Source of the DNA: an uncultured Gammaproteobacteria bacterium
Lineage (GTDB): Bacteria > Pseudomonadota > Gammaproteobacteria > Pseudomonadales > Litorivicinaceae
NCBI GenBank assembly: GCA_913042205.1
Contig: CAJWIY010000007.1
Span: forward strand, 1 to 57,152
Length of the DNA stretch: 57,152 bases
Direction of reading: 5' to 3'
This document shows positions 1 to 57,152 of the stretch, one piece after another. Numbering within the stretch: position 1 is the stretch's first letter; each line of letters begins with the position of its first letter. The position numbers were made by a program, and so were the translations under genes. Below the pieces are notes generated by a model that was not told the origin of the DNA, did not search any database, and was given only the letters and a program-made list of their open reading frames with translations.

Positions 1-1
1 G

Positions 2-232
2 AAGACAGCCGAACGACTATTGGTTGAACTGAGGGGCCGCATGAGCTCAAGTGGACATACCCAAACGACCAGTGAAAAGTCCCCGGTAGAGGATGCACTG
101 CTAGGTTTGATTGCACTTGGCTATAAAGAATCGGAGGCACGCAAGGCAATTAATACAGTATCAACAGATCCAGATACGACCCCAGAGGGTCTGATACGGG
201 CGAGCCTAAAACAGATGCTGCGAACACCATGA
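2..232 (+). CDS. ruvA: Holliday junction branch migration subunit RuvA, 3' part
   Basis: Only the C-terminal part is present; the reading frame is already open at the left edge. The first visible residues, [14 protein letters not shown], are the end of the helix-hairpin-helix DNA-binding region of RuvA. After a flexible linker comes the small three-helix domain III ([19 protein letters not shown]), which contacts RuvB. RuvA tetramers bind the Holliday junction and seat the RuvB motors. The stop TGA overlaps the ruvB start (ATGA), so the two are translationally coupled, as usual in this family. Confidence 0.95.
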
Positions 233-1248
233 ATGAGCGTATTATAGCGGGCGGACCGTTGCCGGAGGATGCGCGTATCGAACGCGCTGTGCGGCCAAAA
301 ACACTGGCTGAATATGCGGGTCAGCCTAAGGTCCGTGATCAGATGCAACTGTTCGTTGATGCCGCCCGTAATCGATCCGAACCGCTCGACCATACCTTAA
401 TTTTTGGGCCACCGGGCCTTGGTAAGACAACTCTAGCTAATATCGTTGCCCACGAGATGGGTGCCTCTTTGAAATCAACCTCGGGCCCTGTGCTCGAGCG
501 GGCAGGAGATCTTGCGGCGATTCTGACAAATCTGGAGGTAGGGGATGTGCTCTTCATTGACGAGATTCATCGCCTGTCTGCGTCGGTTGAGGAAGTGTTG
601 TACCCGGCGATGGAAGACTATCAGCTCGATATCATGATTGGCGAAGGGCCTGCGGCACGATCAATCAAGTTGGATTTACCACCATTCACGCTGGTGGGAG
701 CAACGACACGTGCAGGTCTTCTTACAAGCCCACTGCGAGATCGGTTTGGAATTGTTCAGCGTCTAGAATTTTACTCAGAGTTAGATTTGGCGAAGATCGT
801 CACACGTTCTGCCAAGCTGATGGGAATCGAGTGTGAGAGTGGAGGTACCTTGGAGATCGCAAAGCGGTCACGCGGCACGCCGAGGATCGCTAACCGTCTA
901 TTACGTCGCGTGCGCGACTTCGCGGAGGTACGGGCGGATGGTCTGATCACCGTGCAGGTCGCGGATGATGCTTTGAACCTCTTGCACGTGGATGCGCTTG
1001 GTTTTGATCAAATGGATCGGAAGCTCCTATCTGTGCTTGCCAATCACTTTAATGGAGGTCCGGTAGGGATTGAGTCACTGGCAACGTCGCTTGGTGAGGA
1101 ACGTGGCACCCTCGAGGAGGTGATCGAGCCATACCTAATCCAGCAGGGCTACCTGCATCGAACACCCCGGGGTCGGACCCTGACCCCAGCCGGTTATCAA
1201 GTGGTCGGCCTCGCTGGTGGGGCCGATGACTTATTTGAGGCACCTTGA
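229..1248 (+). CDS. ruvB: Holliday junction branch migration ATPase RuvB
   Basis: This 339-residue AAA+ motor drives branch migration with RuvA and RuvC. The sequence shows a Walker A motif GPPGLGKTT near residues 60-68, Walker B LFIDEIH near 108-114, a sensor region GATTRAG and the C-terminal winged-helix domain ending in [12 protein letters not shown]. The length is standard. It overlaps ruvA by 4 bases, and its stop TGA shares bases with the start of the next gene. Identification is secure from motifs and order. Confidence 0.98.
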
Positions 1249-1667
1249 TGGGTTTCGAGATTCCTGTCCGGGTATATATCGAAGACACGGACGCGGGTGG
1301 CATTGTGTTTTACGGGAATTATCTCCGATTTTTTGAGCGCGCGCGGACTGATTTTTTACGGAGTGTTGGTATCGAGCAGTCATCAACAATCGAGGCTAAT
1401 TTGATCTTCGTCGTACGCCATGTCTCAGTAGATTACAAACTGCCGGCGAGACTTGATGATATCCTATCGGTGTCCTGCGCCGTAAAAACGATCCGTCCGA
1501 TGCGGGTAGTTTTTAGGCAGTCCGCGACTCGTTCGTCTGATGGAGCGAATCTTGTGAACGGAGAGGTGGAAGTTGTCGCCGTCAGTGTGGATACTCTTAA
1601 GCCACGGGCATTGCCTGAAAAATTACTAAACGCATTAAAAATGACTGTTGAGAGTACTGATGTCTGA
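1248..1667 (+). CDS. ybgC: YbgC-type acyl-CoA thioesterase (Tol-Pal associated)
   Basis: A 139-residue hotdog-fold thioesterase. The motif EDTDAGGIVFYGNYLRFFERAR near residues 12-33 carries the catalytic aspartate of the 4-hydroxybenzoyl-CoA thioesterase/YbgC family. YbgC hydrolyses short or medium acyl-CoA or acyl-ACP and associates with phospholipid synthesis enzymes at the membrane. ATG 1248 is preferred over the in-frame TTG three bases earlier because it gives the TGATG overlap with ruvB. It overlaps tolQ by 8 bases and heads the Tol-Pal genes, its usual place. Confidence 0.95.
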   Translation: MGFEIPVRVYIEDTDAGGIVFYGNYLRFFERARTDFLRSVGIEQSSTIEANLIFVVRHVSVDYKLPARLDDILSVSCAVKTIRPMRVVFRQSATRSSDGANLVNGEVEVVAVSVDTLKPRALPEKLLNALKMTVESTDV

Positions 1668-2340
1668 AGAACTTTCTATTTTAAGCCTCGTCTTACAAGC
1701 CGGCCCGGTCGTCCAATTGGTGATGGCTACACTTGTCTTGGCCTCTGTTTTTTCTTGGGTCGCAATTTTTCAGCGAACCCGGGTTTTATCCCGAGCGCAG
1801 AAGCATGCACGACTATTTGAGGATACATTCTGGAGTGGCGCCGAACTCGTCAGTCTTTATAAGCAAGTTGTAAATTCACCGAATTTAATAGGTCTCGAGG
1901 CGGTATTTAAGGCAGGATTTCAGGAATTTACGCGTCTCCGTCAGGATGTGAAATCAGATCCGGACGCTGTGATGGAGGGTGTGCACCGTGCAATGCGCGT
2001 GGCCCGAGCGAAGGAAGAAGAACGGTTAGAGGCGCATCTTCCGTTCCTCGCGACAGTCGGTTCTATCAGCCCATACATCGGTTTGTTCGGCACGGTGTGG
2101 GGAATTATGAACTCATTCCGTGGCTTGGCTACGGTTAAACAAGCCACACTGGCAACAGTTGCTCCAGGCATTTCTGAAGCCTTGGTTGCCACCGCAATAG
2201 GGTTGTTTGCTGCAATTCCGGCGGTGATTGCCTACAACCGGTTCAACGCAAAAGTTGACAGCCTCGCTATGACTTATGAAAACTTCGCCGACGAGTTTGC
2301 CGCAATCTTGCATCGTCGTGTGCACCAGCGGGGTGATTAA
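1660..2340 (+). CDS. tolQ: Tol-Pal proton channel subunit TolQ
   Basis: This 226-residue inner-membrane protein of the MotA/TolQ/ExbB family forms, with TolR, the proton-driven motor that energises TolA during envelope constriction. An N-terminal membrane helix (VVQLVMATLVLASVFSWVAIF) is followed by a cytoplasmic segment and then two helices. These hold the conserved stretch TVGSISPYIGLFGTVWGIM and the AISEALVATA-like region (here GISEALVATAIGLFAAIPAV). ATG 1660 was chosen because the protein then begins MSEELS; an upstream TTG lies deep in ybgC. Confidence 0.97.
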   Translation: MSEELSILSLVLQAGPVVQLVMATLVLASVFSWVAIFQRTRVLSRAQKHARLFEDTFWSGAELVSLYKQVVNSPNLIGLEAVFKAGFQEFTRLRQDVKSDPDAVMEGVHRAMRVARAKEEERLEAHLPFLATVGSISPYIGLFGTVWGIMNSFRGLATVKQATLATVAPGISEALVATAIGLFAAIPAVIAYNRFNAKVDSLAMTYENFADEFAAILHRRVHQRGD

Positions 2341-2768
2341 TGGCGCGTCTGTTACGGCGAAATAGAAAGCGTCTCGTCTCCGAAATCAACGTGGTTCCAT
2401 ACATCGACGTGATGTTGGTTTTATTGGTGATCTTTATGGTTACCGCGCCGATGTTGACCCCAGGTGTCCCAATCGAACTTCCAGAGGCATCGACAGAGCC
2501 CCTGCCAGTCGATACCGACGAAGAGCCGCTCGTAATTTCCATGAATGGTCAGGGTGAGTTATTCATTAATGTTGGTGGTAACGGCACGACTCCTGTGACG
2601 CTCGGTGTGATGAAAGACCGTGTTATGAAAGTGCTGGCAGCCAGGCCTGGCACATCAGTGCAACTTCGAGGCGATCAGGGATTGGATTACGGAACAGTGA
2701 TGGAAGTGATGGGAACACTCCAGGGTGTGGGTGTAACCTCCATTGGCTTAGTAGCGGAGACTCCTTGA
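2340..2768 (+). CDS. tolR: Tol-Pal stator subunit TolR
   Basis: A 142-residue ExbD/TolR protein: a basic N-terminus, one membrane helix (VPYIDVMLVLLVIFMVTAPML) and a periplasmic domain. The aspartate in the helix (YIDVMLVLL) is the proton-carrying residue of this family. It partners TolQ and TolA in the motor. Its ATG overlaps the tolQ stop by one base (TAATG) and its stop overlaps tolA (TGATG), indicating coupled translation. Confidence 0.97.
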   Translation: MARLLRRNRKRLVSEINVVPYIDVMLVLLVIFMVTAPMLTPGVPIELPEASTEPLPVDTDEEPLVISMNGQGELFINVGGNGTTPVTLGVMKDRVMKVLAARPGTSVQLRGDQGLDYGTVMEVMGTLQGVGVTSIGLVAETP

Positions 2769-3742
2769 TGGACCGTCGGGGTGAGAACCTCGTCCGCCCT
2801 CTGCTGCTTGCCGTCTGTCTGCATATTGTATTGATTTCAACATTCTTCATTGCTGTGTCCCCCGAGGCTAAGACTATTACACCGCCGCCGGTCCTTGTTA
2901 TACAGGCTACCGAGTTGACGTTTGCGCCCTCTGCGGCCGCAGAGGCCCGTGTGAGGAAGCAAAAAGCTGAAGAAGAACAAAAAAGACGCCAACAGGAAGC
3001 GGAGAAGAAAGCAGAAGCGGAAGCGAAGAAGAAGGCTGAAGCGGAAGCGAAGAAGAAGGCAGAAGCGGAAGCGAAGAAGAAGGCTGAAGCGGAAGCGAAG
3101 AAGAAGGCTGAAGCGGAAGCGAAGAAGAGGGCTGAAGCGGAAGCGAAGAAGAAAATCGAAGCGAAGCGTCAGGCTGAATTGAAGAAGGCTAAAGAGGCGA
3201 AGCAGGCGGCTGCTTTGGCCGAGGCCGAGGCAAAACGTAAAGCAGATGAAGTGGCCAGGGCTGAAGCTCTAGAGAAAAAAGTACGAGCGCCGGAACTAGA
3301 TAAAAAAACATTGCCTGAAAAAGAGCGTGAGGATAAAGGGAAGACTTTAGAGAAGGCCTTTAAGCAAGCTGAGGCTGAGTCGCGGGCACTTGAGGAATTA
3401 AAGAAGAAAGAAGAGGCAGAGCTTGCCGTTTTGAACGCGCTGGCGGCTGAGAGGGCGGCCGCCAACGTCTTAGATGCTATGACAACCCGTATTACGCGAG
3501 CGTGGCGTCGACCGGTTGCATTTTCGGGCGGCCTCGAGGTGTACCTGAGAATGGCATTGGCATCTAATGGAGAACTGGTGGATGTTCGTGTCGTAAGATC
3601 GAGTGGTGATGTATTGTTTGATCGGTCGGCCTTGACTGCGGTAAAAAGGGCCGCACCTTTTAACGAAGTTAAGCAGTTTGATGCGGCAACATTCGAAGAA
3701 AAATTTAGATCGCTGACAGTGAAGTTCAGACCGGAGGATTGA
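2768..3742 (+). CDS. tolA: Tol-Pal energy transducer TolA
   Basis: A 324-residue protein spanning the periplasm. It has one N-terminal membrane helix ([19 protein letters not shown]), a long Ala/Glu/Lys-rich helical stalk (about residues 55-225) and a C-terminal globular domain (about 230-320). The globular domain holds the TonB/TolA signature [22 protein letters not shown] and a repeat of the type [15 protein letters not shown]. The stalk includes six near-identical copies of the octapeptide AEAEAKKK, described separately. Start 2768 gives the TGATG overlap with tolR. TolA links TolQR to Pal and TolB. Confidence 0.97.
3011..3154 (+). repeat. 24-base tandem repeat in the TolA stalk, six copies
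   Basis: Six consecutive 24-base units, each starting GCAGAAGCGG or GCTGAAGCGG, encode AEAEAKKK or a one-residue variant (the fifth ends KKR). The alternation GCA/GCT at the first codon shows some copies are more recent than others. Such slippage-prone arrays in TolA stalks vary in copy number and so in stalk length. The array stays in frame because the unit is a multiple of three. Confidence 0.95.
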
Positions 3743-5031
3743 TGCGTTTATTTATCTGGCTAGCAATGACTCTCATGATGGCAATGCCGGCACGAGCAGA
3801 ACTTGTGATTGAGATTACAAGGGGTATCGAAAATCCAATAAAAATAGCGGTGGTTCCGTTTCGAGTGAAGAGCGCTGGTGCGTTTGACGTTGATCTTGCT
3901 CGATTGATCGAGACGAACCTTGAGCGTAGTGGTCAATTTCGGAGGGTTCGTCGCGACACGATGCTGTCACTACCTGGCCCAGACGATCAGATTTTTTACC
4001 GGGATTGGCGGGCGATTGATTCCGAATATACCGTTGTAGGATCCGTTGAGCGCGATGACCGAGGTCTTCTAGTACGGTACGGATTACATGACGTTTACGG
4101 TGAGAGGTTGGTGTTTCCAATAGAGCGTCTTAGTGAATCTTCAGATTCTTTGAGAGATATCGGTCATTATATTTCTGACCGTATTTACGAGGCCCTGACG
4201 GGGGTTAAAGGTATCTTTTCTACCCGTCTTTTGTATGTATCCGCCGAACGCCGGTCAGAGAAAGACCAGACCTTTAAATTGATCCTATCGGATGCTGATG
4301 GAGGTCGGCCGCAGACGATATTTCAGTCATCAGAGCCGATCTTGTCGCCAGCGTGGTCGCCAGATGGATCCCGGGTGGCGTATATGAGTTTCAGAGGGAA
4401 GCGTGCGGGTATTTATGTACAGACATTAGCGTCCGGTGAGGTGCAGAAAGTCGCTGAATTCCCGGGATTGAATAGTGCGCCATCGTTCAGCCCTGATGGA
4501 CGAAAACTGGTGATGACTCTTTCTCGTGATGGTAACGCCGAAGTTTATGTTGCGAATTTGCGAACCGGTGAGTTGGATCGTATGACCAACCATTTTTCGA
4601 TTGATACAGAGGCGTCGTGGTCCCCGGATGGTCGCTCAATCCTCTTCACCTCAAGCCGAGGAGGTAAGCCACAGCTCTACATGATGAACCTGGCCGACAA
4701 AACCGTGAAACGCGTGACGTTCGACGGTGATTATAACTCGAACGGGGCGTTTACCCCCGACGGTGAGAGCATAGTGTTTGTTCACCGGACCAACGAGCGC
4801 TTTCATATCGCTCGAATGAATCTAAAAACCCGCGAGATTCGTATTCTGACGGAAACTGATTTAGATGAATCGCCAAGTGTCGCTCCGAATGGAACTATGC
4901 TAATTTATGCCACTTCTGACGAAGAAAAAGGGCTTTTGGGCCTTGTTTCAATGGACGGGAGGGTGCGAGTTCGGTTACCTTCCGTCAGTGAAAGTGTTAG
5001 GGAACCCGCATGGAGCCCGTTCTTTAACTAA
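3742..5031 (+). CDS. tolB: Tol-Pal periplasmic protein TolB
   Basis: A 429-residue periplasmic protein with a cleavable signal peptide ([19 protein letters not shown]), an N-terminal alpha/beta domain (KIAVVPFR...) and a six-bladed propeller built from WD40-like TolB repeats. The repeated signature PxWSPDGSxVAY/F occurs several times ([44 protein letters not shown]). TolB binds Pal and TolA. The ATG overlaps the tolA stop (TGATG). Confidence 0.98.
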
Positions 5032-5078
5032 AAAAATAAACTGTATAGTTTTCATCGAATGCGAATAGGGGTGACGGA

Positions 5079-5663
5079 ATGAGTATTTTTAAGCAGGCGA
5101 GGGCTGTAGGGATTGCGGTGATTCTGGCGGTGCTTGCAGGTTGTGCTGGTCAAGTGAATGAGTCGGCTCAGGGGCCGTCCAAGGTTGAGACTGATGCGGA
5201 GCGTGCCGCCCGTGAGGCTCGTCAGGCCGAGTTCCTGGCGAAGCAGGAGGCAGCTAAGGCAAAGCAAGAGGCTGCTAGTGCTGCGGCTAGTGCTGCGGCT
5301 AAGACAGCTGAGGACCTTCGAAAAGGCGCAATGGCTGCCGATACGTTGTTTTTCTTTGAGTTTGATAGGTCTGACCTGAAGCAGGACGCGCTAGATGATT
5401 TGGATTCGCACGCGAAGTACCTCGCGTCAGATCGCTCAGCAAAGGTGCGCCTCGAGGGGCACGGGGACGAGCGTGGTACTCGGGCATACAACTTGGCACT
5501 CGGCGAGCGGCGAGCAAACTCGGTGGCTCGCTATCTTGTGATTCAGGGAGTGAACCGTTCTCAGATTGAATCGATGAGTTATGGCGAGGAGCGTCCATTA
5601 TCGCTTTCACGCGATGAGAATGGGTGGTCGCGTAATCGCCGCGTAGAGCTTATTTATCAGTAA
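5079..5663 (+). CDS. pal: Peptidoglycan-associated lipoprotein Pal
   Basis: A 194-residue outer-membrane lipoprotein. The lipobox LAGC (residues 19-22) follows a signal peptide, then comes an Ala/Glu/Lys-rich linker (residues 40-75, with repeated AASAAAS). The C-terminal OmpA domain binds peptidoglycan and contains FFEFDRSDLK, LEGHGDERGTRAYNLALGERRA and the NRRVELIY end. It anchors the outer membrane to the cell wall and is moved by Tol energy. The 47-base gap after tolB is the first real spacer in the operon. Confidence 0.98.
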   Translation: MSIFKQARAVGIAVILAVLAGCAGQVNESAQGPSKVETDAERAAREARQAEFLAKQEAAKAKQEAASAAASAAAKTAEDLRKGAMAADTLFFFEFDRSDLKQDALDDLDSHAKYLASDRSAKVRLEGHGDERGTRAYNLALGERRANSVARYLVIQGVNRSQIESMSYGEERPLSLSRDENGWSRNRRVELIYQ

Positions 5664-5666
5664 TCG

Positions 5667-6401
5667 ATGAGACTGTTTCAGATTGCAGGCGCCGCCGTCG
5701 TAATGACTGCGGCGTCTTTGTTTACACACGCTGAAGAGCCATCCAGCTCTGAGTCTTTGCGCCAATCTCAGGGTGAGTTGCTTCTGCAAATTGAGCAACT
5801 TCGACAGGAAACGCAGGCTCTTCGCGGGCTGATTGAAGAGCTTTCCTATCAGCTGAGTCAAATGTCCACAGATCAAAAGACTCGGTATTTGGATTTGGAT
5901 CAACGGCTGGGTGAGCTTGTTCGCATCCAGAAAGATGCGGTCGCGGTCAAGCCGACGCAACCTAATGCTTCGGCAGTTCGCGGCGGGTTTGAACCTTCTC
6001 CAGCAACTCAGGTTGCTGTGCCAGAAATATCAGATCAAGATGCCTACAACGCTGCGTTTGAAATGATTCGAGAGCGAAAATTTGATGAAGCTCTGGTGGC
6101 TTTGGATTCGTTCGTCCAAGTATATCCAGATAGTGAGCTTGTCTTGGATGCTCGTTTTTGGCGCGGGCAGGTTTTTGATGTACTGGGTCGCGACCAAGAG
6201 GCGATCGAAACATTTAAGGGGTTAACGTTGGCGGCGCCTGATTACCGACGGATCCTTCAGGTCAAGGTAAAGTTAGGAAAGTTGTTGATCAAAAATCAAG
6301 ACGTTATTAATGGCCGTAAGATCCTGCAAGAGGTGATTACACAATCGCCGGAGAGTGTTGAGGCGGGATTGGCTTCTCGCGAGCTCGAGAAGATTAACTG
6401 A
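5667..6401 (+). CDS. cpoB: Cell division coordinator CpoB (YbgF)
   Basis: A 244-residue periplasmic protein. A signal peptide (residues 1-22, ending in THAEE) is followed by a trimerising coiled coil (about 28-75, LLLQIEQLRQETQALRGLIEELSYQLSQ). A C-terminal set of TPR units (about 125-244) begins DQDAYNAAFEMIRERKFDEALVALDSF. CpoB binds TolA and coordinates outer-membrane constriction with septal wall synthesis. It lies 3 bases after pal, its standard position. Confidence 0.96.
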   Translation: MRLFQIAGAAVVMTAASLFTHAEEPSSSESLRQSQGELLLQIEQLRQETQALRGLIEELSYQLSQMSTDQKTRYLDLDQRLGELVRIQKDAVAVKPTQPNASAVRGGFEPSPATQVAVPEISDQDAYNAAFEMIRERKFDEALVALDSFVQVYPDSELVLDARFWRGQVFDVLGRDQEAIETFKGLTLAAPDYRRILQVKVKLGKLLIKNQDVINGRKILQEVITQSPESVEAGLASRELEKIN

Positions 6402-6408
6402 GGTTATC

Positions 6409-7062
6409 ATGAGGGAGCCTCTGAGCCTCCGTATTACGGAAGTGTTCACCAGCCTCCAAGGTGAGGCTCTCACGTCGGGATTGCCGACCACGTTTATCCG
6501 CCTGACCGGATGCCCATTACGCTGCGTGTACTGCGACAGCGACTATGCGTTTCAGGGTGGAGAGCAGCGATCAGTCGCTGATCTAGTCAACACATCGAAG
6601 GCGTTTGGCGCGAATTTAGTTTGTGTGACCGGTGGAGAACCGCTTGCTCAGCCAAACTGCTTGGGTCTTCTAACGTCGCTCTGTGATGCTGGCTTTACGG
6701 TTTCTCTGGAAACCTCAGGAGCCGTCGATATATCAGACGTAGATTCTCGAGTCTCAATTGTTCTTGATCTCAAGACACCGGGCTCCGGAGAATCATCTAA
6801 GAATTTACTATCCAACCTTGAATTGATTAGTGAGAAGGATCAGGTCAAGGTGGTCGTGACCGACGAGGATGATTTCCGCTGGTTCGAATTATTGTGTGAT
6901 GCACACCCATCAGTTTTTAGGGCTGGGACGGTCTGGATCTCGCCGTCATATGACGAAATCGATCTACAACTATTGGCTAATCTTGTTCTAGGGTCGCGTC
7001 ATCCTTTTAGAATGCAACTGCAACTACACAAGCAGATCTGGGGAAAGGAGCGCGGACGATGA
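6409..7062 (+). CDS. queE: 7-carboxy-7-deazaguanine synthase QueE
   Basis: A 217-residue radical SAM enzyme that converts 6-carboxytetrahydropterin to 7-carboxy-7-deazaguanine in the queuosine/preQ0 pathway. The N-terminus [11 protein letters not shown] is typical. The CxxxCxxC cluster motif for the 4Fe-4S site is [10 protein letters not shown] (about residues 33-42), followed by [10 protein letters not shown] 6409 starts [13 protein letters not shown]; the longer open frame would invade cpoB. It overlaps queC by 4 bases (ATGA). Confidence 0.97.
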
Positions 7063-7763
7063 GTGATTCGCCTAAGGCGGTTATTCTGTTGTCTGGAGGT
7101 CTCGATTCCGCAACTGTTCTTGCCATCGCAAAATCGCGGGGTTTCGATTGCTACACCATAGGGTTTGACTATGGTCAGAAACATAATTCTGAGCTTAACG
7201 CGGCGCACCGCGTGACAGAGGCGCTTGGAGATCACACTCACAAAGTGATCCAGCTTGATTTGGGATCAATCGGTGGCTCTGCATTGACCAGCAATGAGAT
7301 TTCCGTACCAGTCGGAGGGGTAGCCGACTGTGGTATTCCCGTGACTTATGTTCCCGCGCGCAACACAGTATTTCTGTCAATCGCCCTTGGCTATGGGGAG
7401 GTTATCGGTGCTACACACCTATTCATTGGCGCAAATGCTGTGGATTATTCGGGTTATCCAGACTGTCGACCTACGTTTATTGAGCAGTTTGAGCGCTTGG
7501 CAAATGTCGCAACCGCGGCTGTTGATGGGGGCCCAAGATGGGTCATAGAGGCGCCATTGATGTCGATGTCGAAAGCAGAAATTATCAGAGTTGGAAGTAC
7601 CTTGGGCGTGGACTACGCCCTGACCGTGTCATGCTATCAGGCCGATCCTTCTGGCTCGGCCTGTGGCGCCTGCGATGCGTGCCGGTTGCGCCGGAGAGGC
7701 TTTTTGGATGCGGGCCTCCCTGATCCCACAAGGTATCAGCCAGGGATTTCCCCGAAAATCTAA
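7059..7763 (+). CDS. queC: 7-cyano-7-deazaguanine (preQ0) synthase QueC
   Basis: A 234-residue ATP-dependent enzyme that turns 7-carboxy-7-deazaguanine into preQ0. The PP-loop SGGLDS (residues 11-16) activates the carboxylate through ATP. A C-terminal zinc site is given by [25 protein letters not shown] with four cysteines. It follows queE with a 4-base overlap. Together they supply the queuosine precursor; the other pathway genes are not in this window. Confidence 0.98.
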
Positions 7764-7782
7764 AAAATCCCGGCGAAGTCAC

Positions 7783-7810
7783 TTGCCAAATCTGTCTTGG
7801 CCGGTATCAT
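7783..7810 (+). promoter_or_regulatory. Sigma-70 type promoter of tRNA-Lys
   Basis: TTGCCA (7783-7788) and TATCAT (7805-7810) are separated by 16 bases and lie about 37 bases before the mature tRNA. The following ACCCGCCCTG is a GC-rich discriminator of the sort found at stringently controlled stable-RNA promoters. This is read by eye only. Confidence 0.6.
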
Positions 7811-7846
7811 ACCCGCCCTGTTAGAGAATCTCTAATATCCTGCCGG

Positions 7847-7922
7847 GGGTCGTTAGCTCAGCTGGTAGAGCAGTTGGCTTTTAACCAATTGGTCGCAGGT
7901 TCGAATCCTGCACGACCCACCA
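7847..7922 (+). tRNA. tRNA-Lys (anticodon UUU)
   Basis: A full 76-base cloverleaf: the acceptor stem GGGTCGT pairs with ACGACCC (7912-7918). The D-arm is TAGCTCAGCTGGTAGAGCA and the anticodon loop CTTTTAA (7878-7884) carries TTT. The T-arm is CAGGTTCGAATCCTG. CCA is encoded at 7920-7922. Location just after queC is shared with many gammaproteobacteria. A minus-strand reading frame across it is spurious. Confidence 0.98.
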
Positions 7923-8073
7923 ACTTCCCTTGTTTTCCGACCCCATTTGCATTGCGCGGCGACACAGGCTCTTCGCTGAAATTCGAATGGAGTGTTGGAA
8001 AGACTTCTTTCAAGGGAGCGATTTCGATAGAAAGCCATTGCGGAGACTCTTGCGTTGCTGAATAGCCAGACAT

Positions 8074-8100
8074 AAAAAAGACCGCTTCTTTGGCGGCCTT
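8074..8100 (-). terminator. Intrinsic terminator-like hairpin reading leftward
   Basis: On the minus strand the order is AAGGCCGC, a 7-base loop, GCGGTCTT and then a run of T (six T in all). One pair is G-U on that strand and A-C on the plus strand, so it reads better leftward. No leftward gene lies immediately to its right. It may stop antisense transcription into the tRNA or serve weakly as a plus-strand terminator. Confidence 0.4.
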
Positions 8101-8220
8101 CATCCTTCCCTTTTCTATATTTACCTATCCATGGGATCGCGAACAATAGCAGTTATTTGGAGCGAAGTGAAATCTGGTAAGATTATCGGACCAATTCTTG
8201 GCTTTAACTAAGGCTGAAAC

Positions 8221-8625
8221 ATGTGGATTCGATATACGCTGATTATTTGGCTGGGCGTGATTATGGGAAACACCCTAGCGAACGCACAAAGCACCTCTGT
8301 GTTGGAGATGCAGTGTCCTAAGGTTCGAGATTATGGTGGGTATCCCCACACTACCGGCGAAATAATTACCTACCGGCTTGATCAATCAATTCAGCAAGTA
8401 TCACGCAGAACGAATAGCGAGTGGATGGTTATCTGCGAAGGAAAATCGCAATGCTCTGTTCAGGGCGGTGAGGTTCTTCTTTCTGAATTCCGAGCCGATG
8501 AAAAAAAATTAATTGACCGGCGTTTGAATTTCGTAAAACAGATTGAAAAGGCCCAGGAATGGAGTAACCCTAACCGAACAAAACTCATTTTCGGATATGA
8601 GTCTCGGTGTAAGCGTAATCAGTAG
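8221..8625 (+). CDS. Hypothetical secreted protein
   Basis: A 134-residue protein I do not recognise. It begins with a convincing signal peptide (hydrophobic LIIWLGVIMGNTLA, cleavage expected after ANA). The mature part contains four cysteines (MQCPK, VICEG, QCSV, SRCKR), which could form two disulphides in the periplasm, and a charged helix near residues 90-110. It stands alone, with the tRNA upstream and a 392-base gap downstream. Confidence 0.65.
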   Translation: MWIRYTLIIWLGVIMGNTLANAQSTSVLEMQCPKVRDYGGYPHTTGEIITYRLDQSIQQVSRRTNSEWMVICEGKSQCSVQGGEVLLSEFRADEKKLIDRRLNFVKQIEKAQEWSNPNRTKLIFGYESRCKRNQ

Positions 8626-9017
8626 AAATCTCCAACCAACTCCACTACCAAACCCTTGTCTTTCCCATATTGCTCCATAGTTAGGTCACACAATACCGGT
8701 AGTAAATTTGGATGAGGTCGTGCAATGCCGCTACGAATCGAGTACTTAATTCTGTTGATATGCCTGATGGCTAGTGGGATTTCTTTTTAGTTTAACCGAT
8801 TATCTTATGAGACTTACCCCAGCTCTTGCCTCTCATAGTCTTTGTTGAGGCCTTTTTTATTAAATACTTTAGTTTGGGGTCTACGATAACAAGCGAGCAG
8901 AAAGCTGAAGCCGTTTTAGTAATCCTGACGAGATTTTTTTGTTAGCTAGTTCGAGCGAAGTGAAGAGTCTGCGGAAGCATACTTTGAACCTTTTTTGGTC
9001 ATCGCTAGCGGCTATAT
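8626..9017 (+). other. Intergenic stretch, one possible 21-residue ORF
   Basis: No convincing gene. A short frame at 8725-8790 would encode a hydrophobic 21-residue peptide (MPLRIEYLILLICLMASGISF) with GAGG about eight bases upstream. That is suggestive of a small membrane peptide but unsupported otherwise. The rest is AT-rich, with no clear hairpin followed by a T-run. Confidence 0.4.
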
Positions 9018-9479
9018 TTGACCCGACCGCTGCAGCCGATTAACGTCGACATTCATACAGGTGCTGTCAGAGGGTTTCCATTGAGAATTTTAGTGGTCGT
9101 ATTGGTTGCCGTTCTGTGTCTTTGGGCTATCTTCGCCGTCGCGCTTAATTTCCTCGGAATTGATATTTATTGGCCGTTTTATGTTGCTCGTGAGGAACCT
9201 ATCCCTCACCACAGACTGTTGGCCGCACGTAATGGGGTATTTTTGACCTTCGCTTTTTACGGCCTCATGTTCTTGAGGAATTCATACGAGAAGGTTTATC
9301 CGATTCATTTCCTGAAGATGTACCTATTAATGACAGCGATCGCGGGTTCGCTGGTATATATCAAACTGGAAATCTACGCACTTGAAGAGATTCTCAGTTT
9401 GGTTGTCCTCCTCGTCTGCAGTATCGTTATTCATATTGGTTCTAAGTTCAGTTACCGGCGATATTTTACTGAGGACTAA
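9018..9479 (+). CDS. Hypothetical integral membrane protein
   Basis: About 153 residues with four hydrophobic segments: near 24-47 (ILVVVLVAVLCLWAIFAVAL), 73-88, 103-117 and 122-140. No family is recognised. The start is uncertain: the frame opens at TTG 9018 with no good ribosome site, and no ATG lies in frame before the first membrane helix. It ends 48 bases before the convergent YbaK gene. Confidence 0.55.
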   Translation: MTRPLQPINVDIHTGAVRGFPLRILVVVLVAVLCLWAIFAVALNFLGIDIYWPFYVAREEPIPHHRLLAARNGVFLTFAFYGLMFLRNSYEKVYPIHFLKMYLLMTAIAGSLVYIKLEIYALEEILSLVVLLVCSIVIHIGSKFSYRRYFTED

Positions 9480-9527
9480 TAGGGGTCATCGTCGGCCTCA
9501 ACTGTGGGCGGATAGGCAGAGCAGAAA

Positions 9528-9989
9528 TCAGTTGATATCGGCGAATGTCGCACTTGTTAATCGTTGTAGATCCCGCGCACTTAATTCAATCTCCAGGCCC
9601 CTTCTACCGGCACTCACATTGATGCTGGCCAATGTCTGTGCCGACGAGTCAATGATAGTTGGTAGTAATTTCTTCTGACCGATCGGGCTCACCCCACCGA
9701 GGACATATCCGGTAGACGCCGCGACTTGTTGCTTGTCTGCCATCGTAACCCTTTTTAAACCGAGGGCCTTTGCCATGAGTTTCAGATTCAGCTGGTTTGA
9801 GACGGGAAGCACGCCAACGTAGAGTTTCTTCCCATCGGTGACAACGAGGGTTTTGAAGACTTGATCCGGCGATAGACCAAGCTTTTCTGCTGCCTCTAGA
9901 CCAAAGGATTCGGCGGCGGGCGAGTGTTCGTATTCTTTAACCCGAAAATGAATGCCAGCTTTCTTCGCAGCATTTATGGCAGGCGTCAT
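9528..9989 (-). CDS. ybaK: YbaK/EbsC-type Cys-tRNA(Pro) deacylase
   Basis: A 153-residue editing-domain protein of the YbaK family, which hydrolyses Cys-tRNA(Pro) made in error by prolyl-tRNA synthetase. Family features: MTPAINAAKKAGIHF at the N-terminus, EAAEKLGLSPDQVFKTLVV, the invariant lysine in FKTL, and YVLGGVSPIGQKK near residues 100-112. Length is normal. Its start overlaps the stop of the upstream minus-strand gene by 4 bases, so the pair is co-transcribed. Confidence 0.93.
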   Translation of the reverse strand: MTPAINAAKKAGIHFRVKEYEHSPAAESFGLEAAEKLGLSPDQVFKTLVVTDGKKLYVGVLPVSNQLNLKLMAKALGLKRVTMADKQQVAASTGYVLGGVSPIGQKKLLPTIIDSSAQTLASINVSAGRRGLEIELSARDLQRLTSATFADIN

Positions 9990-10282
9990 TCTGGACCTCT
10001 AACAAAAATACTTGCACACCTCCATGTCGCCGATCGTCGCCCAACTGGAGAGTTTGCGACACCATTCATTACAATCTGGTGGTAAGCCAGGTTGGCGCGA
10101 GGATTGAATTCAGGATAAGTGAGTGATACGAACCGAGGTAGAGCAGCTTCACACTTTTTCTGAGTTTCGAAGACATTGAGATCATCATTTGCTGTCGCAT
10201 GGTTGACTGATGCGACCGAATCGCCGTCGATCAGAATCATTAAAATGACGAAAAGTTCTTTAATCACGGGAATATCTGGCAT
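9986..10282 (-). CDS. Hypothetical protein upstream of ybaK
   Basis: A 98-residue frame from ATG 10282, overlapping ybaK by 4 bases. A hydrophobic stretch IKELFVILMILIDG near the N-terminus could be a weak signal or membrane anchor. It is followed by VFETQKKCEAALPRFVSL, which resembles small exported proteins with a conserved cysteine. No family assigned. The coupled arrangement with ybaK is the best evidence that it is real. Confidence 0.5.
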   Translation of the reverse strand: MPDIPVIKELFVILMILIDGDSVASVNHATANDDLNVFETQKKCEAALPRFVSLTYPEFNPRANLAYHQIVMNGVANSPVGRRSATWRCASIFVRGPE

Positions 10283-10446
10283 TGTTTAATAGATGGGATC
10301 CAATTGCAGTCTATATAGAACTACGCAAATTAAAACCCTTGAGCAGTTGTCTCACAGATTTCGTCTATCTTTTGTGTTCCGCTGGTGAAGTAAAAGTGAC
10401 AGTAAGTTATGGTTACACGAAATAATAACAGCAGTGAATCGAGATT

Positions 10447-10845
10447 ATGAGAAAGCGGCGCTATATCCGCGCTTACACGGGGATAATCCTGACCATCGGT
10501 TTAATTATATTTACCTTGACCGATGGTTTCACTGTAAGCCGTGAAAATCTCATCTTGTTTGACCCCAAAGGTCTATTTTTTGTTGTTTTGTTTACTCTTA
10601 TTTATTCCTTTATGACTGATCAAGGTAGGGCGGTCAGCGCACAATCAATCGGTCTGGGTATGCTCTACGGGGGTATTCTCGGCTGTTTGATTGGTGTGAC
10701 ATTGACCCTTGATCTACCGGACAGAGATCAGGCCCTCGCGTGGAAGTATGCGGTCTTGCCATTGTGGTACGGCGTTATCGGTAAGATTTTTGCTGACGCC
10801 TTCAGGAGTGCGCGTGAGCCAGACAAGCAGATGCGTTTATTCTGA
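10447..10845 (+). CDS. Hypothetical inner-membrane protein
   Basis: A 132-residue protein starting ATG 10447 with a basic N-terminus (MRKRRYIRAY) and about four membrane helices. These are near residues 10-25, 43-58, 70-88 (LGMLYGGILGCLIGVTLTL) and 102-115. The positive-inside pattern places the N-terminus in the cytoplasm. No family recognised. The next small gene starts 44 bases after its stop. Confidence 0.6.
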   Translation: MRKRRYIRAYTGIILTIGLIIFTLTDGFTVSRENLILFDPKGLFFVVLFTLIYSFMTDQGRAVSAQSIGLGMLYGGILGCLIGVTLTLDLPDRDQALAWKYAVLPLWYGVIGKIFADAFRSAREPDKQMRLF

Positions 10846-10889
10846 CGTGGTCCGTTGGCCTCTATATGGTGCTCAGGGTAGAAGGATCA

Positions 10890-11138
10890 ATGTTCGATGA
10901 GAAAAACATCCAGCCCATTCTTTCAATAATTCTCCATAAAGATATTCCTTACTGGACCGATAAAAAAAACTCTAGTCGGGGTTCGATAATGCAGTTTTTA
11001 CGTGACGTGTCAGTTGTGGGTTTGGGAGTCTTTCTGGGTTTTGTTGTAATCGTAAACACCCATGAGATCGTTGATATAGTGCACGGGTTCGTTCAGTTAC
11101 AGGACCTGCGACTAACCTCTCTTTTCGATACCAAATAA
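10890..11138 (+). CDS. Hypothetical small single-helix membrane protein
   Basis: An 82-residue frame from ATG 10890 (MFDEKNIQPIL), chosen over an upstream start because AAGGA stands just before it. A membrane helix lies near residues 40-60 (VSVVGLGVFLGFVVIVNT). No recognised domain. It may be an operon partner of the preceding membrane protein. Confidence 0.45.
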   Translation: MFDEKNIQPILSIILHKDIPYWTDKKNSSRGSIMQFLRDVSVVGLGVFLGFVVIVNTHEIVDIVHGFVQLQDLRLTSLFDTK

Positions 11139-11288
11139 GTTACTTCTCCACTAAATCATCCTTATAAGTAAAGTTGCTCGGCTTGGGGATTCTTTTTCTG
11201 TTGTCGTGTCATCGGCAAGCGGCATTGTTGTGTAGGTTACTATTTGTGGTAGGTTTCCGTGCAACTATAACTATTAGGGTGATCTGAT

Positions 11289-12923
11289 ATGGGTGATTTT
11301 TTATTTGGTCGATACACGCTTTGGGGGATCTCGATTGTATTGTTTATCGGCAGTGGTGCTGGCTCTTATTTTTCTCACTATTTTTTAATTCCTGCCGCCC
11401 TTTTTCTCTGTCTCAGTCTTTTGGGGCTCATAGATTTTTTGAATAAGGACCACCCTGTACTAGGAAATTATCCATTAGTGGGTCGAATGAGATACCTCCT
11501 CGAGAGTATTCGCCCGGAGCTTCGTCAATACTTTTTTGAATCTGATTCCGACGAGTTACCTTTCTCCCGAAATCAGCGGGCGATGGTGTACCAGCGAGCA
11601 AAAGACAGTCAGGCTAAGAAGTCGTTTGGTACAGAACTCAACCTTTATGATGAAAGTTATGCATGGATCAACCACTCCATTGCTACTACAAAAATTGAAG
11701 ATAACAACTTTCGTACTACTGTTGGTGCGAAGACCGATAAACAGTATGCGATGTCGCTTTTAAATATCTCTGGAATGTCCTTTGGTGCATTATCTCCTCC
11801 GGCGATTCATGCCTTGAACGCTGGCGCAAAAATTGGCGGGTTTGCACACAACACCGGCGAAGGATCCTTGTCCAAATATCATGAGGCTGGCGGTGGAGAT
11901 ATTATTTGGCAGATTTCGACTGGATATTTTGGCTGCAGAGAGCAAGACGGTGCCTTTGATCCGAATCTGTTTGAAGAGAAAGCCGCAAGTGATCAAGTCA
12001 AAATGATCGAGATAAAATTGAGTCAGGGCGCCAAGCCTGGGCACGGGGGAGTGCTCCCGGGACCCAAGGTCAACAGAGAGATTGCTGAGACACGAGGCGT
12101 ACCCGAAGGTTTAACCTGTGAGTCCCCATCCTCTCACTCTGAGTTCTCGAGCCCGAGAGAATTATTGGATTTCGCTTACCGGCTAAAATCTTTATCGGGT
12201 GGCAAACCGGTCGGTATCAAGCTGTGTATCGGCCATCCTTGGGAATTCGTGGCGATTGTGAAGGCAATGACCGATACAGGTCAGAATGTTGATTTTATTA
12301 CAGTCGATGGCTCGGAGGGCGGGACAGGCGCAGCACCTACTGAGTTCTCGGATAATATCGGGTCTCCATTACGTGACGCCCTAGTATTTGTGGACAATGC
12401 GCTCATAGGCGCGGGATTGAGGGATAGAGTTAAGATAGGTGCATCGGGAAAAATCATCAGCTCATATGATATTCTCCGTATCTGTGCGCTCGGGGCCGAC
12501 TGGGTCAACATGGCTCGCCCTTTTATGTTTTCGTTAGGATGCATTCAGGCAAAAGATTGTGGCTCCGGCCAATGTCCGACGGGGATCACAACACAGGATC
12601 CGAATCGTTACCGGGTGTTAGATATACCGTCTCGAGCCAAAAGGGTAGCTAATTTCCATCGGCATAGTATTGAGGCAGTAGCTGAGCTCATGGAATCTGT
12701 CGGTGTCCACCACCCGTCAGAACTGAACAGGCGTCATATTGTTCGACGTTTGTCAGCGAGTGAGATTAAGCTGGCTGATCAAATTTATCCTAAGGTGTCA
12801 GCGAACGCATTGATCACCGGGGAGGGTAGGATGGACGACCCAAGGCTGTCGGTTTATTGGCCACTGGTGACCGCAGATTCGTTCGGATTGTCGGAAGAGA
12901 TTAAGGCGGAGCTTAATTCATAG
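11289..12923 (+). CDS. FMN-binding glutamate-synthase-related protein
   Basis: A 544-residue protein. Two N-terminal membrane helices (about residues 12-50) precede the TIM-barrel domain shared with the central and FMN region of glutamate synthase. Visible motifs are MSFGALS, GGFAHNTGEGSLSKYH, QGAKPGHGGVLPG, DGSEGGTGAAP, ADWVNMARPFMFSLGC and the cysteine-rich CGSGQCPTGITTQDP. The glutaminase half is absent, as in the stand-alone family. Its substrate is not settled; glutamate synthase activity should not be assumed. Membrane attachment is inferred from the N-terminal helices. Confidence 0.9.
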   Translation: MGDFLFGRYTLWGISIVLFIGSGAGSYFSHYFLIPAALFLCLSLLGLIDFLNKDHPVLGNYPLVGRMRYLLESIRPELRQYFFESDSDELPFSRNQRAMVYQRAKDSQAKKSFGTELNLYDESYAWINHSIATTKIEDNNFRTTVGAKTDKQYAMSLLNISGMSFGALSPPAIHALNAGAKIGGFAHNTGEGSLSKYHEAGGGDIIWQISTGYFGCREQDGAFDPNLFEEKAASDQVKMIEIKLSQGAKPGHGGVLPGPKVNREIAETRGVPEGLTCESPSSHSEFSSPRELLDFAYRLKSLSGGKPVGIKLCIGHPWEFVAIVKAMTDTGQNVDFITVDGSEGGTGAAPTEFSDNIGSPLRDALVFVDNALIGAGLRDRVKIGASGKIISSYDILRICALGADWVNMARPFMFSLGCIQAKDCGSGQCPTGITTQDPNRYRVLDIPSRAKRVANFHRHSIEAVAELMESVGVHHPSELNRRHIVRRLSASEIKLADQIYPKVSANALITGEGRMDDPRLSVYWPLVTADSFGLSEEIKAELNS

Positions 12924-12964
12924 TATCCTTTGGCTCTAATACACGAAACTAAGGAACGTGCTTA

Positions 12965-13156
12965 ATGAAAAAAGTTATTATTCCATTCTTTATGGTATTG
13001 ATGCTGATGTCGCTGGGCGGATGTGCGACTTATAACGCTATCGTACCAGATTGGGCGCAGATTGGCGCAGAATCAGTTGAGGCAACGACCGACGGTGAGT
13101 CTGCTGACGAGGCTGATGAAGATTTTACTTGGTGGAATCCGTTAAGCTGGTTCTGA
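12965..13156 (+). CDS. Small lipoprotein
   Basis: A 63-residue precursor with a textbook lipoprotein signal (MKKVIIPFFMVLMLMSLGGC) and the modified cysteine at residue 20. The mature peptide is about 43 residues, acidic in the middle (EATTDGESADEADEDF) and ends in WWNPLSWF. A good terminator follows, so it is probably a monocistronic or last gene. No family recognised. Confidence 0.75.
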   Translation: MKKVIIPFFMVLMLMSLGGCATYNAIVPDWAQIGAESVEATTDGESADEADEDFTWWNPLSWF

Positions 13157-13175
13157 TCAGAGGTATCGTGAACAG

Positions 13176-13205
13176 AAAATACCCGCCACTGTGCGGGTAT
13201 TTTTT
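13176..13205 (+). terminator. Rho-independent terminator
   Basis: AAAATACCCGC (13176-13186), loop CACTGT, GCGGGTATTTT (13193-13203), continuing as T. The stem is perfect and the flanking A and T runs make it work in both directions. It ends the small lipoprotein gene. Confidence 0.9.
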
Positions 13206-13208
13206 CAT

Positions 13209-13427
13209 ATGAACCCGCCTTACCCATTCCATAGATCGATCCAAAACGTTTTCTGGTATATCTTGATCGTTAGTTCTGTTTGGCTGTTCGGACTTATTTT
13301 TTTGCCTCTAGTTCGCTTCTCGAATAGGGCGCGGAAGCTCTTTTACTTTTCAATGATCCTTTGTGCAACACTAATCTTAGCTGTTTGGAGATTTGAACTT
13401 ATACTCCGTACAAGTGTCGTAACCTAA
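13209..13427 (+). CDS. Hypothetical small two-helix membrane protein
   Basis: A 72-residue frame from ATG 13209; an earlier GTG would start inside the terminator and is rejected. Two hydrophobic segments near residues 12-32 (VFWYILIVSSVWLFGLIFLPL) and 42-60 fit an inner-membrane hairpin. No recognisable family or strong ribosome site, and it directly follows a terminator, so its expression would need its own promoter. Confidence 0.4.
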   Translation: MNPPYPFHRSIQNVFWYILIVSSVWLFGLIFLPLVRFSNRARKLFYFSMILCATLILAVWRFELILRTSVVT

Positions 13428-13451
13428 GAGGAAAAAGTAAGGAGAATTGAG

Positions 13452-13778
13452 ATGTCTGTAATATACTTTGTGGGTACTTATTCAGCAGCCGCCTTGAAAG
13501 GGTTCGTGGCTAACCCGACACAAGATCGCAAGGAAATCATCGCTGCAATGACCGCTTCGACCGGGATCAAATTGATCGATTTCCACATCACGCGAGGCTT
13601 GTTCGATTTTGTTGCCGTTGGTGAGGGAACGATTGATCAAGCGATGGCCGTTAAAATTGCCGTAGGATCAACAGGCTCCATCGACCAGTTGCATATTCTT
13701 GAGTCAATGGATATTTCCGGAGCGGCCACGCTCGCTCAGAACACTCTGGGAAACTACGTCCCACCACAAGGAAAATAG
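13452..13778 (+). CDS. GYD domain protein
   Basis: A 108-residue protein resembling GYD-domain proteins (ferredoxin-like alpha/beta dimer family): IYFVGTYSAAALKGFVANPTQDRKEII, then FHITRGLFDFVAVGEGTIDQAMAVKIAVGSTGSI. AGGAGAATTGAG before ATG 13452 gives a ribosome site. The biochemical role of the family is poorly known. The final LGNYVPP resembles other GYD proteins. Confidence 0.8.
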   Translation: MSVIYFVGTYSAAALKGFVANPTQDRKEIIAAMTASTGIKLIDFHITRGLFDFVAVGEGTIDQAMAVKIAVGSTGSIDQLHILESMDISGAATLAQNTLGNYVPPQGK

Positions 13779-14318
13779 TAGAAACCAAGTCCCCGAGTAC
13801 AGTTGTATCTCGGGGGAGCAGGTTACTTGGCTCGTTGAATTACGTGTTGTTTGTGAAGACCCGTCCATCCGGTTCTAGCGATTTCCGCATAGACCAGACT
13901 GAACCGTCTTTTTTTTGACACCGAATGGGCGTCTGATAACAATCTTGCATAAGTAATGCCAAGTTTGGTTTAAACTTTTTTGTAATGATCAAAGTGAAGG
14001 GTCGCGTCTTACCGAGGGGTGGCAATTCCTTCCTGTGTCGGCCTGACCCATCCGAGTCACAACTGGTAGCGGAATGTGAGCACAAACCCGGTTGCTACAA
14101 AGTTTTTAATTTCAGTACCCCTAGGTTTTGCTTGGGTCGATATTTAACGAATGTCAAATCTGATGAAATATTAAAATACGCGGACTAGAAGAATCAGTGA
14201 GATCAGGTTCCAGAGCGGTTGAGGAATATTCAGATTGGCAAATCTTAATCGAAGGCTGTTCTCGTTTAACAACCAAGGTAAGCTTTAAATTCCGTCTAAA
14301 TGGACGCTGTGATAGCCA
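13779..14318 (+). other. Intergenic stretch with a nested hairpin and weak frames
   Basis: The hairpin at 13785-13830 is listed separately. Two opposing frames are open: minus 13840-14085 and plus 13985-14188. The minus one holds CYQTPIRCQKKDGSVW, which reads somewhat like coding sequence if started at ATG 13950, giving about 36 residues. Neither has family support, so no gene is called. Confidence 0.4.
13785..13830. terminator. Nested hairpin after the GYD gene
   Basis: An outer stem CCAAGT (13785-13790) with ACTTGG (13825-13830) encloses an inner stem CCCCGAG (13791-13797) with CTCGGGG (13809-13815). There is no T-run afterwards, so this may be a processing or transcript-stabilising structure rather than an intrinsic terminator. 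Confidence 0.5.
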
Positions 14319-15899
14319 ATGACAAGAATCAGATACTACTTACACGATGCCTTTATAGGACTTCTGCGGTCACTACGACTCAGTTATTTGCCACCGTTAA
14401 TGGTCTATTTGGCTGCGGGAATTTCTGGACTTACTGCGATAGTTGGAACGTTTTTCGTTAAGGACTACCTCGGGCTTTCCGCCGCTTTCTTGGCCGGTCT
14501 TGGCTTCTGGGCTGGTCTTCCGTGGGCCCTGAAGATGCCACTGGGTCATCTGGTCGACCTATTCTGGCGTCACAAGAATTATTTTGTATATGTCGGCGCG
14601 CTTGTGATCACCGCCAGTCTTCTCATCATGTATGGGCTCATTGCCGAAACTGAGTTAATGCGTTCAGTGATGGCGGTTGAGACCTGGTTCGTTCTCAGTG
14701 TGATCCTAGCTCCGGTCGGCTACGTGCTCCAAGACGTGGTGGCGGACGCGATGACCGTGGAAGCAGTCCCAACCGAGGATCATACCGGTGCTCCAATCTC
14801 AGCCTCTGAGATTAAAGAGATGCACACTACTATGCAGGCTCTTGGTCGATTTGCGGTCATCGGTGGCAGTTTCTTGGTTGCCTTGTTGAATGTCGCGTTG
14901 TTTAGCGGCGTTGAATTGTTGGGCGACGAAGAAAAGCGTGCGGTCTACGCGAGTATCTATGTCTACGCGCTTGTTATTCCCTGTGTCTCGATCGCGGGCG
15001 TTATTTTGGCGGGGTACTTGAGGCTCGATCGGCCAGATCAAAAACAGGCTATCTCCGAGGTGCGTCCAAACTGGGCTGTGTTAAACGGAAGTCTCTTATT
15101 TGTGATTTTCTCGGTTTCGGTTGGAAGTCTTGATATTCCGTTTGCCCAGGAAATTGTTTTTCTAGGCTCGATGATAATTATTGTGTATTTGATGAGTCAG
15201 CTGTTGGGCTATCTGAGCGACGAAGCGCGCCTAATGGTCGTCGGCACGGCGATAGCGATCTTCGTGTTTCGTGCGGTTCCGTCTCCAGGGCCCGGCCTTA
15301 CGTGGTTTGAAATTGATGTCTTGTTATTCGATGAGCAGTTTTTATCTGTGTTGGCTGCGATCTCGTCGGCTCTCACTTTATTAGGAATCATTCTGCTTCG
15401 GCCATTAGTGGCTCGTTATTCGATCGCACGAATTATCGTGATTCTATCGCTTGTCGGCGGCTGTCTGTTATTACCGAGTATTGGCATGTACTACGGATTA
15501 CATCAGTGGACCGCGACCCATACTGGGGGTGTCGTTGATGCTCGGTTTATTGCGATCTTGAATACCGCACTTGAATCGCCTTTAGGACAGATTTCGATGA
15601 TTCCATTGCTGGCGTGGATCGCCAAGAACGCGCCGGATGAGTTGAAGGCCACATTTTTCGCGGTATTTGCATCTTTTACTAACCTCGCATTATCAGCGAG
15701 CGCCTTGGCAACAAAATATATCAACCAAATATTTGAGATATCTAGGGAAGTTTTTGATCAGACCACTCAACAGGTCACCACAGCGGCAGACTATTCTGAA
15801 CTAGGATTTTTATTGATCGCCGTGGGTCTTATCACAATCATCATTCCCATCACTGTTGTTTGTTTGATACAGAGAAGTCCTCTTAGATCGACAGATTGA
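14319..15899 (+). CDS. BT1/MFS-type membrane transporter
   Basis: A 526-residue protein with 11-12 membrane helices. The N-terminal half resembles the folate-biopterin transporter (BT1) branch of the major facilitator superfamily: an approach of the type LGFWAGLPWALKMPLGHLVDLFWRHK, then LQDVVADAMTVEAVP near residues 137-152. Substrate is unknown; no pterin or folate gene lies nearby. It has no operon partners, a 130-base leader and a 650-base gap downstream. Confidence 0.75.
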   Translation: MTRIRYYLHDAFIGLLRSLRLSYLPPLMVYLAAGISGLTAIVGTFFVKDYLGLSAAFLAGLGFWAGLPWALKMPLGHLVDLFWRHKNYFVYVGALVITASLLIMYGLIAETELMRSVMAVETWFVLSVILAPVGYVLQDVVADAMTVEAVPTEDHTGAPISASEIKEMHTTMQALGRFAVIGGSFLVALLNVALFSGVELLGDEEKRAVYASIYVYALVIPCVSIAGVILAGYLRLDRPDQKQAISEVRPNWAVLNGSLLFVIFSVSVGSLDIPFAQEIVFLGSMIIIVYLMSQLLGYLSDEARLMVVGTAIAIFVFRAVPSPGPGLTWFEIDVLLFDEQFLSVLAAISSALTLLGIILLRPLVARYSIARIIVILSLVGGCLLLPSIGMYYGLHQWTATHTGGVVDARFIAILNTALESPLGQISMIPLLAWIAKNAPDELKATFFAVFASFTNLALSASALATKYINQIFEISREVFDQTTQQVTTAADYSELGFLLIAVGLITIIIPITVVCLIQRSPLRSTD

Positions 15900-16553
15900 G
15901 AGTGTAAGTGCTTAGTAGTCCGATTGAGCCCGTTTCCATCCAGAAGTTTTGTGACGTCATAACTCCTTAATTTGAGAATTTGCTCTGTAATCGCATCGTC
16001 ACCAGAATTCGAGCCCGCCCACAGAAACTGAATCCCTAACTCCTGATGGCGCAAGAGCTCGTCAGGTGGGTCGTTGAGATTTTTTCAATCGATGCCTCAA
16101 ATCGCTTCATCTAGACGACGCGATTCACGATAGTAGCGATGGCTCGGTGAGTCACGTGTGTTTGAGATTCTGCGTCTAGGTTGAGTCTCAATGCACCTGC
16201 CCGAGCCGTGGTACCTCCGAAATCGTTTAAGAGGCGACGGATAGTTGGATGGAACGCGATTGCTTCTGGTATTAGATCGGTCTGATCGACGCCGCAAGCT
16301 AGACTAAAAATATCAGAGAATGCATAAGTCGAATTTGCTGCATATTCGCTCAGTCCGGCCGAATTTTTGAATATCACGATGTGTCACCTTCCGCATCTAG
16401 ATAGAGGATAGCAGGACACAGTAGTGAAATTTATTTGTTCAATGATTGAGGTGTTCACGATGAATGTGTGTTACCGTCTTATAAGCATCAAGGATGTCCT
16501 TGCGCATAAGAATTTAGGATTGAATATCTGAGACAAGGTGGTCTCAGCAATAT
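15900..16553 (-). other. Intergenic stretch with possible decayed coding sequence
   Basis: Two minus-strand frames read like protein but do not join. One (16377 to 16111) contains GVDQTDLIPEAIAFHPTIRR. The other, open through 16054-15900, contains PDELLRHQELGIQFLWAGS and is interrupted upstream by two stops (near 16102 and 16090). Neither matches a family I know. I read this as either chance or a broken gene. A hairpin at 16521-16556 closes the stretch. Confidence 0.3.
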
Positions 16554-16556
16554 TCA
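16521..16556. terminator. Long hairpin overlapping the DapA-like stop codon
   Basis: TGAATATCTGAGAC (16521-16534) pairs with GTCTCAG-CA-ATATTCA (16541-16556): 14 pairs with a 2-base bulge and a 6-base loop. On the minus strand the first arm includes the TGA stop of the DapA-family gene. No T-run follows, so it is probably a transcript-end stabiliser or a weak terminator. Confidence 0.6.
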
Positions 16557-17459
16557 GTCCGATTTTCTTTCGGTGACCAGAGCGTCGAGCCGAGCTCTCA
16601 ATAAATCTGCTTCTTGTTCGGGCATAGGTAGCAAGGGGGGCCGTACATGTCTCCATGGCTCGTGCCCCGTCATACCGGCCAACAGCGCCTTCTGACCGGG
16701 AATTGGAGCAAATTCTTGGAAGATGAGCCGACTTTCTACGGCAAGGTCGTGCGCCACGGCAGCCTGTTCCCAGTCGTGCTGCTCGCAAAGGCTGATCACA
16801 TTCAGGATTTGTTGCGCGTTTAGGTTTGCGGTTGCAGAAATACAGCCGGGAGCCCCAAGCCTCATGGCTTTGACCAAGGGTAATTCAGAGCCTGGGTAGA
16901 CAATGAAATCTTCCATCAGCAGTAATTGTTCTGTGTGTGTCCAGTCACCAGAGCTATCTTTAATACCAACAATAATCGTTGGATATTTCTCTCTTAATGT
17001 CTTGATTAAGTCTATTGAAAGATCAACGCCAGAGACTTGTGGAATGTGATACAGGTATATTCGCAGAACGGTACGATTCACACGTTCGATGAGGCCTTCG
17101 TAGTAATCAAGTAATCCCTGTTCTGAAACATCCTTAAAATAAAAAGGTGGGAGGACCATAACGCCTTCACATCCCAGGTCTGTCGCTTGTTGTGCCAGTT
17201 CAACCGACTCGGGCAGATTACAAAGACCTGTCCCAGGGATCAGTACAGACGGATCAATTCCTGATCTGACCAAGCCTTCTAAGGCCAGCCGACGTTCTGC
17301 TGTACTGATGGACATTGCCTCACCGGTGGTTCCGAATGGCGCTAGTCCCGAGCACCCCGAAGCTAGTAGGTGTTTTGCATAGTCGTTGTAGGTTACTTGA
17401 TCGAATGATAGATCTTCGTTGAAGGGTGAGAGAATTGGAGCGATAAGTCCGCGAATCAT
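16554..17459 (-). CDS. DapA/NanA-family class I aldolase
   Basis: A 301-residue TIM-barrel lyase of the dihydrodipicolinate synthase superfamily. Features: N-terminal GLIAPILSPFNEDLSFD, phosphate or carboxylate-binding GTTGEA (about 43-48), the conserved tyrosine in YLYHIPQ and the Schiff-base lysine in VGIKDSSGDW (about 164-173). It lies alone, away from lysine genes, and its substrate-specificity region is unlike classical DapA. A role in 2-keto sugar acid or hydroxy-keto acid cleavage is likelier than lysine synthesis, but the substrate is unknown. Confidence 0.88.
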   Translation of the reverse strand: MIRGLIAPILSPFNEDLSFDQVTYNDYAKHLLASGCSGLAPFGTTGEAMSISTAERRLALEGLVRSGIDPSVLIPGTGLCNLPESVELAQQATDLGCEGVMVLPPFYFKDVSEQGLLDYYEGLIERVNRTVLRIYLYHIPQVSGVDLSIDLIKTLREKYPTIIVGIKDSSGDWTHTEQLLLMEDFIVYPGSELPLVKAMRLGAPGCISATANLNAQQILNVISLCEQHDWEQAAVAHDLAVESRLIFQEFAPIPGQKALLAGMTGHEPWRHVRPPLLPMPEQEADLLRARLDALVTERKSD

Positions 17460-17941
17460 CAGGGTATCCCCTATTTTTCGTCACCAAAATCTGAGTATAT
17501 GATGACGATAGCCTGAGTAAAGAATTAAAGCGTGGTGTGTGTATACTCTGTGGATTCATCGTAATCTAGCCGTACCAATAATCTATTTAGACGCGCTTGT
17601 TGATGGCAGCGGTATGTCTTTGTTTGATTTGAACCCGAGACCAACACACGGGGTGAAAAGTTCGGTTTTAACCACGATCAACACCTCGAATGGTCCCGGT
17701 TGGCACCTTGAGGTTTTTGTTTTAGTTCTGAGCGATTAACAGAGCATGACTTTTAGAAAACGCGTTTGCGTCGTATCCGGCAACCACAGGTTAAATATCT
17801 CGGTTTGGCCCATGGAGCCAAACCCTATGTCACAGGGTATTGGACTAAAATAAATGTAGATTTAGTCTAATCAGTGGTTAACCATGATGGAAATGTTGTA
17901 ATGGCCACGGTTTGATTAATAAACAAATTTAGAGAGCGTCT
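17460..17941 (+). promoter_or_regulatory. Cyclase leader region with several inverted repeats
   Basis: No credible gene (a 66-residue frame at 17539-17739 has no support). Before the cyclase start lie GGTTTGGC/GCCAAACC (17802-17809 with 17817-17824), GACTAAA/TTTAGTC (17843-17849 with 17861-17867) and the palindrome TGGTTAACCA (17875-17884). They may be operators or a structured leader; which one cannot be told by eye. Confidence 0.45.
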
Positions 17942-19825
17942 ATGAAAGATGGTGATAGTGAAAGAAAGCTAGCAGTATTGGTTGCAATAGACGTGGTTGG
18001 GTATAGCAAATCTGTCGAGAGAAACGAAGCCAAAACAATCGCCAATTTGCGAAAATATAGGGCAATGTTGGATCCAATGATCGAAAGCATGGGTGGTCGC
18101 ATATTCAATACAGGTGGCGATTCAGTATTTGCCGAGTTTGGAAGCGCTGTTCAGGCCCTAAAATGCGCGGCCCATTTTCAACGTGATGTTCATGAAAAAA
18201 ACCGTTCGTTAAAGATCACGGATCAAATGTTCTTTCGGGTTGGAGTCAATCTTGGCGACGTCATTGAGGATAATGATAACTTGCTTGGAGATGGCGTAAA
18301 TGTAGCCGCTAGATTGGAGTCAATCTGTCAGTCCGGCGGTGTATGTATCTCTAAGGCTATTTACGATCTAGTTAAGGATAAAGTAGAGGAAGAATTTCAT
18401 GACATAGGTTTGCAGAGAGTAAAAGAAAACCAGTTCCACGCATTTGATGTTCTGATTAACGAAACTAAAAGACGACAGAGGAAAAATACCCACAGTAGAA
18501 CTAAAAAAGTAAGTCTTGCCGTATTGGCGACCGCAGTGGTTACTATCGCCGTTTTCTTTCTCGTTAATCCTAGCTTTAATTCTAAAGATACTGATATGGG
18601 ATTTACGCTGCCGACGAAACCTTCGTTGATCGTTTTACCCTTTAAAAATCTTTCTGGGGATCCCGAAAAAATCTTTATCGCTGAAGGCATCGCGGAGAAT
18701 ATTACCAGTCAGGTTTCTCGATCAAGCGATGTTTTTGTGATTTCTAACAATTCTGCCAAGAAGGTCGCAGGGATGGGGCTTGACTCATCAGAAATCGCGG
18801 ACGCCGTAGGCGTTAGATATTTGATGAGTGGCAGTGTTCAAGAGGCTGCAGGGAGCCTACGAGTTAACGTCGAACTGATAGATGCTATAGATGATCGCAT
18901 AGTATGGGTTGACAAGTTTTCAGGGAAGACAGAGCAGTTGTTTGAGTTTCAGGATTTGATTACCGAAAGTGTCTTTAAAAATCTGCAGATTAATTTTATG
19001 TCTAAGCTCGGAGGGAGCAGTAACCACAGTTCCCACTGGAGCTCTATTGAAGAGATGAGATTGTTCGGGGAAGGCCGCAGGCATCTCCTCAAATGGACAC
19101 CTGACGCCCATAATGAGATGGAACGGGTAGTCAATGAAGTTTATACCGGCCCTCAGAGTAGCGGTCCCGCCCATCTTCTTAGAGGCTGGCTATATTTCCA
19201 AAAAGTAATGATGGACGGCCCAGAGCATTGGGAACTAAACATTGCTGAGGGTCGCCGGATGGCTCAGCTAGCTTTCGATATTATGCAGACACCTAACCCA
19301 CTAGTGCTGGGCGCGTGGTTTGATTTATACGAGCGCTCCTATGACGCGGCTCAGCAGAAGGTCACTAAGGCGGCGGGAATGGGTTCGCCGACAGGTGATA
19401 TGTTAGCGGTTGGTGGGACTGTGTATCTCCTTTCGATGAAGCCCCTGGAAGCTAAGAAAATGTTGGCTGAGGCGATGAGAATTTCACCCTTTCATCCGGC
19501 TTGGTATGCGAATAGATACGCCACGAGTCTTGCTATGTTGGGTGAAAATGGTGAGGCCAAAAAGGTGGCACAGTCTATATTTGAGAAAGCTAAATCTGGT
19601 GAAATCTTTTCCTTGCAGGGAAGCCGAGCACTTGTGACGCTCGCGTTGATTGCTGATCGTGAGAACGAGCCTAAAAAAGCCCGAGACTATGTCAACGAGA
19701 TTGTGCAGATTCAACCCTCGTTCACTCAAAAGGAGCTGGATAAGCAGTTGGGTATGTTGAAGGATCAAGATCTCTTGGCCGAATACAAACGTCTACTCGA
19801 TAAATATGGACTGCCTCGAGATTGA
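17942..19825 (+). CDS. Class III nucleotide cyclase with TPR region
   Basis: A 627-residue protein. Residues 8-170 form a class III adenylate/guanylate cyclase domain: metal-binding aspartates D17 (AIDVVGYS) and D59 (GGDSVFAEF) and transition-state residues in GDGVNVAARLE (N119, R123). A membrane helix follows (about 187-206, VSLAVLATAVVTIAVFFLV). Next is a TolB-like alpha/beta domain (about 225-340, SLIVLPFKNLSGDPE), then TPR-like helices to the end. The catalytic domain is cytoplasmic and the rest is predicted periplasmic. A cyclic-nucleotide-binding protein lies 2.1 kb downstream. Confidence 0.92.
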   Translation: MKDGDSERKLAVLVAIDVVGYSKSVERNEAKTIANLRKYRAMLDPMIESMGGRIFNTGGDSVFAEFGSAVQALKCAAHFQRDVHEKNRSLKITDQMFFRVGVNLGDVIEDNDNLLGDGVNVAARLESICQSGGVCISKAIYDLVKDKVEEEFHDIGLQRVKENQFHAFDVLINETKRRQRKNTHSRTKKVSLAVLATAVVTIAVFFLVNPSFNSKDTDMGFTLPTKPSLIVLPFKNLSGDPEKIFIAEGIAENITSQVSRSSDVFVISNNSAKKVAGMGLDSSEIADAVGVRYLMSGSVQEAAGSLRVNVELIDAIDDRIVWVDKFSGKTEQLFEFQDLITESVFKNLQINFMSKLGGSSNHSSHWSSIEEMRLFGEGRRHLLKWTPDAHNEMERVVNEVYTGPQSSGPAHLLRGWLYFQKVMMDGPEHWELNIAEGRRMAQLAFDIMQTPNPLVLGAWFDLYERSYDAAQQKVTKAAGMGSPTGDMLAVGGTVYLLSMKPLEAKKMLAEAMRISPFHPAWYANRYATSLAMLGENGEAKKVAQSIFEKAKSGEIFSLQGSRALVTLALIADRENEPKKARDYVNEIVQIQPSFTQKELDKQLGMLKDQDLLAEYKRLLDKYGLPRD

Positions 19826-19949
19826 ACGAGGAAAGATTTTTAGGCACCTCTGTTGATGCTAGGTCATGCTCACTTATAACTCGTGTGAAATTCGACGCCC
19901 ACATCTGCGAAGTGCCCTTATGGTTGGTTGCTAATAACCTATGAGCAGT

Positions 19950-20579
19950 TTAGATTACTGGAGCTTCGATCAGGGCCAGCGACGTCTTTACTGTGTCTTG
20001 TTGTAGCCATTGCGCCTCTTCGAGACTGTCATATTCGACTAATGTCCGCATGTAGGTTTTCCAATGTCGCACCAATCTAAAAGAAATTAATTCGAGCTCA
20101 GCTGTACTTCTTTTGATACCTGCGATGGCGAGTACTCCTGTCAGCCTCCCCTCGATTTTTTCCATGAATTGGCTATTCCAAGCAATAAGTTCTTTGTCGG
20201 TTAGGATGCCTGCCTCTGCGTGCAATGCCCATTGATTTTGAGAGAGTTCGTTTGTAAATGACTGTATGAAAAACTCAAATGCTGATTCTAGGGACTCGCC
20301 GTCTGCCAATTGAGCGGACATGTGATCAAACAACTCAGAGATACCCGTGAAGAACGGTTCACCTAACGCCTTTATGATGTCATTTACTCCACCGAAATAG
20401 CGATAGATAGTTGCTATATTACAGCCCGCCCGTCGCGCGATTTCACGCGTCGATAATCCAACAAAACCGGACTCTTCGAGAAGGGCACAGGTCTCCCGGA
20501 GGATCAGCTCGTATTTTTCTCGGGCCCTTTTTTGGACCGGTAAGTTTCGAGCCGAGGGTTCAATTCTTGAACGTGTCAT
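19950..20579 (-). CDS. TetR-family transcriptional regulator
   Basis: A 209-residue regulator. The N-terminal helix-turn-helix spans about residues 24-68, with GFVGLSTREIARRAGCNIATIYRYFGG typical of TetR. The C-terminal ligand domain is not assignable. It is divergent from the tandem HTH gene at 20756. A 9-base inverted repeat stands in the shared upstream region, which suggests autoregulation and control of the neighbour. Confidence 0.92.
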   Translation of the reverse strand: MTRSRIEPSARNLPVQKRAREKYELILRETCALLEESGFVGLSTREIARRAGCNIATIYRYFGGVNDIIKALGEPFFTGISELFDHMSAQLADGESLESAFEFFIQSFTNELSQNQWALHAEAGILTDKELIAWNSQFMEKIEGRLTGVLAIAGIKRSTAELELISFRLVRHWKTYMRTLVEYDSLEEAQWLQQDTVKTSLALIEAPVI

Positions 20580-20644
20580 GTTTTGATATTACTAGAATGC
20601 TCGTTAATTACTGCAAGAAAAAAAGCATAGCCCCTAAATCGAAT

Positions 20645-20670
20645 CAATGATTGACAATAAACAATCATTG
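20645..20670. promoter_or_regulatory. Candidate TetR operator
   Basis: CAATGATTG (20645-20653) and CAATCATTG (20662-20670) are perfect inverted copies separated by 8 bases. They sit 66 bases before the TetR start and 86 bases before the divergent gene. Size and placement fit a TetR dimer site. Confidence 0.65.
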
Positions 20671-20755
20671 GTTGTAACTTCGCTACCCACTTGAGTTTAA
20701 TTGATGTAATTTTATCACGAAGTCGTTTCTGAGCATGTTGTGACTGGAGGTTCCA

Positions 20756-21076
20756 ATGCGCTTCTCAAAAGCACTTAATTATTTTGGGTCTATCAAAGCT
20801 GTGGCTGAGGCTGTTCAGTTGAATCCGTCAACCGTTCAAGCTTGGAAGAAGTCGGGTCTTATTCCTGACAAATGGCGACCTATTCTTAGCAATGCGATGC
20901 GTCAACCATCCGATAGGCAAAAACAATCCCAGCGCGTCTCGGTTGATTCCGTCATTTCTGCTCATGGCTCCGTGAAAGCAGTCGCCGATTTCTTTGAGGT
21001 AACACCGAACACCGTGTATCGGTGGAGAGACGCGGGAAGAATCCCTGAGCAATCGCTTATGAAGCTCAATAATTAA
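20756..21076 (+). CDS. Protein of two tandem Cro-like helix-turn-helix units
   Basis: A 106-residue protein built from two alike units. Unit 1 (about residues 3-43) contains GSIKAVAEAVQLNPSTVQAW and unit 2 (about 62-104) contains GSVKAVADFFEVTPNTVYRW. Each ends with a G-x-IP motif (GLIPDKW, GRIPEQS). This matches short Cro/YdaS-type DNA-binding domains duplicated in one chain. It follows the TetR operator region with TGGAGG before its ATG. A single-chain pseudo-dimer repressor is a reasonable reading; targets are unknown. Confidence 0.75.
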   Translation: MRFSKALNYFGSIKAVAEAVQLNPSTVQAWKKSGLIPDKWRPILSNAMRQPSDRQKQSQRVSVDSVISAHGSVKAVADFFEVTPNTVYRWRDAGRIPEQSLMKLNN

Positions 21077-21100
21077 ACATCCGATCGCTGGCAACTTTTT

Positions 21101-21517
21101 ATGGCAACATTCACTAAGGAGAACTCTGCATTAGGTGATCTCAACAATACCAACAACTCGGAAATCTTGGGTCTTGGTGTACCGTTTAGTGTAGGCGTTA
21201 TTCTTGCGACTGTAACCTACCTAATATGCCGCGACACTGGTGCACACTCAATTTGCATCGCGATCGGTCTGTTGGCAGGTATGGTGGTTATGTCATTGTG
21301 TTTCGTGAGCGAAAAGGAGCGCCAAATGCTGATTGAGAATGATGAGGCTTGCGTTTCCCAGCAGGATCCCGCACTGGTGAAAACCGGGAATGGCCTGTGG
21401 CTGAAATTACAATGCCTGTTTTTAGTGTCGGCAGTACCGGTATTCCTCGGTTTAATGTTTTTTGGAGACCCGGTTTTCCAATTGTATCTTGAGGCAAAAG
21501 GGGCGTACTCTTCCTGA
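21101..21517 (+). CDS. Hypothetical membrane protein
   Basis: A 138-residue protein with three hydrophobic segments: near 26-43 (GVPFSVGVILATVTYLIC), 50-67 and 102-122 (LQCLFLVSAVPVFLGLMFFG). It starts 24 bases after the tandem HTH gene and overlaps the next lipoprotein gene by one base (TGATG). The three probably form one transcript. No family recognised. Confidence 0.6.
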   Translation: MATFTKENSALGDLNNTNNSEILGLGVPFSVGVILATVTYLICRDTGAHSICIAIGLLAGMVVMSLCFVSEKERQMLIENDEACVSQQDPALVKTGNGLWLKLQCLFLVSAVPVFLGLMFFGDPVFQLYLEAKGAYSS

Positions 21518-21819
21518 TGTATTTGTTGTCATATCTCGGGTTTGCTGTGTCGATTCTATTTTTAATTTCCTGTTCGACCGACAGTTCGCTGCTATCAAAA
21601 TCTTCGTCAGCTGACGGATGGGCAAAGCGAGAACCGCCAGCAGTCCTTGTCCCTATGGCTTTTGATCATGAAGAGGATGTAGGAATGAAATTTAATAAGT
21701 GTTTCTATATTGCGACTAATGATTCCGTTGGTGAAAAAATTGGTGTGACACTTCACGCCAAACCTTGTCCGAGTTCGATTGTCTATGATTTTTCGGCCAA
21801 CACGTGGCAACCCAAGTAA
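21517..21819 (+). CDS. Hypothetical lipoprotein
   Basis: A 100-residue precursor with signal peptide MYLLSYLGFAVSILFLISC; the lipobox cysteine is residue 19. The mature part contains two more cysteines (NKCFYIATND, AKPCPSS) that could pair. Its ATG shares the stop of the preceding membrane-protein gene, implying coupled translation. Function unknown. Confidence 0.65.
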   Translation: MYLLSYLGFAVSILFLISCSTDSSLLSKSSSADGWAKREPPAVLVPMAFDHEEDVGMKFNKCFYIATNDSVGEKIGVTLHAKPCPSSIVYDFSANTWQPK

Positions 21820-21948
21820 CGACCTGGCGCGGGACTCGATCGTAGACTAAGTCCGTAGAAAAAATGATTGAAAGTGTCAACCAGGATTCGTGTTGGTAAC
21901 TCTTTGTAAGCGACCAGTATTCCGCAAGGTCCTGGTTGTTTCTCGTAG

Positions 21949-22749
21949 CTAGGCGGTCTTGCTATCCGCAACATATACCCCATCATTCGTTTTTATAAGG
22001 CGCATTTGATTTCGAATGGATTTCATTGAGAGCGTTTGGTGAATGGCCAGTCGAACGATAGGATGCTCTTTGTTTAAATTGTTCAGAACCCAATCCGCGC
22101 TCATTCTGAACAGTCTGCAATCAGTCTCAGCTACGGCCCTGAGACTTCTGGGTTTGTTTGTGATAAGTGAGGATTCTCCGAAGCTGTCTGCTGGCCCAAG
22201 AAGAACGAAATTTTTATCTTTTATCGTCCTCAGTGAGACTTGCCCGTCGATTATGAAATAGATCGAGTCGGCATTGTCGCCCCAGCTAAATATGGTTTCT
22301 TCCCGATCGTAGGAAACTTGGTTCACTTCGCTTCGTTCTTGGTAGAGTGCGTCTTCAAAAGAAAAGTTTCGACGGGAATCACTTCGCTGATAAATTCGAG
22401 CTAGGCTGTATCTGATGATCTCTCTCGACAAAAATCCAGCCTTGTCGACATGCTGCCTAATCTCTGGCCCACTTATTTCATAGAGGGCGGTATCGCCAAT
22501 ATTTGTGAACTCAAATGTCTTGGCTCGCTTGCTTATGGTCTCGGCGAACCAAATAGGTTCGCCATGCCCAATTTTATGAGTTGCTGTTAACCCAGTATCG
22601 AGAAAACCATGTTCTCGCAGCAGTAACTCACCTTTTTTAATTACGTATGCGACGTCTTGTTCGGTTAAGTCAGCTATCTCAGAAAAGTCTCGCTCGATCA
22701 AATTTTTTGATCCTGTGAGCTCCTTAAATAAGGTTTGTGTACAGATCAT
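21949..22749 (-). CDS. Tandem cyclic-nucleotide-binding domain protein
   Basis: A 266-residue protein with two cNMP-binding-like beta-roll domains and no DNA-binding or enzyme domain. Domain 2 (about 145-245) has the clearer phosphate-binding cassette: ADSFGESSLITNKPRSLRA, with the glutamate and arginine that contact the cyclic nucleotide. Domain 1 (about 25-115) lacks that cassette. It may sense cAMP or cGMP and act by protein contact. The class III cyclase at 17942 is a plausible source of the signal, though not adjacent. Confidence 0.82.
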   Translation of the reverse strand: MICTQTLFKELTGSKNLIERDFSEIADLTEQDVAYVIKKGELLLREHGFLDTGLTATHKIGHGEPIWFAETISKRAKTFEFTNIGDTALYEISGPEIRQHVDKAGFLSREIIRYSLARIYQRSDSRRNFSFEDALYQERSEVNQVSYDREETIFSWGDNADSIYFIIDGQVSLRTIKDKNFVLLGPADSFGESSLITNKPRSLRAVAETDCRLFRMSADWVLNNLNKEHPIVRLAIHQTLSMKSIRNQMRLIKTNDGVYVADSKTA

Positions 22750-23473
22750 CTTTTTAATCTCTCGGTACCAGAAGGAAAAGCCTTAGCCGACGTTTTTTCA
22801 AAACCGTTTCTAATTCTTATCGCAATAATGCAAACATTGGTTATTTTTGTAAATGATAAACTGCCGCAGGCTTACAGGGGAAAGTGTCTTCAGGTGTGCC
22901 AAAGAGTGATGGGGTAAATTTCTGTTTACTAAAGGGTGGCGCGATGCTTTAGATCGAGTCACGGCGAACAAGCTGGCCGAGCGCCTGTTCATCGAAAAAT
23001 CGATCTTTTCTAGCTATTTTCCTTGATCAATCAGATCCCCACCGAGCAGCGTCCAAATAACAACCATCATGGTCATTTGCACTAGGCCAATTGAGAAATC
23101 ATCAATAATTTCACGAGTGAATTCGATCTCAAGGGCCTCATGTTTACGATAAATGCGGTCACCGAGTTTAGTAAATCCGGAGGGGGTATTTCCTTCAGAC
23201 CTCGTTCGTAGTCTTGAGACGTCGATTGGACTGTTCTTACAATTTTATCATCTTTGATAATTAAGCGGCTCCACTTTCCCTAGTCTATCTTGGAAGACCT
23301 CTTATTGTGAGGGTGAGGTATATTGCCTTAGGGATCGTTAGGTAGGGTTTCTCGATTGGCAAATCGGGACCGTGACACTGTTATTCTGGGTAGCAGCCTG
23401 CGGTCATCGTGGGTATTGTGATCTTCATTGGGTGTGGGTTCGTTTGGAGTATACGGCTGGTTAGAATGTGTGA
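22750..23473. other. Long intergenic stretch before pxpB
   Basis: Apart from the decayed minus-strand coding sequence described separately (23014-23279), I see no gene. The part next to pxpB (23290-23473) must hold its promoter; no standard -35/-10 pair stands out. The short frames at 22735-22917 and 22810-22992 look like chance. Confidence 0.5.
23014..23279 (-). pseudogene. Possible frameshifted remnant ending in a membrane helix
   Basis: Two minus-strand frames together read like one protein. From 23279 the first frame gives KWSRLIIKDDKIVRTVQSTS and continues to about KEIPPP. The second frame then gives FTKLGDRIYRKHEALEIEF and a membrane-like end (SIGLVQMTMMVVIWTLLGG) to TAG at 23014. Neither frame has an ATG, GTG or TTG start. 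A one-base shift near 23185 would join them. The family is unrecognised, so chance remains possible. Confidence 0.35.
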
Positions 23474-24193
23474 ATGGTTATGAGTAAATCAAATTCTCAA
23501 GGCTTAATCACATGGATATCTGAAGATGCTGTTGAACTATGCCTTGGCCCCCCGGTGGCTGATCAGACACTGTTAAAGGTTGAGAAGTTTGCTCGTTGGG
23601 CTCGATCTGAGGATCCGATCTGGTTGGTTGATTACTGCTATGGGTTTGGCATTCTGAGCATGGTCGTTCGACCGGAACGGATCGCGATAGACCAAATCTC
23701 TGAGATCCTCAGTGACGTATTTGCGGAGTCAGGGTGCACGATATATGGCGAAAGCCATTCGTCTATCGAAATCCCGGTTTGCTACGATGCCGCTCTTGGT
23801 TTAGATCTCCAGTCGGTGAGTGACCTAGTCAGGCTGCCCGTCGAAGGCCTTGTCGATGCACATTGCTCTCGCGATTATCGGGTACTGGCCACAGGATTTG
23901 TCCCCGGCTTTGCTTATCTCGGAGAAACAGACCAGAGAATTCATTTGCCGCGACGTGACGTTCCTCGCACACGAGTCCCGGCCGGATCGGTCGCGATCGC
24001 CGAAAATCAGACAGTTGTGTATCCGAGAGAAACCCCAGGCGGTTGGCACATTATCGGACGAATGCCTGGTCGCATAGTGTCGTTGAGTGAGCACTCGATT
24101 GATGCCAAATTATCGATCGGAATGACTGTTCGGTTTAAATCGATTTCTGTCGAGGAGTTTAGTCATATAGAGGCGAGCAATGCTTCAGATTAA
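23474..24193 (+). CDS. pxpB: 5-oxoprolinase subunit PxpB (KipI-like)
   Basis: A 239-residue protein of the carboxyltransferase-domain subdomain C/D family. Motifs: HSSIEIPVCYDAALGLDL, then FVPGFAYLGETD, LPRRDVPRTRVPAGSVAIA and TPGGWHIIGR. With PxpC and PxpA it forms the ATP-dependent enzyme that opens 5-oxoproline to glutamate. The start may be ATG 23474 or ATG 23480. It overlaps pxpC by 14 bases. Confidence 0.95.
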   Translation: MVMSKSNSQGLITWISEDAVELCLGPPVADQTLLKVEKFARWARSEDPIWLVDYCYGFGILSMVVRPERIAIDQISEILSDVFAESGCTIYGESHSSIEIPVCYDAALGLDLQSVSDLVRLPVEGLVDAHCSRDYRVLATGFVPGFAYLGETDQRIHLPRRDVPRTRVPAGSVAIAENQTVVYPRETPGGWHIIGRMPGRIVSLSEHSIDAKLSIGMTVRFKSISVEEFSHIEASNASD

Positions 24194-25100
24194 ACTGGCA
24201 AATCCGATGCATACGATTCAAGATCTAGGGCGTTTTGGTTTCGCTAGCCAGGGCGTTGCCAAGGCAGGTCCGATGGATAGTGTCGCAGCGTGTTGGGCGA
24301 ACCAACTGCTCGGGAATCCTGTCAGTTGTCCGATGATCGAGATTGGTGGTGGTGGATTTGTCGCGGAGTTTGTCGAAGACGTGAACTTTGCAATCACAGG
24401 TGCGTGGGGTGATATCTCTCTCAACGGTCATCCCATGGCGGGCCCTGGGGCTTATCCGGCGCGAGCAGGGTCTGAGCTCCGAATTGGCCGATTAGACAGC
24501 GGAGTGTTTAGCTATCTGGCGGTTGATGCTGGATTCGAGGTCCATCCCGTTCTAGGAAGCGTTGCGACTTGTCAGCGTGACCTCCTAGGAGGTTTGCGTC
24601 AGACCGGAGCGTCATTATCAGTTGGTGACAAATTAAATTACCAAAAAGCGAAGTTGATGGCTGTGCAGCTGATGCCACGACGGTATCTGGAGTCTTACTC
24701 GAATCCTCTATTGTGTGAGATTATCTTACGTGCATCAGATAACTTTGAGCCCTCTGCATTCGAGCAGTTTCTGCACCAAAGTTACACAGTATCACAGGAC
24801 CAGAGCCGCATGGGGTACAGGCTTCACGGGCAATCCAGCATCAATGCGGATAGTCCGCGCTATTCCGTTCCGGTAACACTTGGTGGGGTTCAAATACCTC
24901 CGTCGGGACAGCCGATTGTGTTGATGCGCGACCATCAGTCTTTGGGCGGTTATCCGTTAATTGGTACAGTAACTCGAAAGTCGCTGGGGCAACTTGCTCA
25001 ACGCAAATTTGGGCAGCAGGTATCCTTCCGGGCAGTTTCCCCAGATGAAGCGAGAGTTGATTTCATAAAGTGTCAAAAGTTTTTTGGTGACTTTCGGTAG
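24180..25100 (+). CDS. pxpC: 5-oxoprolinase subunit PxpC (biotin-dependent carboxyltransferase-like)
   Basis: A 306-residue protein of the KipA/AHS2 family: HTIQDLGRFGFASQGVAKAGPMD near residues 11-33, ANQLLGN, and ILMRDHQSLGGYPLIGTV-type end (here IVLMRDHQSLGGYPLIGTV). Partner of PxpB in the phosphorylation/activation half of 5-oxoprolinase. It is followed 11 bases later by pxpA. Length is normal. Confidence 0.95.
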   Translation: MLQIKLANPMHTIQDLGRFGFASQGVAKAGPMDSVAACWANQLLGNPVSCPMIEIGGGGFVAEFVEDVNFAITGAWGDISLNGHPMAGPGAYPARAGSELRIGRLDSGVFSYLAVDAGFEVHPVLGSVATCQRDLLGGLRQTGASLSVGDKLNYQKAKLMAVQLMPRRYLESYSNPLLCEIILRASDNFEPSAFEQFLHQSYTVSQDQSRMGYRLHGQSSINADSPRYSVPVTLGGVQIPPSGQPIVLMRDHQSLGGYPLIGTVTRKSLGQLAQRKFGQQVSFRAVSPDEARVDFIKCQKFFGDFR

Positions 25101-25111
25101 CGTCTTTAACT

Positions 25112-25849
25112 ATGAGAACGATGATGAAGTTAAATGCTGATGTTGGTGAGGGTTTCGGTGTCTGGTCAATGGGCGACGATGCAGCCTTGATGCCCTACAT
25201 TGACATGGCAAATGTCGCGTGTGGCGGTCACGCGTCCGATCCGCTGACCATGAGACAAACCGTGCGTCTCGCGAAACAACATAACGTTTCGGTGGGTGCA
25301 CACCCGAGTTATCCAGACGTTGCAGGTTTTGGTCGTCGTCCCTTGCCGATGCCTCATTCTGAGGCGGCCTTGCACGTGCTCGCACAACTAGGGGCCTTGG
25401 CAACCATCGCCTTCACGGAAGGGGTCACGATAGATTATGTTAAACCTCACGGTTCACTCTACAACCGCATGATGGATGATCTCGAGTTGATGGAGGAATT
25501 GATGACAGCGATAGCCCGATCGCAATTTGATATACCGTTCATGATTCTTGGTACAGCGGAGCATCAGACGTACTCAGAGCTCGCTGACCGATTAGGCGTG
25601 TCGCTCTTATTCGAAGCATTTGCTGATCGCCGGTATACCCCTAACGGACGATTGCAATCCCGAAAAATTGAGGCCTCGGTGTATCATGATACTCAGCAAA
25701 TTCTGGATCAGGCGGAACAGATTATTAGCAAACAGCAGATCGTCTCGAGTGATGGCTCGAGAATCAAAATTCGTGCAGATACCTTGTGTGTGCATGGTGA
25801 CAACCAAGAGTCGATTGAAATCGTGAAGAGCCTAAGAGCATTGTGTTAA
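25112..25849 (+). CDS. pxpA: 5-oxoprolinase subunit PxpA (LamB/YcsF family)
   Basis: A 245-residue TIM-barrel-like protein with LNADVGEGFG, ANVACGGHASDP, SVGAHPSYPD and VKPHGSLYN, the hallmark motifs of LamB/YcsF. It binds 5-oxoproline and completes the PxpBCA complex, which disposes of the spontaneous cyclisation product of glutamine and glutamate. The order B-C-A with overlaps or short gaps indicates one operon. Confidence 0.96.
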   Translation: MRTMMKLNADVGEGFGVWSMGDDAALMPYIDMANVACGGHASDPLTMRQTVRLAKQHNVSVGAHPSYPDVAGFGRRPLPMPHSEAALHVLAQLGALATIAFTEGVTIDYVKPHGSLYNRMMDDLELMEELMTAIARSQFDIPFMILGTAEHQTYSELADRLGVSLLFEAFADRRYTPNGRLQSRKIEASVYHDTQQILDQAEQIISKQQIVSSDGSRIKIRADTLCVHGDNQESIEIVKSLRALC

Positions 25850-25922
25850 TTTTTAATTCTCTCCACTTTAAAAGTCCGCAGGTCAGCACAACTCTCCTCT
25901 AGACTGGATGAGGGAGAGGCAG

Positions 25923-26087
25923 ATGTTTGATTTTCTAAAAAGTGATCCAAAGAAAAGGTTAGATAAGGAATACAAAACATTACTTGAGCAGGCCATGCAG
26001 TCGCAACGCAACGGCGACATCCGAAAATACTCGGAGTTGACCGAGCTTGCGGAGGCCAAACGTAAAGAATTGGAGGCGCTTGGGTAA
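25923..26087 (+). CDS. Small conserved protein, DUF6435-like
   Basis: A 54-residue protein starting ATG 25923, with GAGGGAGAGGC as ribosome site upstream. The sequence begins MFDFLKSDPKKRLDKEYKTL and continues with AMQSQRNGDIRKYSEL. That is the pattern of a widespread small gammaproteobacterial family usually annotated DUF6435. It is highly charged and probably all-helical. Function is unknown. It is 73 bases after pxpA and may be transcribed with it. Confidence 0.8.
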   Translation: MFDFLKSDPKKRLDKEYKTLLEQAMQSQRNGDIRKYSELTELAEAKRKELEALG

Positions 26088-26263
26088 TCTCGTTTCTGGT
26101 TGAGTTGAATAGCAACGTAAACTCTTTTCCAGTCGGCTTGAGGTGATTTTGGGCAAAACAGGCACGAGGACAGATTTGTTACCTAGGTTTTATTGAGAGC
26201 AGCACTTTGGCGCCAAATGCTGGGAGTTTCTCGCTGCCTTGCGCCCCCAGCAACCCCCTAAAT

Positions 26264-26491
26264 TCAAAGAGTTTTTTGGTTTATGAAGTTGGCAACTTCG
26301 CCGACCGTCATGCCTTTGAAATCTCCGCGTCCGGCAAGTTGTTCTGCGACCTGATAGTTCGCTCGAAGCTGTCGTGATATGACGATGCCCTTATACAAAG
26401 ATGATAGAGTACTCGCGACTGTCCTACGCAGCGCGTCACACCATCCACAGGAAACTTGGAAAGCAAAGCTTGTGGCTTGCGATACTGACAT
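26264..26491 (-). CDS. Hypothetical small protein
   Basis: A 75-residue protein from ATG 26491 with an excellent ribosome site (AAAGGAGG, 5 bases upstream) on the minus strand. The middle, LYKGIVISRQLRANYQVAEQLAG, is a basic amphipathic helix of the kind seen in small DUF1127-like proteins, but the match is loose. The end GMTVGEVANFINQ is helical. A hairpin GCTTTAT/ATAAAGC lies about 80 bases upstream. No function is inferred. Confidence 0.6.
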   Translation of the reverse strand: MSVSQATSFAFQVSCGWCDALRRTVASTLSSLYKGIVISRQLRANYQVAEQLAGRGDFKGMTVGEVANFINQKTL

Positions 26492-26693
26492 ATGTCCTCC
26501 TTTTGAGAGATTGTTACTTAAGGTAATTATACTAAAGTATTATTATAGTGCAATGCAATAAATATTTCGGCTTTATTTAAAGATAAAGCAGCCCACCATG
26601 CCTCTCCGTTGAAGTATCCTGGTCCAACAGCCCCCACCTGAAATTGACTAGTCTCTAGGTGAACAACACCTCAATGACGTTGAGATGAGAGGG

Positions 26694-26894
26694 TTATTGA
26701 ATTGGTGGGTAGCCGAAGAGTGCTTGTGTTACCGATGCGACCATTACCATCGCAAAAAAACCAATCAGGGCAGCAACCCCACCCGCCCATATGAGACCAA
26801 TCTTTGGTCTGAAAAAGGAGAACATATATTGGCCGATAAAGCCCCCAAGAGCACAAACTCCAATCGCGTAAGTGAGGCCTAGTGGATCTGACAT
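26694..26894 (-). CDS. Hypothetical small two-helix membrane protein
   Basis: A 66-residue frame from ATG 26894. Two hydrophobic helices span about residues 8-28 (TYAIGVCALGGFIGQYMFSFF) and 34-55 (LIWAGGVAALIGFFAMVMVAS), separated by RPKIG. That is a typical helical hairpin in the inner membrane. The ribosome site is weak. No family recognised. Confidence 0.5.
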   Translation of the reverse strand: MSDPLGLTYAIGVCALGGFIGQYMFSFFRPKIGLIWAGGVAALIGFFAMVMVASVTQALFGYPPIQ

Positions 26895-27164
26895 CTGGTG
26901 CTATCCGTCCTTTTTTTATTGACTGAGTAAAATGCCCGCCGGTAGTTGGTAGGTGTTGGTCCTTAATTCCATTCATCGAACCAAGATTGTTCATTACTGT
27001 GAGCTGCCAGTCCAACACTTCTCGACGAACAGCACGCGGTCCGGAACGTCACTCCTTTCGTGACCCCGTTGTTTTTTAGTTTTCGAAGTTAACTGTGGTC
27101 TTATCCAAGCTCAAAGAAAAAGCGGTCCGTAGAGTCGCTGGGAACTCAACCTAGAACTTCTGAT

Positions 27165-27593
27165 TTAATACCCCAATGCAAAAAGCGTAATCATTGCAAG
27201 TCCGTTGATGCCGAAAAAACCGACCGAGAGTCCATGTAGAAGTGCAAATTTTTTCTTCATTTGTGGGCTCGGAGCGTTGATTAGTTGATCGGACACACCG
27301 TTGACCATGGGCATGATGATCCTTAAATTCAAATACGCCAATATCGTGACCATAAGCCCGACAATGATCCCATAATGATAGGTCGTACCATTCGCAGAAA
27401 GAGCGATGCTTAGGCCTATGATTGCGAGTCCAACAGCGATCTCGTACCTGAACAGTCGAGGAAAATAGGCTCTTAGGAATGAGCTGGCCTGCGGCCCATC
27501 GAGTACGGCGAAAACCGTCGGTGAGACTGTAAGGGTGAACATGGTGACTGCGCCAAGCCAACCGAAAATGAGTGCATGCAGTGTGGTTAGCAT
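27165..27593 (-). CDS. DUF4149/TMEM205-type membrane protein
   Basis: About 142 residues from ATG 27593 (MLTTLHALIFGW); a longer start adds ten unlikely residues. It has four membrane helices, with the motif TVSPTVFAVLDGPQASSFL after the first helix and YFPRLFRYEIAVG before the second. This is the pattern of the DUF4149/TMEM205 family of small membrane proteins. The molecular role is unknown. It is convergent with nothing nearby and appears monocistronic. Confidence 0.75.
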   Translation of the reverse strand: MLTTLHALIFGWLGAVTMFTLTVSPTVFAVLDGPQASSFLRAYFPRLFRYEIAVGLAIIGLSIALSANGTTYHYGIIVGLMVTILAYLNLRIIMPMVNGVSDQLINAPSPQMKKKFALLHGLSVGFFGINGLAMITLFALGY

Positions 27594-27743
27594 TACAGAT
27601 CCTCCAACTACTTTTCTTAGCAAACGACAGACGGGCCTTAGGTAGTACCGTTAGTGGTACTGGATGAGTCGGTTTTCAATTGCGGAAATTGGCTCAAAGT
27701 TTGCTCAATCAGTGTTGGTGTCAGATTTTTGGAGATGTCATCG

Positions 27744-27854
27744 ATGGACATGATTATCGGGACTCTGTGTTTCGGAGCAATGTTTTTAGTTACTGGTATG
27801 ATCGATGTGTTAATTGATCGGTTTCAATATCAAATCGAAATAAATGAGTTATAA
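27744..27854 (+). CDS. Possible 36-residue membrane peptide
   Basis: A short frame from ATG 27744 (MDMIIGTLCFGAMFLVTGMI), with GGAG 9 bases upstream. It is a single membrane helix followed by a charged tail (DRFQYQIEINEL). Upstream in-frame starts exist but lie before the ribosome site. Support is limited to the ribosome site and the peptide's composition. Confidence 0.35.
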   Translation: MDMIIGTLCFGAMFLVTGMIDVLIDRFQYQIEINEL

Positions 27855-27958
27855 CGGGCGCATGCGACGGTGACTCGCTGTAGGGATTCATCTGAAGATA
27901 GCCTGACGCACGCCGACTGAGTGAGTAACTATTTTCGGAAACCTACCTAACCTTGTTC

Positions 27959-28387
27959 ATGTCGTCATTCTTAGCGGCGACTCCCTTTCTCCCTCAGTTT
28001 GAAGCTGTCTTAGCGGCGTCAATCTTACATCGACCGTCATCTGTCGTTTATTCAGTGACGATTGCTTCTATAGGAGATGTACTTGGGGCCTGCGTGAATT
28101 GGGGGCTTGGTCGATTCTGTAGCCACTCTTTTGAGCAACGTATCTTTCGTTGCTCAAGGAGGACGGACCGACTTTTTGGCTGGTATAAGCGGTACCGCTG
28201 GATTACGTTACGCGGCAGCTTGATGCCTTTCATTGGCGACCCATTAACTCTCTGTGCCGGCATCATGAAAGAACCGCTATGGCGATTCATACTCGTGGTA
28301 ACTTTTGCTAAAACAGTACGTTACCTTGCGCTAGCGCTAACGGTTACTGATTTTTTTTCTCTAATTAACAACCGTTGCACCCAATAG
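27959..28387 (+). CDS. YqaA-type DedA-family membrane protein
   Basis: About 142 residues from ATG 27959. The N-terminus SSFLAATPFLPQFEAVLAAS and the following GDVLGACVNWGLGRF match the YqaA branch of DedA/SNARE-associated membrane proteins. RGSLMPFIGDPLTLCAGIMK matches the family's conserved arginine/glycine segment, with P and D in the FIGDP motif. DedA proteins act in lipid (undecaprenyl or phospholipid) transport. Its end overlaps the convergent IclR gene by 27 bases. Confidence 0.82.
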   Translation: MSSFLAATPFLPQFEAVLAASILHRPSSVVYSVTIASIGDVLGACVNWGLGRFCSHSFEQRIFRCSRRTDRLFGWYKRYRWITLRGSLMPFIGDPLTLCAGIMKEPLWRFILVVTFAKTVRYLALALTVTDFFSLINNRCTQ

Positions 28388-29179
28388 CCTTGAGATTTCT
28401 TGCCCGTATTTTGCAGTTTCTTGACCAAGCGTCTCGATCGATCGATCATTCATCCGTGCAACTGGCCCTGAGATCGAGATCCCGGCCACAACCTGGTTTA
28501 CAGAGTTGAAAATCGGAGCACCGATACAGCGCATACCCAGAAAGCGTTCCTCCCTATCGAGCGCATACCCCACGGAACGGATTCGATTGAACTCATCAAG
28601 CAGTTCTTTTTCTTGTATCAACGTGTTCTGGGTAAATTGTTCGAACGGTGCGTTCTCGAACAGATTTTTCTGATCGGTGATCGCAATGTACGCTGCGATC
28701 GCTTTGCCAATACCTGAAGCGTGCCATGATCCCCTCGATCCTGGACGGAAAAAAGCTCGGATCGCATGATGAGTCTCATGCTGCGCGAGGAAGATCACCT
28801 CAGCCTGGTCCATGATTCCTAAGTTCGCCGTCTCCCCTGAAAGGATTGAGAGCTCTTTAAGGACGGGCCTAGCCACATTCAGCAGCTTAGCCGCGCGCGG
28901 GAACGCGCTTCCAACTCGAAAAGCCTCGATACCAATCGACCAACTTGCATCCGATTTTGATTGCCTCACGAACCCGTGGGATTCCAGTGTCAACAAAAGC
29001 CGGTGCAGGGTTGCCATCGGTATGTCTAAATCCAGCGACAGGTCGTTCAGAGACACACCGTCAGATTCAGAAATTTTTCTGAGTGCGATCAGTCCCTTAT
29101 CGAGTGCCTTCGACGGGGTGTTCTCATTTGAGACGCTGCGGGGCCTTCCCCTGGGCTTTTTAATATCGTTGTCCGCCAT
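28361..29179 (-). CDS. bhcR: IclR-family regulator of the beta-hydroxyaspartate cycle (BhcR)
   Basis: A 272-residue IclR protein. A basic N-terminus (KKPRGRPRS) precedes a winged helix-turn-helix (SLNDLSLDLDIPMATLHRLL, about residues 46-65). The C-terminal effector domain ends GPVARMNDRSIETLG. It is divergent from bhcABCD, the arrangement known from Paracoccus, where BhcR senses glyoxylate and controls the cluster. ATG 29179 is preferred to an ATG eight codons upstream, because the protein then opens with MADNDIKKPRGRP. Confidence 0.88.
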   Translation of the reverse strand: MADNDIKKPRGRPRSVSNENTPSKALDKGLIALRKISESDGVSLNDLSLDLDIPMATLHRLLLTLESHGFVRQSKSDASWSIGIEAFRVGSAFPRAAKLLNVARPVLKELSILSGETANLGIMDQAEVIFLAQHETHHAIRAFFRPGSRGSWHASGIGKAIAAYIAITDQKNLFENAPFEQFTQNTLIQEKELLDEFNRIRSVGYALDREERFLGMRCIGAPIFNSVNQVVAGISISGPVARMNDRSIETLGQETAKYGQEISRLLGATVVN

Positions 29180-29229
29180 GGTCTGTATCTCAAGGTTGCG
29201 CAAGTGGATTTAGTGAATTCGACGATCGA

Positions 29230-29270
29230 AAATTTTTCATTTTTTTTTAATTTCAAAAAATGGAAAATTT
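29230..29270. promoter_or_regulatory. Candidate BhcR operator (16-base inverted repeat)
   Basis: The left arm AAATTTTTCATTTTTT (29230-29245) and right arm AAAAAATGGAAAATTT (29255-29270) are inverted copies with one mismatch and a 9-base spacer. They lie between divergent bhcR and bhcA. The whole 29210-29340 stretch is extremely AT-rich. The position fits an IclR binding site overlapping both promoters. Confidence 0.55.
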
Positions 29271-29392
29271 AAAATATTGTTTTTATTGAATTTTTATTTG
29301 TTCATTATTTCTTATTTTATTTTATGAATAAATATACGGTGGTTCTAAATAGTCGTAAAGTTCATTTTTCCAAAAAATATGAGGAAATTAGG

Positions 29393-30616
29393 ATGAACCA
29401 GCTCAACCCTGTTTTTATCCCAGGACCGACCAATTTGCCGGAGTCTGTCCGACGGGTGATTGATCAACCAACGATCGATCATCGTTCGCCCGCATTCGCA
29501 TCCTTGTTGCCTCAGCTTTTCGGTGACCTCAAGAAAGTCTTTGCAACAGACGCAGCAAAAATATTTGTTTTTCCGGGAACGGGGACGGGCGGCTGGGAGG
29601 CTACCATCGCAAATACACTTTCAAGGGGTGATCGGGTGCTCGCGTGCCGACATGGCGTGTTTTCTGACAAGTGGATTCGCTTGTGTCAAAACTTTGGCCT
29701 GATCGTTGACATTATAGACTGCGACTGGGGCGGCCCAGCGGATCCAATCCGAATCGAAGAGATACTGAGGGCAGATTCGGGAGGTCAAATTAAGGCGGTT
29801 CTGGCTACACACAACGAGACGGCGACGGGTGTACGGACGGACCTAGCCGCTATCAGAGAGGCCATTAATGCGTCTGGTAGTGAGGCACTATTCTTCGTTG
29901 ACGGAGTGAGTTCCATTGCATCCATGGATTTTCGGATGGACGAGTGGGGTATCGATGGGGCCGTGACCGGATCGCAGAAAGGACTCATGCTACCAGCGGG
30001 GCTTGCGATAGTTGCGCTTAGCGAGAAAGCGATCAAAGCAGGTAAGTCGGCGGGGCTGCCCAGGTTCTTTTTTGACTGCTCGCAGATGGACCAAATGACG
30101 GCCGCGGGCGGGTTTCCCTATACGCCACCTATGCAGCTTATCGCCGGCTTGCAACACTCGCTAGATCTGCTGTTAACTGAGGGTCTCGACCAGGTTTTCA
30201 GCCGACACTTCAAAATGGCTGAAGGTGTCAGGCAGGCAGTAGCGTCATGGGGTTATAAACTTTGCTGCCGTGATCTGCAGTTTGCTTCGGACACCGTGAC
30301 CACGATTTTGGTACCAGAGGGTTTTAATGCCGATCGCTTGGTTGAGTATGCCTACAGCCGGTATGGGATGTCATTTGGGGTCGGGCTTGGGCAACTTGCG
30401 GGTCAAGCATTCCGGATTGGACATCTGGGGATGTTGACGGAGGCGCAAGCCTTGAGTGGGTTGGCGGTCATTGAGATGGCGATGAAAGATCTCGGTCACC
30501 CTATCGTCAGTGGTAGCGGTGTCTCTGCGGCTCAGGATTGGTATCGCTCTGCGTTTAGCGCGGATCCACAGGCCTCGGCAGCGATTGGGGAACCAGTATG
30601 CGAGGATGTAGCGTGA
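29393..30616 (+). CDS. bhcA: Aspartate-glyoxylate aminotransferase BhcA
   Basis: A 407-residue class V aminotransferase (PLP fold type I). The start MNQLNPVFIPGPTNLPESVR and TIDHRSPAF resemble alanine/serine-glyoxylate aminotransferases. The PLP lysine lies in VTGSQKGLMLPAGL. In the beta-hydroxyaspartate cycle BhcA transfers the amino group of aspartate to glyoxylate, giving glycine and oxaloacetate. ATG 29393 was chosen because the family signature starts there. The next three genes complete the cycle, which is the main reason for this specific name. Confidence 0.93.
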   Translation: MNQLNPVFIPGPTNLPESVRRVIDQPTIDHRSPAFASLLPQLFGDLKKVFATDAAKIFVFPGTGTGGWEATIANTLSRGDRVLACRHGVFSDKWIRLCQNFGLIVDIIDCDWGGPADPIRIEEILRADSGGQIKAVLATHNETATGVRTDLAAIREAINASGSEALFFVDGVSSIASMDFRMDEWGIDGAVTGSQKGLMLPAGLAIVALSEKAIKAGKSAGLPRFFFDCSQMDQMTAAGGFPYTPPMQLIAGLQHSLDLLLTEGLDQVFSRHFKMAEGVRQAVASWGYKLCCRDLQFASDTVTTILVPEGFNADRLVEYAYSRYGMSFGVGLGQLAGQAFRIGHLGMLTEAQALSGLAVIEMAMKDLGHPIVSGSGVSAAQDWYRSAFSADPQASAAIGEPVCEDVA

Positions 30617-31632
30617 TGAATGCACCAATAGAAGAGAATCTCAAGCCCGTGAAGTGCGTCGGGATGGAATCGGTAATGATGGCACCTGACCTGACCATTG
30701 ATCACGTGCTCCAGGCCAGAGAGCGAATAAATCCGCACATTCACGACACACCAATATTGACGTCTACGTATCTGAATGAGCAGATTGGAGCCGAGCTGTT
30801 TTTTAAGTGTGAGAATTTTCAGAAGGCTGGTGCCTTTAAGGTACGAGGCGCCTGCAACTCTGTTTTCGGGTTAACAGATGAGGATGCTGTTTCGGGGGTA
30901 GCGACGCACTCATCTGGAAACCATGCGTTGAGTCTCTCATATGCGGCCGGTCGACGTGGAATTCCCTGCCACGTGGTCATGCCTAAGACTGCGCCACAGG
31001 CGAAAAAGGACGCAGTCCTTGGTTACGGTGGTTTGATCACCGAGTGCGAGCCATCGACCAGTAGTCGGGAAGCAGTTTTTGCAGAGGTTCAAGAGAAAAC
31101 TGGTGCCGAATTTGTGCATCCCTACAACGATCCTCGTGTGATTGCAGGCCAGGCGACTTGCTCGGCCGAGATGCTCGAATCGGTCGTGGGTTTGGATACT
31201 ATTGTGGCGCCTATTGGAGGCGGGGGGATGATTTCTGGGACCTGTCTGACGGTGAGTAATCTAGCACCACATATCGAAGTATTTGCGGCCGAGCCCCTAC
31301 AAGCCGATGACGCGGCGCGCTCGTTTCGGTCTGGTCGAATTATTGCCGACGATGCTCCAGTAACCGTCGCAGACGGCCTCAAGGTACCCTTGAAAGAGAA
31401 TACTTGGCACTTCGTGTCGCACTACGTCGCCGACGTACTTACAGCGACCGAGGAAGAAATAATTGACGCTATGAGACTTACCTGGCAGCGCTTGAAAATC
31501 GTGATGGAGCCAAGCTGTGCTGTGCCTTTAGCAGTCATTTTAAAGAATCAGGATGTTTTTCGTGGTCGACGGATTGGTGTCGTTGTAACTGGTGGGAATG
31601 TCGATTTAGATCGGCTCCCTTGGATGAAGTGA
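30616..31632 (+). CDS. bhcB: beta-Hydroxyaspartate dehydratase BhcB
   Basis: A 338-residue PLP fold type II enzyme of the threonine dehydratase/serine racemase family. The PLP lysine is in FQKAGAFKVRGA and the glycine-rich phosphate loop is PIGGGGMISG; THSSGNHALSLS is also typical. In the cycle it removes water from beta-hydroxyaspartate to give iminosuccinate. ATG 30616 overlaps the bhcA stop (TGATG); an ATG six codons earlier is possible, and so are M23/M27 downstream. It is 7 bases from bhcC. Confidence 0.92.
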   Translation: MNAPIEENLKPVKCVGMESVMMAPDLTIDHVLQARERINPHIHDTPILTSTYLNEQIGAELFFKCENFQKAGAFKVRGACNSVFGLTDEDAVSGVATHSSGNHALSLSYAAGRRGIPCHVVMPKTAPQAKKDAVLGYGGLITECEPSTSSREAVFAEVQEKTGAEFVHPYNDPRVIAGQATCSAEMLESVVGLDTIVAPIGGGGMISGTCLTVSNLAPHIEVFAAEPLQADDAARSFRSGRIIADDAPVTVADGLKVPLKENTWHFVSHYVADVLTATEEEIIDAMRLTWQRLKIVMEPSCAVPLAVILKNQDVFRGRRIGVVVTGGNVDLDRLPWMK

Positions 31633-31639
31633 GAAAATT

Positions 31640-32803
31640 ATGAACAGTGCATTGAATTGGAATGATTTAGAGGTGGGTTACGACATTCCGGCGCGAGTTG
31701 GGATGCGTGAGAGTGAGGTGCAAACTCCCTGTCTGGTAGTAGATCTTGATGCGTTAGAGCGGAACATCAAGAAGATGGGTGATTTCGCGAAGGGGCACGG
31801 CATGCGTCACCGGGTCCACGGTAAGATGCATAAGTCGGTAGATGTAGCCTTGTTGCAAGAGCAGTTGGGTGGTGCCTGTGGTGTGTGTTGCCAAAAAGTA
31901 AGCGAAGCTGAAGTCTTTGCCCGTGGCGGCATCAAGGATGTGCTGGTATCAAATCAGGTGCGTGATCCAGCAAAGTTGGCACGTCTGGCGCGTATACCAA
32001 TGCTGGGTGCCAGGGCGATTGTCTGTGTTGATGACCCTGCTAATGTGGCCGAGCTCTCTGCTGCCGCCACAGAGGCAGGCACGCAAATCGAGTGCCTGGT
32101 AGAGATTGATTGTGGAGCGGGCCGGTGTGGGGTGACGACAACCCAGGAGGTAGTTGACATCGCAGTAGCTATTGATAAGGCGGATGGACTCAAGTTCGCG
32201 GGGATCCAAGCGTATCAGGGGGCCATGCAGCACCTAGATCTTTACTCCGAGCGTCAGGAAAAAGTACAGGTCGCCATTGGTATGGTCAAACAGGCAGTCG
32301 AGGCGCTTTCAGGCAGGGGCCTGGAGTGCGACATCGTTGGCGGTGGAGGAACCGGATCCTACTACTTCGAGGGAGCATCCGGTGTTTATAACGAGCTTCA
32401 GTGCGGATCGTATGCGTTTATGGACGCTGATTACGGACGAATTCTTGATGAGAAAGGTCAGCGGATTGATCAAGGCGAGTGGGAGAACGCTTTGTTCATT
32501 CTGACTTCGGTGATGAGCCACGCTAAAGCCGACAAAGCGATCTGTGACGCCGGTCTGAAGGCACAATCTGTCGATAGTGGCCTGCCAGTAATCTATGGTC
32601 GTGACGACGTGAAATACGTGAAATGCTCTGATGAGCACGGAGTGATTGAGGATAAAGAAGGCGTGTTGAGGGTTAACGACAAGTTGCGTCTTGTTCCCGG
32701 GCATTGTGATCCTACCTGTAATGTTCACGACTGGTATGTCGGGGTTCGCAATGGTGTGGTCGAGGTGGTATGGCCAGTGTCGGCGCGTGGGAAGGCTTAT
32801 TAG
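31640..32803 (+). CDS. bhcC: beta-Hydroxyaspartate aldolase BhcC
   Basis: A 387-residue DSD1/D-threonine-aldolase family protein (alanine-racemase-like barrel). PCLVVDLDALERNIKKM opens the barrel, with the PLP lysine in HRVHGKMHKSV. C-terminal metal ligands are in VPGHCDPTCNVHDWY. It condenses glycine with glyoxylate to beta-hydroxyaspartate. The identification depends on its place between bhcB and bhcD; on its own, D-threonine aldolase would be possible. Confidence 0.93.
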   Translation: MNSALNWNDLEVGYDIPARVGMRESEVQTPCLVVDLDALERNIKKMGDFAKGHGMRHRVHGKMHKSVDVALLQEQLGGACGVCCQKVSEAEVFARGGIKDVLVSNQVRDPAKLARLARIPMLGARAIVCVDDPANVAELSAAATEAGTQIECLVEIDCGAGRCGVTTTQEVVDIAVAIDKADGLKFAGIQAYQGAMQHLDLYSERQEKVQVAIGMVKQAVEALSGRGLECDIVGGGGTGSYYFEGASGVYNELQCGSYAFMDADYGRILDEKGQRIDQGEWENALFILTSVMSHAKADKAICDAGLKAQSVDSGLPVIYGRDDVKYVKCSDEHGVIEDKEGVLRVNDKLRLVPGHCDPTCNVHDWYVGVRNGVVEVVWPVSARGKAY

Positions 32804-32841
32804 CGTCTTACTTACTCATGTGAGTAGGCCCCGGAGGTGGT

Positions 32842-33765
32842 ATGCAAATAGTTACCGAGCAGCAAATCGCTGACGTCTTGGACCCGGAAATCGCATTTTT
32901 TGCTGTGCAGGATGTATTTGCCAGCATGGAATCTGCGGCTTGGAACTTCCCAGTGGTCCGAGAATCTTTGGGATACCAAGATGCATTGTATGGCTTTAAG
33001 TCTGGGTTTGATCCGGCCTCGGGTGCTTTAGGTCTCAAGGCTGGCGGGTATTGGCCTAACAACTCATCTAACGGTATCGCCAACCATCAGTCATCGATTT
33101 TTTTGTTTAACCCTGAGTCAGGACAATGCAGCTCGCTGTTGGCTGGCAATACCATCACAGCCCTGAGGACGGCGGCAGCGTCGGCCGTCTCAATCGATCG
33201 TTTATCGATCTCCGGCCCAAAAACACTGGGCCTCCTTGGTACAGGCCATCAATCAGTTTTCCAGTTGGAGGCAGCCCTGCGTGTCAGGGCTTTTGAAGAG
33301 GTTATTATCTGGAACAGGTCTGGCCGTGATCTTCAGAAGCACTTTGCCATGGCTGACTACTATGGTGTGCGTTGCCGCGAGGCCGACCTTGAGACGGTGG
33401 TGAAAGAATCACAGGTGATTATCACGATCACCTCTTGCTTCGAGCCACTGTTCCCGAGTCAGTGGGTCAACGGGGGCACCCACATCGCAGCCATGGGAAC
33501 CGACACGAGAGGCAAGCAAGAATTGGATCCGGCACTGAGTTTGCGATCTCAAAGGTTCACAGACGAGATCGCACAGTCAAGGACTATTGGAGAGTTCCAA
33601 CATGTACCTGATGACGCTCCGATAGTGACAATTGGTTCAGTTATTGAAGGAACCGCGAGTGGTCGCACAAATGACGATCAGGTCACTGTATTCGATGGGA
33701 CAGGCGTCGGATTGCAGGACCTCGCATGTGCACAGGCGGTGATAAAGGCTCTCGGAGCATCATAA
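32842..33765 (+). CDS. bhcD: Iminosuccinate reductase BhcD
   Basis: A 307-residue protein of the ornithine cyclodeaminase/mu-crystallin family. The NAD(P)-binding motif is LGLLGTGHQSVFQLEAAL with IIWNRS after the second strand, and TALRTAAASAVSIDRL is the typical substrate-side segment. In the cycle it reduces iminosuccinate to L-aspartate, returning the amino donor for BhcA. It starts ATG 32842, 38 bases after bhcC. Family membership is certain; the specific reaction follows from context. Confidence 0.92.
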   Translation: MQIVTEQQIADVLDPEIAFFAVQDVFASMESAAWNFPVVRESLGYQDALYGFKSGFDPASGALGLKAGGYWPNNSSNGIANHQSSIFLFNPESGQCSSLLAGNTITALRTAAASAVSIDRLSISGPKTLGLLGTGHQSVFQLEAALRVRAFEEVIIWNRSGRDLQKHFAMADYYGVRCREADLETVVKESQVIITITSCFEPLFPSQWVNGGTHIAAMGTDTRGKQELDPALSLRSQRFTDEIAQSRTIGEFQHVPDDAPIVTIGSVIEGTASGRTNDDQVTVFDGTGVGLQDLACAQAVIKALGAS

Positions 33766-33775
33766 GAGGGCCAAA

Positions 33776-34840
33776 TTGAATACAGGTTGTGCGGATTTTT
33801 ACTCAGATACGCAAACACTCCCCTCGCGGGCGATGTTGGAGAGTGTGGTGGGTGTCAGAACCGGTGACGAACGCCATGGTGCTTGTCCGACCACAAATGA
33901 GTTATGTGAGCGGGTCGCTGACTTGTTTGGGATGGAGGACGCCGTGTTCCTCCCCTCAGGGAGTATGTGTAACCAAATAGCAATCGCCGTTCACACCAGA
34001 CCCGGAGATGAGATTATTTGCTCCCGCGAAAGCCACATTGTTTTTGCGGAGTGTGGTGGCCTCGCAAAATTATCAGGCGTGATGGTGTCCGTGATTGATG
34101 CCGACCGAGGTCTTTTCAAAGCCGATGATGTGTCTCGCCTCTACCGTCGGCCTTCATCATTTTCCCCGCGCACGCGTCTTGTCGTGACAGAACAAACCTC
34201 TAACTTGGGAGGAGGCGCGATCTGGCCACTAGATCAAATTCAGGCGGTCTCTCGTAACGCTACTGATCTCGGTTTGGCGGTTCATATGGACGGTGCTAGG
34301 GTCCTTAATGCCGCTGTAGCTACAGGGATACCTGTGAGCGATTACGCTTCTATGCACGACAGTGCCTGGTTGGCATTTACGAAAGGGCTGGGGTGCCCTG
34401 TCGGCGCTGTGTTGGCTGGATCAAAAGATTTTATCCGTGAGGCCTGGCATTTTAAGCGTATGTTCGGTGGAGCGATGCGGCAGACTGGAGTGTTGACCGG
34501 CATGTGCTTGTACGCGCTCGATCATCACGTTGAGCGATTGTCCGAGGACCACGCTCGTGCGAAGCGAATCGAGACTTTCCTTAATGATTGTGAATTGTTC
34601 TCTCGTGTTCTCCCGGTAGACACCAATATTGTTCTCGCTGAAATCTCGGCCGACGCTGGTCTCACTGCCCCGGAACTCCGCGATTTTTTGGCTAAACAAA
34701 ATGTCCAGGTCATGGCAGTAGGTCGTGATCGGTTGCGGATGATTACACATTTGGACTCAGATGATGTGGCCGTAGACCGACTGTTTGAGGCGATGGAGAC
34801 CGCTGAGTCGGCAAAAATAGAACCGGCCACAGGTGACTAA
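33776..34840 (+). CDS. Threonine-aldolase-like PLP enzyme
   Basis: A 354-residue fold type I enzyme of the beta-eliminating lyase/L-threonine aldolase family: TDERHGACPTTNELCERVA-like N-terminus (here GDERHGACPTTNEL), PSGSMCNQIA and the PLP lysine in AFTKGLGCPVGAVLAG. The apparent start is TTG 33776 with AGAGGG upstream, only 10 bases after bhcD, so it is probably the fifth gene of the operon. Likely cleaves L-threonine or another beta-hydroxy amino acid to glycine, feeding or backing up the cycle. Such a gene is not part of the standard bhcABCD set. Confidence 0.85.
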   Translation: MNTGCADFYSDTQTLPSRAMLESVVGVRTGDERHGACPTTNELCERVADLFGMEDAVFLPSGSMCNQIAIAVHTRPGDEIICSRESHIVFAECGGLAKLSGVMVSVIDADRGLFKADDVSRLYRRPSSFSPRTRLVVTEQTSNLGGGAIWPLDQIQAVSRNATDLGLAVHMDGARVLNAAVATGIPVSDYASMHDSAWLAFTKGLGCPVGAVLAGSKDFIREAWHFKRMFGGAMRQTGVLTGMCLYALDHHVERLSEDHARAKRIETFLNDCELFSRVLPVDTNIVLAEISADAGLTAPELRDFLAKQNVQVMAVGRDRLRMITHLDSDDVAVDRLFEAMETAESAKIEPATGD

Positions 34841-34882
34841 AAATCAGAGACGATTTGTAGATATCTGGGAACCGGAATTTAC

Positions 34883-35350
34883 GTGGAGAGTATAGAGCGG
34901 TTCGCTATTTGGGTTGACGCAGATGCCTGCCCGAAGCCGATCAAGGCTTTGGTTTATCGAGCCTCGGATAGACTTAAAGTTCCTGTGTTTCTGGTGGCTA
35001 ACGGCTTTCTACAAAAACCACCCTATCCACTAGTGTCTGTGGTTCAAGTATCGAAGGGCTTCGATGTCGCTGATAACGTAATCTTAGAACGTATGAGTTC
35101 TGGTGATTTGGTTATTACGCAGGACGTCCCGTTGGCGTCTGAAGTCGTTGCACGAGGTGGATACGGGCTGAATCCACGAGGATCTTGGTACGATGAAGAA
35201 TCGGTCAAGAGCTATCTGAGGCGTCGTGATGAGCGGGAACAAATGCGAGAAGCTGGCATGGTTCAGGGAGGCCCCCAACCTTTTTCACAAAAGGATACGC
35301 AGCAATTCGCCCGTGTATTTGATCAGTTTTTAGCCAGAGCCAAGCGTTAG
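34883..35350 (+). CDS. YaiI/YqxD family protein (UPF0178)
   Basis: A 155-residue protein of the DUF188 family: FAIWVDADACPKPIKALVYRAS near residues 7-28, DVADNVI, GDLVITQDVPLA and RRRDEREQMREAG. The family has a PIN-like fold with acidic residues and may be nucleolytic, but its role is not established. It starts GTG 34883 and its stop TAG overlaps the GTG start of the next gene. Confidence 0.9.
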   Translation: MESIERFAIWVDADACPKPIKALVYRASDRLKVPVFLVANGFLQKPPYPLVSVVQVSKGFDVADNVILERMSSGDLVITQDVPLASEVVARGGYGLNPRGSWYDEESVKSYLRRRDEREQMREAGMVQGGPQPFSQKDTQQFARVFDQFLARAKR

Positions 35351-36114
35351 TGACTTGGTTCTCTAGGCGTCTAGAAACCAAGGCTCTGATTCAAGAGTCG
35401 ACCCTGCAGTTGCAATGGCCAGTGGAGGTGCGTCGCTCAGCACGTCGGCGGACCCTGGAGGTGCGTGTCACTTGGGATAATCGAGTTCGTGTGTTGTGTC
35501 CGATGATACTGAACGACGTTCAAATCGCTGACTTTGTGAGTGCCAAGTCGGGGTGGATAGAGTCTAAGTTGAGGATTAATGCGAGTAAAATTATTGGTTC
35601 GTCACAAATAATCACTGCGGGCTCTGTTCTCTTTTTTCGCGGACAAACCCTGACTCTGGTGGTTACCCAAGCAGAACGGACCGCTATCACGCTTGATCAA
35701 GCTCGGCTTATCGTGAAGGCACCAGGAAATAGTTCTGAGGCTCTGAACGCGCTGCTTCGGGATTGGTTCTACCAACGCGCCAGGGAGATTCTCCTCGAAC
35801 GCACAGAGTTCTATTCTAAGGTTCTTGGCCGCCAGCCAACAAAAATTACATTGAAGGTATATCGATCGATGTGGGGCCGGTGCAATGCAAGTGGGGCGAT
35901 AGCCTTTGACTGGAGGATAGTCATGGCCCCCGATTCAGTGATTGAGTATCTAGTGGTTCATGAACTGTGCCACCTAACCCATTTTGACCATTCATCCAGT
36001 TTTTGGGACCTGGTGGAGTCGGTGAAACCAGACTTTCGGGAATCGAAATCATGGCTCCGAGCGAATGCGGGCTGGATCAAACAGATGTTTAAAAATGACT
36101 CTGATGTTCACTAA
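35350..36114 (+). CDS. YgjP-type zinc metallopeptidase (M48-like)
   Basis: A 254-residue protein of the DUF45/YgjP family. The zinc motif HELCHLTHFDHSSSFW (about residues 202-217) has HExxH plus a third histidine, as in SprT/WLM-type minigluzincins, and WGRCNASGAIAFDWR precedes it. No signal peptide, so cytoplasmic. It overlaps the YaiI-type gene by one base (GTG start within TAGTG). Substrates are unknown. Confidence 0.9.
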   Translation: MTWFSRRLETKALIQESTLQLQWPVEVRRSARRRTLEVRVTWDNRVRVLCPMILNDVQIADFVSAKSGWIESKLRINASKIIGSSQIITAGSVLFFRGQTLTLVVTQAERTAITLDQARLIVKAPGNSSEALNALLRDWFYQRAREILLERTEFYSKVLGRQPTKITLKVYRSMWGRCNASGAIAFDWRIVMAPDSVIEYLVVHELCHLTHFDHSSSFWDLVESVKPDFRESKSWLRANAGWIKQMFKNDSDVH

Positions 36115-37175
36115 TCAACGTACCCGATATAGCTCGATAATGTCGCGATTTAATTCCAATCCTACTCCAGGGCGTTCTGGAATTTTGAGGTGTCCGTCCC
36201 TGACTTGGTAAGGCTCTTTGAACAGAGGATCGGACCAATTCATCCACTCGAGGTAATCAGCGGTTGGAGTTACTCGCATCAAATGTGCTGACACCTCATG
36301 ATAGAGATGTGAAGAGACTGGTTTTTTATAGGCCTCTGCCAAGGCAGCGGTTTTCATCCATCCGGAGACACCTCCGATCCGCATGAGGTCGGGCATGATC
36401 GCGTCAACCGATCCTATTTCGAGGGCCTGAGCCGCATGATCTACGCCATGAAAGTTCTCCCCCAGGATCAGTGGCGTTGAGATGACGCGGCGAAGCTCTG
36501 CATAGTTTTGCAGTTCGTAATAGGGGATGGGTTCTTCGAACCAATAGAGGCCCTCTTGATCTAGTGACTTGAGCCGGGGGATTGCGGCGTTAAATGTCAG
36601 GACTTGATTAAAATCACACAGGAGATGACCTTCTTCATTCATTTGACTTCTCACAGCCTCAATGGCCTGAAGATCTGTATCCAGGTTGTCTCGGCCCAAA
36701 CGTATTTTTAGAGCCGAAAAATTACCCTCGTGTCGTAATTCTCCAGCCTGTTTTGCTAGTTTCTCAGGTGGGAGCAGCCAAAGCCCCCCTGAGTTGTATG
36801 CTTTCACATCTGCGAGGTCCCCACCGAGATGTTCGCATAGCGGTAAATCGGCATCTTTGGCGCTGGCGTCCCACATCGCTATATCAAGGGCAGCCAGCGC
36901 ATACATGGCGATTCCAGAGCGCCCTAATAAGCTGATTTGGTGCATACCGATCTCATAAAAATCTGCGGGCGCGAGCGGCTTGTTCTTAATTAATCCAAAA
37001 AGTTCTCGAATAACAAATTCAATTGGTTGCGTGTAATTAACCAGGTAGGGCAAATGTAACTGTTCCCTACAACACCGCTGTCCAGAGTGATTTCAGTAAC
37101 GATGAACGGCCACTTATCATAATGTCCGACCGCCGAGACTATGGGTCGTCGTAACGGTAAGTTGACGGTGACCAC
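36115..37175 (-). pseudogene. Enolase-superfamily (mandelate racemase-like) gene with a frameshift
   Basis: The main frame (37053 to 36115, 312 residues) has barrel signatures: ALKIRLGRDNLDTD with the KxR-type catalytic strand, DFNQVL, WFEEPI and GENFH, ending RPGVGLELNRD. The N-terminal lid domain is in another frame (37175 to about 37055): VNLPLRRPIVSAVGHYDKWP up to VVGNSYI. One base added or removed near 37050 would join them (SYI + PYLVNY). No ATG precedes the first part. The enzyme is probably lost, unless this is a sequencing error. Confidence 0.8.
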
Positions 37176-37400
37176 AGATATAGTTGTGACAACTGGGCGT
37201 ATAGTGATCCAAAGTTTTTAAATATCTTTGTAATTTCATAGTTTGAAGAATCTCGCAATTCGCGGGGTAGTAGCACTTTACTACCGAGCTTCAAGATTAA
37301 TTACGGTTCATCGAGACATCTATCCTCAGGGTAAGACGCTTGACGACTGACCAGAGCACGCTGCGATTGGATTCATGGTCGTTTTTTCGAGATTGCTGGT

Positions 37401-37667
37401 TTGAGCGTAAAAGGGTTGGTGCGCTGCGAACGGGTATCCGCTGGTGCAAACGAGAGTCTAAAAATAGTCACGGAAATTGATATTCAAAAACTACGTGAGG
37501 ATTTCTCCCGGAGTGGGGATGGGTCTAAGTGGTTTATGCACTTGCAACACTTGGACTCGACTATTGAACTGTTGAATACCCAGCAAAAAAAAGCATACTC
37601 CAACCTTGGTTCCGAAGTTATTTCTCTTCCCGAGAAATTGACGAGCAGCAAGCAGGACACTTCGTAA
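37401..37667 (+). CDS. Hypothetical protein
   Basis: An 88-residue frame with uncertain start (TTG 37401). It is hydrophilic and probably helical: IDIQKLREDFSRSGDGSKWFMHLQHLDSTIELLNTQ contains a possible amphipathic helix. No family recognised. It is followed by a structured intergenic region and a terminator. Confidence 0.4.
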   Translation: MSVKGLVRCERVSAGANESLKIVTEIDIQKLREDFSRSGDGSKWFMHLQHLDSTIELLNTQQKKAYSNLGSEVISLPEKLTSSKQDTS

Positions 37668-37767
37668 GAGTCCCGGAGAGGGCGCCTGTTTTGACAGGCA
37701 AACGAAGGAATAGTTCGACGCCTTGGCTGTCTTGGGTTTATCCCTCTGGTATACGAGGCGGAACCAG
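37668..37767 (+). ncRNA. Possible structured RNA ahead of a terminator
   Basis: The plus strand can fold: AGAGGG (37677-37682) pairs with CCCTCT (37742-37747) and closes a hairpin GCCTGT-TTTG-ACAGGC (37684-37699). CGAAGGAATAGTTCG (37703-37717) can form a second small stem. CGAAGG and the CTCTGG...AGGCGGA part echo single glycine aptamers, but the conserved core is incomplete. An intrinsic terminator follows at once. There is no plus-strand gene for 590 bases beyond, so a free small RNA is as likely as a riboswitch. Confidence 0.3.
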
Positions 37768-37797
37768 AAAAGGCCGAGTCGACGCTCGGCCTTTTTT
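37768..37797. terminator. Bidirectional rho-independent terminator
   Basis: AAAAGGCCGAG (37768-37778), loop TCGACG, CTCGGCCTTTT (37785-37795), then T. It can end plus-strand transcripts from the left and the ArsC-like minus-strand gene from the right (its stop is 32 bases away). Confidence 0.92.
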
Positions 37798-37829
37798 ATT
37801 CTTCGGCGATCGGGGTTATATCTCACACC

Positions 37830-38222
37830 CTAAAGTACAGGCACTCCTTTTTCGGTAAGCCAGGGTGACTTCGGTCTTGCTTCTACAATTTCGAAGATCG
37901 CCTGTATTGGTCGGCATAGCCGCGTGCCTTTACCTGACACAACAAATGGTCGTTCGAGTGCTGCCGGATAATTGATAATATGTTGAATAATCACCGCATC
38001 TTCGTTTTTATTGATTGAGTCTTGAAGTATTGCTCGCGTATCGGGCCTGAGCATTTCCTGCCACCCAAGGCCAGTCGCTGCTTTTAAATCATGCAACAAC
38101 GCGGCTGTCCATCCCGTATCGAGGTACAGGACGATGGTTGGTTCTAACCCGGCATCTCTGAGGAAACGGAGCGCATCCCTAGACTTGCTGCATTTGGGAT
38201 TGTGATAGATGGTTACCTTCAT
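37830..38222 (-). CDS. arsC: ArsC-family arsenate reductase (glutaredoxin type)
   Basis: A 130-residue thioredoxin-fold protein with the ArsC start MKVTIYHNPKCSKSRDALRFL; the cysteine at residue 11 is the catalytic one. RPDTRAI and AALERPFVVSGKGTRL are typical, the second containing the arginine that binds oxyanion. No other arsenic gene is near, so it could also be the ArsC-like YffB/Spx-like branch. Minus-strand, ending at a good terminator. Confidence 0.85.
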   Translation of the reverse strand: MKVTIYHNPKCSKSRDALRFLRDAGLEPTIVLYLDTGWTAALLHDLKAATGLGWQEMLRPDTRAILQDSINKNEDAVIIQHIINYPAALERPFVVSGKGTRLCRPIQAIFEIVEARPKSPWLTEKGVPVL

Positions 38223-38389
38223 CTCGGCAAGTACTCCAATTGGATCGACCGGCTGGTCTTATTTTATCTGGACATTAAGGCTACACAAAATTTGCCGAAT
38301 TGAACCAATCTGTCGCGTGCACGACTGTTTATCTTGGCATCTATCTTGCACAGCATTGAAGCCTGTAAGTTTTTTGACGGAGAAATAAA

Positions 38390-38602
38390 ATGTCAGCGTT
38401 AACAAAATTAGAATTCGAGCGTGACGTCGACTGTGTCGAAATCAGTCTTTTTGCGCAGTGTCGGGCTCTTATTAGTGAGGGAATGGCAACAGAGGTCGAT
38501 CAATTGATCGAACGTGCCAGTGGATTTGAGTCCGAAGTAGAACTTGATAAAATTCGGTTAATTAAAGAAATTGCGCTCGGTTCAAAGGCATTAGTCGGTT
38601 AA
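38390..38602 (+). CDS. Hypothetical small acidic protein
   Basis: A 70-residue helical protein from ATG 38390 with GACGGAG upstream as ribosome site. The composition is acidic with regular hydrophobic spacing (FAQCRALISEGMATEVDQLIERA). No signal peptide, no membrane helix and no recognised family. Confidence 0.6.
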   Translation: MSALTKLEFERDVDCVEISLFAQCRALISEGMATEVDQLIERASGFESEVELDKIRLIKEIALGSKALVG

Positions 38603-38801
38603 TTTTTACCCAGTCCAAAGAAGCTTTGATAATCAGCCGGCGATCATTCATAGCGACCCAAGGTATAGAAGTGTCGACGCTAACTCATTGGTACTCTCTT
38701 ATTGAGAGTAAGGCACCTAGGGTGATCGCAAGAGATCAAGGCCGCACCCTTTAGAACAGACTCCTTTGTGCCGATATATCAATGTGTCGGAGTTAAGGAT
38801 C

Positions 38802-39596
38802 ATGGTTTTGCCGGTGATTAAATATTTGATCGCGTCGCTTTTATCATTTATGTCTATTGGGTTGCATGCTGAGGATGCGCAGAGACTCGGCTCGCCTTCG
38901 GCCGTCCTCGATGCACTCCAGCATAGGCAAGGAGACGTGGTTCTGGCCCTTATAGACAGCCCGGCAGACCAATCAAATCGACTCAAGAGCTTACAAGGCT
39001 TATTTAGTGTTTACTCGCTCGAATTGAATGGCGTTGATTTGGGGCAGGTTCGCCGAAACGACGTGCTTCAGGTACGTCCTCGGCTTGGTTTGAACAAGTT
39101 GATTGTCAGTGATGCGTTCAAGGACACCGATCAAACGGAGCTGAATTTTCCGGCGATGCGTTCGGCCGGCGTATCCACCACTATCGTTGAGATTCAGACA
39201 TCGCGCCAGTTTAGTTGGATTCAGGCGCTTCCGTTGCCTAAGCGTGACGTCCAGGCGATTCATGACGCATTGGCCCGTAGTCAGCATGGAGGGATGGGTA
39301 GGGTCATCGATTTGATTCGCTCGCGCGGTAAAGAGCCCACCCCGACGCAACGCAAACGTACGAACTGGAGTAGCGGACGCTCCAACTTCGATGACACCGG
39401 CGATGAGTCCGACTCGGAACCTACGAGTTCAAAATCTGCAAGCTCAGGATTACCAGAAACGACAGCCAAAAATTCTGGTGCGTCGGGTAACACTGGACCA
39501 GAGTCGTCATCAGATAAAGTTTCTGAGCCGTCGCCTGAATCGATCAAAAAAGAGTCCTCGGTAAATATTTCAGCCGATCGCAGGAGTTATTACTAA
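38802..39596 (+). CDS. Hypothetical exported protein with Ser-rich tail
   Basis: A 264-residue precursor from ATG 38802 with signal peptide VLPVIKYLIASLLSFMSIGLHA (cleavage near AEDA). Residues 25-170 form an apparently folded domain with no recognised family. From about 185 to the end it is low-complexity and rich in Ser, Thr, Pro, Glu and Asp (SDSEPTSSKSASSG...), likely disordered. The next gene, an aspartic-protease-like protein, starts 50 bases later, so co-expression is possible. Confidence 0.65.
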   Translation: MVLPVIKYLIASLLSFMSIGLHAEDAQRLGSPSAVLDALQHRQGDVVLALIDSPADQSNRLKSLQGLFSVYSLELNGVDLGQVRRNDVLQVRPRLGLNKLIVSDAFKDTDQTELNFPAMRSAGVSTTIVEIQTSRQFSWIQALPLPKRDVQAIHDALARSQHGGMGRVIDLIRSRGKEPTPTQRKRTNWSSGRSNFDDTGDESDSEPTSSKSASSGLPETTAKNSGASGNTGPESSSDKVSEPSPESIKKESSVNISADRRSYY

Positions 39597-39646
39597 GTCG
39601 TTCATTTGCGAGTACACTAAGGATGGTCTGCGGCTGAGGGTCTAAC

Positions 39647-40318
39647 GTGAGCCAATCCATCGAAGTCAAGGTCTGTGACGGTATCTTGTGTGCTGACTTT
39701 AATGAGGGACGTTTGGTCGTTGATACTGGCTCACCAGTGTCTCTGGGCCCTGATATGACGGTACAAATTTTGGGTAACGCAGTACGGCTGAGTCCAAGTT
39801 TTGGAAATTACACATGGGCATCAATCCAGCAGGCCCTGCCATTTGCCGCGGTTGGACTGATTGGTGTGGATGCGTTCAGTGATTCGACCCTTGGGTTTGA
39901 CGTCGGGAATCGAACCCTCGCTCAAATAGATGGAGAAATCACTGGTAACCCCGAGGCGTTTGTAATGGGGTCTCCCGTCATGGTGTGTCAGATCGGCGAG
40001 GAAAAATTAAGGTGCCTGCTCGATACAGGTGCCGGATTATCGTATCTACGCGATTCCCAAGTCTCTGTGTCCGGTAAGTCGCTCGGCAAGCGTAAAGACT
40101 TTCATCCGATACTTGGACACTTTGATGTTGAAACGGTGGCATGTTCGGTCATGGTGGGGGAGCACTTAATCACAGAAGTCTTTGGGATTGCGACCGAGAG
40201 CCTTATGCCGCTGATGGACTCCGCTCAGATTGACGCGATCTTGGGAACAAGCTTTTTTGAAAAGGGTGTGATCGAAATCGACTTTTCAAACGAGGTCGTT
40301 GGGGCAACCTTCGACTAG
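39647..40318 (+). CDS. Two-lobed aspartic protease-like protein
   Basis: A 223-residue protein from GTG 39647. Two aspartic protease motifs occur, VVDTGSP (D26) and LLDTGAG (D126), 100 residues apart. Each is followed by a hydrophobic-hydrophobic-Gly strand and beta-hairpin: LIGVDAFSDSTLGFDVGNRTL after the first and AILGTSFFEKGVIEIDFSNE after the second. This looks like two retropepsin-type lobes fused in one chain. No signal peptide is seen, so cytoplasmic unless exported otherwise. Its stop lies 2 bases from that of the convergent GntR gene. Protease activity is inferred from DTG only. Confidence 0.75.
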   Translation: MSQSIEVKVCDGILCADFNEGRLVVDTGSPVSLGPDMTVQILGNAVRLSPSFGNYTWASIQQALPFAAVGLIGVDAFSDSTLGFDVGNRTLAQIDGEITGNPEAFVMGSPVMVCQIGEEKLRCLLDTGAGLSYLRDSQVSVSGKSLGKRKDFHPILGHFDVETVACSVMVGEHLITEVFGIATESLMPLMDSAQIDAILGTSFFEKGVIEIDFSNEVVGATFD

Positions 40319-40320
40319 TT

Positions 40321-40947
40321 TCAGATCAGTTCGAGGCGTCTGAAACCGCCTTGAATATGTCGCCCCATAAGGAGACTCGCGAGCTCGGCGTCATGCAGAC
40401 GTATCGCCTTCAATAGCTGTTCGTGTTCCTCAATCGACGAACGAATATTAGCTTCATCCACCAGCCCACGGCTCCTGAATAGCAGCGATTCCCGCATAAC
40501 ATGGTCAATCAGCGTAGCTAGCCGAGGAGCGTTAGCAATTTCGTGAATCATTGAGTGAAAAGTAATGTTGAGTTCAAAGTAGTCAGGGGGAGAGACTGCT
40601 GCAGCTTTAAGCATCTTCAAATGAAGTTCCTCTAACGCGTTATATTGTTCATTAGAGATACGTATTGACGCCAGTGAAGCGGCGCGGGCCTCCAGCATTT
40701 CACGAATTTCAAAGATCTCACGGATCTCCGACAGCTCCAGCCGCCTGACGACAATTTGCCGTGCGCTTATCTGCTCTAGCAATCCAACACTAATAAGTTC
40801 ACGGATGGCCTCGCGCACAGGCGCCCGAGACATTCCTAAACGCTCGGCTAGATCGCGCTCAGTAATCTTGGTCCCGACGGCCAGAGCTCCCTGAAGAATA
40901 AGCTCTTCGGTTTTCCGGCGGGCTACATTGCTTAGAGATTCAGTCAT
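40321..40947 (-). CDS. GntR/FCD-family transcriptional regulator
   Basis: A 208-residue FadR-type GntR regulator. The winged helix includes AVGTKITERDLAERLGMSRAPVREAIRELISVGLL (about residues 22-57). The all-helical FCD domain follows, with metal-binding D/H positions around FHSMIHEIAN and EEHEQLLKAI. It is divergent from the TRAP operon at 41156, which it probably controls in response to the transported acid. Confidence 0.93.
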   Translation of the reverse strand: MTESLSNVARRKTEELILQGALAVGTKITERDLAERLGMSRAPVREAIRELISVGLLEQISARQIVVRRLELSEIREIFEIREMLEARAASLASIRISNEQYNALEELHLKMLKAAAVSPPDYFELNITFHSMIHEIANAPRLATLIDHVMRESLLFRSRGLVDEANIRSSIEEHEQLLKAIRLHDAELASLLMGRHIQGGFRRLELI

Positions 40948-40970
40948 GACGAGTCTTTCTTGTTATTAGT

Positions 40971-40982
40971 TTGGTATACCTT
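40971..40982. promoter_or_regulatory. Candidate GntR operator
   Basis: TTGGTATACCTT centred on the palindrome GGTATACC (40973-40980) stands 26 bases upstream of the GntR start. It closely matches the TGGTATACCA-type sites of FCD regulators. A second imperfect site, ATTTTG-GTATTG-CAAAAT (41030-41047), is nearer dctP. Confidence 0.55.
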
Positions 40983-41155
40983 ATATCTATTTTTTATGAA
41001 AATTCTACTACTTTCTTCTAACAAAAAATATTTTGGTATTGCAAAATCAATGTCGTAGCAGGTATAACAAAAAAATATTTCGTTGTGGAGCGCGTACACA
41101 AATTCTGCTGCTCATTGGGAAGTATTCTACTTATAAAAATAAAGAGGACTAAATC

Positions 41156-42139
41156 ATGTTGAAAAAGTTAGTAGGGGCAACGCTCAGCCTCGCGTTGATC
41201 GCTGGCTCAGTGCAGGCGGCCGACAAAATGAGAATCTCTCTTCAGTTGCCGTTGAAAAGTCACTTGGGTCAAAACTTACTGGTCTTTGAGAAGGAAGTTG
41301 AGGCGCGCACGAAAGGCGCAATTGATGTCGAGATTTACGATAGTGCCCAGTTATATAAAGACAAAGAGGTACCGGCCGCTGTTGGTTCTGGCGCTATTGA
41401 GGCAGGCGTTGCATCTTTGACGCGGTACGTCGGTGACGCACCCGTCGTTGATGTGTTTTACATGCCTTTCCTTCTCAATTCCGAGGCCAAGGTCCGTGCC
41501 GCGGTCGCAGAGGGAAGCGTTGTCCGCACCACCATCGAAAAAGAGGTGGCTAAGACTGGTGGTGAGATTCTTTACTGGCAGGCATACGGCGGCGCGATCT
41601 TGTTGTCTAAGGGTGGTCCGATAAGAACACCGGCCGACATGAAAGGTAAGAAGGCTCGTGTATTTGGTAAGACGCTGGGGGACTTTGTGAAAGCAGCGGG
41701 CGGTGCGCCTACGTTGATTTCTGGGTCTGAACAATACCTAGCGTATCAAAGGGGAACCGTCGACATTGGTATGACCGGAGTTTCTGGTGTCAAGTCGAGA
41801 AAGCTCTGGGAGGTGATGGACACGATTACGGTCACTAACCATGCAGATATCGAGTTTGTCGTGGTGGTAAATACCAAGTGGTGGAACAGTCTTCCAAAGG
41901 ATACCCGGGGACATATCCGTGACGCGGCTAAGGTTGCTCAGGAAAATGTGCGTGATGCCGTGTCTCAGATCGAGGCCGATGCCTATGCCGCCGCCAAGGC
42001 CAATGGAATGCAAGTCGTGGAGCTTTCCGAAAAAGAGCTGGATGCTTGGAAGGCTGTATCTCAGCCGGTGTATGACTCTTATCTTAAGGCTACCGGTGAC
42101 TTAGGTAAGAAAATAATAGACGCTGCTGCAGGAAACTAA
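41156..42139 (+). CDS. dctP: TRAP transporter substrate-binding protein DctP
   Basis: A 327-residue periplasmic binding protein with signal peptide (MLKKLVGATLSLALIAGSVQA). Family motifs: SLQLPLKSHLGQNLLVFEKEVEARTKGAIDVEIYDSAQLYKDKE, the ligand-carboxylate arginine region in KGKKARVFG, and VVVVNTKWWNSLPKD. TRAP systems import organic acids using a sodium gradient. It is followed by a hairpin and then dctQ. Confidence 0.95.
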   Translation: MLKKLVGATLSLALIAGSVQAADKMRISLQLPLKSHLGQNLLVFEKEVEARTKGAIDVEIYDSAQLYKDKEVPAAVGSGAIEAGVASLTRYVGDAPVVDVFYMPFLLNSEAKVRAAVAEGSVVRTTIEKEVAKTGGEILYWQAYGGAILLSKGGPIRTPADMKGKKARVFGKTLGDFVKAAGGAPTLISGSEQYLAYQRGTVDIGMTGVSGVKSRKLWEVMDTITVTNHADIEFVVVVNTKWWNSLPKDTRGHIRDAAKVAQENVRDAVSQIEADAYAAAKANGMQVVELSEKELDAWKAVSQPVYDSYLKATGDLGKKIIDAAAGN

Positions 42140-42154
42140 TCCGCGTCATAAACA

Positions 42155-42176
42155 ACGGCCTCGATTGCGAGGCCGT
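42155..42176 (+). promoter_or_regulatory. Stem-loop between dctP and dctQ
   Basis: ACGGCCTCG (42155-42163), tetraloop ATTG, CGAGGCCGT (42168-42176), perfectly paired. No T-run follows. Such hairpins after binding-protein genes usually protect the upstream message, so that dctP is made in excess over dctQM. Confidence 0.75.
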
Positions 42177-42198
42177 CGTTGATAAGGACACATTCCTC

Positions 42199-42696
42199 AT
42201 GCGCGTAATTTCGCAAATCTCAACCTGTGCGGGTTTATTGGGTGCCGGTCTTCTCGCCATAACTGGCCCGTTTCTCACATATGAGGTTGTGGCCCGATAC
42301 TTCTTTACGGAACCCACTATATGGGCAGCTGAGATCAGTCAGCTTTGTCTTATTTGGGGCTGCCTGCTGGCTATGGCCTGGGTGCTGACACTGCGTCACC
42401 ACATTACGGTCAATGCTTTGACGGGCTTGTTACCCCCATCGTTTCAAAAAGTTTGCGTGGGTATTGCTCTGGTTGTCATCATTGCGTTCTCCTCAGTCAT
42501 TGTGATTTGGGGCTGGGACATTTTCTATGAGAGTTGGGTTCGGGGTAGGACGACCGGATCTCTCTTGGATCTACCGACCTGGGTAGCGGAGCTCCCCGTT
42601 CCGTTGGGATTTTTATTACTGGCTGTTCAGGCTTGTGCTGAATTGGTGACTCTCCGGAAAGGGTCTACCGTGAGCCTGGGGGCTAGTCACGAATGA
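42199..42696 (+). CDS. dctQ: TRAP transporter small permease DctQ
   Basis: A 165-residue protein with four membrane helices: RVISQISTCAGLLGAGLLAITGPF, the ISQLCLIWGCLLAMAWVLTLRHHITV region with the family's basic motif, and two more, with LPTWVAELPVPLGFLLL near the end. It is the small subunit (4-helix) of the tripartite transporter. Overlaps dctM by 4 bases. Confidence 0.94.
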   Translation: MRVISQISTCAGLLGAGLLAITGPFLTYEVVARYFFTEPTIWAAEISQLCLIWGCLLAMAWVLTLRHHITVNALTGLLPPSFQKVCVGIALVVIIAFSSVIVIWGWDIFYESWVRGRTTGSLLDLPTWVAELPVPLGFLLLAVQACAELVTLRKGSTVSLGASHE

Positions 42697-43967
42697 CCAT
42701 CCTTATCATTATTCTATGTTTATTTAGCCTCCTGCTGGTGGGCGTTCCTGTCGCATTTGCGTTGGGCAGCATAGGTTTAGGAATGCTCATTATCGGAGGA
42801 TTTTCACCGTTAATGGCACCACAGGCGGTCCTCTCGACGCTTGACGGCTTTATATTGTTGGCGGTCCCTCTATTTCTGTTGATGTCAAATGTTCTGCTAA
42901 AGGGAGGAGTTGGGCGCGATCTTTTTAGTGCCGTGCAAGCTTGGGTAGGACATTGGCCGGGCGGCCTGGCGGTTGCGACGATTTTGAGCTGTGGTTTATT
43001 TGCTGCAATCTCCGGCTCGTCGGTCGCTACCGCTGCGACGATTGGCACGGTCGCTATTCCTGAGATGGTGAGTCGTGGTTATGACCGGCGGTTTGTTTAT
43101 GGGCTTTTGGCGGCTGGCGGGACACTCGGTATTCTGATACCACCATCTATCCCGATGATCGTGTTTGGGTTCGTTGCTGAAGAATCAGTGATTGCTCTGT
43201 TTCTCGCAGGCATCGGACCAGGTTTGTTGCTTGTTGGTCTGTTCGTGGGGTTCTCAATGATCTACGCACGATTTTCTGGGCAGTACACTCAGATGCCAAA
43301 ATCGAGCTGGGCTGAGCGAAAAAAGTCTACGGTCATGGCTTTGCCCTCTGTAGCGCTAGCGGTGCTTATCGTAGGGGGTCTTTACTCGGGGGCATTCACG
43401 CCAACTGAGGCCTCGGCTGTCGGATTCGTTACTGCTATCTTAATCACTACATTTTGGCTACGTCGCCTGACTTGGCCTGCCTTTTGGGAGGCCGTGAAGG
43501 AGAGTGCGGTCACGACCACTGCGATATTAATCATCATCGCGGCCGCAAAAACATTTGGCAAGGCGTTGGCGTTGTACCGGGTGCCGCAGGACATCTCCGC
43601 GTTTATCGCGATGAACATCGATGGACCCATCATCTTCATCCTGATTGTTTCTTTGGTGCTGCTTGTGATGGGTCTTGTTTTCGAAACCTTGTCTATGATT
43701 CTGATAATGACCCCTGTGCTATTACCGGCAGCGATGGGTCTCGGGTTTGATCCGATATGGTTCGGGATCTACATGGTCATCATGGTCGAGTGCGCTCTCA
43801 TCACACCACCGGTTGGGCTTAATTTGTATGTGATCCAGTCAGTTGCCAAAGTCGCACTCGGAGAGGTAGCGAGTGGAGTGTGGCCATTCTTAGTGATGAT
43901 GCTGTTTTGCGTTTTGATTCTATTTATCTGGCCCGATCTCGCGCTCTACATTCCGTTTAAGTGGTGA
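42693..43967 (+). CDS. dctM: TRAP transporter large permease DctM
   Basis: A 424-residue 12-helix protein of the DctM family: GVPVAFALGSIGLGML, PLFLLMSNVLLKGGVGRDLF, ISGSSVATAATIGTVAIPEM, AAGGTLGILIPPSIPMIVFG, GAFTPTEASAVG and ITPPVGLNLYVIQ. It forms the sodium-coupled channel with DctQ and DctP. Its stop is 4 bases before the next enzyme gene, linking transport to catabolism. Confidence 0.96.
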   Translation: MTILIIILCLFSLLLVGVPVAFALGSIGLGMLIIGGFSPLMAPQAVLSTLDGFILLAVPLFLLMSNVLLKGGVGRDLFSAVQAWVGHWPGGLAVATILSCGLFAAISGSSVATAATIGTVAIPEMVSRGYDRRFVYGLLAAGGTLGILIPPSIPMIVFGFVAEESVIALFLAGIGPGLLLVGLFVGFSMIYARFSGQYTQMPKSSWAERKKSTVMALPSVALAVLIVGGLYSGAFTPTEASAVGFVTAILITTFWLRRLTWPAFWEAVKESAVTTTAILIIIAAAKTFGKALALYRVPQDISAFIAMNIDGPIIFILIVSLVLLVMGLVFETLSMILIMTPVLLPAAMGLGFDPIWFGIYMVIMVECALITPPVGLNLYVIQSVAKVALGEVASGVWPFLVMMLFCVLILFIWPDLALYIPFKW

Positions 43968-43971
43968 CAGG

Positions 43972-44856
43972 ATGGACTACAGAAATCGGCTGCAGGGGCT
44001 GCTAGAAGAGAATACGTGCCACCTAATGCCATGTTGCTTCGATGCCCTGTCTGCAAAGCTTATTGAGCAGGAGGGTTATCCATTGACATTTATGTCTGGC
44101 TTTGCCGCGTCAGCCAGTCGATTGGGAGCCCCGGATCTTGGGCTAATGAGCTATGGGGAAGTAGTCGACCAGGTTCGTTGCATTACCTCTGTTCTCAAGA
44201 TACCTCTCATAGCTGACGGGGATACCGGATACGGTAATGCCATGAATGTTCGTAGAACCATCTACGGCCTCGCCCAAGCCGGTGCGTCCGCTGTCATGAT
44301 TGAGGATCAGGTCTCGCCCAAGCGATGCGGTCATACCCCGGGAAAAGAGGTGGTGGGCAGAGATGAGGCCTTTGACCGCGTCCGTGCCGCGATTGATGCT
44401 CGCGATGAGGTCACGGCCGAGGGTGGTCCAAAAGTTTTAATTTTGGGCAGGACCGATGCGCGGCACGAATTAGGTCTCGGAGAGGCTATAAATCGGGCTA
44501 CGAAATTCGCCGACCTAGGCGCTGATATATTATTCATAGAGTCTCCCAAGACCGAGGAAGAGATGATCGAAATATGTCGATCTGTTCCGGGTCCGAAAAT
44601 GGCAAATATTGTCGAGGGCGGTCTCACCCCAGAGCTGAGGCCAGATGTTCTTGGTGAGATTGGTTATTCGCTAGCTGCCTATCCTTTGACGCTGCTATCG
44701 GCCTCAATGCTGGCGATGAGAGATACGCTTCGGGCCATGAAGGCGAATCGACAGCCTCGATTGATGGATTTTATCGAGCTGAGAGACCGAGTCGGTTTCG
44801 AAGACTATTACGCGCTTTCTGAGCGTTATTCTACGTCAAAGCGTCGAGACTTATGA
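43972..44856 (+). CDS. Isocitrate lyase/PEP mutase superfamily enzyme
   Basis: A 294-residue TIM-barrel lyase. Key motifs: MPCCFDALSAKLIE, ADGDTGYGNAMNV with metal-binding aspartates, MIEDQVSPKRCGHTPGKEVV with the catalytic cysteine in KRCGH, and LGRTDARHELGLGEAI. It could be a methylisocitrate- or dimethylmalate-lyase type enzyme or an oxaloacetate decarboxylase; sequence alone does not decide. Context (TRAP transporter, CoA-transferase, HMG-CoA lyase family) argues for cleavage of a dicarboxylic acid. Start ATG 43972, overlapping the next gene by 4 bases. Confidence 0.9.
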   Translation: MDYRNRLQGLLEENTCHLMPCCFDALSAKLIEQEGYPLTFMSGFAASASRLGAPDLGLMSYGEVVDQVRCITSVLKIPLIADGDTGYGNAMNVRRTIYGLAQAGASAVMIEDQVSPKRCGHTPGKEVVGRDEAFDRVRAAIDARDEVTAEGGPKVLILGRTDARHELGLGEAINRATKFADLGADILFIESPKTEEEMIEICRSVPGPKMANIVEGGLTPELRPDVLGEIGYSLAAYPLTLLSASMLAMRDTLRAMKANRQPRLMDFIELRDRVGFEDYYALSERYSTSKRRDL

Positions 44857-46058
44857 GGGAGGATGGTGTGACAGATAAAGCAGTCGGTCCCTTGACGGGA
44901 GTAAAAGTTATTGAGATGGGCTCCTTAATTGCGGGACCCTACGCAGGTGCCTTACTGGCGCAGTTTGGCGCAGATGTGATCAAAATTGAACCGCCCCAGA
45001 TCGGCGATCCGTTAAGGAAATGGCGAAAATTGGATGGTGATACCTCACTTTGGTGGTACTCCCAAAGCCGGAACAAGAAGTCACTGACATTGAATCTCAA
45101 AGACCCAGACGCTCAAGCGGTGCTACGTGACCTTGTTAAGGAGGCCGATGTCCTGGTTGAGAACTTCAGGCCGGGGACACTCGAAAAGTGGAATCTCGGA
45201 TGGGATGTCTTATCGAACATAAACCAAAAGCTCGTGATGCTCCGAGTCTCGGGCTACGGGCAATCTGGCCCTAAGGCTAGTAAACCTGGATTTGCCGCGA
45301 TAGCGGAGGCAATCGGTGGGCTAAGATATTTGATTGGATATCCTGATCGGGCACCCGTGCGGACCGGCGTTAGTATCGGTGACACGTTAGCGTCGTTGTA
45401 CGGGGTTGTTGGAACATTAATGGCTCTCCGGCACGCAGAGCGCGCGGGCGAAGGTCAGGTGGTTGATGTGTCGTTGATTGAATCTGTTTTAGCAGTGACA
45501 GAGAGTTTAATCCCAGAATACGGCGCTGATGGTACGGTCCGTGAGCGCACTGGATCATCCCTCCCAGGTATCGCTCCATCAAATACCTACATGACGAAAG
45601 ATGGTCGTTATTTAGTCCTTGCGGCTAATGGCGACAGTATTTTTCAGCGACTGATGAGGGCTATTGGACGTCCCGATGTTGCCGATGATGCTCGGTTTAA
45701 GCACAACGACGGTCGTGCAGCAGCCTCTAGCGAACTCGATAACATTCTTGGTGGCTGGTCTGTGTCGGTTGATTTGACGGAAGCACTCGATATTCTAGAA
45801 CAAGCGTCAGTACCAGCCTCCGGGATTAATTCAGTGGCTGAGGTCTTTGAGGATCAGCAGTTCAAGGCCCTTGGTTCGATTGAACATCATGCGCTTGAGT
45901 CGGGGCTTGATCTTTATATGCCTGCGGCGGTACCCAGACTAACTAAGACACCGGGCCGGACACGTTGGCTTGGTCCAAGGCTAGGTGAGCATAACCAAGA
46001 ACTGCTCGACCAGTTGGGTCTAACCGCAGAGATGATACGAAAGGTTTCTGGAGGATAG
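44853..46058 (+). CDS. Class III CoA-transferase (CaiB/BaiF family)
   Basis: A 401-residue protein of family III CoA-transferases: GVKVIEMGSLIAGPYAGALLAQFGADVIKIEPP near residues 15-47, NKKSLTLNLKDP, the aspartate in QVVDVSLIESVLA that forms the acyl intermediate, and ENFRPGTLEKW. The donor and acceptor are unknown. It would activate the imported acid with CoA for the lyase next door. It overlaps the preceding gene by 4 bases; GTG 44869 is a possible alternative start. Confidence 0.94.
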   Translation: MREDGVTDKAVGPLTGVKVIEMGSLIAGPYAGALLAQFGADVIKIEPPQIGDPLRKWRKLDGDTSLWWYSQSRNKKSLTLNLKDPDAQAVLRDLVKEADVLVENFRPGTLEKWNLGWDVLSNINQKLVMLRVSGYGQSGPKASKPGFAAIAEAIGGLRYLIGYPDRAPVRTGVSIGDTLASLYGVVGTLMALRHAERAGEGQVVDVSLIESVLAVTESLIPEYGADGTVRERTGSSLPGIAPSNTYMTKDGRYLVLAANGDSIFQRLMRAIGRPDVADDARFKHNDGRAAASSELDNILGGWSVSVDLTEALDILEQASVPASGINSVAEVFEDQQFKALGSIEHHALESGLDLYMPAAVPRLTKTPGRTRWLGPRLGEHNQELLDQLGLTAEMIRKVSGG

Positions 46059-46060
46059 TG

Positions 46061-47011
46061 ATGTTAACTCGCCCTACCGATCGGATTCACATCCAAGAAG
46101 TTGGAATGCGCGATGGGTTACAAAGCGCCGGACAGTTCGTTGAGACTGAGGACAAAGTAAGACTACTGAACCGTCTGTCGAAGACTGGCCTGTCAAAAAT
46201 TGAAGTCACCTCTTTTGTATCTCCAAAAGCTGTTCCCTTACTAGCGGACGCTGAAACTGTATTATCTGCAATCGACCGAGAATCAGGGGTGGTCTACACC
46301 GCACTGATCCCAAACCTCAGGGGTCTGGATAGAGCATTGGCCGTTGAGCTCGATGAGGTAAACGTGGTGATGTCGGTGAGCGAGGCTCACAATATGGCAA
46401 ACCTGCGAATGACTTGCGAGGATTCACTCAAACAATTTCATGAGATTTGTGTAAACCGTGGATCGCTCAGGGTGAACGGCTCCCTCGCAACGGCATTTGG
46501 CTGCCCATTTACTGGACCTGTGGGACCCTCGGTGGTTATGGATTGGGCGAAGCGATTCCTCGACGCAGGCATCGATTCTTTGTCCCTCGCAGATACGATT
46601 GGGACCGCGACACCGCACCAGATCTTCGATCTTTGCAGCAACGTTATTGATGCATGTCCCGGCGTGGAAGTGACACTACATCTCCATAACACTCGTGGTC
46701 TTGCGATAGCCAACGCGATGTCAGGTATTTCGGCTGGGATTCGTCGTCTTGACGCGTCTGTGGGTGGAATTGGTGGCTGTCCATATGCGCCAGGAGCCAC
46801 TGGTAATGTGTGTACCGAGGATCTGGTGCATGCGCTGATTTTCGATGGATATCAGTGTCCTGTTGATCTCGACGGTTTGATCGCGGTGAGCTGCGATTTA
46901 CAGGCGCTGTTATCAGATCCTTTACCGGGTTTAGTGCATCTCGCAGGATCCAAGACAACAATGCACTCCATGTCGGACGAGCTCAAATCACGTTTAGGAC
47001 TCCTGTCTTAG
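46061..47011 (+). CDS. HMG-CoA lyase-like enzyme
   Basis: A 316-residue TIM-barrel lyase of the HMG-CoA lyase family. IHIQEVGMRDGLQSA (about residues 10-24) carries the arginine and aspartate of the active site. LHLHNTRG provides metal-binding histidines and GGIGGCPYAPGATGNV provides the catalytic cysteine. The substrate-facing loop SVSEAHNMANLRMT differs from the SASETFSKKN type of classical HMG-CoA lyases, so a different 3-hydroxy-acyl-CoA is possible. ATG 46061 follows GGAGG; a GTG three bases earlier is also possible. Confidence 0.9.
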   Translation: MLTRPTDRIHIQEVGMRDGLQSAGQFVETEDKVRLLNRLSKTGLSKIEVTSFVSPKAVPLLADAETVLSAIDRESGVVYTALIPNLRGLDRALAVELDEVNVVMSVSEAHNMANLRMTCEDSLKQFHEICVNRGSLRVNGSLATAFGCPFTGPVGPSVVMDWAKRFLDAGIDSLSLADTIGTATPHQIFDLCSNVIDACPGVEVTLHLHNTRGLAIANAMSGISAGIRRLDASVGGIGGCPYAPGATGNVCTEDLVHALIFDGYQCPVDLDGLIAVSCDLQALLSDPLPGLVHLAGSKTTMHSMSDELKSRLGLLS

Positions 47012-47113
47012 AGGCATCTTTGCCGACGACCGACTCAGTCGCTGGCTGCAGACCCATAAAGCTTCGAATTATCTGATCGAAATATCGATCGACGCATTGA
47101 AGTTTAGGAGCAT

Positions 47114-47326
47114 GTGACCGATAAAGGGACCATCAATAGGATGGATCAAGTAATGGAGTGGATACGTCACCGTCTACAGACATTTGTGGCCCTTATCAGC
47201 ATCGGGGGCACTTTACTTTTTTGCGCATACGCAATCCTTGATTATGAGGCTGACCAGTGCCATTACCGCGAAATACGCGGATTTCACGAGGTTCTCGGGA
47301 AAACTGCCTGGTGCAGAGTTCTTTGA
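47114..47326 (+). CDS. Hypothetical small membrane protein
   Basis: A 70-residue frame from GTG 47114 with TAGGAG upstream. One membrane helix spans about residues 24-43 (FVALISIGGTLLFCAYAILD), followed by two cysteines in the presumably periplasmic tail (QCHYREI, AWCRVL). Its end abuts the convergent gene at 47327. Support is moderate. Confidence 0.45.
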   Translation: MTDKGTINRMDQVMEWIRHRLQTFVALISIGGTLLFCAYAILDYEADQCHYREIRGFHEVLGKTAWCRVL

Positions 47327-47671
47327 TCAGATCACCCGGCAGGTGCCGCTGACTACCTTGGTTCCAGCGCCAGTATCGTGCCGATGGTAGTAAAAGATTC
47401 CATTTCGAAACATTCCCCCCTCGATTTCGTTGCCGAAGCGGAATGAGGTTTTCGAACCAAAACCTGTCATGGGTAGCTCCTTTCTGGATCGTACCGGGAA
47501 TCCCGATTTGATTTTAAGGATACCCTTACCGTCGTGGGGGACCTCAAATTGAAAAGCGCGTTTCGTACTCAGATCAACACAGCGGAACGTGATTGGTGCC
47601 GCCGCCTCGGCGCTCGACGCAAAAATAAATAATATGATGAGTGCTGTCGTGTGCAAAAAATCGCGCATCAT
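47327..47671 (-). CDS. Hypothetical secreted protein
   Basis: A 114-residue precursor with signal peptide (LHTTALIILFIFASSAEA, cleavage before APITF). The mature protein has two cysteines (FRCVDLS, SGTCRVI) placed to form a disulphide and is rich in beta-type residues (KTSFRFGNEIEGGMFRNGIFYY). No family recognised. It starts near a degenerate region. Confidence 0.65.
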   Translation of the reverse strand: MMRDFLHTTALIILFIFASSAEAAAPITFRCVDLSTKRAFQFEVPHDGKGILKIKSGFPVRSRKELPMTGFGSKTSFRFGNEIEGGMFRNGIFYYHRHDTGAGTKVVSGTCRVI

Positions 47672-47905
47672 AAACTGGGGCTCAACTAGGTCTAGCTTGG
47701 AATCATAACGTGAATTTGATCGGATGGCATTTCTTGCTGTTGGTTTAATTGGCTCAGATCAACGACCAGTGTATCCATAAATTAAGTCGCAGCGATTTTG
47801 TGGCGAAGTCCAGTCATAGATTAAGTTTGCATATGCGTAAGGTTGTAGTTCTTTGGTGTGGCGATACTTCTTGATATTTCATGTTTTTAATTGGAGGAGA
47901 AAATT

Positions 47906-48037
47906 ATGACCGACGATTTAAAGGATCTCTAAAAAGAAGCCGAGGAGTTACGACAAAATTTGTGGGTGTGGAAAGGAATCTCTTTCTTATTATTAGTTCT
48001 TTATCTTGCTGAGCTTGGTGGATGGTTTTCGGAATGA
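47906..48037 (+). pseudogene. Small membrane protein ORF with an in-frame stop
   Basis: GGAGGAG precedes ATG 47906. The frame reads MTDDLKDL, then TAA (47930-47932), then continues KEAEELRQNLWVWKGISF and a hydrophobic helix LLLVLYLAELGGWF to TGA at 48037. CAA to TAA would be a single change. The layout (charged coiled start, one membrane helix) is that of a 43-residue membrane protein. It may be freshly broken. Confidence 0.55.
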
Positions 48038-48109
48038 AGACGATTGGCCTGCTCGGTACACGATTGATTTTGGAAAGCGACTTTCTCGAGAAGCGTCTTC
48101 ATTCCGAAA
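48027..48109. repeat. 16-base perfect inverted repeat, 51-base loop
   Basis: TTTCGGAATGAAGACG (48027-48042) and CGTCTTCATTCCGAAA (48094-48109) are exact inverted copies. The left arm covers the end of the broken membrane ORF. The 51-base interior contains no gene. Confidence 0.85.
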
Positions 48110-48159
48110 TACCATCTCCGGGCAATTGTCCCAGGAGAGAGACAAAGGTCCGATAGTCA

Positions 48160-48414
48160 CCGATCATCCATCAGGGACTCTGCATAAGTGAGGTTCGCGA
48201 GGGATCACATGAAATCTTTCTTGCCGCAATCAGCGATTTAATCGGTCAAAAAGTCGATGGCATCGTTTTGGGTTGTCCTGAGATCGGTATGTTAATCCAG
48301 CAAAGCCATACCTGGAATCCGATCTTGGATTTGACAGCACTGCATGCCCAAGTCTTGATTGAATTTGCATTGAACGAACGTGCCTGGCTGTATATCGATT
48401 ATGGAATACCATAA
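48160..48414 (+). pseudogene. Aspartate/glutamate racemase C-terminal fragment
   Basis: An 84-codon open stretch with no start and a stop just upstream (TAG 48154-48156). It reads GLCISEVREGSHEIFLAAIS, then VDGIVLGCPEIGMLIQQ with the catalytic C-terminal cysteine, then LDLTALHAQVLIEFALNER. This is the end of an aspartate-racemase-family protein. Roughly the first two thirds is missing; the preceding 150 bases show no homology I can see. A remnant. Confidence 0.8.
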
Positions 48415-48476
48415 TATAGAAAATTCGACCAATATATAAGGAATATTTCAATATATTTCAAATTTGGTATTCCATA
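48400..48476. repeat. 12-base perfect inverted repeat at the end of the racemase remnant
   Basis: TATGGAATACCA (48400-48411) and TGGTATTCCATA (48465-48476) are exact inverted copies separated by 53 AT-rich bases. The left arm overlaps the last codons of the racemase fragment. Confidence 0.85.
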
Positions 48477-48546
48477 AAATTTGCTTTTCTGTTTTTTTGA
48501 GGTAATCTAAAGACACTGTCAGAAATAATAATAAGGAGGTTGGACA

Positions 48547-48849
48547 GTGTGTCAGATTTTCGCGGGACAGGACCCTGAAAATTATTCCTACGTTTCAAGG
48601 AGCATCCGGCTAGACGGACAGGTAACCAGCATCCGACTGGAGGGACTGTATTGGTCAGTCCTAGATGATGTTGCCGAGTCACAGGGATTCAGCACGCCAG
48701 AGTTCATATCGAAGTTACACCGCGAGGTGATGGAGTTGCAAGGCGCGCCACAGAACTTTACCTCATTGCTGCGGTCTGCGTGCCTGATCCATATGGATAA
48801 CCGTCTGTCTACTAGAATGGAAAGCGAGCGCCAGTTAAAAGCCAGCTGA
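48547..48849 (+). CDS. Ribbon-helix-helix domain protein
   Basis: A 100-residue protein from GTG 48547 with AAGGAGG seven bases upstream. VSRSIRLDGQVTSIRLEGLYWSVLDDVAESQG (about residues 16-47) matches the short RHH_4-type ribbon-helix-helix domain, with the beta-strand RLDGQVTSIRLE followed by two helices. Such proteins bind DNA as dimers; no toxin partner is next to it. The C-terminal half (LLRSACLIHMDNR) is not assigned. Confidence 0.85.
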   Translation: MCQIFAGQDPENYSYVSRSIRLDGQVTSIRLEGLYWSVLDDVAESQGFSTPEFISKLHREVMELQGAPQNFTSLLRSACLIHMDNRLSTRMESERQLKAS

Positions 48850-49101
48850 TGTTTTGGTAGGCCAAGTCAGCTCTTTCTCAGATCCTCTGAGAGTATCTGC
48901 TCGTTCTTTTTTTCTCCTAAACTACTGATTTATAATACTAATTAAGTAGTACATATTATTCAGTGTAGTACTACGTTACTACCCGTAGGTATCCCAACTA
49001 TCGCATATTGGTAGCAGATCTCGCGTTGATCTAAGTCAGTGGTCTGGTTCGTCACTGGTTGGCAGAAGCGATATCAAAAATAACAACGAGGAAAGGTAGC
49101 A

Positions 49102-49626
49102 ATGGAAACAATCACTTCATCGAAGGGGATCAGCCGTCGAGAACTTCTCAAGCGGTGTATGGTCGTGGGCGCCGGATTAGCGGTGGGTACGGGTTTCGTA
49201 GCAGGCAGCACAGCCGCCTGGGCCATGGAGACAAAACATGTATCGCCAAAACAGATGGCGACACTAATAAGGATGGCGAGAGATGTATATCCGCACAATC
49301 ATATTCCAGATGAGTTTTATGCCCGGGCAATGAAGGGCTATGACTCTGAAGACTCTAAAGCAAGTGTCGCGGAAGGTGTCATGACTTTGGATAAATTAGC
49401 GCAGGAAAAAGGGTATGGCGACTACCTCTCTGCGAGCTGGGAAGATGATCGAGTTGAGATGCTGAAGAGCATTGAGGACAGCTCTTTTTTCCAAACGGTT
49501 CGGGGCAACCTAATCACCGGTCTGTATAACCAGAAAGAGGTTTGGCCATTGTTTGGCTATGAGGGTGAGTCATATTCGAAAGGCGGCTATATGAATCGCG
49601 GCTTTAACGACATTAATTGGGTTTAG
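49102..49626 (+). CDS. Tat-exported small subunit of a GMC dehydrogenase
   Basis: A 174-residue protein of the gluconate 2-dehydrogenase subunit 3 type. The N-terminus has a twin-arginine signal (SRRELLKRCMVVGAGLAVGTG, ending AWAME). MATLIRMARDVYPHNHIPDEFY and GNLITGLYNQKEVWPLFGYEGESY are typical of the family. It would carry the FAD subunit across the membrane as a folded pair. It starts 25 bases before the GMC gene. Confidence 0.87.
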   Translation: METITSSKGISRRELLKRCMVVGAGLAVGTGFVAGSTAAWAMETKHVSPKQMATLIRMARDVYPHNHIPDEFYARAMKGYDSEDSKASVAEGVMTLDKLAQEKGYGDYLSASWEDDRVEMLKSIEDSSFFQTVRGNLITGLYNQKEVWPLFGYEGESYSKGGYMNRGFNDINWV

Positions 49627-49651
49627 GAAGTCAGGGAAAAGGAGAATTAGA

Positions 49652-51223
49652 ATGGCTGCAAAATTTGATCTAAACGATGATGGAGTTGTTGTCGTTATTG
49701 GGTCTGGTGCTGGCGGTGGCGTTTTGTCAAACGAGCTGGCTCAGAAAGGTATTAAGGTCGTTTGTCTGGAAGCGGGAGGGCGGCATTTACCGCAAGATTA
49801 TCAAAACGACGAGTGGGCTAGTTTTGGCCAGATCAGTTGGCTCGATGCTCGCACCACTTCGGGTGACTGGCGTGTATCCAAGGATTTTTCTGGGCTGCCG
49901 TCGTGGATTGTTAAGGCTGTAGGGGGATCTACGACTCATTGGGCTGGGGCTTCTCTTAGATTTCAGGAGCATGAGTTTAAGGTTAAAACGGTATATGGAG
50001 ATGTCGCTGGTGCGAGCTTGTTAGATTGGCCTATTGGTCTGTCCGAAATGGAGCCGTGGTACGCAAAAGCGGAGAAAAACCTTGGTGTAACTCGGACCAA
50101 TGGTATTCCGGGGTTGCCTGGGAATAACAACTATAAAGTGTTTGAGGCCGGTGCGAAGAAGCTCGGTTATAAGAACGTTCACACGGGCCGGATGGCGATC
50201 AACAGTGAGCCTAGGGATGGTCGTACAAATTGTCAGCAAGCTGGCTTTTGTTTTCAGGGATGTAAATTTGGCGCGAAGTGGTCTTCCGCCTACAGCGACA
50301 TTCCGAAAGGAGAGGCTACAGGAAATCTTGAGGTGAGGACGCACGCTCAGGTACTGAAGATTGAGCATGACGCTAAGGGTAAAGTAACGGGCGTAATTTA
50401 TGCTGATAAAGATGGCAACCAGCAAATGCAAAAGGCACGAATTGTCGCAGTCGCTGGTAATTCAATAGAAAGTCCTCGTCTGCTATTGAATTCAGCCTCA
50501 AGCATGTTCCCTGATGGGTTGGCGAATAGCTCCGGGCAAGTCGGCAAGAACTACATGCGTCACATGACAGCGTCTATGTATGCCGTTTTCCCCAAACCCG
50601 TCCGTTTCTGGCGTGGAACCACCATGGCAGGGATTATTACTGACGAATCCATACATGATCCGTCTCGTGGGTTTGTGGGGGGATATGAGCTAGAGACGCT
50701 GGCCCTGGGCGTTCCGTTTATGGCTGCGTTCCTCGATCCCGGAGCTTGGGGCCGCTCATTCACCGCCGCGATGGATATGTATGAGAACATGGCCGGCCTA
50801 TGGATTGTTGGTGAGGACATGCCGCAGGAAACTAACGCGGTAACACTGAACAACGACGTAAAAGATCAATATGGTCTGCCAGCACCGAACGTACATTTCT
50901 CAGATCATCCTAACGATATCGCGATGAGAAACCACGCGTGGGGACAAGCTAAGAAACTGTATGACTCAGTTGGAGCAACTCGAACTTATCCGACTCCCCC
51001 GTACCCCTCAACACATAATCTCGGGACTAACCGGATGTCGGCTAAGCCGCGTGATGGTGTCGTGAACAAGTGGGGCCAGACGCACGATATTGATAACTTA
51101 TTCGTGTCTGATGGTTCCCAATTCACCACTGGTGCGGCAGAGAATCCAACACTGACCATTGTGGCATTGGCAATGCGTCAGGCGGATTACATCGCTAAAG
51201 AGATGGCGGCGAGAACAATCTAG
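49652..51223 (+). CDS. GMC-family FAD dehydrogenase (large subunit)
   Basis: A 523-residue flavoprotein. The FAD-binding motif is VVVIGSGAGGGVLSNELAQKG (about residues 13-33). GSTTHWAGAS, CFQGCKFGAKWS and the C-terminal THNLGTNRM with SDGSQFTTGAAENPTLTIVALAMRQADY are hallmarks of the sugar/polyol branch of GMC oxidoreductases. It lacks its own signal and probably travels with the Tat subunit before it. No cytochrome c subunit gene is adjacent, so the electron acceptor is unclear. Substrate: a polyol, aldose or sugar acid, not decided. Confidence 0.92.
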   Translation: MAAKFDLNDDGVVVVIGSGAGGGVLSNELAQKGIKVVCLEAGGRHLPQDYQNDEWASFGQISWLDARTTSGDWRVSKDFSGLPSWIVKAVGGSTTHWAGASLRFQEHEFKVKTVYGDVAGASLLDWPIGLSEMEPWYAKAEKNLGVTRTNGIPGLPGNNNYKVFEAGAKKLGYKNVHTGRMAINSEPRDGRTNCQQAGFCFQGCKFGAKWSSAYSDIPKGEATGNLEVRTHAQVLKIEHDAKGKVTGVIYADKDGNQQMQKARIVAVAGNSIESPRLLLNSASSMFPDGLANSSGQVGKNYMRHMTASMYAVFPKPVRFWRGTTMAGIITDESIHDPSRGFVGGYELETLALGVPFMAAFLDPGAWGRSFTAAMDMYENMAGLWIVGEDMPQETNAVTLNNDVKDQYGLPAPNVHFSDHPNDIAMRNHAWGQAKKLYDSVGATRTYPTPPYPSTHNLGTNRMSAKPRDGVVNKWGQTHDIDNLFVSDGSQFTTGAAENPTLTIVALAMRQADYIAKEMAARTI

Positions 51224-51241
51224 TCGTGAGTCGTTAAATCG

Positions 51242-51276
51242 AAGCCCGGTGTGCAATTCGCTCGCCGGGCTTTTTT
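51242..51276 (+). terminator. Rho-independent terminator after the GMC gene
   Basis: AAGCCCGG (51242-51249) pairs with CCGGGCTT (51265-51272) around a 15-base loop, followed by a T-run to 51276. It ends just before the ribosome site of the next gene, so read-through or a promoter in the loop region would be needed for that gene. Confidence 0.85.
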
Positions 51277-51290
51277 GTGAGGATTTAGGG

Positions 51291-52043
51291 ATGGATAAAG
51301 AGATTGTTGCCACGGACCTAGGGTCGCTTCCTGGGGGAGGGTTTGAGGAGCACACACCTATTTTCCGGTCGACTCAGAATCTCTTAGATGCCGAGACGCA
51401 GGACGCACACGGCTATTTGGATCTTAGTTTTGATGACAAGTTTGCGTTTCAAGTTGATGGTGTCATTTCTCAAAACGAAAGTGAACGATTGATTACATTT
51501 ACTGAGGCAATGGGTTTCAGGGACGCGGCGCCCGGTATCCAGACTCCGCCCGGAATGCGTCAAAATACCACCGTGCACTGGATGGTGCATCCTAAAGATG
51601 CAGAGCTCTTGTATTCACGGATCGCGTCTTTTGTTCCAGATTCCCTTGAGGGCCGAGATAGCATGCGGGCGCTGAGCCATCGATTCAACACATATAGGTA
51701 CACCCAAGGCCAGCAATTTCTACCGCACCTGGACGGGGATTGGCCGGGTTATTATGTGAACCCAAAAACACAGCAATTGGAGTACTGGAAAACAGGTCGA
51801 TCGATGCTTTCGATGTTGCTGTATCTCAATGGCCGGGAAGAGGGAGTGGAGGGTGGCGATACCCTACTTTTAGACAATGGGGCGGTAGCGCAGCGTATCA
51901 AACCGCATTGTGGAAGGGCGTTATTTTTTAGGCACGGTATCCATCCTAAGTCTGTACTTCATGCTGGTGATATTTTAGGTGACGGCGCAGCTAAGTATGT
52001 GATCCGGGTCAACGTAATGTACCAATCGGAGATGATTGATTAA
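51291..52043 (+). CDS. 2-oxoglutarate/Fe(II)-dependent oxygenase
   Basis: A 250-residue prolyl-4-hydroxylase-like oxygenase. Fe(II) ligands: HLD in YTQGQQFLPHLDGDW (about residues 140-154) and the distal histidine in PKSVLHAGDIL; the 2-oxoglutarate arginine is likely in AKYVIRVNVMY. ATG 51291 was chosen over upstream starts that would overlap the GMC gene and the terminator. Substrate unknown; small-molecule or protein hydroxylation are both possible. Confidence 0.88.
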   Translation: MDKEIVATDLGSLPGGGFEEHTPIFRSTQNLLDAETQDAHGYLDLSFDDKFAFQVDGVISQNESERLITFTEAMGFRDAAPGIQTPPGMRQNTTVHWMVHPKDAELLYSRIASFVPDSLEGRDSMRALSHRFNTYRYTQGQQFLPHLDGDWPGYYVNPKTQQLEYWKTGRSMLSMLLYLNGREEGVEGGDTLLLDNGAVAQRIKPHCGRALFFRHGIHPKSVLHAGDILGDGAAKYVIRVNVMYQSEMID

Positions 52044-52458
52044 TCATTGGACAACTCCTAGATGAAGCGTGAAAACTGCACCGAGGGAAGAATTCCACAA
52101 TGTTATCCACAGAAATTTTGGACATCTGGATGTCAATATCTCTTATCGATTAATTGCTGAAAAAATTACTCGATTGCAGAAAATCTATGCGTGATAATGA
52201 ATTTAAATTATTAATTTTATTGATTTTATTATAAATTTTTTGCACGGTTAGGTTATGGATATCTTTATCTGAAAAAATAGTCTAATGGATAGATTATCAG
52301 TGTTTTTAAATTTCAACGAAAAAATTTTATCCAACAGAATTTGGTAATATTTAGTCTTGAATCTGGGCCACTTATATGCGTAGTAAGTCTCTACTACCGG
52401 TGCTGTGATGAAGCCCAGCATAATTGAACGTGAAAAAATTGTTAAGGGAGGGTGCGTG
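52044..52458. other. AT-rich intergenic stretch
   Basis: No gene. It is strongly AT-rich from 52190 to 52340 and contains one exact DnaA box (TTATCCACA, 52104-52112) and one near match (TTATCCAAC, around 52328). No origin-type cluster or origin-linked genes are present. The promoter of gloA should lie near 52370-52440. Confidence 0.5.
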
Positions 52459-52962
52459 ATGGATACAGCGGGTTTTAAACTCAATCATTCAATGCTTAGG
52501 GTAAAGGATCCGACGAGGTCGCTCGACTTTTATCAGAACACTATGGGTGCGACTTTGATTGAGACCTTCGTCTTCGATCACATGGGGTTCACTCTCTATT
52601 TTTTAGGCTTTGATGCTGGTCTTGTCGGTCAGATGCCCTCAGATCGTGCCGAAAGAATCGAGTGGCTGGCAAATCAGTCTGGCCTCTTAGAGTTGACCCA
52701 CAATCATGGGACTGAGTCCGATGATTCTTTTGAGGGTTACCATAACGGTAACACTGAACCAAAAGGTTTTGGTCATATTTGTGTCTCAGTACCAGATGTA
52801 AATGCTGCCTGCGATCGTTTTGAGTCACTCGGTGTTGAGTTCGTGAAACGCCCAAATGATGGATCCATGAAAGGCATCGCATTCGTCAAGGATCCTGACG
52901 GTTACTGGGTAGAAATATTTGCTCCCGTCGACCTCAAGAACGTGATACTAGAACACACTTAA
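52459..52962 (+). CDS. gloA: Lactoylglutathione lyase (glyoxalase I)
   Basis: A 167-residue metalloenzyme. Metal ligands fit the family: histidine in NHSMLRVKDP, glutamate in LLELTHNHGTE, histidine in GFGHICVSVPDV and glutamate in DPDGYWVEIFAP. SLDFYQNTMGATLI and the C-terminal end are standard. It detoxifies methylglyoxal as the glutathione hemithioacetal. ATG 52459 follows AAGGGAGG; a GTG directly before it is also possible. Confidence 0.95.
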   Translation: MDTAGFKLNHSMLRVKDPTRSLDFYQNTMGATLIETFVFDHMGFTLYFLGFDAGLVGQMPSDRAERIEWLANQSGLLELTHNHGTESDDSFEGYHNGNTEPKGFGHICVSVPDVNAACDRFESLGVEFVKRPNDGSMKGIAFVKDPDGYWVEIFAPVDLKNVILEHT

Positions 52963-53191
52963 CTATTACGACTAGCGATTAGGGTTTTGCTGGCGTCTAT
53001 TTTTCGGACGCTTCAAGTAACGCGAGCGCAACCATATCGGGCTAGGCCAGAAAAATAAGTTATGGCGAGATAGTCCAACCGTGATTCATACAAATGATGT
53101 TCTTCCGGCTAGGAGTATCATCTCGCCTCACGGGTGCTTGATCGTTCGGGTCTTCCATTGAGACCCAATCTGTCGTGGTGAGGGAAAGCCC

Positions 53192-53404
53192 ATGCGTCGT
53201 GTACTAATCATTGTTGATTCATTTCTGGCTGTTTTATTTGGCCTATGTCTGATGGGCCTAGCTGTTGTATTCATCGAAGGAGGCGATGATCTGGATATAT
53301 TAGTATTGTTGGTCGTAATCGGTGTGCCTTACGGATTGTTGCGTTTCGTCCTGCTCGGGAACCCCATTCCTTTTACATCCCTTCCCAGGAAGCCAGACTA
53401 TTAA
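53192..53404 (+). CDS. Hypothetical small two-helix membrane protein
   Basis: A 70-residue protein from ATG 53192 with GAGGGAAAG upstream. Two membrane helices span about residues 4-28 (VLIIVDSFLAVLFGLCLMGLAV) and 35-54 (LDILVLLVVIGVPYGLLRFVLL). The last 32 bases overlap the convergent CobW-type gene. No family recognised. Confidence 0.55.
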   Translation: MRRVLIIVDSFLAVLFGLCLMGLAVVFIEGGDDLDILVLLVVIGVPYGLLRFVLLGNPIPFTSLPRKPDY

Positions 53405-54389
53405 AAAGCTTAGCAGTAAAATCATCCGGTAATTCGTCACCCAGCGCTTCGCAGCGGCTCTCTTCACAGTAGGGCACCGACATTTCAGTCAACACACCGC
53501 CGGCGAGGTTAAGGATTATGCAACCCTCATCTGTGCGGAAGACACCCTTGAATCGCTCAATATCGAGGCCCTGCAACATCAACCTGAGTCGGTTGATATC
53601 AAAAAGAAATCGCGAATCGAATCGAAACCCCGTGCTAATGAATCCGTCGCCAGCGTTCGATGCGACCACATATCCCGAGTCGGGAATAGTAAGCTCGTTC
53701 AACTGAGTTTCAATCGGGTTATGATGGTCGTGTTCTGGGGGACATTGCTCAACATATCGCGAAGCTCTGTCCAGTAGCTCAAGGTCGAAGATTCCCTGCT
53801 CCGAAAATATCACCTCGACCTCTGGACCGCATTGATGGCTCGTAAATGTCAATAAACGATCTTGATCATCGGATTCATAGAGGTCATGTTTGTTACCAAT
53901 AATGATATCGGCGCACTTGATTTGTTGGATAAAGGTATCGTTTTTTAGGTATCTGTCTTGGTTGAGCATCCTCGCATCAACCAGAGTTACCACGGCGTTG
54001 AGCCGGATCGTCTTTTGATTAAATCCAGAGGAGAGGGTCCCGATAACTTCTTCGAGGTGTCCGAGCCCGGTGGGCTCGATTAGCAGGCGGTGAGGGCGAG
54101 CCCGGGACAAAAGCTGATTCAAGGCCATCTGCATCGGGAGCCCGTTCGTGCAACACATGCATCCACCGGGAACTTCTCTTAGAAAAATTTTTTTTTCATT
54201 AGTTATACCGGTTTCCAGCAAACTGGCATCAACGCCTACCTCGCCAAACTCATTTACTAAGACGGCCCATCGCTCATTCCCTGGCTTTTGGCTCAATAAG
54301 TTTCGTATGGCCGTTGTTTTACCTACGCCTAGAAAACCAGAAACGATACTGGTGGGAACGTCAGCGATGGTGTGTGTGGATTTGGTCAT
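53373..54389 (-). CDS. CobW/ZNG1-type GTP-dependent metallochaperone
   Basis: A 338-residue G3E-family GTPase. GTP motifs: SGFLGVGKTT (P-loop), NEFGEVG, and IIGNKHDL (NKxD). The metal-binding CxCC motif GGCMCCTN follows the switch region. The linker is histidine-rich (CPPEHDHHNP), and the CobW C-terminal domain follows. Placement with zur and znuBC points to zinc delivery under zinc limitation. ATG 54389 (MTKSTHT) was chosen; the longer frame adds unrelated residues. Confidence 0.92.
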   Translation of the reverse strand: MTKSTHTIADVPTSIVSGFLGVGKTTAIRNLLSQKPGNERWAVLVNEFGEVGVDASLLETGITNEKKIFLREVPGGCMCCTNGLPMQMALNQLLSRARPHRLLIEPTGLGHLEEVIGTLSSGFNQKTIRLNAVVTLVDARMLNQDRYLKNDTFIQQIKCADIIIGNKHDLYESDDQDRLLTFTSHQCGPEVEVIFSEQGIFDLELLDRASRYVEQCPPEHDHHNPIETQLNELTIPDSGYVVASNAGDGFISTGFRFDSRFLFDINRLRLMLQGLDIERFKGVFRTDEGCIILNLAGGVLTEMSVPYCEESRCEALGDELPDDFTAKLFNSLASWEGM

Positions 54390-54496
54390 AGATCCTAAGA
54401 GTAAATTGCCTAAACTGTGATTCGGGGGTGAGATCGGTGGGATGCTTCCACAATTCAAGGATCCCCATGTTTTTTGCTCCCAGCCAAACTTTTGAT

Positions 54497-54892
54497 TCAG
54501 GCCTCGCTGCCCTTACAAGAACGGCAGAGGCCGTGGATTTCCATGGTTGACTTTTTAGGTACCAAGCCCGCTGTCTTGGCCACTGAACGGATTTGTGACT
54601 CCAGATTATCATCGATAATTTCAGAAACTTGATCACACCCGTCACAGATCGCGAATCCCGCTATCTGGTGGGCGCAGTCGCTGTGTTGGCACGCGACAAA
54701 GCTGTTTATGCTCTCCAATTTATGGATCAGGCCAAGTGTTAGTAATTTCTCTAGTGCCCTATAGATCTGGGGGGGCGCCTTGAGGCCGTGCTCTTTCAAT
54801 TGCTCGAGCAGCGAATACGCAGTTTGCGGCTTTGGGGCAGCTTTTAACGTGTCTAGGACGAGGATCTGATTTTTGGTGAGAGGTTTGCTCAT
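54497..54892 (-). CDS. zur: Zinc uptake regulator Zur
   Basis: A 131-residue Fur-family repressor. Winged helix: LLEQLKEHGLKAPPQIYRALEKLLTLGLIHKLES (about residues 28-61). Zinc sites: CQHSDCAH, CDGC and the C-terminal CRSC. In zinc-replete cells Zur blocks znu transcription. Overlaps znuB by 4 bases and precedes the CobW-type gene. The adjacent Zur box supports the name over other Fur paralogs. Confidence 0.94.
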   Translation of the reverse strand: MSKPLTKNQILVLDTLKAAPKPQTAYSLLEQLKEHGLKAPPQIYRALEKLLTLGLIHKLESINSFVACQHSDCAHQIAGFAICDGCDQVSEIIDDNLESQIRSVAKTAGLVPKKSTMEIHGLCRSCKGSEA

Positions 54893-55728
54893 GACATCGC
54901 CCCATCACCAGCGTCGTTCGAATATTTCCGTTTGATGCTTCTTATCTTCGGCATCGTCAACGTGCTGACTATGAAGAGCAACAATAGAGCCGCTACGATA
55001 CTGGGCCCCGCGGGTGTGTCCCATGTAAGAGAGCCCTGAAGACCAACGATGACAGACAAGATCCCAGCTAAGACCGAGTAAAGGGCCATCTGCTCCGGGG
55101 ACTTGGAGAAACACCTTGCCGAGGCGGCGGGGATGATTAAAAGGGCCGTTATGAGTAACACCCCAACAATTTTCATCGAGATCGCAATTACGGAGGCCAT
55201 GAGTATCATAAAAATCACTTCGGCACGTTCTGGCCGAAGACCCTCAGCCCTTGCTATCTCTGGACTTACTGTGGCTGCGAATAATGGTCGCCAGATTATC
55301 TTCAATACGAGTAATACGACCGTGCCACCTAGTCCGATAGTCAGTAGATCGAATTGATTGATCGCCAGAACGTCCCCGAAAAGAAAACCAAGTAGGTCAA
55401 CACGCACCCACGTCATGAATGAGAGCGCTATGAGTCCTATTGCCAGTGTTGAGTGGGCCAGTAAACCGAGTAATGCGTCAGACGAGAGGGGGGCTATTTG
55501 TCTCAGCATCAGAAGTGCGAGACCCATCAATACCGAGATCACGAATACCGCGAGCATTATATTGACCTCCAAAAGAATCGCGAGCGCGACCCCCAAAAGT
55601 GCTGAGTGTGAGAGTGTGTCTCCGAAATAAGCCAGGCGACGCCAGACGACAAAGCACCCTAGTGGACCGGTCACAATGGCGACACCGACGCCTCCGAGGA
55701 AGGCCCGAAACAGAAAATCGTCAAGCAT
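54889..55728 (-). CDS. znuB: Zinc ABC transporter permease ZnuB
   Basis: A 279-residue ABC-3 family permease with about eight membrane helices. Typical segments: GPLGCFVVWRRLAYFGDTLSHSALLGVALAI near the N-terminus and LLITALLIIPAASARCFSKSPEQMA in the second half. It forms the channel of the ZnuABC zinc importer. It overlaps znuC by 8 bases, giving order znuC-znuB-zur-CobW on the minus strand. Confidence 0.95.
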   Translation of the reverse strand: MLDDFLFRAFLGGVGVAIVTGPLGCFVVWRRLAYFGDTLSHSALLGVALAILLEVNIMLAVFVISVLMGLALLMLRQIAPLSSDALLGLLAHSTLAIGLIALSFMTWVRVDLLGFLFGDVLAINQFDLLTIGLGGTVVLLVLKIIWRPLFAATVSPEIARAEGLRPERAEVIFMILMASVIAISMKIVGVLLITALLIIPAASARCFSKSPEQMALYSVLAGILSVIVGLQGSLTWDTPAGPSIVAALLLLFIVSTLTMPKIRSIKRKYSNDAGDGAMS

Positions 55729-56524
55729 CCGTAGTGATCTCCTTATTTTCGTTAGAATTTTCCGCCATCTCTTCCAACTTTTCTATGGACCCGTCTGTCC
55801 CGTGGGTGTGATCGTGCATGTGCTCGTAGATCGCTAGGTTCGCGGATATTTTTGAGCCATACAGGGTGCGGAATTCTGACGACGTTGAGACGGCTCTCGG
55901 GGTCCCGGAGCAGCAAATATGGCCGTTCAGACAGATAACATGGGTCGTTGCTGACATCACAAAGTGTAGATCGTGTGAAATTAGAAGGACTCCGCAGTTG
56001 AGGGTTTTGGCTATCGTTTCGATCAGATTATACATCGCCTCTTCACCAGCATTGTCGACGCCCTGAACCGGCTCATCGAGCACCAAAAGTTCAGGTTTCT
56101 TGGCGATGGCTCGGGACAGGAGCACTCGCTGAAACTCACCACCAGAAAGCGTATTTACTTCAGAGTTGAGTAGGTGAGACGTGCCAGTCATCGCCAACGC
56201 TGCATTAATTTCTGTCTCTGAGCAGGAGCCGGTCAGATTCAAGAATCTTTTAACCCTCAGGGGTAGGGTCCAGTCAATTGAAACTTTTTGTGGCACGTAG
56301 CCGACAAGCAATCCGGTTTTTTGGAGCGCTGTACCCTCGTCTAGGTCGAGGAGACCGAGCGCCATTTTCGCTGAGGTTGTTTTCCCTGCGCCATTCGGAC
56401 CGATCAGTGTCACGATCTCACCCGCGTGAAGCGAAAATGAAATCCCGCGGGCCAGCCATTTTCCAGCGCGCTTGACTCCAGCGTTCTTCAGTTCGATGAG
56501 TGTTGATGAATCGGATTTTGTCAT
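55721..56524 (-). CDS. znuC: Zinc ABC transporter ATPase ZnuC
   Basis: A 267-residue ABC ATPase: Walker A GPNGAGKTT (about residues 42-50), Q-loop in VGYVPQKVSID, signature LSGGEFQRVLLSRA, Walker B LLVLDEPVQGVD and the switch histidine in LLISHDLHFVM. The C-terminal histidine-containing tail (YEHMHDHTHGTDG) fits zinc systems. Starts near the Zur box shared with znuA. Confidence 0.96.
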   Translation of the reverse strand: MTKSDSSTLIELKNAGVKRAGKWLARGISFSLHAGEIVTLIGPNGAGKTTSAKMALGLLDLDEGTALQKTGLLVGYVPQKVSIDWTLPLRVKRFLNLTGSCSETEINAALAMTGTSHLLNSEVNTLSGGEFQRVLLSRAIAKKPELLVLDEPVQGVDNAGEEAMYNLIETIAKTLNCGVLLISHDLHFVMSATTHVICLNGHICCSGTPRAVSTSSEFRTLYGSKISANLAIYEHMHDHTHGTDGSIEKLEEMAENSNENKEITTDA

Positions 56525-56563
56525 TAATTAACTCTGCCTGTTGGTATTTCTTGCATCCCCAAA

Positions 56564-56580
56564 GTGTTATAATATAACGT
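56564..56580. promoter_or_regulatory. Zur box between divergent znuC and znuA
   Basis: The palindrome GTTATAATATAAC (56566-56578) matches the core of the gammaproteobacterial Zur box (TGTTATANTATAACA). It lies 42 bases before znuC and 37 before znuA, so one site could repress both promoters. Confidence 0.85.
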
Positions 56581-56614
56581 AAACAGTCGTTAAATACTCG
56601 TTCAAGGGAAATGT

Positions 56615-57152
56615 ATGCGTATAGCTAAGTTCTTACTACCATCTATTGTCGCGATCGCCAGTGTAAATATGGCCATTGCCCAGCCTAATGTGGCCGCTTC
56701 GATAAAGCCAATTCATTCGTTAGTGTCTTCTGTCATGGAAGGTATAGCAGTACCACTTTTGTTGGTCGAGGCAGGCTCACCTCATACCTACTCCTTAAAG
56801 CCAAGTCAGGCCAAGTACCTGCAAGAAGCAGATGCGGTCTTCTGGGTCGCACATGATGTGGAGACATTCCTTGAAAAGCCGCTTGAATCAATACCAAAAA
56901 AGACGGTGGTGGTTGAACTGGGCGAGACGGAGGGCCTTGTTGAGTTGAGTTTCAGGGAGGGTGGTCTGTTCGATTCGCATGGTCACGACGATCACGATGA
57001 CCATGACAAGCACGACGACCATGACAAGCACGACGACCATGACAAGCACGACGATCATGCCAAGCATGATGACCATGATAAGCATGATGACCATGACAAG
57101 CATGATGACCATGACAAGCATGATGACCATGACAAGCATGATGACCATGACA
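56615..57152 (+). CDS. znuA: Zinc ABC transporter binding protein ZnuA, 5' part
   Basis: The gene runs off the right edge; 179 codons are visible. Signal peptide (MRIAKFLLPSIVAIASVNMAIA) then VAASIKPIHSLVSSVMEG with the first zinc-ligand histidine region, and LVEAGSPHTYSLKPSQAKYLQEADAVFWVAHDVETFLEK. That is the classic ZnuA/ZinT-cluster A-1 fold. A His/Asp-rich loop follows from about residue 124 and is still continuing at the edge. ATG 56615 has AAGGGAAA upstream; an ATG four bases earlier is out of frame. Confidence 0.96.
   Translation, partial: MRIAKFLLPSIVAIASVNMAIAQPNVAASIKPIHSLVSSVMEGIAVPLLLVEAGSPHTYSLKPSQAKYLQEADAVFWVAHDVETFLEKPLESIPKKTVVVELGETEGLVELSFREGGLFDSHGHDDHDDHDKHDDHDKHDDHDKHDDHAKHDDHDKHDDHDKHDDHDKHDDHDKHDDHD
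56993..57152 (+). repeat. 18-base tandem repeat coding HDDHDK, about nine copies, continuing off the edge
   Basis: Units of 18 bases (CACGATGACCATGACAAG and close variants) encode HDDHDK; one copy ends DHAK instead. The first three use mostly CAC/GAC codons and the later copies use CAT/GAT, so at least two rounds of expansion occurred. The array encodes the metal-binding loop of ZnuA. Confidence 0.95.

Follow-up and report, generated by a model that had tools for sequence, protein, structure and literature searches.

A natural 223-residue, two-lobed protein with a single full flap, predicted to be a minimal aspartic protease of Litoricola-type marine Gammaproteobacteria

Natural retropepsins are homodimers of single-lobe chains, each of which gives a flap. 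Pepsins are commonly traced back to a retropepsin-like homodimer that underwent duplication and fusion (PMC2761423, PMC2642776, PMC4814920). The pepsin flap is described as part of domain 1, with domain 2 lacking a true flap, probably by loss (PMC2642776), and lobe-lobe sequence similarity in the A1 pepsins is said to be unobservable outside the psi-loop motifs (PMC2761423). Bacterial pepsin homologues such as shewasins A and D (MEROPS family A1) are, like the protein described here, single chains with two active-site Asp residues and no signal peptide (PMC2761423, PMC4814920). Other bacterial proteins are two-lobed as well. The Bacteroides fragilis 'Exported protein' or putative endopeptidase 9iy9, a solved structure, likewise has two lobes in one chain but is 420 aa long, has an extra N-terminal part (the match begins at residue 158) and is named exported. 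The C-terminal domain of mycobacterial PE_PGRS16 (Rv0977; 4ehc) is two-lobed with a DTG and a DSG (structural match E 3.2e-6) and differs in being a 280-residue chain that is part of PE_PGRS proteins; PecA is described as surface-associated (PMC6819658). Larger tandem proteins of the Asp_protease_2 type in Proteobacteria (L037, L041, L073, L075, L076, L078, L079, L080 and L082) likewise have two DTG lobes, and differ in their 303-422-codon open frames and in N-termini that by eye are of the export type. A search of the open-access literature, with subscription papers outside its scope, returned no paper on a two-lobe, fused or tandem retropepsin, on 9IY9 or on a Litoricola aspartic protease.

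We identified a gene for a 223-aa two-lobed protein in a window of 57,152 nucleotides, which is the whole stretch of DNA that was analysed (Table 1). The open reading frame starts with GTG, and the ORF list of the window holds no overlapping ORF of at least 60 aa on either strand at this position. Orthologues of equal length and start were found in marine Gammaproteobacteria, including Litoricola, HIMB30 and LSUCC0096 records, and by its kinship to these the window's own genome would be one of the group. The start codon is GTG across the orthologous loci, with ATG in L010, and a GGAGG lies near the place equivalent to the upstream GAGG in 4 of 13 loci (L008, L009, L020 and L024). The frame extends in the 5' direction beyond the conserved start by one codon in 5 of the 13 loci and by 3-10 codons in 6; L005 and L010 alone have a long extension, which overlaps the neighbour gene there in a different frame. 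Promoter- and terminator-like matches around the gene showed no excess over chance. For nine orthologue pairs, selected out of more possible pairs, dN was 0.051-0.078 and dS 0.43-0.69 (dN/dS 0.10-0.15), and both lobes showed low dN in the pairwise comparison. Judged by these sequence comparisons, 39647-40318 is a real gene under purifying selection.

Table 1. Features of the two-lobed protein gene and its surroundings, in window coordinates.
Feature	Position	Strand	Basis
276-aa exported-looking orphan, ~50 nt upstream of the protease gene	38766..39596	+	adjoins in 11/12 loci
GAGG, weak ribosome-binding-site-like element, 7 nt 5' of GTG	39636..39639	+	inferred from sequence
Gene for 223-aa two-lobed clan AA (retropepsin/pepsin-fold) protein	39647..40318	+	ORF, orthologues, model, fold matches, purifying selection
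N-lobe, residues 1-104, truncated flap	39647..39958	+	boundary at 104 is the analyst's choice
First catalytic motif, D26-T27-G28 (DTGSP)	39722..39730	+	invariant in 12/12 (A1) and 14/14 (A4)
N-lobe hydrophobic-hydrophobic-Gly, L71-I72-G73	39857..39865	+	L71 and G73 invariant in A4
C-lobe, residues 105-223, retroviral-protease-like, full flap	39959..40315	+	Z 10-11 to retroviral proteases; weak PF13650 match
Second catalytic motif, D126-T127-G128 (DTGA; DSG in L006)	40022..40030	+	D126 and G128 invariant in A1 and A4
C-lobe flap hairpin, residues 144-170	40076..40156	+	strands from model; flap role inferred
C-lobe hydrophobic-hydrophobic-Gly, I198-L199-G200 (Gly to Ser in L009)	40238..40246	+	

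Residue conservation was followed in two alignments. Alignment A1 consists of 12 Litoricola-type sequences including the window protein, to which the others are 53-86% identical, and alignment A4 of 14 rows, including three distant full-length relatives of 20-24% identity (L032, L035 and L036). L003, which contains many N, and L011, with the first 64 residues only, were excluded from every alignment, and L012-L019, L021-L023 and L025 were dropped as repeats of the window or of L001-L011. The 3' truncated L010 is in A1 but absent from A2, A3 and A4, and L035, whose start is uncertain, was entered in A4 from residue 17 of its open frame onwards. The two DTG motifs that had drawn attention to the ORF lie at residues 26-28 and 126-128, exactly 100 residues apart. 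At least two DTG motifs occurred in 351 of 100,000 sequence shuffles, and the motif count by itself would be modest evidence, insufficient alone. In A1, D26, T27, G28, D126 and G128 are invariant in all 12 rows and T127 is replaced by Ser once. The invariant residues of A4 are D26, T27, G28, P30, S32, L71, G73, D75, P110, D126, G128, S132, Y133, D151, F152, P154, G157 and G180, a set that takes in the two catalytic motifs, the N-lobe hydrophobic-hydrophobic-Gly and the C-lobe flap motif. The homologues thus keep both aspartates, in 12/12 rows of A1 and 14/14 of A4, the three distant relatives among them. The clan AA hallmark hydrophobic-hydrophobic-Asp-Thr/Ser-Gly is present once per lobe in 14/14 sequences, and the second psi element, hydrophobic-hydrophobic-Gly, in 14/14 N-lobes and 13/14 C-lobes. 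At the tip of the C-lobe hairpin is the motif D151-F152-x-P154-x-x-G157-x-F159, in which D151, F152, P154 and G157 are invariant (14/14) and F159 is conserved in at least 90%. Changes at conserved sites are rare: residue 200 is Ser instead of Gly in L009, and L006 has DSG instead of DTG at residue 127. Residue 129, directly after the second DTG, is Ala, with Ser in L004.

The proposal that each half of the chain is one retropepsin lobe agrees with a profile comparison of the halves, which gave E 2.3e-7 and a score of 43.6, against 17.75 for the best of 100 column shuffles; by this measure the two lobes are homologous parts of one chain. The lobes are unequal. To align them, 22 columns have to be left empty in the N-lobe; they face C-lobe residues 157-178, which make up the second strand of the flap and the greater part of the strand that follows. 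The flap strands of the C-lobe are long in the structural model (144-153 and 157-170), and their N-lobe counterparts are short (37-41 and 44-49). The spacing from the catalytic Asp to the hydrophobic-hydrophobic-Gly in the window protein is 47 residues in the N-lobe and 74 in the C-lobe, a difference of 27; across the family it is 46-47 in 14/14 N-lobes and 73-77 in the 13 C-lobes keeping the Gly. The Gly motif used for spacing was chosen by eye among several pattern matches per protein, by its GxDxL-like or equivalent context, a rule applied alike to the family and to the tandem set described below. The sequence-only reading had placed an equivalent hydrophobic-Gly strand and hairpin after each DTG; the Gly motifs are there (G73 and G200), but the hairpins are not equivalent.

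AlphaFold2 run on close orthologues only gave a mean pLDDT of 67.2 with a poorly modelled N-lobe (pLDDT of 44-59 in its blocks). A confident model (pLDDT 93.5, pTM 0.91; five models at 91.7-93.5) was obtained because the three distant relatives were added. The C-lobe of the first model (105-213) matched the FIV, XMRV and HIV proteases at Z 10-11, a lobe fold common to the C-lobe and the retropepsins of MEROPS family A2. When the confident model was superposed as a whole, 9iy9 matched at Z 16.5 (212 residues aligned, 3.0 A), exceeding the Z of 13-14 of the pepsins; the other 49 among the matches listed are pepsin-type proteins (Z 13.3-14.2, 192-204 residues aligned, 3.2-3.7 A). The best Foldseek matches, from E 4.6e-7 upwards, were to bilobed aspartic proteases as well as to tethered HIV-1 protease dimers; the whole-length alignments had a large rmsd (6-11 A) and a TM-score by query length of 0.44-0.60. 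The predicted model and its superpositions show a fold of the pepsin/retropepsin type, its two lobes flanking a single cleft. Because both lobes superpose at once on bilobed aspartic proteases, the whole-chain fit implies that the DTG loops would face each other in the model, as the fused-dimer reading requires. Lobe homology, conservation of the aspartates and the predicted two-lobed fold together support a fused-dimer, retropepsin-like single chain.

The relation to the larger tandem proteins, which had turned up as weak matches, was analysed with a set of nine of the ten loci tried, L077 having been lost because its second DTG lies outside the pattern; L074, a near copy of L073, and L081 are not part of the set. 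Profile comparison (hhalign) of the family with these nine proteins gave E 3.1e-14 and a score of 102.5 over 145 columns (window residues 67-221), against 18.4 for the best of 50 shuffles, and the match spans the lobe boundary, from the N-lobe hydrophobic-hydrophobic-Gly through the C-lobe. Single lobes scored 45.5 (N-lobe against tandem N-lobe), 42.7 (N-lobe against tandem C-lobe), 60.7 and 63.7 (C-lobe against tandem N-lobe and C-lobe), which fails to settle which lobe pairs with which. Since the colinear score exceeds the like-with-like lobe scores (45.5 and 63.7), the simplest reading of the sequences would be one two-lobed ancestor common to this family and the larger tandem clan AA proteins found in other Proteobacteria, which look exported. 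Given such an ancestor, the N-lobe flap would either have been trimmed in this lineage or never have grown, and we prefer trimming. One DTGA region of 9iy9 matches tandem protein L041, and the sequence match of 9iy9 to the family profile is weak (E 0.0082).

The colinear homology to nine tandem proteins, together with a best structural match that is itself called an exported protein, could also mean that the window protein is an ordinary larger Asp_protease_2 tandem member whose signal peptide was missed or lost. We regard this as very unlikely. The upstream frame extension is at most 10 codons in 11 of the 13 loci; the nine tandem proteins have an N-lobe Asp-to-Gly spacing of 71-81, so that the N-lobe of the family is shorter by 24-35 residues in 14/14 sequences; and the predicted pI is 4.0-5.0 in the 14 sequences, against 9.3-9.5 in two tandem proteins with leaders included. 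No N-terminal hydrophobic leader is visible in the window protein by eye or by hydropathy, in line with the sequence-only reading, which saw no signal peptide, and the protein would therefore be placed in the cytoplasm. The sequence-only reading had set it apart from known bacterial pepsin homologues as larger and usually exported proteins. Their larger size stands (368-561 aa against 223; PMC2761423), but export does not: a signal peptide was predicted for none of the homologues covered in PMC2761423, and shewasin D resides mainly in the cytoplasm (PMC4814920). The phrase 'usually exported' better fits the larger tandem proteins (L037, L041, L073 and others, by eye).

Scores against family profiles were weak. 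The window protein scored 18.7 bits with PF13650 (Asp_protease_2; gathering cut-off 24.3) in the C-lobe only (residues 114-203), and the N-lobe has no Pfam match of its own; the best score shown among relatives was 24.0 bits for L036, the best A1 alignment member having an equal E of 6.7e-5. With PF00077 (RVP) it scored 14.0 bits (cut-off 20.7), and L036, with 25.8 bits over its residues 111-215, exceeded that cut-off. PF00026 (Asp) matched 6 of the 12 members of alignment A1 weakly (best E 4.7e-4); for the window protein the listing, which ran to E 10, shows no match. Matches to deoxyribonuclease IV were far below cut-off or insignificant and were set aside. Such scores would suit a catalytically silent relative that retained the fold as a binding or scaffold protein and does no cutting. 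One flap is truncated, a pepsin-fold non-peptidase (xylanase inhibitor 1t6e) is among the structural matches listed, and the bilobed mycobacterial domain 4ehc gave no proteolytic activity in an earlier study, as reported in PMC6819658. We nevertheless think a silent protein unlikely, given that D26, D126, both DTG glycines, D151, F152, P154 and G157 are invariant in 14 sequences down to about 20% identity. The sole DTG variant is the DSG of L006, a Ser that is accepted there in MEROPS family A1 (PMC4814920), and the non-peptidase members described in PMC2761423 are without conserved active-site aspartates.

We consider it likely that the window protein is a cytoplasmic, monomeric clan AA aspartic endopeptidase of fused retropepsin-dimer build, with one flap. 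From what is known of clan AA, D26 and D126 would lie opposite one another and bind the catalytic water, the substrate peptide would sit in the cleft between the lobes, and the single C-lobe flap (D-F-x-P-x-x-G-x-F) would close over it. The likely job would be the limited cleavage of specific cytosolic proteins, although the loss of a flap could leave weak or no catalysis. Ala129 gives a weak hint, by analogy, at a near-neutral optimum. An Ala after the second DTG is likewise found in marine bacterial pepsin homologues (PMC2761423, PMC4814920), and for renin and retropepsin it has been argued to go with a near-neutral optimum (PMC2761423); the prediction is weak because shewasin A, a pepsin homologue with Ala at this place, is most active at pH 4 (PMC4814920). 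The idea of a minimal cytoplasmic two-lobed aspartic protease is thus upheld with unequal lobes, its proteolytic activity being predicted.

Within the genus, 14 of 22 genomes matched, the window's own included, and none of the 35 other genomes in that search did; G020, of the same genus, 99% complete and in 7 contigs, is without a protease match. The three full-length distant relatives belong to other families of the class (L032 in G157, L035 in G349 and L036 in G501). A sample of 293 genomes of the order held one clear relative outside the genus, a class sample of 369 held two, and a redraw of 370 held the same two and two weak matches. Denser sampling around the distant relatives returned the seed genome only (1/1, 1/40 and 1/99). 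At phylum level, a sample of 299 gave one weak match besides the window's own genome, and a sample of 397 gave seven genomes with weak matches, of which those inspected were larger tandem proteins. The samples overlap one another, and among the genomes sampled relatives outside the genus are rare. Two matches in G297 (L033 and L034; E 6.5e-5 and 2.7e-4) were dropped as relatives, the L033 region being VgrG-like by eye, as was L042 (E 9.6e-4, one internal stop). A viral or plasmid origin found no support: tblastn gave no match in 72,556 plasmid records, no relative was found among viral contigs (12 pattern matches failed confirmation), and a comparison of the window protein with PHROG was empty up to E 0.1. 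Most of the 50 listed BFVD matches have retroviral, phage or other viral retropepsin-type names or are nameless; rank 3 among them is an unnamed 203-aa entry.

The gene lies in the order arsC-like gene (-), 70-aa ORF (+), 276-aa orphan (+), protease (+), GntR-family regulator (-) and TRAP transporter. This arrangement is largely conserved as far as the contigs extend, except that the regulator has no match in L001 and is fragmented in L002. In L052 the 276-aa homologue is about 7.7 kb from the protease gene and the other neighbours are unmatched. Co-transcription of the 276-aa gene and the protease gene is plausible. The 276-aa protein has a Ser-rich C-terminal part and was matched by neither Pfam, PADLOC nor PHROG. 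Of 25 genomes from the genus and its family, 18 carry a homologue, and all 18 belong to the genus: the 14 protease genomes and four without a protease match (G003, G005, G006 and G020). A function for the protease read from this neighbour is unsupported. A role in a defence system, raised by a neighbour of relative L036, was dropped: the window protein has a weak PADLOC match (PDC-M08B, E 0.0039, 15.2 bits, in the C-lobe), and the gene neighbours differ among the relatives inspected. L036 (L049:6125-10713, G501) has on one side a 1054-aa protein that combines GNAT-like, SAP, DEAD/ResIII helicase and amidoligase domains, and on the other a 167-aa protein that has no Pfam match. Elsewhere in the window, an enolase-superfamily (MR_MLE) gene at 36115-37175 (-) is apparently split into ORFs of 312 and 61 aa, by either a frameshift or an assembly error; its counterpart is a single ORF of 368 aa in L003 and 363 aa in L007, and only a 51-residue fragment matches in L001. 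In L002, the GntR-family neighbour matches in four pieces (6043-6617, -), and the window gene at 35350-36114 is matched over its first 27 residues only.

Compared with the known systems, the protein is a predicted aspartic protease of minimal size, with two lobes and a single flap, and apparently cytosolic. It has two homologous lobes in one chain and not the homodimerising single-lobe chain of the A2 retropepsins. With the tandem group of 9iy9 it shares colinear homologous lobes; no export signal like that group's is visible by eye or hydropathy, and its N-lobe is too short for a flap. The A1 pepsin trait of an N-lobe flap with Tyr (or Phe) is absent too, the N-lobe having the short strands 37-41 and 44-49 only and a spacing of 46-47. 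In bacterial pepsin homologues a third active-site residue, Tyr or Phe, comes soon after the first Asp (for example D37, Y69 and D287; PMC2761423), so that their flap belongs to the N-lobe and that of the window protein to the C-lobe: the flap asymmetry is reversed. Our confidence is evenly balanced on whether this is a natural minimal pepsin of reversed asymmetry, in which the flap of lobe 1 was trimmed after a retropepsin-like fusion while pepsins lost that of lobe 2. If true, one flap is enough in a fused enzyme and either flap can go, and the family, roughly half as large as bacterial pepsins, would be an independent second experiment in turning a symmetric homodimer into an asymmetric single-chain protease. 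It could help to show how pepsin-like enzymes originated from paired half-enzymes. The family opens to experiment the questions of how many flaps a fused aspartic protease needs, one or two, and of whether it matters which lobe carries the flap, and expression of a small, leaderless protein of 223 residues is expected to be easy. Tethered HIV-1 protease dimers, at 198-203 aa, fall in the same size range but were engineered in the laboratory; here a fused form of that size is natural and asymmetric, with inter-lobe similarity still detectable by profiles and with its sole full flap in the lobe opposite to that of pepsin.
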